Part shown: positions 1-28,942 of the stretch, in pieces
Layout: every line of letters starts with the position of its first letter
Position numbering within the stretch: position 1 is the first letter of the stretch
Origin: a virus
Strand: one strand, 5' to 3'
IMG/VR virus record: IMGVR_UViG_3300017744_000100
Coordinates: 1 to 28,942 of that record
DNA length: 28,942 bases
Program-made: the position numbers and the translations under genes
The notes under the pieces: generated by a model
Database searches by the model: none
Told to the model about the DNA's origin: nothing
Seen by the model: only the letters and a program-made list of their open reading frames with translations

Positions 1-654
1 ACTAGTATTTGTGTTCCTATATACTTTGTCAAAGTCAAGTCCGAGCTCATCACAACACCTGGCTCCATCCTGAAGAATGTCAAACTTATCACCATCAAGA
101 TAAGGGGTAATATAGCTAACGCGCTCAGCGTCCCAATTACCTTCGGTGAAGGCTGTATAGTCAGCGTCCCTGAATTCTTGTCTACAATCAGGATAAATTG
201 CATGATCGCCTGCATGAATACCCATTGCGATATTGACTTTTGTATCTTTTTCATTTGCTACTGATAATGCTACTGCTTGAATAATTGATGAAAATATTTT
301 ATTACGGTTAGGAACAACTGTTTCCTTCATATTATCTTGTTCATAGTGTCCTTCGGGCACTTCATCTCCACCTTCTACAAGGGCACTATTAAGCATAGGG
401 GCCAAACCATCAAGTTTAATGGTTCCGTATTTTACTTTAGGGTATACTTTAACTAAATTCCCATCTAAATTAGGTTGAATAGCTTTTTCATTAATATAAT
501 CTACTAATGATTGGGCACGTTCAAGTTCTACTCTATGTTTTTGCCCATAATCGAAAGACAGTGCTGTTACCTCATAGCCATCTGCCAATAACCTTAGTAA
601 CACTGTGGAGCTGTCCATACCTCCACTTAATGATAGTACTGCTTGTTTATTCAT
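1..654 (-). CDS. queC: 7-cyano-7-deazaguanine (preQ0) synthase QueC, C-terminus cut by window edge
   Basis: QueC converts 7-carboxy-7-deazaguanine to preQ0 using ATP and ammonia. I translated this frame from the ATG at 654; it stays open to base 1 (218 codons). The PP-loop ATP-binding motif SGGMDSS lies at residues 10-16, followed by LSFDYGQKH, a typical QueC segment, and by VPNRN, IAMGIHAGDH and YPDCRQEF, which match the conserved core. The C-terminal zinc-binding cysteine cluster would lie beyond the window, so its presence cannot be judged. The start overlaps the stop of the upstream nuclease gene by four bases (ATGA), implying translational coupling. Together with the queD-like and dpdA-like genes just upstream, it points to a DNA-modification role, although host tRNA queuosine synthesis is an alternative use of the same product. 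Confidence 0.95.
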   Translation of the reverse strand, partial: MNKQAVLSLSGGMDSSTVLLRLLADGYEVTALSFDYGQKHRVELERAQSLVDYINEKAIQPNLDGNLVKVYPKVKYGTIKLDGLAPMLNSALVEGGDEVPEGHYEQDNMKETVVPNRNKIFSSIIQAVALSVANEKDTKVNIAMGIHAGDHAIYPDCRQEFRDADYTAFTEGNWDAERVSYITPYLDGDKFDILQDGARCCDELGLDFDKVYRNTNTS

Positions 655-1130
655 TTTTTATCGTTGTTTTCTACGTTTAAATGTTGGTCTTTAGTTTCAT
701 GGGTCCAAATACCATCAGCATTATATTCATGCCAGTATACTCTATTTTTCTGGATAGCATCTTTAATATTACGTTGCCTTTGGTTTAAATTACTTTCACC
801 ACTTTTAACTTCGAGAAAATGTACTGCGCATTTTTTCTTGGATCCCATATCTGTAAACGCAATATAATCAATAGGATTACCAAAAAATCTTATATCATTA
901 GGGTTGATTGGAAAATTTTCCATAAATGGTACATAGTGTTCGATTGTTTTTCCAAAACTAACAGCTCTAGATCTTTGATATGCATCTTCTCTAATTGCTT
1001 TTTCCTCTTTCATTTTCCACTTAGCCAATTGTGCTTCGGCCTTTCGTTCAGCAAGCTTATCATGGCTGAAATACACATATGCTGCAAACGCTAATGCACA
1101 TATAGTAATTGTAATTAAGACTAAATTCAT
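651..1130 (-). CDS. Membrane-anchored PD-(D/E)XK nuclease, Holliday-junction-resolvase-related
   Basis: This 159-aa protein starts with one hydrophobic segment (residues 3-21), then a charged, probably coiled-coil stretch (about 24-50), then a compact nuclease-like domain. The core has GKTIEHYVPF (60-69), RFFGNPIDYIAF (81-92) and FLEVKSG (105-111). D88, E107 and K109 fit the catalytic PD-(D/E)XK pattern, and E64 fits the helix-1 acidic residue. The pattern resembles the family annotated as predicted endonucleases distantly related to archaeal Holliday junction resolvases. It overlaps both neighbours by four bases (ATGA), so it is translated within the deazaguanine gene cluster. Its substrate is unknown. 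It could process recombination intermediates, or act on DNA that lacks the modification; the second idea is speculation. Confidence 0.75.
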   Translation of the reverse strand: MNLVLITITICALAFAAYVYFSHDKLAERKAEAQLAKWKMKEEKAIREDAYQRSRAVSFGKTIEHYVPFMENFPINPNDIRFFGNPIDYIAFTDMGSKKKCAVHFLEVKSGESNLNQRQRNIKDAIQKNRVYWHEYNADGIWTHETKDQHLNVENNDKK

Positions 1131-1918
1131 AAATTATTAATTTTTCTAAACATCTTAGTGTTGTATAAAATGTTTTCTATTTGTTTGGGGTTTATTTCGC
1201 GAGTAAAATTCTCGTCAATTTTTTCTTTGTCTTTATGTAATAAACCCCCTTCAGAATACCTAATTCCTTTTAAACCATGTATAACTGGGTTAGAAGTATC
1301 TATAGATTCTATAAATTTAAAATCCTTATAATAAAGGTATTCTTGAGGTAAATTACACCCTAAAAGATGAACTCTATCCATATCACTTATAAGTTTATCT
1401 TTATAAAGGTTAGTAATAGTTTTTAAACGACCCATCATTTTAGCTACATATGGGTTTGGGTGTTTAAAACATTCCTCAAACCAAGATGCCCCATAACTAA
1501 AAGATATTTTTTGGTAACCAAACCATTTGTATGATTGGTAGCTATTTACAAAATCTGAATATGATTTACCCTGTACAACGGCTACTTTAGTTGTATTATC
1601 AGGTACTTCTATACTTGCCCATATTTTAGCGTTTCTTACGCTATAAGTGGCATTTTCCCAGACATCGGGGATAATAAATTCGTTAGGTTCTAATTCAGAA
1701 ACCCAATGTAACAAACGTGATGTATCATATGCTTCTCCTAATTCATGTAGTGAGTTATCCATAATTATATATCTACCCTTTTCTTTAGCTTGTCTAAAAT
1801 AGGCCTCATATTCGGGATACTTATCTAGTAAGTGGGGTAAGCAATAATCATAATCGTTAAAGGTTTCAGATAACCCTAAAAGCTGTAAAGGTACTTCGTG
1901 TGATACTTTAACCTTCAT
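1127..1918 (-). CDS. dpdA: DpdA-like DNA 7-deazaguanine transglycosylase (TGT-fold base-exchange enzyme)
   Basis: This 263-aa protein resembles phage DpdA proteins, distant relatives of tRNA-guanine transglycosylase that swap guanine in DNA for a 7-deazaguanine. Visible signatures are MDNSLHELG (residues 53-61, candidate acid D54), IIPDVW (82-87, D85) and IESIDTSNP (203-211). In the last, D207 sits where the catalytic nucleophile Asp of the TGT barrel is expected. The zinc-binding Cys/His motif of tRNA-acting TGT enzymes is absent: there are only three scattered cysteines (26, 150, 188) and no CxCxxC. That fits a DNA-acting phage form better than a tRNA-acting one. It overlaps the queD-like gene by 11 bases upstream and the nuclease gene by four downstream. 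The assignment rests on motif memory plus the queD/queC context, without a profile search. Confidence 0.75.
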   Translation of the reverse strand: MKVKVSHEVPLQLLGLSETFNDYDYCLPHLLDKYPEYEAYFRQAKEKGRYIIMDNSLHELGEAYDTSRLLHWVSELEPNEFIIPDVWENATYSVRNAKIWASIEVPDNTTKVAVVQGKSYSDFVNSYQSYKWFGYQKISFSYGASWFEECFKHPNPYVAKMMGRLKTITNLYKDKLISDMDRVHLLGCNLPQEYLYYKDFKFIESIDTSNPVIHGLKGIRYSEGGLLHKDKEKIDENFTREINPKQIENILYNTKMFRKINNL

Positions 1919-2372
1919 ATATAGCAGTATTTTTACCGTGTTCCATAAATTCTACTTTAGCAATCTTGACTCTCCCATCTGTTTCTTCTTGAACAAATGG
2001 ATTAAGCTTATCAAAAATAAACTTAGCAAACTGTTCAGCACCAGTAGCTGGAATTTCCCTTAATTGAATTATCCCATCTTCGTCCATCTTTCTAAAATGT
2101 TCAAGATAAGGATCATCAGTTGCTACTACTGTGGTGTGATCAAACATATAATCCATCCACATTTTAGCACTCATACCATCAATTTCGGTTTTAGCACGTT
2201 TCATACCACCAAAATCCCATACCCAATTTTTTTCATCTAATTCTCCTTCGAACCAAACTCTAAAACTAACCCCATATCCATGAAGGAATCTACAGTGTGT
2301 TCCTGTTGCTTTCCATTGACGAAACACTGTACTGAATCCGTCAAATAATTTTGTTGATTGAAATTTTCCCAT
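1908..2372 (-). CDS. queD: QueD-like 6-carboxy-tetrahydropterin synthase, divergent zinc site
   Basis: QueD converts dihydroneopterin triphosphate to 6-carboxy-tetrahydropterin, the second step towards preQ0. The 154-aa length and motif order fit the PTPS/QueD fold: THCRFLHGYG (25-34), LDEKNWVWDFGGMK (45-58), FDHTTVV (77-83), a PATGAEQFAKFIF helix (108-120) and a final FMEHGKNTAIYEG. The catalytic-type C27, H79 and a C-terminal Glu (E141 or E144) are kept. Of the usual three zinc histidines only H31 is clear: the first is replaced in FSTVFRQW (Phe at the expected place) and HGH has become HGY (Y33). H26 could substitute as a ligand. I recall similar FRQW/HGY forms in bacteria and phages annotated as PTPS-family proteins, so this is probably a subfamily rather than a dead enzyme. 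It precedes dpdA with an 11-base overlap. Confidence 0.82.
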   Translation of the reverse strand: MGKFQSTKLFDGFSTVFRQWKATGTHCRFLHGYGVSFRVWFEGELDEKNWVWDFGGMKRAKTEIDGMSAKMWMDYMFDHTTVVATDDPYLEHFRKMDEDGIIQLREIPATGAEQFAKFIFDKLNPFVQEETDGRVKIAKVEFMEHGKNTAIYEG

Positions 2373-2375
2373 ATT

Positions 2376-2903
2376 TTATTGTATTAAAGGGTTTTTAGGG
2401 GGCCTACCTCGCCCACGACGTTTTATAGGCATACTTTCAAGTATAGACACATTTTTAATACCTTTAAGTTCAGCATAAAAATAGTACATTTCCTCAAGAG
2501 TGCCATCAAATTTTTCCATAACCGCAACTATATCCTCCTTTGAACCACCAAAAGTAATAGTAAATTGTTTTACAATTTCTCTAAGGCGTTTTTCTTCAGC
2601 TTCGTAACCATCTTTAATAAGTAGATTTTTACGTTTAGTATATTTTCTTTTAATGCTATTAGCTTCTGCTAGAAAATTTTGGGAATCTTTAAATAAATGA
2701 CGTACTGAATTAATTTCTTCTTCAGCCCAGTGATCCTCCCACTTAGCTTGTTCAAAATATGGGGGGTAATCAAAGTCACCATTTTGGATACGCTCAATTA
2801 ATGGTTTATAATGGTGAAGCATTTGGTGAGTTGGGAAACGTCTCCACCAATAAAATGGGCTACGTTTCCTGTGTGTCGGTTTCGGGGGAATTTTCTTCGC
2901 CAT
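2376..2903 (-). CDS. Unknown basic protein with C-terminal AT-hook-like motif
   Basis: I do not recognise this 175-aa protein. Its N-terminus is rich in basic and aromatic residues (KPTHRKRSPFYWWRRFPTHQ, residues 8-27). The middle (about 60-150) is charged and mostly helical in character. The C-terminus carries KRRGRGRPPKNP, an AT-hook-like RGRP motif that in other proteins inserts into the DNA minor groove. The protein ends three bases before the queD-like gene starts, so it probably shares that transcript. DNA binding is inferred from the tail only. A link to the DNA-modification genes downstream, for example bringing an enzyme to DNA, is possible but unsupported beyond position. Confidence 0.7.
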   Translation of the reverse strand: MAKKIPPKPTHRKRSPFYWWRRFPTHQMLHHYKPLIERIQNGDFDYPPYFEQAKWEDHWAEEEINSVRHLFKDSQNFLAEANSIKRKYTKRKNLLIKDGYEAEEKRLREIVKQFTITFGGSKEDIVAVMEKFDGTLEEMYYFYAELKGIKNVSILESMPIKRRGRGRPPKNPLIQ

Positions 2904-3051
2904 AACGTTTTCTTAATTCTTGTTGTAATAAGGTACTTTCTTCTTTTAAGGAATCCACATCATCCAAAGAAGAATCTTCCATTTTTTTAAAGAGATCCAT
3001 AATTTTATTTAAATCTCCTAGTAACTGTTCTAATTCTTTATCTGCTTCCAT
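2860..3051 (-). CDS. Small acidic, helical protein of unknown function
   Basis: This 63-aa frame encodes a strongly charged, probably coiled-coil peptide with heptad-like leucines (LEQLLGDLNKIMDLFKKM, residues 7-24, and LKEESTLLQQELRKR, 35-49). It begins just downstream of a hairpin terminator, with a TATATTTAC promoter-like stretch and an A/T-rich leader before the ATG at 3051. It overlaps the next gene by 44 bases in another frame, which is long for this genome. Its position as first gene after a terminator and its sensible composition favour a real gene. I do not recognise a family. Confidence 0.6.
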   Translation of the reverse strand: MEADKELEQLLGDLNKIMDLFKKMEDSSLDDVDSLKEESTLLQQELRKRYGEENSPETDTQET

Positions 3052-3060
3052 AATAATGTA

Positions 3061-3093
3061 AATATAAAAAAGGGCTTGGAATTAACCAAGCCC
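3061..3093 (-). terminator. Rho-independent terminator after the replication/RNR module
   Basis: An 8-bp perfect stem GGGCTTGG/CCAAGCCC (3072-3079 with 3086-3093) encloses a 6-nt loop. On the minus strand it is followed at once by TTTTTTATATT. It lies 23 bases downstream of the small membrane gene stop and 20 bases upstream of the 63-aa gene start, so it separates the nrd genes from the deazaguanine cluster. Confidence 0.85.
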
Positions 3094-3115
3094 CCTTTCA
3101 AAAATAGTAAAAAGT

Positions 3116-3391
3116 TTAAAGTTCGGTTGGGGTAAATCCTACTCTGTTTAAAAGTTTTAAAAGTGGCTCTGTTTTAAAGAAAGCACACGCTACAAAATAT
3201 GTAGGTAATACCCAGTGAAAAAACTTAAAATTAAAAGTTACACCTACTACTAATAAAATAGCAAATAGCAAGTATAAAGCTCTAAGGCCTGTCCAGGCTT
3301 TCCAGTTTTTAAAGTTTAACCATTCTAATAAAAGAATACCTTTTAAGGTAGTCCATCCGTTTACGAAAAATTGTTTAATTAATTCTAACAT
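3116..3391 (-). CDS. Small membrane protein, unknown function
   Basis: This 91-aa protein has a hydrophobic stretch at about residues 38-56 (LRALYLLFAILLVVGVTF), probably continuing into a second short one around 60-72 (WVLPTYFVACAFF), preceded by aromatic and basic residues. No signal-peptide cleavage pattern is obvious, so it is probably a one- or two-pass inner-membrane protein. It follows nrdA by 25 bases with an A/T-rich leader and is the last gene before a strong terminator. It could be a holin-like or superinfection-type protein, but nothing in the sequence decides this and no lysis genes are adjacent. Confidence 0.7.
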   Translation of the reverse strand: MLELIKQFFVNGWTTLKGILLLEWLNFKNWKAWTGLRALYLLFAILLVVGVTFNFKFFHWVLPTYFVACAFFKTEPLLKLLNRVGFTPTEL

Positions 3392-3416
3392 GTTTTATAA
3401 ATTTTAAATAAATATA

Positions 3417-5126
3417 TTAACCATCACAAGAAACACATTCTGCTGTTCGAGATCCTAAATCTCCTTTAATAACAGAATCCGTTCTAAGATAGTAAAGGGT
3501 TTTAACTCCTAATTTCCAAGCTTCCATATGACATTGATTTATCCATTTAGGGGAATCAGTAGGATCAAAGCTTAGATTAAGTGATTGTGTTTGGTCGATG
3601 TATTTTTGTCTAATAGCTGATTGACGAACTAGTTCAAGTTGATTTACTTCACTAAAAGTTAAAAATACTTCTTTTTCTTCTTCAGTAAGAATATCGTGAG
3701 GGAGATTTTGTACTGACCCATTATCGGCAAGAATTTGGTCCCAAACTTTTTCAGTATTTTTATCTTTAGACTTTAGTAACTCTTCTAATTCTTTATTTTT
3801 AACGATAAATGTTCCTTTGGCACCATTAAATGTATAAATATTAGCTGGAATAGGTTCAATACCTGCTGAACAACTATTTAATCTAGAATTAGATACAGTT
3901 GGGGCAATAGCAAGTAAGTGGGTATTCCTCATACCTGTACCTTTGCACCATACAGGTTCACCATATTCTTGGGCTAATTCTCTTGATGTTGCTTCTGCTT
4001 TTTGTCTAATGTCACTAAACAAAGTATGAGTCCAAGCTGTTGATGCAATTGAATTAAATGGTAATCCTTTCTTCTGTAGAAATGAATGCCATCCCATAAC
4101 TCCTAAACCAAGTGCTCTACCTTTTTGGGCATGTCTATGGGTACGGATCATTGAATCCTTGCCATTTGATTTATCTATAAATTCTTGCATAACTCCGTCG
4201 AGGAACCTAATTGAGGTTTCAACAACGTCTGTGTCTTTCCACTCATCATACTTTGCAAGATTGAGGGAGCTAAGACAGCAGATAAAGGAATGTTCTTCAT
4301 CGGTGTGTAATGTTATTTCTGTACAGATGTTAGTCATAGTAACATCAAGATTATTCATTGCGTATGCTAAAGGATTGTTTTTATTAACATTATCCTTAAA
4401 CATAATGTAGGGTTCACCAGTTTCGACTCTAGTTTTTAAAATATCAAGCCATAATGACATAGCTTCACTGTCTCTATCTTGTAAACGACGCATAAAAGCA
4501 TCATCTACAACTACACATTGATGGAGATTAAGGCATTGTCTGTTAGGATCACCTTTAGGTCTGCGAATTTGCATAAATTCTTTAATATCAGGGTGGTTGA
4601 TATCTAAATTTACTGAAGCTGCACCTCTACGAACTGAACCTTGGTTAGTTGCAATAATTGCTGAATCATAAATTTTACACCAAGGTACTACACCTTCGGA
4701 TTTACCATTACCTGTAATTTCAGTTCCTCTAGGGCGAATTCGACTTGTTGAAATACCCACACCACCTCCAAGTGCTGTAAGTTTCATAAGTTCAGCGTTT
4801 GTTAATCCAATTCCCCTAATGCTATCAGGTGTATCGATACCAAAACAAGAGATAGGCAAACCCCTATCGGTCCCAGTGTTAGATAACACGGGAGAAGCAA
4901 GGCCAATCCAACCATTCCAAATATATTTGAAGAACTTATTTTCAAGCTCAGGTCTGCGTATCCTTTCGGAGATAGCTTTTGCGACTCGTCTGTATGCTTT
5001 TCTTGGTGTTTCATCTGGCAATAAATACCCTTTTGAAATAGTTGCTACACCTACTTCATCCATCCATTCGGGAAAGTCCTTTCCCTTCACCCATTGGGTG
5101 GTATCTGCTACTAAATTTCCGTCCAT
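3417..5126 (-). CDS. nrdA: Ribonucleoside-diphosphate reductase, large (alpha) subunit
   Basis: The alpha subunit reduces ribonucleotides to deoxyribonucleotides for phage DNA synthesis. Key class I residues are visible: PISCFGI (C94, substrate-site cysteine); NICTE (N266, C268, E270, the radical cysteine triad); FICCLSSLNL (C283/C284, partner cysteine); TLYYLRT (Y545/Y546, radical-transfer tyrosines); and a C-terminal CVSC pair (564/567) for re-reduction. At 569 aa it is much shorter than E. coli NrdA. The N-terminal ATP-cone domain is missing, so dATP feedback through that domain is not expected. The gene starts three bases after nrdB ends, so the two subunits are co-translated from one message. 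Confidence 0.97.
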   Translation of the reverse strand: MDGNLVADTTQWVKGKDFPEWMDEVGVATISKGYLLPDETPRKAYRRVAKAISERIRRPELENKFFKYIWNGWIGLASPVLSNTGTDRGLPISCFGIDTPDSIRGIGLTNAELMKLTALGGGVGISTSRIRPRGTEITGNGKSEGVVPWCKIYDSAIIATNQGSVRRGAASVNLDINHPDIKEFMQIRRPKGDPNRQCLNLHQCVVVDDAFMRRLQDRDSEAMSLWLDILKTRVETGEPYIMFKDNVNKNNPLAYAMNNLDVTMTNICTEITLHTDEEHSFICCLSSLNLAKYDEWKDTDVVETSIRFLDGVMQEFIDKSNGKDSMIRTHRHAQKGRALGLGVMGWHSFLQKKGLPFNSIASTAWTHTLFSDIRQKAEATSRELAQEYGEPVWCKGTGMRNTHLLAIAPTVSNSRLNSCSAGIEPIPANIYTFNGAKGTFIVKNKELEELLKSKDKNTEKVWDQILADNGSVQNLPHDILTEEEKEVFLTFSEVNQLELVRQSAIRQKYIDQTQSLNLSFDPTDSPKWINQCHMEAWKLGVKTLYYLRTDSVIKGDLGSRTAECVSCDG

Positions 5127-5129
5127 AAT

Positions 5130-6113
5130 TTAAAATATTGATTCGTCCCAGGACATATTGCCCTTAGAATAGTTAGTTACTCGACTTGCAAAGAAGTCAG
5201 TGTGTTGTTTACCTGCTGATAAAGAATCAAACCATTTCATTCTTTTAAGAGCATTAGGATCAATCCCATTAACAACACCATCATAACCCAAATCTCCCAT
5301 TTTAGTATTAACTCTATGTTTAATAAATGAAATTAAATCATCTTTATTACACCCTTCTAAATCACCCATTTCATATACTTTTTCTATAAAATCAAGTTCA
5401 AGTTGTAAAGAAAGTAATGCGGCTTCTGTTATTGCGGTTTTGAGCTCCGGAGTGTTGAGCTCAGGGTTTTCCTCGATAAGTGTTCTAAATAACCAGCATC
5501 CTGCATCTGAGTGCATTGATTCGTCTCTAATAGACCATTCAACAATTTGACCCACTCCCTTAAGTCGGTTTCGCATCTTAAAAGAGAGTAGTATGGCGAA
5601 TGACGAAAATAAATTGACTCCTTCTGTGAAGGCAGAGAATATGGCAAGTGACTTGGCAATTTCATGCCAATCCTTTTCGCCACTAAAACTATCCCTAACA
5701 GACATAAGATTTTCAATTTTAGCCATCGTAGTTTCATCTTCGAGAAATTCTGAGAAGTCATCAAGTCCAAGTTCTTCATTTAATAGTGAATATGCTTCGG
5801 CGTGTATAGTTTCCATAGCCCCAAAAGTAGTCGCCATTGCTATGATTTCAGGTTTTCTAAACCATTTAGTCACTAACCCTGTCCAGTAGTCATTTACTAC
5901 TGTTTCTGTTTGTGCAAAACCTTTTAAAATAGAACCAATTATATTTTTTTCTGTTTCGTTTAAATTTTGTTTCCAATCGTTAATATCACTCATCATTGGA
6001 ACTTCTGTATGAATCCAATGAGCTTGTTGTTGTTTAAGCCAATAGTCAGCCGCTTCGGGATATTCAAAGGGTTTATAGACAATTCTCTCTTTTTTTAGGT
6101 CTTTTTTTGCCAT
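5130..6113 (-). CDS. nrdB: Ribonucleoside-diphosphate reductase, small (beta) subunit
   Basis: The 327-aa beta subunit holds the di-iron centre and tyrosyl radical used by NrdA. The expected ligands can be read off: E70 (FAQTETVV), E101 and H104 (METIHAEAY), E164 (FTEGV), and E198 and H201 (RDESMHSD). The radical tyrosine is Y108, seven residues after E101 as in E. coli. A Tyr rather than Phe or Leu at this place argues for a normal class Ia-like radical. The order nrdB-nrdA is the reverse of the E. coli operon. A 48-base gap with A/T-rich promoter-like text (TATATACTGTATTTATC) separates it from the upstream helicase gene. Confidence 0.97.
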   Translation of the reverse strand: MAKKDLKKERIVYKPFEYPEAADYWLKQQQAHWIHTEVPMMSDINDWKQNLNETEKNIIGSILKGFAQTETVVNDYWTGLVTKWFRKPEIIAMATTFGAMETIHAEAYSLLNEELGLDDFSEFLEDETTMAKIENLMSVRDSFSGEKDWHEIAKSLAIFSAFTEGVNLFSSFAILLSFKMRNRLKGVGQIVEWSIRDESMHSDAGCWLFRTLIEENPELNTPELKTAITEAALLSLQLELDFIEKVYEMGDLEGCNKDDLISFIKHRVNTKMGDLGYDGVVNGIDPNALKRMKWFDSLSAGKQHTDFFASRVTNYSKGNMSWDESIF

Positions 6114-6161
6114 TTTGTCTTATGATTTCTGTTAGTGTAGTGATAAATACAGTATATACCA

Positions 6162-7505
6162 CTAGAGATTAAATATATTTTCAGCAGCCCTCTGGAGATT
6201 CCTTCTTTCGTTTCCCGTAAATCCAGCTCCATCAGGGCCGCTTGGTTCTTCGTTACTTATGCGATCTGTAAATGTTATTTTCCCCATTGAGGTATCCATA
6301 AGAGCATTAAATGTTAAACCATCAGCTCCATATCTATTTTTCATAACATGGAATCTTCCTGTACCATTTTCTTTATCTTCTGTTTTTCTTGATAGTGAAA
6401 GGGCAAAGTCTGAAATCATAATTTTGGAATAACTTTCAGCGATTTGGTCTCCTTGAATGATATTATCTCGAGCTGCTGATCTATTGCTTTGAGATGCTGT
6501 CCAAATTGGGATTTTTAATTCAGTAGCCATACCTCTTAATGAAGTATAGATATCATCTAATCGATCTCGTTTTTCTTTTCCATTTTTGGTGTATAAAAGG
6601 TCTGCGTAATCTAACACGATAAGGTCAGGTTCAATACCTTGGCCACGACATTTATCTATATGCGCTAATATCGTATTTACATTGGCTTTACCTGCAGGAT
6701 ATTGTTTAATATATAACTTTCCTCGTAGGTTTTCTAATTCCTTTTTAACTTCTGACTTATGGATTTTAATATCTCCAACAGGAATCTCTGTAAAGAAGGC
6801 ATCATATCTTTGACCAACATACATGTCTGAAAGTTCAAGGGTATAATGTAAAACTGTATACCCTAACTTAACAGCATGTCCTCCTAAAGCAACTAATGCC
6901 CATGATTTACCACCACCTGGGTTACCTACAAGTAAGGCAAGATCACCTGTTCCTATACCACCATTTAAAAGGTGGTTAATTTCACCCCATGGTGTTTCAA
7001 TAGTATTCCTAGCTTCTTCCTTATATCGTTCCTCAATTTCATCCATATAATCATGTCCAAGATTCTTTTCTACACCTGCTTTAAGTGCATTATCAATAAG
7101 ACGACGAATATCTTCATAATTCCCTATTTCAAGTAGATCAACGGAGGAAAGAAGGGCAGATTTAAGTGTTTGGTTCCGACAGAAATCAAGAAAAGTTTGT
7201 TTGACATAATCTAAATCAGGGGATTTAGTAGATTTAAATGTTTCTTTAAGTTGTTCTTTTACAGCAACTTGTTGAATTTCATTTCTAATATTTTCTACTT
7301 CAACCTTAAATACCTCCATTGTAGGAGTGGTCCTAAATTCGTTAAAATATTCAAGGGTTTTTGATATAATCCACTTATTTGCTTCATTATCAAAGAAATC
7401 AGGTGAAACTATATCTGCAACTTGTTGTAAAAATTCTTTATCCTTAACTAATACCGAGAGGGTTTTAATTTGAAAATTATGTCCGTATTGTTCTAACTTA
7501 CTCAT
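6162..7505 (-). CDS. dnaB: DnaB-type replicative DNA helicase (T4 gp41 counterpart)
   Basis: This 447-aa protein is a RecA-fold hexameric helicase that unwinds DNA at the phage fork. It has Walker A GNPGGGKS (194-201), Walker B LIVLDYADLL (295-304), a downstream ASQSNR segment typical of DnaB motif H3, and ISDFALSLSRK near the arginine-finger region. The N-terminal half (1-150) is helical, as in DnaB/gp41 N-terminal domains. Its start overlaps the end of the 5' nuclease gene by eight bases, continuing the run uvsX, nuclease, helicase. No primase gene is visible in the window. Confidence 0.93.
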   Translation of the reverse strand: MSKLEQYGHNFQIKTLSVLVKDKEFLQQVADIVSPDFFDNEANKWIISKTLEYFNEFRTTPTMEVFKVEVENIRNEIQQVAVKEQLKETFKSTKSPDLDYVKQTFLDFCRNQTLKSALLSSVDLLEIGNYEDIRRLIDNALKAGVEKNLGHDYMDEIEERYKEEARNTIETPWGEINHLLNGGIGTGDLALLVGNPGGGKSWALVALGGHAVKLGYTVLHYTLELSDMYVGQRYDAFFTEIPVGDIKIHKSEVKKELENLRGKLYIKQYPAGKANVNTILAHIDKCRGQGIEPDLIVLDYADLLYTKNGKEKRDRLDDIYTSLRGMATELKIPIWTASQSNRSAARDNIIQGDQIAESYSKIMISDFALSLSRKTEDKENGTGRFHVMKNRYGADGLTFNALMDTSMGKITFTDRISNEEPSGPDGAGFTGNERRNLQRAAENIFNL

Positions 7506-8517
7506 GTGTTAGTTGTGCTAAATTATTTAGTTTGAGAAAATGGTCTGTTAACCAAATATCAGGATTTTGAAGATTAGTTCCCATATAATCATTATTATAG
7601 AGATTAATAAAATCATTTCGATGGAGTAAATTCATTGGACGAGCATGTAAATCATTTATATGGATTTTAACCTGTCCTGACATTAATGGATCTTTAAGAG
7701 ACATCATCTTTTCGTTGGTTTCTAGATTTACTTTATCTTCTACAATTCGCTTGTGCATTAAACTATCTTGTGTAGAAGCATAATGTACAAGATAATCAAG
7801 ATTTATTTCTCTTCCAACAATCTCTGGTATTACTTTTGCTACTTTTTTAGGTCCTAATCCTTTAATCCCTACGAGATTATCTGATTTATCACCCATTAAG
7901 CATTTATACATTAAAAAATTATGAGCTGGTATCCCATATTCAGTAAATATCTGTTCTTCTGTATAGTATTTTTTCTTATTAGGTGACCAAACTACAATTC
8001 GATCATTTACTAATTGTAGGAAATCTTGATCAGCGGACATAATGATAACTTCATTTTCTAGCACATTTTGTGCGAGATAAGCGATTACATCATCGGCTTC
8101 AACATTATCTATACTGTAGACATCGATTGGAAGTAACTCAAGATAACTAAGTAAACGCCTAAATTGGATTTTCATTGCTTCTTTTTCATCCTCTAATGAA
8201 TTAAAAGCATCAAATTTAGTTACACGTTTAGGGGTACGATTTGCTTTATAATTGGGGTTAATTTTTCTTCTTCTTTTACTACCACCAGCACCATCATATG
8301 TTACAATAACTCTGGTAGGTTCCATTTCACGAATAGCAAATGCTAATGATTTCATAAAACCTGTAATACCCCCTACAGGTACTCCCTTTTCGTTTAATGA
8401 ACCATTTACGGCAAATGCCCTCAAAAAAATGTTAAGTCCGTCAATGAGAAGCACCCTGTCATTAGGGTGCTTCTCTTCTGGATTTATGTTATTTAGGATA
8501 TCTTCGAATTTACTCAT
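7498..8517 (-). CDS. FEN-family 5'-3' exonuclease / flap endonuclease (T4 RNase H-like)
   Basis: This 339-aa protein belongs to the PIN-like FEN family that removes RNA primers and 5' flaps. Metal-binding acids appear in the expected order: LLIDGLN (D26), VTYDG (D75), VEADD (140-143), SADQD (D163/D165) and GDKSDN (209-214). The helix-three-turn-helix DNA-binding element GIKGLGPKKV follows at 217-226. A basic stretch (KRRRKINPNYKANR, 81-94) matches the helical arch region. Length fits T4 RNase H and the N-terminal nuclease of Pol I. This matters because the window's family A-like polymerase has no such domain, so this protein could supply that activity. It overlaps neighbours by eight bases on both sides. 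Confidence 0.93.
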   Translation of the reverse strand: MSKFEDILNNINPEEKHPNDRVLLIDGLNIFLRAFAVNGSLNEKGVPVGGITGFMKSLAFAIREMEPTRVIVTYDGAGGSKRRRKINPNYKANRTPKRVTKFDAFNSLEDEKEAMKIQFRRLLSYLELLPIDVYSIDNVEADDVIAYLAQNVLENEVIIMSADQDFLQLVNDRIVVWSPNKKKYYTEEQIFTEYGIPAHNFLMYKCLMGDKSDNLVGIKGLGPKKVAKVIPEIVGREINLDYLVHYASTQDSLMHKRIVEDKVNLETNEKMMSLKDPLMSGQVKIHINDLHARPMNLLHRNDFINLYNNDYMGTNLQNPDIWLTDHFLKLNNLAQLTHE

Positions 8518-9658
8518 TCTCTACTATAGTTTCGTCAGGATCACGATCTAGACCATCTTCTTTCTCGTGACGATACTTCATAATGTATTTTTCACAAAGG
8601 GCCTCATATAATTCCTCTTTAGCTGTTGGGTGACTTTCTAATAAATCGCCAAATTCTTTAGCTAAAAACTGATGTGTTTCACCATCAGCAGTAGTGTATT
8701 TATACCATGCTCCACCTTGTTTTACTACACCATATTCTTTAAGTAATTTCAAAGTACCAAAGTAATCATCAATTCCCGAATCGTAAAATACGCTATAACG
8801 GACTTTTCGGTTAGGAGGGCCTAGGCGGTTTTTGACTACCTCACATTCTACTTCTTGACCAACTACTGTGTCTATACCATTAACCTTTTCTTTAATCTTA
8901 CCTACTCCTTTGAGTCGTAAGCGAACTGAGGCATGGAATTGTAGCGCTTTTCCTCCTGATGTTGTGTATTGATCCCCAAACGGCATAGCGTTTAGTTTCT
9001 GTCGTAACTGATTTGTAAATACACACAGGATTTTCTGTTTACCAATTAAATTGGTAATCTTACGCATTGATTTAGACATGATAATGGCTTTTGCAGTTGC
9101 ATAACCATCTTTATCGTAGTCAGCTGCTGACTCAATTTTAGTAGTAGCAGCAGCAACACTATCAACAACAATTGTGACTAATCTGTCTTTTTGTTTTTCG
9201 CGAATCTTAACGATGATGTCTTCCATTGCTTCAAATACATCCTCAATTGTATCAAGGGGTATATAAAGCATTTTATCAACATCAACTCCTATGGCGGTCA
9301 AAAATTGAGCGTCCAATGCTGATTCAGTGTCTACATAAATTGCTACTCCACCCTGTTTTTGAGTAGAAGCTATAACGTGAGCGGCAAGGAGGGATTTACC
9401 GCTTTGCTCTAGGCCCGTAATCTCAACAATCTTACTAACGGGCAAACCCCCATTTGGTCTGTTAGAAATCGCCAGATCCAAAGGTGTGCATCCAGTAGAT
9501 ACCCACGATGTAACATCTGTTGGTGATTCTTCTCCCCCATTGAGGAAATAGGCAACTTGATTATATTCTTTACTGAATTTTTTATTTAGCGATACTGCTA
9601 GTTCTTCAGTAAGACTTCCTCCTTCTGGGAGCGAATTGTTGGATTTTTTTCTCACCAT
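8510..9658 (-). CDS. uvsX: UvsX/RecA-family recombinase
   Basis: This 382-aa ATPase drives strand exchange in phage recombination and recombination-dependent replication. Walker A GLEQSGKS is at 82-89, Walker B VTIVVDS is at 161-167 with D166, and TSGGKALQFHASVRLRL (L2 and following strand) lies further on, all typical of RecA and UvsX. The N-terminal 30 residues are polar. The C-terminus is acidic (DPDETIVENE), as in RecA tails that modulate DNA access. The gene starts one base after the gp32-like gene ends, and overlaps the nuclease gene by eight bases, so ssDNA-binding protein and recombinase are made from one message. Confidence 0.93.
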   Translation of the reverse strand: MVRKKSNNSLPEGGSLTEELAVSLNKKFSKEYNQVAYFLNGGEESPTDVTSWVSTGCTPLDLAISNRPNGGLPVSKIVEITGLEQSGKSLLAAHVIASTQKQGGVAIYVDTESALDAQFLTAIGVDVDKMLYIPLDTIEDVFEAMEDIIVKIREKQKDRLVTIVVDSVAAATTKIESAADYDKDGYATAKAIIMSKSMRKITNLIGKQKILCVFTNQLRQKLNAMPFGDQYTTSGGKALQFHASVRLRLKGVGKIKEKVNGIDTVVGQEVECEVVKNRLGPPNRKVRYSVFYDSGIDDYFGTLKLLKEYGVVKQGGAWYKYTTADGETHQFLAKEFGDLLESHPTAKEELYEALCEKYIMKYRHEKEDGLDRDPDETIVENE

Positions 9659-9659
9659 A

Positions 9660-10412
9660 TTAACCGAATAAATCGTCTATTTTAGAGTCGATGTCAACTT
9701 TTTCCTTTGCAGGAGGGGTAACCTCAACTGTTTCGTTTTCTTCACTTGGAGCCAAGTACTTTTGAAGAGCATCCTTCATTTCATCAAATGAGAACTTAGT
9801 AAATAATTCCTTAATATCTTTTTGGTTATCAAGATATCCTTCAGCTGCACTACCATCTGTTGAAAGTGGTGATTGTACTGGCTTAACACGAACTGTTGTT
9901 GTATCAAACATTTTACCTGTCTCAGCTGCTGGGATTACTTCAACTGTGATGTCTCGGCCGGCTGCAATATCTGTAATATCGCCATAATCTTCATCCATCA
10001 TAACACCTAAAAGTTCAGTGTATACCATTTTACCAAACTCCCAGAATCGAACACCCTTATCCTCCTCACCACGTACAAGTACAGGAGCGAAAATACGCAT
10101 TTTAGGATAGAGCTTCTTAGCTAACTCTACATTATCTGGTTCATTTGACTTACGGAGCTGGGAAGCAAATTCTAAAATTGGATCAGACTCATCAAAGTTT
10201 GAGAGTGACATCATTCGGGGTTTACCAATACCGAAATAAAAGTATAATTCAGTGAAGGGCACATCTTTATTGTGCTTATAAGGTACAATACGTACTATTG
10301 ATTTTTCTCCACTTGGTGGTTTCCAAAAATTCTTTCTAAATTCACCACCTGATTTTCCGTTGGACTTGTTTTGTAAGCGGTCCATGCGCTTTCTGATTTC
10401 GTCTAGATTCAT
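9660..10412 (-). CDS. ssb: gp32-like single-stranded DNA-binding protein
   Basis: This 250-aa protein resembles T4-type gp32. It has a basic N-terminal arm (LDEIRKRMDRLQNKSNGK, residues 3-20), then KNFWKPPSGEKSIVRIVPY, an OB-fold opening seen in phage gp32-like proteins, then ELYFYFGIGKPRMMSL, and an acidic tail ending DIDSKIDDLFG, the usual SSB partner-binding tip. The zinc-ribbon cysteines of T4 gp32 are absent: I see no Cys cluster. It lies directly upstream of uvsX and the replication genes, the normal company of gp32. Its 66-base leader contains a hairpin and may serve autoregulation, as gp32 is known to do in T4. Confidence 0.85.
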   Translation of the reverse strand: MNLDEIRKRMDRLQNKSNGKSGGEFRKNFWKPPSGEKSIVRIVPYKHNKDVPFTELYFYFGIGKPRMMSLSNFDESDPILEFASQLRKSNEPDNVELAKKLYPKMRIFAPVLVRGEEDKGVRFWEFGKMVYTELLGVMMDEDYGDITDIAAGRDITVEVIPAAETGKMFDTTTVRVKPVQSPLSTDGSAAEGYLDNQKDIKELFTKFSFDEMKDALQKYLAPSEENETVEVTPPAKEKVDIDSKIDDLFG

Positions 10413-10424
10413 GATCTTTTAATT

Positions 10425-10446
10425 TTGGGTAAATATAATAACCCAA
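10425..10446 (-). promoter_or_regulatory. Small hairpin in the leader of the gp32-like gene
   Basis: The leader contains TTGGGT/ACCCAA, a 6-bp perfect inverted repeat with a 10-nt A/T loop that includes TATATTTA. It ends 12 bases upstream of the ATG at 10412 and has no T-run behind it, so it is not a terminator. It could be a translational operator or simply overlap a promoter. Function is inference only. Confidence 0.35.
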
Positions 10447-10478
10447 GTCAGTGAATCCAAATTTTACCAGAAGGCTTT

Positions 10479-10868
10479 TTAATCTACTTCAATAATTTTC
10501 TTAAGTCGAGTTCTTACTTTTTTAAATCCCCCAGGGCGCGTTAGGAGGAGACAATTTCTAAATTTTGTCCAATCAACTTGGTATGAGGTATCTAATTCAC
10601 CATAATTCATATAACGAATTACTTCATTTAAAGCATTAATCGTATATAAAGTATTAGTTTGTTTCTTTCTATGTACTAAAATAGTATTAGGTAACTGTAA
10701 GTTGTAGACGGGACCGTCTATATTATAGGTTAACATTGTTTTATCGTCATCTAAGGCAACTAGAACAAAAATCTTATTAAATAATATATCGTGCTCCTCT
10801 AAAATTCTATCTACAACTTCATTTACCCCTTCATCTTGAAGGAAGGTGCAATAAAGTTTATTGTTCAT
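10479..10868 (-). CDS. Unknown 129-aa protein in the replication cluster
   Basis: I do not recognise this protein. It looks like a small soluble alpha/beta domain: alternating hydrophobic strands (IFVLVALDDDKTMLTYN, about residues 33-49; NTILVHRKK, about 61-69) and a basic C-terminal end (RPGGFKKVRTRLKKII, 111-126) that could touch nucleic acid. It sits between the polymerase-like gene and the gp32-like gene, in the position where T4-like phages keep replication accessories, but no function follows from that. A 7-bp hairpin lies nine bases upstream of its start. Confidence 0.7.
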   Translation of the reverse strand: MNNKLYCTFLQDEGVNEVVDRILEEHDILFNKIFVLVALDDDKTMLTYNIDGPVYNLQLPNTILVHRKKQTNTLYTINALNEVIRYMNYGELDTSYQVDWTKFRNCLLLTRPGGFKKVRTRLKKIIEVD

Positions 10869-10876
10869 TTTGGATG

Positions 10877-10896
10877 TATTGTGTTATTCCACAATA
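10877..10896 (-). promoter_or_regulatory. Hairpin immediately upstream of the 129-aa gene
   Basis: TATTGTG/CACAATA is a perfect 7-bp inverted repeat with a 6-nt loop, between the polymerase-like gene stop (10901) and the 129-aa gene start (10868). No T-run follows on either strand, so a terminator is unlikely. It could be an operator or a translational control hairpin. Confidence 0.35.
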
Positions 10897-10900
10897 AATA

Positions 10901-12226
10901 TCAAAGGGCCTCAAGGGAAGCGTACGTATATCCTTTCTTTAACTTTATGGGGAAATCTGATGAAATTATGTCTCTAAGGGATTGAAAGAGTTCCTTACCA
11001 TCTTCCAACGAAAAATCAAATAGCATAGAGTCATACACATATAACACCATTTTTGTTTGCTTACCTTCTAAAAGCTTAAATACTCGCGATAACAAAGTGA
11101 TATTATACTCAGTTTCAAATGCTTGAATATAATAGTTAAATAATTTTTGTGGTGTTATATTCTTATAATTACCCTTTAAAAGTTTACGCCTCGCAATTAC
11201 AGTTTTAACGTATCCATTAGTATTAAATTCGTGCCACAATGAATCTATAAACTTTTGTGTTTTATTAAAGTACTCGTGTTTAAGGTATTTTTTATTTATA
11301 CCTCCATACATTTGTTGGAACGTTAATTCTTTACTCTTTTTATACATTTCATCACTAATCTCAGCTGTTTCAAAATACATTTGAGCTAGTTGTTTATGTA
11401 CAGATTCGTTTTTATCAATATGGTGTCCTATAAAACGTGCTATAATACGTGGGTGATAACCCTCATAATCCATTTCAATTAAAGTATCGTTATCGGCTTC
11501 AAAACTATCTCGCTCCCCACTATCGTGTTTTAGAGCTGAGAAATTAATGCTATTAAAGTTGTTTGTAGGGCGTCCTGTTGTTGTACAAAAATTATACCAT
11601 CCATAAGCTTTATTTTCGTTGATGCTAAATTTTTCATTGATGTCAAAGTGTTTTTTAAATGTAGGGTTAATTTTAAACCCCTCACTTACCATTTTGGCTA
11701 ATGTGGGTGTAAGAATTTCGTTATACCATTTGTTTGATTCTTCTTCCTTAAAGTTGCTTATATACGGGTATAACGCATCAAATTCTTGTGTCAACGCCTC
11801 GTGGTGTTTTGCAATTGGAATTATTTTATTCGCGTTATATGCGCCATATTTACGCTCAAAATATGTGTGAGCGCCCGTTTTTGGTAATGAATCTAACGGT
11901 TCGTTTTTTATTAAAAAATATATGGATTGTATATCCGTATAAGGGAGTGTGGGGATGTATAGTAAAGCTTTAGTTTTTTCTTTAACGAATATATTCGTAT
12001 AAGATTCCAAATATTTTAATGGTAAGCTGAGCTCAAACGCCTCGGGATGATTTATATTAATAATGAATCCCTTCTCCTTACTAAATGAATAAATGTACAA
12101 CGCACACAGTGATTGTAATTTAGGATGAGTTTCATCATTGTTGGTAATAAATTGAAGGTAGCATTCGCTACCCTCATCTTTAAAAAACCTATCTAATTGC
12201 TCTTGTGTTTCTATAAGGTAGTACAT
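10901..12226 (-). CDS. Compact, divergent family A (Pol I-like) DNA polymerase
   Basis: This 441-aa protein carries the three polymerase motifs of family A in order. A TGRPTNNFNSINFSAL segment (217-232) matches the conserved TGRLSS..PNLQNIP region. Motif A is EMDYEGYHPR (251-260, metal ligand D253), where the usual Glu of DYSQIE is replaced by His. Motif B/O-helix is KELTFQQMYGG (299-309; K299, F303, Y307). Motif C is YVYDSMLF (396-403; D399), where VHDE is usual. The first 160 residues occupy the place of the 3'-5' exonuclease but show no DxE or other exonuclease acids, and there is no 5' nuclease domain. It is about half the length of Klenow-plus-nuclease Pol I. It stands at the head of the replication genes; no family B gp43-like polymerase is in the window. 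It could be the main replicase or an accessory enzyme. Confidence 0.8.
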   Translation of the reverse strand: MYYLIETQEQLDRFFKDEGSECYLQFITNNDETHPKLQSLCALYIYSFSKEKGFIININHPEAFELSLPLKYLESYTNIFVKEKTKALLYIPTLPYTDIQSIYFLIKNEPLDSLPKTGAHTYFERKYGAYNANKIIPIAKHHEALTQEFDALYPYISNFKEEESNKWYNEILTPTLAKMVSEGFKINPTFKKHFDINEKFSINENKAYGWYNFCTTTGRPTNNFNSINFSALKHDSGERDSFEADNDTLIEMDYEGYHPRIIARFIGHHIDKNESVHKQLAQMYFETAEISDEMYKKSKELTFQQMYGGINKKYLKHEYFNKTQKFIDSLWHEFNTNGYVKTVIARRKLLKGNYKNITPQKLFNYYIQAFETEYNITLLSRVFKLLEGKQTKMVLYVYDSMLFDFSLEDGKELFQSLRDIISSDFPIKLKKGYTYASLEAL

Positions 12227-12234
12227 ACCCTAAG

Positions 12235-12245
12235 TATACAAAATA
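12235..12245 (-). promoter_or_regulatory. Possible promoter -7 element before the polymerase gene
   Basis: The minus strand reads TATTTTGTATA nine bases before the ATG at 12226. TATTTTG fits the Bacteroidota -7 pattern TAnnTTTG, and the same string type recurs before the first sheath gene. The very short distance to the start codon is a weakness. Confidence 0.3.
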
Positions 12246-12250
12246 TTTAA

Positions 12251-13036
12251 TTAATATCCACTTCCCCCACCATAAGAGGGGGTTGGTGTTGGTTGTGGGG
12301 TTGGAGTTAAAGGTTGGTTATCGGATATTATAGGGCGATTAAATGTTAATGATGAATGGAGTTCATCTATGTGAAAGGCTCCTTCCATTGGTCCATTTTC
12401 GGGATGAATATGGTATTTTGCTCCTTCAGGGTAAGGAGTACCATTTAAATAAAATAATTCATCTTTTTTAGCTATAAGATCTTCTTGTGAGTTTCTTAGA
12501 AATTGAGAAGTATCATTAAAGAAAAACCTAATACCAGGAAAATTTTTTTCTAACCTTAAAACATTTTCATTATTTGTTTTACTATCTGTAAGAGACCATA
12601 TTATAAGTCCTCCTAAATATAAAACACTATCTAGTTGTTTTGAATTTAGTTGAGTAAAACTTTCTTCACTTATTTCATAAAAGCCTGATTTACTGTTTTT
12701 TCTTTTACAAAAGTATCTCTTAATATAACCTTTATCATAATCTTCCTGACCAGGAAATATTGTTGTAGATGGGGGTGCTTTACGTTGTAAGGAACTTTTA
12801 TATCTTTGGGGTTTTAAAGAATGGTATACTTGAGCATCAAATTTACGACTTAAATTTCCACTACCCTGATCTATTTTTTGGAGGCGGTTACCTAAGTTAC
12901 CTATAGATTTACCTGCATAGTAATTATTTCCAGTTTTAATATAATCTCCCCTATATTCCTTTTTAGTTTTAGGATTATATAGTTCTTTTCCATTAGTATG
13001 GAGAATTTCATATCTATTTTTTGGAATAAAAGCCAT
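12251..13036 (-). CDS. Probable virion-associated protein with Pro/Gly-rich tail, unknown function
   Basis: This 261-aa protein has no family I can name. The N-terminal 110 residues are basic and polar. The middle holds mixed helices and FPGIRFFFND (about 165-174). A distinctive YHIHPENGPMEGAFHIDELH segment (about 208-227) has four histidines and could bind metal. The C-terminus is low-complexity (PTPTPQPTPTP-type repeats, then YGGGSGY). It is the last gene of the tail module and shares a one-base TAATG junction with the large baseplate-type gene upstream, so co-translation and a structural role are likely. A Gly-rich tail also ends the 379-aa baseplate-type protein nearby. Confidence 0.65.
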   Translation of the reverse strand: MAFIPKNRYEILHTNGKELYNPKTKKEYRGDYIKTGNNYYAGKSIGNLGNRLQKIDQGSGNLSRKFDAQVYHSLKPQRYKSSLQRKAPPSTTIFPGQEDYDKGYIKRYFCKRKNSKSGFYEISEESFTQLNSKQLDSVLYLGGLIIWSLTDSKTNNENVLRLEKNFPGIRFFFNDTSQFLRNSQEDLIAKKDELFYLNGTPYPEGAKYHIHPENGPMEGAFHIDELHSSLTFNRPIISDNQPLTPTPQPTPTPSYGGGSGY

Positions 13037-16008
13037 TATTGATTATTTAAATTAAATACTCTTTCAGTAACACCCTCATCAGTAGTTTGAATTACGTCTA
13101 CCCTAACCCAAAACTCTTCCCCTTCATCTACATTAATAAAGTCTAAACTAGATTCATCAATAGCAATTTCTTCTAATGCTCTACTAGCCCTAAATTTATA
13201 CCATAAAGCTACATCATCTTCTCTTTCTTGAATAAATTGTTCAGTAACAGTTCCCAATAATAATCCTCTATTACCCGCGGGCACAATTGCTACTACATTA
13301 TCATCAATATCAAACCAACCCACATCATTATCTACCTCTTGACTAGTTCTAATATTTGTAGGACTGCCATTAATTTTTAAGTAAATAGAATCACCAATAC
13401 CTATATTATCAATATCATCAGGAATAGATGTTTGTTCAGCATCTATTTCAAGATTTTCATTACCTCTTAATTCATCATTAATATAAACTCCTTCTCTTTC
13501 ATCAAAATCATTATTATCAGGCCTTTCTTTACCAAAATTTAAACTAGGTAATAATATCATTTTACCACTTATATCAGTAGTCCAATCTTGTCCTGCTGTA
13601 ATTTTTTGGCTTTCACCAAAAACTACAAAACCTACCTCAGCTCTACCTTTAAGTGATTGGGTACTTTCATTTTTCCTATAAGCACGGGGTAATCTACTTT
13701 CATCTATTTTAAAAACATTACCTATAATTATTCCTGCTATACCATCAAAAGTCATACTAAATTCTAAAGGTATAACAGTCGATGTATTGACTTCTCTATC
13801 TCTAATATTAGTTTCCTGCATTATAAGTGTTTGGAGTCTTTTTAAAGTAGTAGTTAAGTCATCTATTTTATCCCCTGCATCTTCTATGTTATAATTTTCA
13901 TATCCATTGATTATTTGGAAATAAGTAGCTTTGAGTTTTTTATATTGTCTATTTAATTTTTGCCTTTCTTGAATCAATTTTCCTAAGGGATTATCAATAG
14001 CTTCAGTTGATTCTTCGGCAAATATTCTTGATTGGTTTTGTTTTTGAAATAGCCTATTTCTAATAGCTCTATTAAATGCGTTAAAAGAAACATCTTCTAA
14101 ATCTTGAGGATTTCCAGGATCTTGAGCATGTACCGCTATTGTAGATTTTAAAGCATCTGGTACCTTAGCTTCTAAGTTATAAGATCTAACAATACTATCG
14201 TTTGATTGTACAGGAACCGTGTATATCCCAGGATTTTCTTGAATGCCCTTTACATCATTATTATCCACAGGTAAGTCCATTATATAAACTTGATTAGGAT
14301 ATTCATCATCTATTTTCATAATAAAATTATGCATTGGGCATACTGTATTTATGTCATCCCATAATTTTTTTATAAAACTACCTAGATCTGGTTCATCTTT
14401 ATCTCGTATAGTAGCATCATAAACTTTTAATAAATGTCTAATATTAATATAAATCCCACCTATGGGGTTTTTTACTTTTCCTTCAGGAGGTAAAATTTGG
14501 GTTGTAGTAGTTCCTCCAGAAGCTCCATCTCTCCAAAGCCTTCTCCAATTTCTTCCACCTAATCTCCATAAAGATTCTCCTACATCTTGTACGGCCTCAC
14601 CAAAAGATTCAGCAGTATCACTTAGATCTTCATCTAAAAATGAGTGGGGTAATATACATACCGTAGGATCACAGCTTATATCTAGTTGGGCTTTATTATC
14701 TATCCCTTTATAATCTACGTACTGTAGTGCTTCTGTTATAACCCCTCCCGCTACATTTCTAAGTCTACTAGTAACTATTTCAGTTGTTCCTTCACCCTCA
14801 GGGGTATCTGGGATTTTAGGTATAGCAAACTCATTTAATAAAAAAGCTAATAGGTCCCATTTAATATAAGATGTATTTATGAAAGCATTAAGGGCTGCTG
14901 ATTCTATATTTGAGTCTTTTTTTAAAATAAAATTAGCTAAAAGGGCATCTTCAAGGGTATTATCAGTAGGGTTTGTAAGTTCTAAAAATTCTTTAGAAAT
15001 ATAATTAATAAAAGCCTCAGTAACTTCACTTGAATTATCTATATCATTAAATAATCCTTCCTTTTCTACTTTAGAAGTATCTATGTCTTCAGCATACTTT
15101 AAAAGTAAAAGTATAATTGCTTTTACAGCATCAGGGTTTTTAATTTCTTCATCGGTTTCATCAAAAACAAACTCAGCTGATAAATTGGGGATTCCTGGGA
15201 TCTTAAAGGGTACTACTTTTAAACTATTAAGAGCTTCACCCATAGAAGTTAATTCAGCAAAACAATCAAACCCCCCATCTTCTCTTGCCTGAAAACCAAA
15301 GTTAGATATAAAACCTAAAAAAGCGTCAGCATTACCATCTGATTCAGATCTTAACTTATAGATAGCTTCATATATAGAAGCTTGATCTATATTATCGCTA
15401 AATAAACTATTACTTTTTTTACTTAATATATTTTCTATACTTAAATTTTGGGGGGTTATTTCCCCATTATTATTAATAAAGGGATCCCAACCCCATTCTA
15501 CTACTATTGGATATCCGGGCCTTAAATAAAGCAACTCTAAAACTTCTAATTGTCTAAGATTATGGACTGAGATATTTAATTTAGCTCTTTTTAAAGAACC
15601 ATAAGCGGATTTTGTTTCTACTTCTAATGAAGTAATACCGGGCATAGGGACCTGTCCGTAACCATCTAAATTATCTTCTCCATCTGAGGCTAATAAAGGA
15701 TTACCATACGCCGAGTTAAAATCTCCTAACCCACCATATAAATTACTACTAGCAACTCCTCCTTGCAATATAAACTGTTTAGATAGTTGATTACCATTTA
15801 ATTGAGTAAATCCCTTATCTCCTAATTCCAGCCCAATATCTTGTGCATAATCAACTAAAGAGGTAGCTCTAATAACACATTGTTTATTAGTATTCCAAAC
15901 TAAAGCTTCATTAGATTTAGTATCCCCAAACCCTTGTGATTGTAATCTTTGTCTAGTCCGTAATTGTTTTTTAACAAATCCTCTAAAGGTTTCTTTAAAA
16001 ATACTCAT
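13036..16008 (-). CDS. Large baseplate-type virion protein
   Basis: This 990-aa protein lies among tail genes. It contains PGITSLEVETKSAYGSLKRA (123-142), then a segment with LRQLEVLELLYLRPGYP (151-167) ending in VVEWGWDPF (169-177), then FLGFISNFGFQAREDGGFDC (about 230-249). This pattern, a strand-rich domain followed by EWGW, recurs in contractile-tail baseplate and hub proteins, so I place it there rather than in the head or fibres. The central part holds long helical stretches (about 630-690, coiled-coil-like), and the end is acidic and strand-rich. Its start overlaps the gp53-like gene by four bases (ATGA), and it shares a one-base stop/start with the following gene. Which T4 baseplate protein it replaces cannot be settled from motifs. 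Confidence 0.7.
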   Translation of the reverse strand: MSIFKETFRGFVKKQLRTRQRLQSQGFGDTKSNEALVWNTNKQCVIRATSLVDYAQDIGLELGDKGFTQLNGNQLSKQFILQGGVASSNLYGGLGDFNSAYGNPLLASDGEDNLDGYGQVPMPGITSLEVETKSAYGSLKRAKLNISVHNLRQLEVLELLYLRPGYPIVVEWGWDPFINNNGEITPQNLSIENILSKKSNSLFSDNIDQASIYEAIYKLRSESDGNADAFLGFISNFGFQAREDGGFDCFAELTSMGEALNSLKVVPFKIPGIPNLSAEFVFDETDEEIKNPDAVKAIILLLLKYAEDIDTSKVEKEGLFNDIDNSSEVTEAFINYISKEFLELTNPTDNTLEDALLANFILKKDSNIESAALNAFINTSYIKWDLLAFLLNEFAIPKIPDTPEGEGTTEIVTSRLRNVAGGVITEALQYVDYKGIDNKAQLDISCDPTVCILPHSFLDEDLSDTAESFGEAVQDVGESLWRLGGRNWRRLWRDGASGGTTTTQILPPEGKVKNPIGGIYINIRHLLKVYDATIRDKDEPDLGSFIKKLWDDINTVCPMHNFIMKIDDEYPNQVYIMDLPVDNNDVKGIQENPGIYTVPVQSNDSIVRSYNLEAKVPDALKSTIAVHAQDPGNPQDLEDVSFNAFNRAIRNRLFQKQNQSRIFAEESTEAIDNPLGKLIQERQKLNRQYKKLKATYFQIINGYENYNIEDAGDKIDDLTTTLKRLQTLIMQETNIRDREVNTSTVIPLEFSMTFDGIAGIIIGNVFKIDESRLPRAYRKNESTQSLKGRAEVGFVVFGESQKITAGQDWTTDISGKMILLPSLNFGKERPDNNDFDEREGVYINDELRGNENLEIDAEQTSIPDDIDNIGIGDSIYLKINGSPTNIRTSQEVDNDVGWFDIDDNVVAIVPAGNRGLLLGTVTEQFIQEREDDVALWYKFRASRALEEIAIDESSLDFINVDEGEEFWVRVDVIQTTDEGVTERVFNLNNQ

Positions 16009-16313
16009 CTATTAGAATTTATTCTATTAAAAGCATTAATGATGGGTTCTGGATCTAAAGGGATACGAATTTGCATTCCTGGTTTACAAAAATAACTATC
16101 ACGACGTAATTTACCAGGATTTGAAGCTACAATAACCCACCATAAAGAGGGATCTTTATAAAATTGGTGTGCTAATATATCTACCCTATCCCCATATTCA
16201 GTTTCAACATAAATATCATTTAATGATTCAGGTACATTAGGGTAAATTGTACCACCATAATATCTAATCCCCAAATTAGATTTGAGTTGTTTTATGTTTT
16301 TATATCTGTTCAT
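16005..16313 (-). CDS. LysM-like baseplate wedge protein (T4 gp53-like)
   Basis: This 102-aa protein has a LysM-like segment: GDRVDILAHQFYKDPSLWWV (about residues 41-60), then NPGKLRRDSYFCKPGMQIRI. The series of a YGDR turn, helix, DPSLWWVI and PGMQIRIP is what small phage tail proteins with LysM folds show, including the C-terminal part of T4 gp53, which clamps neighbouring baseplate wedges. The N-terminal 25 residues are basic. It lies between two baseplate-type genes, with a four-base overlap to the downstream one, consistent with that role. Confidence 0.75.
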   Translation of the reverse strand: MNRYKNIKQLKSNLGIRYYGGTIYPNVPESLNDIYVETEYGDRVDILAHQFYKDPSLWWVIVASNPGKLRRDSYFCKPGMQIRIPLDPEPIINAFNRINSNR

Positions 16314-16319
16314 AATATT

Positions 16320-17459
16320 TTAAAAATCACTACCAGCACTTCCCCCACCAAAGTTACCCCCAGCAAATCCACCATTGCCTCTAGAGCCTACAGAATTGTT
16401 TATAGGAAAATCCGCATAAAATTGGGGTTCTTGGGGCATTGCTACCCTAGTATTATCGGGTTCAGCTATAAATGGCTGAATTATAAATGGATCTGGGTTA
16501 TATATTTCAGAGGGTGTGTTTACTATAGGAGTTCCTTCTTCAGGGGAAGTTGAAGGAGGATCTACTTGCCCCTTTTTTACATTTTCAATACCTGGTAATA
16601 TAAAAGGAGCTGCTGCTAAATCAAATTCTCTATTTTCGGGGGCAAAGTCATGAATTGGCTGGAATTGACAGCTTACATCTAATACATGAGGATGTTGGGT
16701 AACACCTCCTTCTTCAAGATTGATTTCCCAAGGATAGCTTTTAGACCATTTTAAATTTATACCTGTGAAAAAGCCGGGGATATCGTTAATCCATTCACCT
16801 ATAGTTATTCTATTAAATTTACCCCTCATTCTTTTTTTATTTCCCGAATATTCAGGTGCTGTTTGGGCTACTAAATAATTAAGTTTTTGATAAAGTGGGG
16901 TAATTTCTTGTCTAGATTGAGCTGCTATTTTGAAACTAAAATTAATTTTCCTATCAAATTCATTATAGGTCCAAAATTTTTCAGCTCTACCATTATATTT
17001 GTAAGAGTTCCACCCACCAGTATAATCATCTCCTAAATCTTCTAAAAGAGCTCTAAATAATAAAACCCTTGTATCTTCGGGATCAATTGGATTAATAACG
17101 GATATTTTAAATTTAATTAAATCTTTGTAAAGAAACCCATCAGGGCCCATTAAATTACCATCATCTTGTGGTGTAATAAGAGGTAATAAATTAATTTTAT
17201 CCTGAGACCCTACATTAGGTATAGTGTAATCTATATTTCCCTCACCTTCAATTTCTATAGTAGCTGCCGTGGGGATTCCTACTCTACGTTCTATATGTTG
17301 GGTTTGGGTAGAGAAATTTTTTATATTACTATTAGATACCTTAGTATAATCATCCTCAGGAGTATTAACTAATTCATCATACTTTTCAAATATAGCATGA
17401 TTTGAACTACGAACTTTATTTCTAAAGTTTTCTTCGTTATATTTGTTAATTAAACCCAT
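16320..17459 (-). CDS. Baseplate/tail-tube junction protein (gp48/gp54-type)
   Basis: This 379-aa protein has a central segment I associate with baseplate-to-tube connector proteins of T4-like phages: FDRKINFSFKIAAQSRQEIT (residues about 170-189), followed by PLYQKLNYLVAQTAPEYSG, RITIGEWINDIPGFFTGINL and SYPWEINLEEGG. The C-terminal 100 residues are low-complexity, first Pro-rich then Gly-rich (GGFAGGNFGGGSAG). It directly follows the tape measure gene with a one-base TAATG junction, the place where tube-initiator genes often lie. Whether it equals gp48 or gp54 is not decided by these motifs. Confidence 0.65.
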   Translation of the reverse strand: MGLINKYNEENFRNKVRSSNHAIFEKYDELVNTPEDDYTKVSNSNIKNFSTQTQHIERRVGIPTAATIEIEGEGNIDYTIPNVGSQDKINLLPLITPQDDGNLMGPDGFLYKDLIKFKISVINPIDPEDTRVLLFRALLEDLGDDYTGGWNSYKYNGRAEKFWTYNEFDRKINFSFKIAAQSRQEITPLYQKLNYLVAQTAPEYSGNKKRMRGKFNRITIGEWINDIPGFFTGINLKWSKSYPWEINLEEGGVTQHPHVLDVSCQFQPIHDFAPENREFDLAAAPFILPGIENVKKGQVDPPSTSPEEGTPIVNTPSEIYNPDPFIIQPFIAEPDNTRVAMPQEPQFYADFPINNSVGSRGNGGFAGGNFGGGSAGSDF

Positions 17460-20400
17460 TATGCAAAGTTATCTGAAGGTAATCTTCTTATTGTATTAAT
17501 ATCTCCTTTTTGTCCTGAAGCACCAAAACTGTCATTGACTACTTTAACTTTACCTTGGCCTTCTTTTAATGCTGCTACCATTGGGGGTAACATTGCACTT
17601 ATAGTAGCGGTAACAGTTTCAGCAATTAATGGCTGTAAGTTATCAATAAATACTTGAGAATCGCTAATTTTTTCACCTTCTGAAGGAGTAGTTATAGGTG
17701 TTTCTATAGAAGGATCAGTTTTGGGTTCTTGTGCTTTAAATAATTTGACTTTTTCTTCCTTAATCCCCTGACCCCCAGTAACTGATATTTCAGCTCTTGC
17801 TATTTTTTCACCTATTTGTTGTAATTCAGTATTTGTACCTAATTTAGTAACTGTGTTTACAACTGCGTCTACAATTTCTAATGATTTATCAGAAAACCTT
17901 TCAATTGGTATATCTTGTTGTCCATCTCTTAAATCAACTAATCCTGCTTGGGCTTTTAGGGTATCTAAAGTAGGTGTAGTAGTAGTTAAAACCCCTATAG
18001 CAGTATTTATTTGTTCTGTAGTAAGAGTTAATATGCGTTCTAATACAGGTGTATTAACAGTTTCTGGTTCTGGTGTTGCAACGGAAATGCCTGGTACTAT
18101 TTCTGTAGGTGGTTCTAGGTTAACTGGTGTAACTTCTGCCATAGTAGTACCGGAAGCTAATTGGGTAGGAGAAATAGTTGTAGGTAATGTATTAGCAGTG
18201 ATTGCAGTTAATTTTTCTAAATTAGTAGCAGCATTAGAAGTTGCTACAGAAAGATTCTCAGTATTTGTAGTTAATGTCTCTTGGGTTGTTGTAGTAGGAG
18301 GAGTTGTGACTGAAATACCTGGAACTATTTCTGTATTGTTTAATGTGTTTTGTTTAGTAATAAGATTTGCTAATGAACTAACAGGTTCATTTATAGTAGA
18401 GGTAGTAGTAACTGGTACGGCTTCAGGAATTGTAGGTTCAACTGTTGTTGTAGTTGTTAGAGGGGATACAGTAGGGGTTTTAGGTTCAGTTGCGTTAGCA
18501 GTTGTAGTAACAACATTTACATTACCTTTTATGTCTGCTAGGGGTTCTAATACAGATGCATCTAAAGTATTTAAAGAAGTAGCTAATAAAGCAATACTAG
18601 TTGCCATTCCTTTTATAGCAGTGTTAGCCAAATCTAACTTAGGAGCCATTTCTGCTATAGGACTAAGAGCTTTACCAACTACAAGTAAACCAATAGATGC
18701 TAAACCTATTGGTATTAAAGCAGCTCCAAATACAGTTAATCCTACTGCTAGTGCGGGAAGTGCTACAGCTAATCCTAATAACTGTGCGGGGTTTAAAGCA
18801 TTGATAGATTCACTAAAAGAGGTAAGTCCAGGAGCTGCTATTTCTAAGGCTTTACCAACAGGTATTAATGCTAATCCTAATACTGCTAATGCCCCGGCGC
18901 CCATTAAAACAAATGGAGCAATAGTTCCTAAACCAGCAGCCGCAATTCCTAATAAAGTTAAAGAAGCTGCAAAACCTATCATAGCAGATACATCTAATCC
19001 CTCAAGTAAACTAAATGCAAAGGCCGCTGGGATAAGAGCAGCACCTACAGCTGCTAATCCTATAGCACCCATTAATACTTGAGGTAATATATTACCGAGT
19101 AACGCAGCAGCACCTCCTAATACTCCTAATGCTATACTAAATCCTATCATAGAACCTACATCTACACCTTTAAGTAAACTAAAGGCAGCAGCTGCGGCTG
19201 CTATGGGAACTGATAAAGCAGTTAATGCTAAGGATCCTTTAAGCATACGGGCTAGATTATCACCAAAAAATCCAATACCTCTACCTACTGCTTTAAGTCC
19301 TTTTTCAGCTAAATTACCAACAGCACCTATTATAGCAATACCCGGTGATGCAATTGCAAGAGTTAATATACCAGGAGCAACAGTTATTAATCCTAATCCC
19401 CCAAGTAATGTTTCACTTTTACCAAATTCAGCTACTCCGTCTGATATACTAGCCATAGATTCTTTTATCTTTTCAGAATTAAGACTTTCTACAGCTTTCA
19501 ATCCTAATGAACTAGCACCTAATAATAATAAACCTGGGGCGGCAATTGTTAGTCCTATAGCACCCATTATTATATTGGCATTGCCAAATTTACCTATACC
19601 TTCTGCTAACCCACCCATAGCTTCTTGAGTGGCTTCCGCTCCTATATCTGATAGATTTTTAAGACCCCCTACAGACATTGACAACAATACTAATCCTGGG
19701 GAGGCAATTAATAAGCCTACAGAACCTAAAATTACTTTTACAGTGCCAAATTCTTCTACTCCTCCAGCAATCCCCGCCATAGCTTCTTGTAATGCTTCTC
19801 CTTTAACTTCTCCTAATTTATTTAAACCATCAGCGGCTTTACTTAAAATAAATAAACCAGGTGATGCAATTGTTAAAGCTAAACCACCTTTTACTACTTC
19901 CATACTAGCAAAGGCTTTAAGGCCCTCAGCTATGTTTTTCATTTTAGTTTTAAGCATGGAACCGTCGTCCATAGAGGGAGAAATATCAGCTACAGCTGCT
20001 GTAGGATTTGTTCCAGGTTTAAATACACCTGCTGCATTAGCTGCTTCTTCACTTACCATTCTACCAGTAGCCATATCACGAAATCTACCTCCTCCAGCCA
20101 TTCTTGGATCGAATTCTATACCAGCGGCTTGGTCTTGGACGCCTGTAAAACTGTTTTTAATTCCATTAAAGAACCCCTTAAGTCCTTCACCACCACTACT
20201 AAGACCACTTACTAATTTAGTTCCTAAGTCTCCAGCTTTAGAAACTAGACTACCTATTCCCTTTCCTATATCCCCTATTTTAGTTACTATACCTCCTACA
20301 GAAGCAGATATACCTGAAAAATTAAGAGCAATAAGACCAGCTGCTATAACCTTTAATATATCAGGTACTTTAGTTAAGAGTGTAGTAAGCGCCTTAACAG

Positions 20401-22687
20401 GAGTTAAGATAAGGTTTAATGCTGATGCTACTGGTCCTATAATTACAGATGCTACATCTACAAGGGCATCTAATAATTCTCCTACAGGACCACCTAATAA
20501 TTCACCAAATAATTTTTGAAGTTTTATAACGGCATCATTAAATTTATCCTGTGCACTTCTTTGTTCTTGTATTTGAACTACTGCTTCAGCTAATGTTTCT
20601 GCTTGGCCTGTGTCTTTTAATTTTTGGGCGGCTGCTAACTGTTCATCAGTTAAATCTTTTGCATCCGCAATACCTTTATTAATGGCTTCCTGTCTAATTA
20701 AAACACCACTTAATTGATTAACATTCATACCAAGTGATTCTGCAAGTTTTTGTCTTTGTAAGACATTCATACTTTCAAATTCACTTATAGTACCTACTTG
20801 ACTTGCTATTTCTCTAGCTAATGTAGCTTGATCACCCGCTAACGCGGCCGCCCTAGCTCGTTCAAGATTTAATTGTTTACCTGTGAGTAACTCGGCTTCT
20901 AATTCGGATTCAATACTCCCCTGGAAGTCAAGGAGCTTGCTAGATATCGCGTTTAAATCGCCTAATTCTATACCTAACTTTTTAACTTCAGCTAATGTTT
21001 TACCAATAGCTTCTGGTTGTCTTCCAAATAGAATTAACTGCTCATTAGTTAGATCAGCAGTATCTTCCATTATTTCTTTCATATTAACAGTAATACCCAA
21101 TGTTTTAGCTTGTTGGGCGGCTGCTAATGCTGATTTACCCGCAAATTCAGTAGCACTTTCACCTGTTGAGGCGCTTGCTAATGTTAATTTAGCGGCTTGT
21201 TGAGCTGATAATCCTATTTTTTCTGTTAATCTTACAAAATTAACAAGTGTATCACTACTAAATTGAACCCCTAAATTTAGTTCTTTATTTAATTCTGATT
21301 GTGCTGCTAATAATCTTTCGGTATTAATGGCAGTATCCATCGTATTAGCTGAAATACTAGTAAACTCATTTCTTATTTTAGTAGCTTGGGTTTCAGTTAC
21401 ACCTAAATTTTTAGATAAATCTGTTACCTCAGAGTTAAATTGTAAACCTTTAGCTACTAAGAATGTAAATATAGCAGCAGGGTCGGTAAGTATTTCTTTA
21501 AGATTTCCAAAAGAACGTTTTAATAATTCGGCCATTATTTGGCCCCTACCAGTCATAGCTACTTGATCTGCTAAAGCGTTATTACTAGCAGCTTGGCTCT
21601 TTAATCTTTCAGCTAAAGCAGTATTACCTGCCTCTTCAGCTTCTAAAGCTTGTTTAGATAAATCTATAGCAGAATTTCTTAGGTTAGTTTGTTCTACTAA
21701 TGCCTCTCTGGCTAAATTTTTAACATCTTCTACATCTTCGGATCTAAAAATACTACTAAAACCAGGAATTTTACTAAAGCTACCTAATAATGCCCCAGTT
21801 ATTCCCATTCTTTTATTTAATTCTTTTTCTCTTTCTATAGAAGCTTGAATTTGATCTTGTAATATTTTAAAGGCTTTTATCCCTTCGGCGGTTTCAGCAT
21901 TAAATTCTATAGCGGCTAAAATACGTCTTCGTTCTAAATCTGTTAGTTGGGTTTGGGCTCCTATTTCATCCTGAAGAGCAGCTGCTTCCTCGTTTGTTAA
22001 GGTTACTCCCTGTTTAGCTTTATCTAAAGCATCATTAGCTAATTGGTTGCGTTTTCTATCGGTTTCAATTGCTGCTATTTTTTCGTTTAAAATAGTTGCT
22101 TGTTCTGAATTACCTTCTCGTATAGCTTGATTTAAATCATCTTGAGCTTCTTGTGCTTCAAAACTAAGTTGTCTAGATTTATTAGCAATAGAAACACTTT
22201 CTAAACGTTTAGCCCCTTCTTGTGCTTGTAATTGTAGTCTTTTTTCTTGGACATCAAGAACCTGTTCTTGGTTCTTCATGTATTTAACACTTCTAACGTA
22301 TGTTAAATCAGCATCATCTGCTATTGAATTAGCAGATTGTCTTATATTTTTAAAGGTTTTACCAATTCTATTACTTAAATCACTTTGGTTAGTAATAGAT
22401 TCTACAACATTATTTAGTTGTTCTAATACATTTCCTAAATCACTACTGTAATTGTTAGTGCTAAAGCTAAGACCTTCGGCTTTAATATTTAGATCATTAT
22501 AAAGGTCTTTTAAGCCTTGGGAATTTCCTTCTACGTCATTAAGAGCATCTCTATAGCTCTCAATTTCTTTTCTAATAGTTTTTTCAGATATACCCCTTTC
22601 TTTAAGAAGTTCTTCATACTCTCTTATTACAGATAGAATTTCTTCTCTTAGTTTTTGTTCTTCAGAAAGTTGGTCGTTATCAGCCAT
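17459..22687 (-). CDS. Tail tape measure protein
   Basis: At 1742 aa this is the longest gene, and its features are those of a tape measure protein. The first 350 residues are helical and coiled-coil, rich in Glu, Gln, Asn and Lys. A middle part holds ordered helices (about 400-700) and a hydrophobic stretch (about 745-790). Then come two families of hydrophobic Ala/Gly/Leu repeats, 54 aa each (starting at residue 930) and 56 aa each (starting at residue 1149). A long Thr/Pro/Val-rich linker (about 1390-1580) precedes a polar end. At the 1.5 angstrom per residue usual for tape measures the tail would be roughly 260 nm. It follows the gp26-like gene and its ATG-less extension, which fits tail-chaperone organisation. 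Confidence 0.92.
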   Translation of the reverse strand: MADNDQLSEEQKLREEILSVIREYEELLKERGISEKTIRKEIESYRDALNDVEGNSQGLKDLYNDLNIKAEGLSFSTNNYSSDLGNVLEQLNNVVESITNQSDLSNRIGKTFKNIRQSANSIADDADLTYVRSVKYMKNQEQVLDVQEKRLQLQAQEGAKRLESVSIANKSRQLSFEAQEAQDDLNQAIREGNSEQATILNEKIAAIETDRKRNQLANDALDKAKQGVTLTNEEAAALQDEIGAQTQLTDLERRRILAAIEFNAETAEGIKAFKILQDQIQASIEREKELNKRMGITGALLGSFSKIPGFSSIFRSEDVEDVKNLAREALVEQTNLRNSAIDLSKQALEAEEAGNTALAERLKSQAASNNALADQVAMTGRGQIMAELLKRSFGNLKEILTDPAAIFTFLVAKGLQFNSEVTDLSKNLGVTETQATKIRNEFTSISANTMDTAINTERLLAAQSELNKELNLGVQFSSDTLVNFVRLTEKIGLSAQQAAKLTLASASTGESATEFAGKSALAAAQQAKTLGITVNMKEIMEDTADLTNEQLILFGRQPEAIGKTLAEVKKLGIELGDLNAISSKLLDFQGSIESELEAELLTGKQLNLERARAAALAGDQATLAREIASQVGTISEFESMNVLQRQKLAESLGMNVNQLSGVLIRQEAINKGIADAKDLTDEQLAAAQKLKDTGQAETLAEAVVQIQEQRSAQDKFNDAVIKLQKLFGELLGGPVGELLDALVDVASVIIGPVASALNLILTPVKALTTLLTKVPDILKVIAAGLIALNFSGISASVGGIVTKIGDIGKGIGSLVSKAGDLGTKLVSGLSSGGEGLKGFFNGIKNSFTGVQDQAAGIEFDPRMAGGGRFRDMATGRMVSEEAANAAGVFKPGTNPTAAVADISPSMDDGSMLKTKMKNIAEGLKAFASMEVVKGGLALTIASPGLFILSKAADGLNKLGEVKGEALQEAMAGIAGGVEEFGTVKVILGSVGLLIASPGLVLLSMSVGGLKNLSDIGAEATQEAMGGLAEGIGKFGNANIIMGAIGLTIAAPGLLLLGASSLGLKAVESLNSEKIKESMASISDGVAEFGKSETLLGGLGLITVAPGILTLAIASPGIAIIGAVGNLAEKGLKAVGRGIGFFGDNLARMLKGSLALTALSVPIAAAAAAFSLLKGVDVGSMIGFSIALGVLGGAAALLGNILPQVLMGAIGLAAVGAALIPAAFAFSLLEGLDVSAMIGFAASLTLLGIAAAGLGTIAPFVLMGAGALAVLGLALIPVGKALEIAAPGLTSFSESINALNPAQLLGLAVALPALAVGLTVFGAALIPIGLASIGLLVVGKALSPIAEMAPKLDLANTAIKGMATSIALLATSLNTLDASVLEPLADIKGNVNVVTTTANATEPKTPTVSPLTTTTTVEPTIPEAVPVTTTSTINEPVSSLANLITKQNTLNNTEIVPGISVTTPPTTTTQETLTTNTENLSVATSNAATNLEKLTAITANTLPTTISPTQLASGTTMAEVTPVNLEPPTEIVPGISVATPEPETVNTPVLERILTLTTEQINTAIGVLTTTTPTLDTLKAQAGLVDLRDGQQDIPIERFSDKSLEIVDAVVNTVTKLGTNTELQQIGEKIARAEISVTGGQGIKEEKVKLFKAQEPKTDPSIETPITTPSEGEKISDSQVFIDNLQPLIAETVTATISAMLPPMVAALKEGQGKVKVVNDSFGASGQKGDINTIRRLPSDNFA
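18908..19243 (-). repeat. 56-aa (168-nt) tandem repeat in the tape measure gene
   Basis: Two full units of exactly 56 codons abut (19243-19076 and 19075-18908). They share the frame FSLL(K/E)G(V/L)DV followed by MIGF and LLG at the same spacing. A third unit begins at 18907 (LMGAGALAVLGLALIPVGKA) and then decays. These are coding repeats of hydrophobic helices, not a mobile element. Confidence 0.8.
19415..19900 (-). repeat. 54-aa (162-nt) tandem repeat in the tape measure gene
   Basis: Three full units of exactly 54 codons abut (19900-19739, 19738-19577, 19576-19415). Each has a GL(x)IA(S/A)PGL hydrophobic core, then an EAM or ESM helix, ending in EFG or KFG. A partial unit precedes them (ending at 19901) and a fourth begins at 19414 (LLGGLGLITVAPG) before diverging. 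Confidence 0.85.
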
Positions 22688-22717
22688 ATACTATAGGGGT
22701 ATTCTGGTATAAATATT

Positions 22718-22753
22718 AAAAAATATAAGGTGATGTTAATACACCACCTTATA
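22718..22753 (-). terminator. Hairpin terminator just upstream of the tape measure gene
   Basis: A 9-bp stem (TATAAGGTG/CACCTTATA, 22724-22732 with 22745-22753) with a 12-nt loop is followed on the minus strand by TTTTTT. It lies three bases after the stop of the ATG-less frame. The stem is A/T-rich, so it may only attenuate. An A/T-rich AATATTTATACC stretch behind it could restart transcription for the tape measure gene. Confidence 0.65.
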
Positions 22754-22755
22754 AT

Positions 22756-23034
22756 TTATATTTCATTTTTTAATCCTGAGTCCTTAGGAATGTTATCCCA
22801 ATCTATATCAAAGTCTTCAAATGTTTCCATTGCTTTTTGATCATTGGTTTTTCCATTAGCTGCTTCCTCTTGTTTTTTATGTATATCACTTATTTTATTT
22901 ATGTAATAACGCCTCATATAAACAGGCATATTCCATACATCTTCGAATAAAAATCCTCCCTTTCCCCAGTAGACGAGATCGAATACCTCGTCAAGTATTA
23001 CTGGTTTATACCTGGAGGTCAGGCCAAAAGAAAT
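22756..23034 (-). CDS. ATG-less reading frame, probable +1 frameshift extension of the tail chaperone
   Basis: Between the gp26-like stop (23006) and the tape measure gene the minus strand has an open frame from after a TGA (23035-23037) to TAA (22756-22758). It encodes about 90 residues, with segments EVFDLVYWGKGGFLFEDVW, NMPVYMRRYYINKI and a charged tail ending DWDNIPKDSGLKNEI. The W...GGF...NMP.Y.RR.Y pattern resembles small conserved proteins next to tape measure genes in T4-like phages. No ATG, GTG or TTG lies in this frame before the conserved part; the first ATG falls inside NMPVYM. It overlaps the end of the gp26-like gene in the +1 frame, so it is most simply reached by frameshifting, as in lambda gpG-gpGT (known there as -1). 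A sequencing indel or a rare start codon are alternatives. Confidence 0.7.
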   Translation of the reverse strand: MSFGLTSRYKPVILDEVFDLVYWGKGGFLFEDVWNMPVYMRRYYINKISDIHKKQEEAANGKTNDQKAMETFEDFDIDWDNIPKDSGLKNEI

Positions 23035-23767
23035 TCACTCCGATGGGAATTTGGACATCACTAACAATAGTGCCATCCTCTCCTTCGAAGTTAAACGTAA
23101 GATCTACGTCAGGGGAAATTTCTTTAATATAGTTTCTTAATGAACGAGAATCTCGTGCTAACAATTCATCATCTACAAATTCTCTAATTTTATTATTATC
23201 GGTTTCACCATCAACTGATACTATTGTATGTTTTAAACGAGTAGTTAGTTCGGCTTCACGTTTCATTTTACGAAGATTTTTAAGTTCAAGCTGGATGTTG
23301 TCTTCATCTCCCTGGCTTAATAATTTAAATACTACTTTCCGGCCTGAAAGGGGTAATTCATATTCAAATAAATTATTACCGGGTTCTTTAACTAAACCTT
23401 CATTAAGTTCTTTATCATTAACTAATGATAAATCAACCATTACTTCTTCATCTTCATTAGTGCCAGGATTAGTATAATTAAATACATAATGTGGGCCATA
23501 ACCATAAACCCTTGCAGCTACCATAATAGCATTTTTATCACCAATTAAAATATCTTTAAAGCTAATAGGTGAAACAACTAGTGCTTCAAGTAATTTATCA
23601 ATCACTACACCGGATTTAATATAAGTTTGGTTAGTGAGGATATCTTCCTCTTTTGCGGTCATATATTTAACCTCAACTGTGCCATTTCTAAGAGGAGATC
23701 CTTCAGGATACAGAAGACCTTTTGATGGTAGGCTTACCATTTCTGTTTGTAACTTTTTTTCAGCCAT
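23006..23767 (-). CDS. T4 gp26-like baseplate hub / tail assembly chaperone
   Basis: This protein matches the T4 base plate protein (gp26-like) family: SLPSKGLLYPEGSPL near the N-terminus, then VKYMTAKEEDILTN, VVIDKLLEALV, DILIGDKNAIMVAARVYGYG and a DLSLVNDKEL segment. It lies just before the tape measure gene. An ATG at 23785 would give 259 aa, but I prefer the second ATG at 23767 (MAEKK, 253 aa). The promoter-like CAATAA element is then 18 bases from the start, as at the first sheath gene, and the first ATG touches that element. The terminal codons TTC TTT TGG CCT form a candidate +1 slippery site leading into the next frame. Confidence 0.82.
   Translation of the reverse strand: MAEKKLQTEMVSLPSKGLLYPEGSPLRNGTVEVKYMTAKEEDILTNQTYIKSGVVIDKLLEALVVSPISFKDILIGDKNAIMVAARVYGYGPHYVFNYTNPGTNEDEEVMVDLSLVNDKELNEGLVKEPGNNLFEYELPLSGRKVVFKLLSQGDEDNIQLELKNLRKMKREAELTTRLKHTIVSVDGETDNNKIREFVDDELLARDSRSLRNYIKEISPDVDLTFNFEGEDGTIVSDVQIPIGVNFFWPDLQV
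23024..23032 (-). other. Candidate +1 ribosomal frameshift site TTC TTT TGG
   Basis: In the gp26-like frame the codons read TTC TTT TGG, eight codons before the stop. A phenylalanine tRNA on TTT can re-pair with the overlapping TTT one base on, putting the ribosome in the frame of the ATG-less ORF with GGC as next codon. The stop codon of that frame (TGA, 23035-23037) lies upstream of this point, so the shift must occur between it and 23006. Confidence 0.5.
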
Positions 23768-23785
23768 GTTTATAACTTTAGTCAT

Positions 23786-23800
23786 TTATTGTTACATATA
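23786..23800 (-). promoter_or_regulatory. Late-promoter-like element before the gp26-like gene
   Basis: The minus strand reads TATATGTAACAATAA directly behind a terminator. It shares TAT(A/T)TGTA and CAATAA with the elements before the tail tube and first sheath genes. It lies 18 bases upstream of the preferred start at 23767. Confidence 0.5.
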
Positions 23801-23815
23801 CATATATGAGTAGAT

Positions 23816-23840
23816 AAAAAGAAGCGCCAAAAGGCGCTTC
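23816..23840 (-). terminator. Rho-independent terminator after the tail tube gene
   Basis: An 8-bp G/C-rich stem GAAGCGCC/GGCGCTTC (23821-23828 with 23833-23840) with a 4-nt loop is followed on the minus strand by TTTTTATC. It lies 23 bases after the tail tube stop and just upstream of the promoter-like element of the gp26-like gene. Confidence 0.88.
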
Positions 23841-23863
23841 TTCTTTGTAGATATATTAATAAA

Positions 23864-24367
23864 TTAGAATCTTAATAAACAGTAATCCATTGCAAGAGTC
23901 ATGCTGATTGTTTGGGCAGTATTAGCATTTGACCAATCGGCATCTGAAAAGTCAACACTCTTAATGAATGTTCCTTTACATTCCCACTCTTCAACAACAT
24001 CACCAACTGGACCTAAAGAACGGAATTTAACATCTTTTTTATAAAAATCCTGATAACCATCTCTACCAGTTACGGATTCATGGTGTAGTCTAAACCAGTT
24101 CATTACAGCTTGGGCACCTGAAGGGTTAATAGGATCATATAATTCACATGTAATATCTCCCCAATTAACTTTACCTTTTAACTTTCTTTTGAGGTTAATG
24201 TGGTCAAGAGTAATTTCCTCGAATGAGGGTTTTGGTCTGTCAGCTTTTTTAACTAAGTAAGCTGGTACTCCTTCGATATCGAAGTAAAATCTGTTTTTAG
24301 TTTTGGGTTCGTATGTTTTATAAAACATACCGATTGTGCCCATATCATCGTTCTTTAAAATTCCCAT
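23864..24367 (-). CDS. Tail tube protein (T4 gp19-like)
   Basis: This 167-aa protein fits the contractile-phage tail tube family. It has FYFDIEGVPAYLVKKADRP near residues 28-46, then ITLDHINLKRKLKGKVNWGD and ITCELYDPINPSGAQAV, then WECKGTFIKSVDFSDADW close to the end, a series of strands typical of gp19-like proteins that stack as hexamers inside the sheath. It lies directly downstream of two sheath genes, the standard order. The leader is A-rich (ACAAAAATAAA before ATG) and a promoter-like element lies upstream, overlapping the end of the sheath gene, so the tube can be transcribed apart from the sheath. It ends at a strong terminator. Confidence 0.93.
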   Translation of the reverse strand: MGILKNDDMGTIGMFYKTYEPKTKNRFYFDIEGVPAYLVKKADRPKPSFEEITLDHINLKRKLKGKVNWGDITCELYDPINPSGAQAVMNWFRLHHESVTGRDGYQDFYKKDVKFRSLGPVGDVVEEWECKGTFIKSVDFSDADWSNANTAQTISMTLAMDYCLLRF

Positions 24368-24390
24368 TTTATTTTTGTTTTATCGTTGTT

Positions 24391-24407
24391 GGTTATTGAT
24401 ACATATA
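24391..24407 (-). promoter_or_regulatory. Late-promoter-like element before the tail tube gene
   Basis: The minus strand reads TATATGTATCAATAACC, matching TAT(A/T)TGTA followed by CAATAA, 25 bases from CAATAA to the ATG at 24367. It abuts the stop codon of the second sheath gene. Confidence 0.5.
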
Positions 24408-26141
24408 TTAGTCTTCAAAAGAAGCACCAGTTGGGGTTAAAACAAAGTCAAGAGCTATAAACTCTGCTGTTTTAGTTGGTTGCAGGAACACTTGTCCTAC
24501 AAGTTTATTTTGGTCGATAACATCTGAAGTGTTTAATTGACCATCCATTTTAACTTGGAAAGCATATAATCCTTGTCTTTGGACTAAGTTTTCTAAGTAT
24601 GGGTTAACTTTCCTTAAGAATCTTTGGCGAGTTTCTTCGGTGTTTTGCTCAAAAACAAGTCCTTGGGCAAATCCATTGACTGTGTCTTTTACGTCAAGTA
24701 ATAAACGTCTAACGTTGACTCTATCGAGCGCACTTGCGGCTTGTTGAAGCGTTTTTTGCCCGAATACTACTACACCTTGTCCTGGGAAAGTTGCTAATGG
24801 ATTAACTTTAGATGTATAAAGATCATCACGTTGAGCTTTACTTAATTTAGTTTCAACTTTAGGTACGTTATTTAATCCACCTCTAGTTAAACCAGCAGGA
24901 GCAAACCATGGGGCAGCAATACTATCATTTTTAGCATATACACCCGGAATTATAGTTGAAGCAGGTGCCCAAACATTTTTACCTAAAACCCTACTATTTA
25001 CCTGTACCCATGGCCAGTAAGAGGCAGCGAATGAAGTATCTCTTTCTTCAGCTTCGTTTTTAACATTAGCTACAGTTGCACCATATCCATATAAATCTAC
25101 TACAGCCATATAATCACCTCTAGTTTCGGCATTTTCAATAATAGTAGTAATAGTGCTGTTATGGTCATTATTATTTAATCCAGGAGCTATAAGTGTTTTA
25201 AATTTATATTCTTCCTTATTAGTTAATATAGAAATTGCTTTCGTATAATCTCCAGGTGCTAAACCTTGGATATTAGTTGCACTTGATGCTGATCCATAGA
25301 TAGCAGCAACACTTCCAAAATTATCACCTACACCTGTACCAAAGGTTCCAGATCCTGATTGTGGGAGTAATTGGTCATAAGCTAATCCATCTGAGTTTCT
25401 GGTATTTACGCTACCATTAGCTGCTAAATACTGGTAAGTTGGACTATTTACAGATGAAATTCTTATAAATTTAGACTTGTTAGGATATTCACCTGATAAT
25501 GTTACACTAGATACTCCATTAGTAGTAGTTACAGCTTGTGACTGATCACCTATGGCTTTAGCAATGTAGTTATTAGATAAAGGATCCAAGGATAAATTAG
25601 TAAATTGTTCTAAAATAAGAGGTTTTGAGTTTGTGTCATCCCCCCTTCTAACTACTAAGCTAAAAGTACCAGCTTTTCTATTTACATTAGTTACTTCCCA
25701 TTTGAAATTATCCTTGTTGCCAGTAGCACTGTTTAAATACTCTCCTTTACCTAAGGTACTAATTACAAAGGGATCATTAGTATTATTAGCAGCACCCCCT
25801 ATTGAAGCGGATATAGAAGTTATTGCAGAAGAAGTTGCGGCTGTAAATGTACTTGCATCAGGTGCAACTCTTATTACAAGAGCACTAGCACCACCATTAT
25901 CGAAGTAGTTTTTAACTGCTAGGTTTGTGTATAATTCATAAGCTTGAGAGCCCGATTTTATTACGGTTCCAAAAATATCTTTAAATTCTTGGTAGTTATT
26001 AATCCCTGTAGGGATTTCTACAGGACCTCTTGCAGTAGGACCTATAATAGCCATTCCTGAAGGGTCTGTTCCTGGGGTTATGTATGATTTATCTACTTCT
26101 TGTAGTAATACACCAGGTGATACTAAAGTTTCTGTTGCCAT
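24408..26141 (-). CDS. Tail sheath protein, downstream copy
   Basis: This 577-aa protein is a contractile tail sheath subunit. The N-terminus (LVSPGVLLQEVDKS) is the usual sheath opening. The C-terminal half has SFAASYWPWVQVN, VWAPAS.IIPGVYAKND, SKVNPLATFPGQGVVVFGQ, LDRVNVRRLLLDVK and EQNTEETRQRFLRKVNPYL, all standard sheath core motifs. It ends VLTPTGASFED. It starts 20 bases after the other sheath gene stops and no promoter-like element lies between, so they are probably co-transcribed. N-terminus, C-terminal third and leader are almost the same as in the other copy, while the middle (about 90-300) differs. This suggests duplication with free divergence of the surface domains. Confidence 0.93.
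   Translation of the reverse strand: MATETLVSPGVLLQEVDKSYITPGTDPSGMAIIGPTARGPVEIPTGINNYQEFKDIFGTVIKSGSQAYELYTNLAVKNYFDNGGASALVIRVAPDASTFTAATSSAITSISASIGGAANNTNDPFVISTLGKGEYLNSATGNKDNFKWEVTNVNRKAGTFSLVVRRGDDTNSKPLILEQFTNLSLDPLSNNYIAKAIGDQSQAVTTTNGVSSVTLSGEYPNKSKFIRISSVNSPTYQYLAANGSVNTRNSDGLAYDQLLPQSGSGTFGTGVGDNFGSVAAIYGSASSATNIQGLAPGDYTKAISILTNKEEYKFKTLIAPGLNNNDHNSTITTIIENAETRGDYMAVVDLYGYGATVANVKNEAEERDTSFAASYWPWVQVNSRVLGKNVWAPASTIIPGVYAKNDSIAAPWFAPAGLTRGGLNNVPKVETKLSKAQRDDLYTSKVNPLATFPGQGVVVFGQKTLQQAASALDRVNVRRLLLDVKDTVNGFAQGLVFEQNTEETRQRFLRKVNPYLENLVQRQGLYAFQVKMDGQLNTSDVIDQNKLVGQVFLQPTKTAEFIALDFVLTPTGASFED
24537..24610 (-). repeat. 74-bp block identical to 26291-26364
   Basis: A 74-bp stretch of this sheath gene is base-for-base identical to the other copy, flanked by sequence that differs at many silent sites. 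It encodes the conserved C-terminal segment around NPYLENLVQRQGLYAFQVKM. Confidence 0.85.
24694..24812 (-). repeat. 119-bp block identical to 26448-26566
   Basis: A 119-bp perfect match between the two sheath genes covers SKVNPLATFPGQGVVVFGQ through NVRRLLLD. The 83 bases between this block and the 74-bp block differ at many silent positions, so similarity is patchy rather than graded. Confidence 0.88.
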
Positions 26142-26161
26142 TTTATTTTTATTTTATAATA

Positions 26162-27934
26162 TTAGTCTTCAAAGTTAGCTCCTGTTGGGGTAATTACGAA
26201 ATCAAGAGCTATAAATTCCGCTGTTTTAGTAGGTTGTAAGAATACCTGTCCTATTAATTGGTTTTTATCAATTATATCGGCGGTATTATTTTGACCATCC
26301 ATTTTAACTTGGAAAGCATATAATCCTTGTCTTTGGACTAAGTTTTCTAAGTATGGGTTAACTTGTCTTAGGAAACGTTGACGAGTTTCTTCTGTGTTTT
26401 GTTCAAAGACTAATTTTCTAGAGAATCCATCAACCGTATCCTTCACATCAAGTAATAAACGTCTAACGTTGACTCTATCGAGCGCACTTGCGGCTTGTTG
26501 AAGCGTTTTTTGCCCGAATACTACTACACCTTGTCCTGGGAAAGTTGCTAATGGATTAACTTTAGAAGTATATAAAGTATCTCTTTGTGCTTTACTTAAT
26601 TTAGTTTCAACTTTTTTAACACCTGTTACTTTACCACGGGTATTACCTGCGGGTGCAAACCATGGGGCTGCAATACTATCATTTTTAGCATATACACCAG
26701 GTACTATTACAGAAGCGGGTGCCCAAACATCTCTTCTTAAATTTATGCTGGTTACTTGAGCCCATGGCCAGTAAGAAGCAGCAAATGAGGTATCTAATTC
26801 CTCTGTTTTTGTTGTTACTGTGTTTATAGTAGTAGTTCCATATGATACGGGGTCTACTAAAAATAAACTATCACCACGTGTTTCAGTATTAGCAATAATA
26901 GTAGCTATATCTGTAGAATGGTGTTCTTGGTTAAAACCAGGAACTATAAGGGTTTTAAATTTAAATTCTTCTTTATTAGTAAGAATATTAACAGCATCAT
27001 CATAATCAGATGTTTTTAATCCCTGAATATTAACGTTAGCTCCTTCAGTAGAGGCACCTGCATATTGACCATAATCACCTGCTTCGCCTGTAGGAAGTAA
27101 TGAACCTACACCCCCAAAGAAAGCACCACTTTGTGCTGTAGGGAGAGAAGCTGAATAAGAAGTACCTGCAGCGTCTGTTTGTACTGCGTTATTGATTGAA
27201 TATTCATAAGTAGGTAAATTTACATCTTTTACTCTTATAAATTTAGACTTATTAGGGTATTCACCAGAAACTATAATACCAGTAGCATCACTATTTTTAG
27301 TAATTTTTTGATCACCAATGGCCTTAGCAACATAATTAGGTGAAAGGGGATCTAAAGATACACCAGTAAATTGTTCTAAAATAACAGGCTTAGAAGTTGA
27401 ATCATCTCCTCTTCTAACAACTAAAGTAAATGTACCTGATTTATTGTTTATGTTTGTAATTTCCCACCTAAAGTTATCTGCAGATCCTGATTTTAAAATT
27501 CCTCCGGCAAATTTCTCGGGTGCCGTGGTTAATGCGATTGCATTATTGAGACCTTCACCCTCACCTATAGTTTCCAGGGTAAAGGGTTGTGTACTGCTTT
27601 TTGCAGAAGCGGATACATGTGTGCTATCGGCATAATCCCAATTAGCTGAAGAGGATACTACTCTAACTACTAAAAGGCTGGCACCCCCATTATTAAAATA
27701 GTTTCTAGCGGCTAAGCTAGTAAAGTATTCATATCCTTGGGAGGCAGATTCAAATGTAGTTCCATAGGTATCTTTAAATTCTTGGAAATTATTAATTAAT
27801 GTAGGTACCTCAACGGGTCCTTTTACAGCAGGACCAATAATTGCTAATCCTGAAGGGTCTGTTCCAGGAGTAATGTAGCTTTTATCTACTTCCTGAAGTA
27901 ATACACCCGGTGATACTAAAGTTTCTGTTGCCAT
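26162..27934 (-). CDS. Tail sheath protein, upstream copy
   Basis: This 590-aa protein is the second tail sheath subunit, upstream in transcription. It shares the first 29 residues with the other copy except for one change (DPSGL for DPSGM), and the same C-terminal core motifs, ending VITPTGANFED. The middle (about 90-310) is clearly different, including an extra GEGEGLNNAIALTTAPEKFA stretch. It is preceded by a hairpin terminator and a TATTTGTATACAATAAC element, with leader AAAAATAAA before ATG, a strong Bacteroidota-type initiation region. Both sheath genes are intact, so the virion may use both, or one may be an alternative form. Confidence 0.93.
   Translation of the reverse strand: MATETLVSPGVLLQEVDKSYITPGTDPSGLAIIGPAVKGPVEVPTLINNFQEFKDTYGTTFESASQGYEYFTSLAARNYFNNGGASLLVVRVVSSSANWDYADSTHVSASAKSSTQPFTLETIGEGEGLNNAIALTTAPEKFAGGILKSGSADNFRWEITNINNKSGTFTLVVRRGDDSTSKPVILEQFTGVSLDPLSPNYVAKAIGDQKITKNSDATGIIVSGEYPNKSKFIRVKDVNLPTYEYSINNAVQTDAAGTSYSASLPTAQSGAFFGGVGSLLPTGEAGDYGQYAGASTEGANVNIQGLKTSDYDDAVNILTNKEEFKFKTLIVPGFNQEHHSTDIATIIANTETRGDSLFLVDPVSYGTTTINTVTTKTEELDTSFAASYWPWAQVTSINLRRDVWAPASVIVPGVYAKNDSIAAPWFAPAGNTRGKVTGVKKVETKLSKAQRDTLYTSKVNPLATFPGQGVVVFGQKTLQQAASALDRVNVRRLLLDVKDTVDGFSRKLVFEQNTEETRQRFLRQVNPYLENLVQRQGLYAFQVKMDGQNNTADIIDKNQLIGQVFLQPTKTAEFIALDFVITPTGANFED
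26291..26364 (-). repeat. 74-bp block identical to 24537-24610
   Basis: This is the upstream-sheath partner of the 74-bp perfect repeat in the downstream sheath gene. The following base differs on both sides. Confidence 0.85.
26448..26566 (-). repeat. 119-bp block identical to 24694-24812
   Basis: This is the upstream-sheath partner of the 119-bp perfect repeat. The spacing between the two perfect blocks (83 bases) is the same in both genes, so the copies are collinear here. Confidence 0.88.
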
Positions 27935-27951
27935 TTTATTTTTAATTTAAT

Positions 27952-27970
27952 GTTATTGTATACAAATATA
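27952..27970 (-). promoter_or_regulatory. Promoter-like element before the first sheath gene
   Basis: The minus strand reads TATATTTGTATACAATAAC. It contains TATATTTG, a match to the Bacteroidota -7 pattern TAnnTTTG, and also TATTTGTA plus CAATAA as at the tube and gp26-like genes. CAATAA lies 18 bases before the ATG at 27934. It follows a G/C-rich hairpin without a gap. Confidence 0.55.
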
Positions 27971-27990
27971 GGGGACCCTAGTGGGTCCCC
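27971..27990 (-). terminator. Strong hairpin upstream of the sheath genes, probable terminator
   Basis: GGGGACCC/GGGTCCCC is a perfect 8-bp G/C-rich stem (27971-27978 with 27983-27990) with a 4-nt loop. On the minus strand TATATTTG follows, so the T-run is weak and overlaps the promoter-like element. It lies 31 bases after the 85-aa gene stop. Termination is likely but could be partial. Confidence 0.7.
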
Positions 27991-28021
27991 CATAAATATA
28001 AAAATAGTTTCAAAACCGAAT

Positions 28022-28279
28022 TTATTCTCCTATCGGTGTAAATTCTCCAGTTTCTAAATTAATACTTCCTTTTCCATAAGTTTCAGTAAGAGAAGATACT
28101 AATCCTTGTTCTTTTCTTCTTACTTCATGAAGATTAGCTTCAACTTGCCCTTTTCTTTCATGTAAGTTAATTTCATCAATATGAACCTGCCCAGCTTGAT
28201 GGACTACAGTAGCATAGAGTTGTTGAATTTCTCGGATTTGTCCGAGCTCATCATCATTAAATTTGATTGGATCTGCCAT
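28022..28279 (-). CDS. Small helical protein of the tail module, unknown function
   Basis: This 85-aa protein is mainly one long helix or coiled coil (residues about 8-68: DDELGQIREIQQLYATVV and following), then a short end YGKGSINLETGEFTPI. Similar small proteins with a coiled-coil body and a YG.G.I...TG.FTP end are, from memory, common among marine phage structural genes, always as unknowns. The leader is A-rich (AATTAAAAAGTT before ATG) and a palindromic promoter-like element lies 20 bases upstream. The gene ends just before a G/C-rich terminator, so it may be a single-gene transcript. No function can be given. Confidence 0.75.
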   Translation of the reverse strand: MADPIKFNDDELGQIREIQQLYATVVHQAGQVHIDEINLHERKGQVEANLHEVRRKEQGLVSSLTETYGKGSINLETGEFTPIGE

Positions 28280-28299
28280 AACTTTTTAATTTTATACGT

Positions 28300-28317
28300 T
28301 TACATATACGTATGTAA
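28300..28317 (-). promoter_or_regulatory. Promoter-like dyad before the 85-aa gene
   Basis: The minus strand reads TTACATACGTATATGTAA: 7-base arms TTACATA/TATGTAA around CGTA. TATATGTA matches the core of the other tail-gene elements, but CAATAA is not present here. It could be a promoter core or an operator. Confidence 0.4.
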
Positions 28318-28322
28318 TAATT

Positions 28323-28562
28323 TTAAGAAACCCCATTTATTGACGAAATACTTGCAAGAGCAACACCATTTATTGATGCTATACTGGCTTTAGCTATTCC
28401 ACCAAAAGAAGCTAAATTATCAGGCCCATCTGCTGCAGGAGCGGCTGCGGCTGCGGCCTGTTTCCGTGGTTGAGGTGAACGAACAAAGGGTACCCTACCT
28501 TGAACAAGTTTAGATTGTTCAGGTGTTTGAATAAACGGTATTCTACCTTGTATTAGTTTCAT
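28323..28562 (-). CDS. Small protein made of two short tandem repeats, unknown function
   Basis: This 79-aa protein has an unusual build. Residues 2-17 and 18-33 are a 16-aa tandem repeat (KLIQGRIPFIQTPEQS and KLVQGRVPFVRSPQPR). An Ala-rich hinge (AAAAAAPAADG) follows. The end holds an 11-aa repeat, ASIASINGVAL then ASISSINGVS. The last motif (SI.SINGV) resembles short segments I recall from phage tail and adhesin-associated proteins. Its ATG overlaps the stop of the upstream gene (TAATG), so it is translated with that probable virion protein. A binding or linking role in the particle is inference. Confidence 0.7.
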   Translation of the reverse strand: MKLIQGRIPFIQTPEQSKLVQGRVPFVRSPQPRKQAAAAAAPAADGPDNLASFGGIAKASIASINGVALASISSINGVS

Positions 28563-28942
28563 TATCCTTCGTTAATTTTTAGATCAGTAAAGTATACTGT
28601 AGCTCCTGATCCTACGTGGGGTTCAGTTCCTTGTGGGAGGTGTGGATTAGCTAATACTATATCTACGTGTCCTGAAGCTGTTGTTTGTACTGATAGATGT
28701 TGGTAAGCACTTGTTTGATCACCTGTGCCTGATGCCGCTTGGGTTACTAGGGGGTGACCAGTATCTATGTTAACTATTCTAATTTCGGGTGCAGTACCCG
28801 CATTATATTTTACTCCAACAGAAGCCGTAATGCTTCTGTGAGCATAAGATCCTATATTAAATGACCCATAGTCAGTAAGTTTAATAGCATGGTCACTACT
28901 TGAAATAAAGCTAGCTCCAAATTCTAATTCATGTTCATTGGG
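28562..28942 (-). CDS. C-terminal part of an unknown, probably virion, protein (cut by window edge)
   Basis: The minus strand is open from the window edge to TAA at 28562-28564, giving 126 residues of a protein whose start lies outside. The sequence is strand-rich with no charge clusters: HAIKLTDYGSFNIGSYAHRS, SITASVGVKYNAGTAPEIRI, LVTQAASGTGDQTSAYQHLS, and VGSGATVYFTDLKINEG at the end. It looks like a beta-sandwich, as in phage decoration, fibre or carbohydrate-binding domains. I do not recognise a family. It shares TAATG with the following repeat protein, and the neighbouring genes are all structural. Confidence 0.65.
   Translation of the reverse strand, partial: PNEHELEFGASFISSSDHAIKLTDYGSFNIGSYAHRSITASVGVKYNAGTAPEIRIVNIDTGHPLVTQAASGTGDQTSAYQHLSVQTTASGHVDIVLANPHLPQGTEPHVGSGATVYFTDLKINEG

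Follow-up and report, generated by a model that had tools for sequence, protein, structure and literature searches.

At one end of a viral contig, preQ0-pathway genes flank a predicted transglycosylase, which raises the questions of whether this locus writes a 7-deazaguanine base into the phage DNA and what becomes of the guanine that such an exchange would set free. The window analyzed is an entire IMG/VR virus record of 28,942 bp, so its base 1 is the contig end. 7-Deazaguanine DNA modification in phages is already known, and we consider it likely that the locus combines it with guanine recycling. The genes and their families, the modelled TGT fold, the retained motifs and the conserved linkage between the genes were established directly.

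The operon and its transglycosylase

Positions 1–2372 hold four overlapping genes on the minus strand, running from 2372 toward 1, which confirms the cluster of queD-like, dpdA-like and queC genes in overlapping or adjacent frames described in the initial annotation. The start/stop overlaps of 11, 4 and 4 bp fit a single coupled operon. The queD-like gene (1908..2372, minus strand, 154 aa) encodes a 6-carboxytetrahydropterin synthase homologue (PF01242, 4.6e-15; phrog_2389, 2e-39) that is 70.7% identical to QueD of phage immuto (vB_FspM_immuto, MW353176). It is followed by the dpdA-type gene (1127..1918, minus strand, 263 aa), a gene for a PF10107 nuclease of the PD-(D/E)XK type with a hydrophobic N-terminal segment (651..1130, minus strand, 159 aa), and queC (1..654, minus strand; PF06508, 3.2e-35), which retains 218 of 278 aa because its 3′ end is lost to the contig end. 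In the near-identical contig L003, queC is full-length (7200–8036). QueD and QueC are matched to their homologues by Pfam and PHROG, and both fall under the NCBIfam equivalog cut-offs (29.9 of 89.25 bits for QueD), as do the phage proteins generally with the exception of FolE2 of contig L010. Upstream of queD lies a gene for a conserved 175-aa protein with an AT-hook-like C-terminus (2376..2903, minus strand; the AT-hook match is weak, E 0.2), which is retained in L003, L004 and L010. The genes for the large (3417–5126, minus strand; PF02867, 2e-104) and small (5130–6113, minus strand; PF00268, 3.6e-65) subunits of ribonucleotide reductase are also located upstream of the operon.

For the 1127–1918 protein, a Pfam search returned no TGT family and just DUF6610 under the cut-off (0.0016), a PDB sequence search gave zero matches, and the best PHROG, phrog_19058 (1.8e-41), has no annotated function. 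Profile and VIA comparisons were needed to identify the DpdA and phosphoribosyltransferase (PRTase) proteins. The protein is 40.6% identical (3e-56) to the annotated DNA guanine transglycosylase of immuto and 35–36% identical to the enzymes of the CP220-group phages. The window DpdA profile scores 1.5e-83 with immuto and 4.9e-66 with CP220, and it matches none of 9g, CAjan, Iggy, nt-1 and Dp-1. Judged by these sequence comparisons, the protein is a DpdA of the CP220/immuto type, not of the 9g type; we take the former to be the type labelled DpdA3 (Cui et al. 2023).

The AlphaFold model of the protein is confident (pLDDT 94.1) and adopts a TGT fold that matches TGTs and the bacterial DNA preQ0 insertase DpdA (7ui4; Z 17.8 over 233 residues), although the latter is only 15% identical and has 413 residues rather than 263. 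Asp54 and Asp207 are invariant in all 20 rows of an alignment, which was used in place of strict patterns for the two aspartates that matched 131 and 150 of 171 proteins; from what is known of TGTs, they probably form the catalytic pair. tRNA-type TGTs carry a zinc motif of the CxCxxC type, and such a motif is absent from the window protein, which has only three cysteines. The model and the cysteine pattern thus bear out the earlier description of a TGT-fold protein without the tRNA-type zinc motif, and comparison with the DpdA and TGT families was positive both by sequence (immuto) and by fold (7ui4). The lack of a Pfam TGT match might suggest a TIM barrel of another family or a TGT of the tRNA type instead; this is extremely improbable and was rejected on the fold and on the linkage to preQ0 genes in phages, besides the missing zinc motif.

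Pathway, host and final base

FolE and QueE are indeed not visible in the window, as first reported, but this is an effect of the contig end and not an absence of the genes. Contig L003, which is 99.86% identical to the window over 7,853 bp, continues beyond base 1 and encodes QueE (under the NCBIfam cut-offs), a guanine-type PRTase between queE and folE, and FolE. With queE and folE present on this near-identical contig, the phage has every step from GTP to preQ0, and a supply of either enzyme by the host is unneeded. The two tail sheaths, UvsX-like recombinase, SSB and DnaB-like helicase of the phage support its description as T4-like, in the sense of a myovirus with T4-like parts. A Bacteroidota host, also proposed initially, is plausible and finds mixed support: the best-matching named phage for the window DpdA is a Flavobacterium phage and three of eight MAG contigs with a window-type dpdA are labelled Flavobacteriales or a group within, but the labels of the others include Pelagibacter, Woesearchaeota and Legionellales.

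The operon very probably writes a 7-deazaguanine base into the phage DNA. FolE (or FolE2), QueD, QueE and QueC would convert GTP to preQ0, and the TGT-fold DpdA would excise guanine from finished DNA and insert the 7-deaza base, by which the phage DNA would be shielded from host restriction. The minimal set of FolE, QueD, QueE, QueC and DpdA is identical to that of CAjan and Rosebush, which yields dPreQ0 according to Hutinet et al. (2019, PMC6884629); CAjan differs in that its genome is unmatched by the window DpdA profile and contains no PF00156 PRTase. The most likely final base of the window phage is dPreQ0.

It is possible, although we doubt it, that the cluster works as proposed and the final base is another one, either dADG or a base tailored by enzymes encoded elsewhere in the genome. 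dADG is reported for Campylobacter phages in the discussion of PMC6884629, and the CP220-group DpdA is related to that of the window. In addition, the CxxC zinc-type motif of QueC was found in just 5 of 145 proteins from the surveyed loci, and QueF and a PurN-like gene occur in immuto and many of its relatives. Like the window clade, immuto encodes QueE, a PF10107 nuclease, and FolE with a guanine-type PRTase close by; unlike the window, it has QueF and the PurN-like gene, and it has no QueC within a 16.8-kb stretch. CP220 shares FolE with the window phage but lacks the PF00156 PRTase and PF10107 protein of the window clade, and no preQ0 gene was detected up to 7 kb away from its dpdA. What argues against another base is that QueF (PF14489) was found in none of 20 related contigs, which may be fragments, and that the N-terminal GAT domain is absent from the window QueC. 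On the former observation, tailoring by QueF is judged less likely.

The nuclease gene between dpdA and queC

The gene at 651–1130 lies between dpdA and queC as originally described, but it is not a stray insertion, because loci retrieved with the nuclease as query contain queC in 15 of 15 cases and dpdA in 14 of 15. Its product matches PF10107 (Endonuc_Holl) at 6.5e-37 with 127.2 bits against a gathering score of 23.8, and Glu64, Asp88 and E107xK109, presumably the catalytic residues, are invariant in 11 of 11 alignment rows. This invariance, together with the que or dpdA genes found at 31 of 32 nuclease loci among the matches listed, would fit a nuclease that digests unmodified (host) DNA and spares modified phage DNA, so that the operon would act as a self/non-self pair. 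We regard such a role as unlikely: PF10107 is named after a Holliday junction resolvase, the immuto nuclease gene is located about 24 kb from dpdA, in contrast to the window, and the nuclease is present in just 22 of 92 dpdA-query loci, which are the closest relatives and not a random sample.

A guanine-type phosphoribosyltransferase linked to FolE

Both HGPRT and XGPRT belong to housekeeping enzymes of purine salvage, with guanine as their common substrate. The L003 PRTase reaches the PF00156 gathering score and is called HGPRT-like here because it stays under the TIGR01203 equivalog cut-off for HGPRT (118.4 of 150 bits). The PRTase of immuto is of the other family, and since it is under the cut-off of PRK09177 for XGPRT/Gpt (59.7 of 138 bits), we call it XGPRT-like. 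To survey their linkage, we collected locus sets consisting of the best 80 each of 586 or more, 91, 133, 213 and 165 confirmed relatives, and called the gene families with our own HMMs built from few seeds; the earlier HMMs were iterated on the loci themselves and the later-added ones were not. Seventeen loci that repeated counted contigs were removed before the gap and tree counts.

Most close relatives of the window phage add a guanine-salvage enzyme, which may recycle the expelled guanine. Among the dpdA-query loci with folE or folE2, 44 of 46 contain a PRTase (35 HGPRT-like, 9 XGPRT-like and none with both), and a preQ0 or dpdA gene is found in 80/80 of the best HGPRT-query loci and 78/80 of the best XGPRT-query loci; these counts, like the 22 of 92 above, retain duplicates and near-identical contigs. 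In the two remaining XGPRT-query loci, the PRTase is the only one of these genes and sits right at the locus start. In 161 of 179 loci PRTase and FolE lie no more than 200 bp apart, and the median gap is 24 bp. The two families also replace each other: on a dpdA tree of 101 representatives (at 90% identity, from 171 DpdA proteins of at least 235 aa, including those of loci retrieved by PRTase queries), we counted 10 exchanges, 6 of which are forced by well supported branches, as minima on a quick tree with long branches. A search of the dpdA-query loci with a PRPP-motif pattern revealed no ORF beyond the called PRTases.

In other phages the PRTase is part of FolE itself. XGPRT-like domains are fused to the N-terminus of FolE in 33 of 78 9g-type loci with FolE, the other 45 having no PRTase, and the fusion was seen in all 80 loci kept (the best 80 of 213) with that domain. 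In fold, the domain is matched by XGPRT of E. coli (Z 13.3 over 116 residues, rmsd 5.4) and, among others, by a ppGpp-bound putative phosphoribosyltransferase (5vog). In a PDB sequence search with the domain, XGPRT scored no better than E 0.25, and all 50 Foldseek matches listed for the whole fusion protein fell on the FolE half. Vibrio phage VpKK5, Sphingomonas phage MMDA13 and their kin resemble the window clade in having a preQ0 cluster, DpdA and a guanine-type PRTase domain, but differ in their 9g-type dpdA and in carrying the domain, XGPRT-like, at the FolE N-terminus. The module is thus built in at least three ways, with an HGPRT-like protein beside folE, with an XGPRT-like protein beside folE, or with an XGPRT-like domain fused to FolE.

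Each exchange by DpdA would release one guanine. The PRTase, whether its gene lies between queE and folE or forms part of a FolE fusion, would combine guanine with PRPP to form GMP, kinases would convert GMP to GTP, which is again the substrate of FolE, and removal of guanine would prevent its competition with preQ0 at DpdA. We lean toward the view that the PRTase recycles the guanine freed by DpdA, and we slightly favor the reading that guanine replacement in phage DNA often forms a closed loop in which the expelled base is caught by a dedicated PRTase of the operon, remade to GTP and passed back through FolE. GMP requires two more kinases before its use by FolE, and the PRTase gene itself lies outside the window.

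A less probable reading is ordinary purine salvage for replication, in which the PRTase would reclaim the guanine and hypoxanthine set free when host nucleic acid is broken down. The housekeeping nature of both families and the ribonucleotide reductase genes adjoining the operon would suit this role, as would the many dpdA clusters that have no PRTase. Moreover, the PRTase tracks FolE more than DpdA. Among 12 contigs with PRTase and folE or que genes, 11 contain no window-type DpdA anywhere, which is not a rate because the contigs were chosen for having no DpdA at the locus; in the same 11, no 9g-type DpdA was detected, with one weak PF01702 match. On the other hand, such PRTases are rare in GenBank phages, where the window-clade HGPRT was matched in 18 of 50,697 records and the XGPRT-like protein in 41, and both the near-constant presence of preQ0 or dpdA genes at the best PRTase-query loci and the direct fusion to FolE speak against a general salvage function.

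The fusion, and 5vog among the fold matches, could also indicate that the PRTase domain regulates FolE, for example as a guanine-nucleotide or ppGpp sensor, and does not catalyze a reaction. We think this improbable, since the PRPP motif is kept in 188 of 189 proteins (100/101 HGPRT-like of at least 150 aa and 88/88 XGPRT-like of at least 110 aa) and base-binding-type motifs in 94/101 and 86/88, respectively, and since the replacement of one family by the other in place is easier to reconcile with a common reaction than with a common allosteric contact. Still less probable is a route in which the PRTase converts the 7-deazaguanine base to a nucleotide that enters DNA via ribonucleotide reductase and polymerase. 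A modified-dGTP route has been proposed for Campylobacter phages, as the discussion of PMC6884629 reports, and ribonucleotide reductase genes adjoin the operon, but DpdA, superfluous for such a route, is kept with its two invariant aspartates, the PRTase is mostly found beside FolE and not QueC, and CP220 has no PRTase.

The PRTase is not obligatory, as it is missing from the Campylobacter phages CP220 and CC_R7, and such cases count against guanine recycling, our preferred reading. No PF00156 protein was found in these two phages, in Chryseobacterium phage MA9V-3 or in the fragment L012, all of which have FolE and a related DpdA, and in phiST the PF00156 gene is about 17 kb distant from dpdA. 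Guanine replacement is reportedly complete in phages with a CP220/immuto-type DpdA, including Campylobacter phages such as CP220 and CC_R7. In CAjan, 32% of the Gs are modified according to PMC6884629. The PRTase is not supported as a marker of a high modification level because all three phages lack it.

The literature passages searched, a partial coverage, nowhere connect phage FolE or DpdA with a PRTase and do not state the fate of the guanine released by the exchange, and those from a metabolomics paper (PMC11981692) do not address guanine during infection. If our reading is true, guanine salvage would be an unrecognized part of 7-deazaguanine DNA hypermodification, and the linked PRTase could serve as a marker for finding such clusters. 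The linkage, interchangeability and occasional FolE fusion of this salvage enzyme make the fate of guanine concretely and cheaply testable. They also suggest a function for a gene that is annotated just as phosphoribosyltransferase or hidden in a "GTP cyclohydrolase", the simple name given to the fusions of the VpKK5/MMDA13 type; in PMC7472734, the MMDA13 fusion is called plain FolE.

The predicted 7-deazaguanine operon and its DpdA-type protein

The window, which is the whole 28,942-bp IMG/VR virus record, carries four minus-strand genes whose frames overlap by 11, 4, and 4 bp: queD (1908-2372), a dpdA-type gene encoding 263 aa (1127-1918), a PF10107 nuclease gene (651-1130), and queC (1-654, truncated by the contig end). 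A gene for a 175-aa protein, small genes, and those for both ribonucleotide reductase subunits lie upstream on the same strand. The initial annotation had read 1-2372 as a 7-deazaguanine cluster with a nuclease-like gene between dpdA and queC, and this reading was borne out in both respects. Alone, the cluster is another member of an already known kind; it is the guanine-type phosphoribosyltransferase (PRTase) that turns it into a variant worth testing.

The 1127-1918 protein has no TGT match in Pfam, and its match in PHROGs is of unknown function. It shares 40.6% identity (3e-56) with a protein that is annotated as a DNA guanine transglycosylase in Flavobacterium phage vB_FspM_immuto (immuto), and 35-36% with proteins of Campylobacter CP220-group phages. 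The AlphaFold model, obtained with 20 aligned sequences, has a mean pLDDT of 94.1, and its top Foldseek matches are tRNA-guanine transglycosylases (1.6e-8). Also among the matches (2.8e-7) is 7ui4, the solved bacterial DNA preQ0 insertase DpdA, on which the model can be superimposed with Z 17.8 and rmsd 3.2 over 233 residues. The proposed TGT/DpdA relationship is thus supported through immuto and the modelled fold. D54 and D207 (in DTS), among other residues, are invariant in all 20 aligned DpdA rows. The profile of this DpdA, which we take to be the type labelled DpdA3 by Cui et al. 2023, matched immuto (1.5e-83), CP220 (4.9e-66), MA9V-3 (1.9e-20), CC_R7 (3.0e-14), and phiST (3.3e-13), and had no match in 9g, phiSM, Mendera, Iggy, nt-1, CAjan, or Dp-1.

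The preQ0 pathway and the predicted base

The related contig L003, 99.86% identical to the window across 7,853 bp, extends 3,193 bp past base 1 and encodes, in order, full-length QueC, a fasciclin/PKD protein, QueE (PF04055 3.2e-7; a sub-threshold TIGR03365 match, 2.2e-14), an HGPRT-like PRTase (PF00156 3.9e-22; a sub-threshold TIGR01203 match, 2.7e-34), and FolE (PF01227 2.8e-35). The source of FolE and QueE, which the initial annotation had left between phage and host, is therefore the phage, and with queD and queC the route from GTP to preQ0 is complete. Contig L010 has folE2 (PF02649 2.6e-65) in the folE position, and the two were exchanged at least six times on the dpdA tree. In CAjan and Rosebush, the FolE-QueD-QueE-QueC-DpdA set yields dPreQ0 at about 32% and about 28% of Gs, respectively (PMC6884629). 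As QueC lacks a GAT domain and none of 20 related contigs, which may be fragments, gave a QueF match, the default prediction is dPreQ0, with dADG as the main alternative.

Several features of these proteins were observed in passing. QueD, in the window and in many phages, has HGY instead of the zinc ligands HGH (HGY in 119 and HGH in none of 171; 9g QueD retains HGH) and FRQ at the expected first-ligand site. QueC (L003 7200-8036) and its relatives have no C-terminal cysteine cluster, with CxxC in 5/145. The radical-SAM cysteines of QueE (L003 9055-9828 and relatives) are spaced CX3CX7C in 138/178 versus CX3CX2C in 9g, and differently again in L015 and phiSM. The fasciclin gene (L003 8073-9047, with a weak PKD match) lies between queC and queE and is absent from the corresponding place in L004 and L010; the C-terminus of its product resembles a type IX secretion signal.

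Linkage of a guanine-type PRTase to folE

Viral contigs were queried with DpdA alone and with the neighbouring genes, and the genes of the resulting loci were called by locally built HMMs. Among the 92 DpdA-query loci, a non-random sample of closest relatives, 46 have folE or folE2, and 44 of these (all except L012 and L017) have a PRTase, either HGPRT-like (35) or of the XGPRT-like kind first met in immuto (NCBIfam PRK09177 2.4e-16; 9), never both. The remaining 46, many of them incomplete, have no folE, and five have an HGPRT-like gene. The PRTase-folE gap has a median of 24 bp and is at most 200 bp in 161/179 loci. In the reverse direction, preQ0 or dpdA genes occur in 80/80 best HGPRT-query loci and 78/80 best XGPRT-query loci (the other two show only the PRTase, at the locus start), with DpdA on 51/80 in each set. 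On the dpdA tree of 101 representatives, a quick tree with long branches, the PRTase type switches at least 10 times, 6 of them forced by well supported branches. The PRPP motif is retained in 100/101 HGPRT-like and 88/88 XGPRT-like proteins. In L110-L113, L119-L121, and L124-L126 the PRTase-folE pair is intact several kb from a dpdA-queC-queD-queE block.

The XGPRT-like protein matched 41 GenBank phage records, several within genes annotated as GTP cyclohydrolase. In the four examined, VpKK5, MMDA13, ytsc, and Vibrio 1.207.B, about 115 N-terminal XGPRT-type residues precede FolE (PF01227 <1e-68). Sequence support for this domain is modest (PRK09177 1.7e-8, 1.4e-6, and 5.6e-4, with no match in MMDA13; PF00156 0.0096 at best), but the XGPRT type is also indicated by hhalign profile comparison (98.2% and 99.2%) and by structure modelling (mean pLDDT 88.8), the model matching E. 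coli XGPRT with Z 13.3 and rmsd 5.4 over 116 residues and the guanine complex 1a95 with Z 12.8. The best 80 of 213 viral loci with this domain all carry the fusion; que genes are present on 78 of them and a dpdA on 74. A query with 9g-type DpdA (best 80 of 165, Iggy first) gave 33 fusions, 45 FolE without PRTase, and 2 without FolE. Other arrangements include XGPRT immediately after FolE in Brevundimonas phage MaInes (no further annotated preQ0 gene within the 10 kb examined), gpt adjoining queE in Pseudomonas phage MIJ3, and a PRTase about 17 kb from dpdA in phiST. Judged by eye, an intein-like insert lies right before the conserved CEHH of FolE in L346 (4896-6638; a 580-aa PRTase-FolE fusion) and L423 (5573-6985; a plain FolE of 470 aa).

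Proposed guanine recycling and the nuclease

In TGT chemistry each DpdA exchange frees one guanine per modified base, and guanine is a substrate common to HGPRT and XGPRT. The PRTase could salvage the freed guanine to GMP, which would go back towards GTP, the FolE substrate, while removal of guanine would take away a competitor of preQ0. This proposed recycling would explain why the PRTase is linked to folE, why two PRTase families replace each other, and why fusions occur. In the freely accessible literature, as far as it was searched, no PRTase was linked to phage FolE or DpdA.

Several findings limit the proposal. No PF00156 protein was found in CP220, CC_R7, and MA9V-3, which have FolE and DpdA, or in phiSM, Mendera, CAjan, Iggy, 9g, nt-1, and Dp-1. 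Among 12 contigs picked for a PRTase without DpdA on the locus, the same 11 gave neither window-type nor 9g-type DpdA, with one weak TGT match in the set. As far as our searches reach, the PRTase is thus specific to preQ0/dpdA clusters and commonest in the window type, but dispensable. Also observed in passing, contigs L094, L095, and L016 (112, 122, and 132 kb) have dpdA, with neither PF01227 FolE nor PF00156 PRTase found, and L206 and L236 (111 and 127 kb) have FolE, QueD, QueE, and an XGPRT-like gene and no DpdA by two DpdA profiles or PF01702.

The nuclease-type residues of the PF10107 protein are invariant in 11/11 sequences. Its alignment retrieved at least 32 viral loci, with que/dpdA genes in 28/29 newly fetched ones and in the rest (L006, L030, and L037); the nuclease locus L315 (46% identity) is without them. 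The nuclease occurs in only 22/92 DpdA-query loci, and a part for it in degrading host DNA that lacks the modification is no more than an appealing guess. Elsewhere on the minus strand, the window encodes two neighbouring tail-sheath paralogues, at 24408-26141 and 26162-27934 (phrog_23 7e-77 and 3.5e-73).

Follow-up and report, generated by a model that had tools for sequence, protein, structure and literature searches.

A conserved +1 frame overlap points to programmed frameshifting in a T4 gp26-like tail assembly chaperone gene

INTRODUCTION

How is a conserved protein segment made that overlaps the end of a T4 gp26-like gene in the +1 frame and has no standard start codon of its own? This question is raised by a stretch of viral DNA of 28,942 nucleotides (IMG/VR record IMGVR_UViG_3300017744_000100, positions 1 to 28,942; hereafter the window), for which an earlier note had proposed a programmed +1 frameshift in the tail chaperone. 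Frameshifting in tail chaperone genes is conserved across long-tailed phages, with T4 as an exception (review, PMC5009743). We analyzed the locus and its relatives and conclude that the conserved +1 programmed frameshift predicted from them is real and very probably functional.

RESULTS

An open +1 frame between the tail tube and tape measure genes

In the window, the gp26-like gene is placed between the tail tube and tape measure genes. This is where lambda-type phages make their chaperone pair, an assignment of the earlier note that is borne out by this position and by the homologies to gp26 and to gp51 and tail assembly chaperones described below. The region comprises the following features:

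23864..24367, minus strand: tail tube gene, next upstream (phrog_4542, E 2.9e-28)
23006..23785, minus strand: gp26-like gene, short product (TAC-N), 259 aa, C-terminus ...GVNFFWPDLQV*
23008-23006, minus strand: stop codon TAA of the gp26-like gene
23019..23032, minus strand: conserved slip region TTC TTT TGG CCT GA, near-invariant in relatives
23026..23029, minus strand: proposed slip tetranucleotide TTT_T (TTT 23029-23027 plus T 23026), on which a Phe-tRNA would re-pair one base further on
22756..23025, minus strand: gp51-like C domain in the +1 frame, 89 codons plus stop (coding part 23025-22759, stop 22758-22756), readable only as an extension of the gp26-like gene
22756..23785, minus strand: proposed frameshift product TAC-NC (P0001), 342 aa, junction ...VNFF-GLTSR...
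22955..23018, minus strand: possible hairpin 3' of the slip site, close clade (weak)
17459..22687, minus strand: tape measure gene, next downstream (BLASTP match to the tape measure annotated in Flavobacterium phage immuto, 7e-44)

The gp26-like gene ends in ATC GGA GTG AAT TTC TTT TGG CCT GAC CTC CAG GTA TAA, and the open +1 frame starts near 23034, with a post-slip peptide of 89 aa (GLTSRYKP...LKNEI). As the earlier note had described, the +1 segment overlaps the 3' end of the gp26-like gene and stops just before the tape measure gene; the coordinates are right and the gap amounts to 68 bases. One step of four bases at the Phe codons joins both parts into a single protein of 342 aa, and slipping on either of the two Phe codons would give an identical product. 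The predicted peptide across the fusion junction reads ...GVNFFGLTSR in the window and ...GVSFLGLTPEYR in phage immuto. The 14-mer TTYTTTTGGCCTGA has a single match in the window and was obtained in 0 of 100 shuffles.

The N and C domains resemble T4 gp26 and gp51

The gp26-like protein of the window matches phrog_150, the T4 baseplate hub gp26 family (E 9e-10), as do 37 of 37 gp26-like relatives. The Pfam family T4_baseplate (PF12322) was matched by 29 of these 37 relatives and not by the window protein itself. An AlphaFold model of the N form (pLDDT 91.7) found viral matches among gp26-like baseplate hub proteins, e.g. that of SP-15 (E 7e-19), and its best match in the PDB was the HK97 tail assembly chaperone 2ob9, which is not significant (E 0.92, prob 0.44). 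A sequence search of the PDB gave no match, and AlphaFold, run on the fused protein as a single sequence, gave an uninformative model (pLDDT 34).

For the +1 domain, a profile of 128 sequences was compared to a gp51 profile comprising cyanophage gp51, the KVP40-like ORF, ORFs of Ackermannviridae and Agrobacterium phages and the C terminus of T4 gp51, which resulted in a match of 93% probability (E 2.4e-7); T4 gp51 by itself gave no significant match in a direct comparison. Among 44 members of the domain family, DUF6760 was matched by 11 (best 6.6e-5), phrog_634 gp51 by three (best 4.7e-4) and tail assembly chaperone families by a few. Judged by profile, the +1 C domain is homologous to the gp51 of T4 and cyanophages.

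The frame relation is conserved among relatives

Viral contigs were searched with the gp26-like protein, which matched at least 599 stretches of which 80 loci were kept, and with the +1 segment, which gave 23 loci, some sharing contigs with the gp26-like matches. In this first set the +1 frame holds the homologous domain in 101 of 101 fetched loci with a complete and correctly called gp26 end, a count that leaves out L004 (incomplete), L001 (the window) and L032 (gp26 stop miscalled). With two broader scans of viral sequences and one of genomes, the collection grew to 147 non-redundant loci (at most 90% identity, i.e. loci differing by more than 10% over 140 nt), namely the window and about 146 distinct relatives, and the corresponding segment is in the +1 frame in these 147 loci (tblastn of relatives). 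They derive from metagenomes and from phages of Flavobacterium, Microcystis, Listeria, Bacillus and Streptococcus, with the identical arrangement in the isolates immuto (Flavobacterium), Mel-JY01 (Microcystis), LIS04 (Listeria), SP-15 (Bacillus) and GXN1 (Streptococcus). The +1 frame is open in Rhodothermus phage RM378, too, but its segment aligns poorly and this phage counts least. For RM378 and for those SP-15-like contigs with a weak or no C-domain score, the count relies on position, an open +1 frame and the match to gp26; when SP-15 was the only seed, a search yielded just SP-15 itself.

Could the frame change simply be an assembly or sequencing indel that split one gene? Beyond the frame change itself nothing speaks for this, and the identical frame relation in more than 100 independent contigs and finished isolate genomes refutes it, such that its probability is next to nil. 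Of the two findings that the earlier note had named as speaking against a frameshift, neither was encountered: there is no indel, and the clade has no obligatory ATG-started version of the downstream gene.

The +1 segment falls below the Pfam cut-off, as might be expected if it were a decayed remnant or a random open frame. Among 12 close relatives, however, the variable sites past the gp26 stop are distributed 10/6/32 on +1 codon positions 1/2/3, and this third-position bias argues for selection on the protein encoded in the +1 frame. The motif is furthermore kept in phages whose hosts belong to several phyla, and the profile match to gp51 is significant. Hence, decay or chance is refuted by conservation and carries a negligible probability. 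In-frame fusions of gp26 and the C domain were sought among the relatives as proof of a fused product, and none was found.

The slip codon is constrained beyond its coding function

In the relatives, both frames overlap and the slip site is kept. Across the 147 non-redundant loci the slip codon is TTT in 134, CTT in 11 and another codon in 2. The commonest contexts are TTTTTT TGG CCT (89 loci), TTTTTT TAC CCT (24) and TTTCTT TGG CCT (7), while the form of the window, TTCTTT TGG CCT, is present in 4 of the 147; the SP-15-like phages have TTTTTT CGT, TTCTTT CGT and TTTTTT CAC among their site forms. The base following the slip codon permits tRNA re-pairing, with the variants TTT_T, CTT_T, TTT_C and TTT_A. 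The earlier note had named TTC TTT TGG as the slip site; the slip codon in it is indeed conserved, but the site is better described as UUU_U re-pairing, with CUU_U, UUU_C and UUU_A in relatives. Locus L282 (TTT TTT TTC CCT) stands outside the TTT/CTT tally because the codon rule picked the wrong member of its Phe triplet. In LR756508 (L107, 4713-4753) the +1 relation is kept, but its site TTT CTA TTC CCT is a genuine misfit.

Elsewhere in the same ORFs, Phe is encoded by TTT in only 77% of cases (nominal p 7.6e-16, a value that ignores shared ancestry and is not to be taken literally). When the main clade was aligned codon by codon, the slip TTT (118/118) and the CCT that is the next-but-one codon after it (129/129) showed the largest codon constraint among 96 testable columns, which places the slippery site at the frame overlap under selection in this clade. 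Dual coding can account for the constraint on CCT. It does not account for the T at position 3 of the slip codon, since the +1 protein begins after this codon; this T is the base needed for tRNA re-pairing.

A run of seven T is present in 114 of the 147 loci and would suit transcriptional slippage, in which mRNAs of altered length would bring the C domain in frame. The window, however, has only four T, and 23 of the 147 loci have at most four, with interruptions by C that keep YTT_T. That C is tolerated at the first bases fits codon re-pairing and not slippage on a homopolymer, and we regard a transcriptional origin as highly unlikely.

A single gene with two products is the favored reading

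The frame relation, the slip codon and the C domain are conserved, and a standard independent start is absent in the window. With these patterns in hand, we consider it very likely that the locus is one tail assembly chaperone gene from which +1 programmed frameshifting by P-site slippage would yield a short and a long form. We infer the slippage itself, where exactly and how often it occurs, and what both forms do, as follows. The gp26-like gene and the +1-frame segment would constitute a single tail assembly chaperone gene. The majority of ribosomes would terminate at 23006 and release the 259-aa N form. In a minority, at TTC TTT TGG, the Phe-tRNA in the P site would let go of one UUU and pair with the UUU that overlaps it one base further downstream, and the slipped ribosomes would continue with GGC CUG ACC... 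to produce the 342-aa N+C form. By analogy to lambda gpG/gpGT, the tape measure protein would carry a coat of N forms, and the few long molecules would use their C domain to recruit tail tube subunits.

The main alternative to such a fused product is that the C domain is a separate protein with a non-canonical start of its own, e.g. the CTG of GGC CTG, coupled to gp26 termination. In other T4-like lineages an ATG-started gp51 ORF does lie near or overlapping the gp26 stop, and the CTG within the overlap is present in most close relatives. This codon, however, is missing in SP-15, LIS04, GXN1, RM378, Mel-JY01 and the TTTTTTTACCCTTCC group. The claim of the earlier note that the conserved frame lacks a usable start was confirmed: it has 89 codons without ATG, GTG or TTG before the domain and is conserved in 147 loci. 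No GTG or TTG was found in the +1 frame of the window, and the first ATG is located 79 nt past the gp26-like stop, within the conserved NMP motif. Likewise, 51 of the 147 loci have no ATG, GTG or TTG before the domain and 109 have no ATG. In the other 96 such a codon is present upstream of the domain in the +1 frame, and in 25 of these with an SD-like match. An independent standard start codon is thus rejected for the window and not for every relative. Since a separate start would also leave the fixed +1 register and the preference of TTT over TTC at the slip codon unexplained, we consider it improbable.

Stimulatory elements appear sparse. An SD-like sequence upstream of the slip site was found in only 17 of the 147 loci, with no universal stimulator, and downstream folding was weak and gave no signal shared by the loci at large (mean z about -0.5). 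In the close clade, the possible hairpin 3' of the slip site has a z of -2.23 for 70 nt and 16 consensus pairs, one of them with a compensatory change.

DISCUSSION

The locus shares with lambda gpG/gpGT and P2 E/E' the gene position between tail tube and tape measure as well as, by prediction, a short and a C-extended form with one start and an overlap at the 3' end (PMC5009743). Lambda and most other cases use a -1 shift, whereas here a +1 shift on YUU_U is predicted and the N protein belongs to the T4 gp26 family; with its C domain in the +1 frame, the window departs from the lambda-type -1 scheme. The earlier note had considered a +1 version in a T4-like phage to be notable. This stands with regard to the T4 gp26 family, but a +1 precedent for tail chaperones had already been proposed for HSTV-2 and the HF1 group (PMC5009743, PMC7230728). 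For the HF1-group haloviruses, in a comparison of six HF1 genomes, a +1 shift was predicted at a TTT-CGC motif at the equivalent position (PMC7230728), and the HSTV-2 tail chaperone is likely a +1 case (PMC5009743). HF1 and HSTV-2 are archaeal viruses, and the main motif here is instead TTT_TGG or TTT_TAC. The TTT_CGT of the SP-15-like relatives corresponds to TTT-CGn, a +1 motif that has been cited for viruses of eukaryotes, with the influenza PA-X site being UCC_UUU_CGU (PMC7230728). A +1 shift in phage structural genes is also found in the Listeria phages PSA, A118 and A500, but in capsid and major tail genes, on a proline CCC slip and in unrelated proteins (PMC5009743). The site described here combines a YUU codon in the P site with neither an A-site stop nor a conserved SD-like stimulator. 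In shifts of the RF2 (CUU_UGA) and PA-X type, P-site slippage likewise moves a YUU-paired tRNA to the overlapping codon.

The gp26 family and a gp51-matching C domain are common to the window, T4 (Straboviridae), cyanophages and KVP40-like phages. In T4, gp51 is a separate, divergently transcribed gene of 249 aa, whereas here a separate standard start is absent. Cyanophage gp51 is, unlike the C domain of the window, an ORF of 54-63 aa with its own ATG, and short ATG-started ORFs in differing frames encode gp51 or its equivalent in cyanophages, a KVP40-like phage and a phage of the Ackermannviridae. In the cyanophages S-SSM7 and S-SCSM1, Vibrio phage PC-Liy1 and Agrobacterium phage Atu_ph07 (L116, L117, L119 and L115) the gp26 end carries a conserved T TTT TTC G; their gp51-like ORF nevertheless has its own ATG, in a frame that varies between phages. 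In a related clade, L206-L280 (with LR756511), it is the -1 frame that encodes the C domain; the SKFFLP junction is conserved there and T-rich sites are present, TTTTTCTTCCC among them, which probably reflects -1 frameshifting of the same pair of gp26 and C domain.

From these comparisons we think it likely that a T4-related supergroup with hosts among Bacteroidota, Cyanobacteria and Firmicutes makes the gp26/gp51 pair from one gene by +1 shifting on YUU_N, with sister groups using a C domain in the -1 frame, separate ORFs (cyanophages, KVP40-like phages) or unlinked genes (T4); the direction of recoding would have switched while the two-form product was kept. This would place a conserved predicted +1 frameshift with a gp51-like C domain inside the T4 gp26 family and offer a direct path by which the separate gp26 and gp51 of T4 could have arisen from a single recoded gene. 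A 2022 study by Vladimirov, Gautam and Davidson (Virology 566:9-15) reportedly names the tail chaperones of T4-like phages, its title proposing a non-frameshifting mechanism. Our literature search, which covered that study by its title, found no published report of a +1 shift in the gp26 family. Since cultured phages carry the site, and since it is simple and short (YUU_U, without an obvious stimulator), it can easily be tested.

As the earlier note had expected of gene callers, annotation usually misses or truncates the predicted long product: in the public records of immuto (L106), LIS04 (L108) and SP-15 (L111), the C domain is absent or reduced to a short fragment.

Two further observations concern the remainder of the window. 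Tandem tail sheath genes are located at 24408-26141 and 26162-27934 (minus strand), both matching Phage_sheath_1 and Phage_sheath_1C; their N termini and C-terminal parts are near-identical, i.e. the sheath gene is duplicated. At 1-654 (minus strand) lies a QueC-like gene (PF06508, E 3.2e-35), which suggests deazaguanine modification of the phage DNA or queuosine supply.
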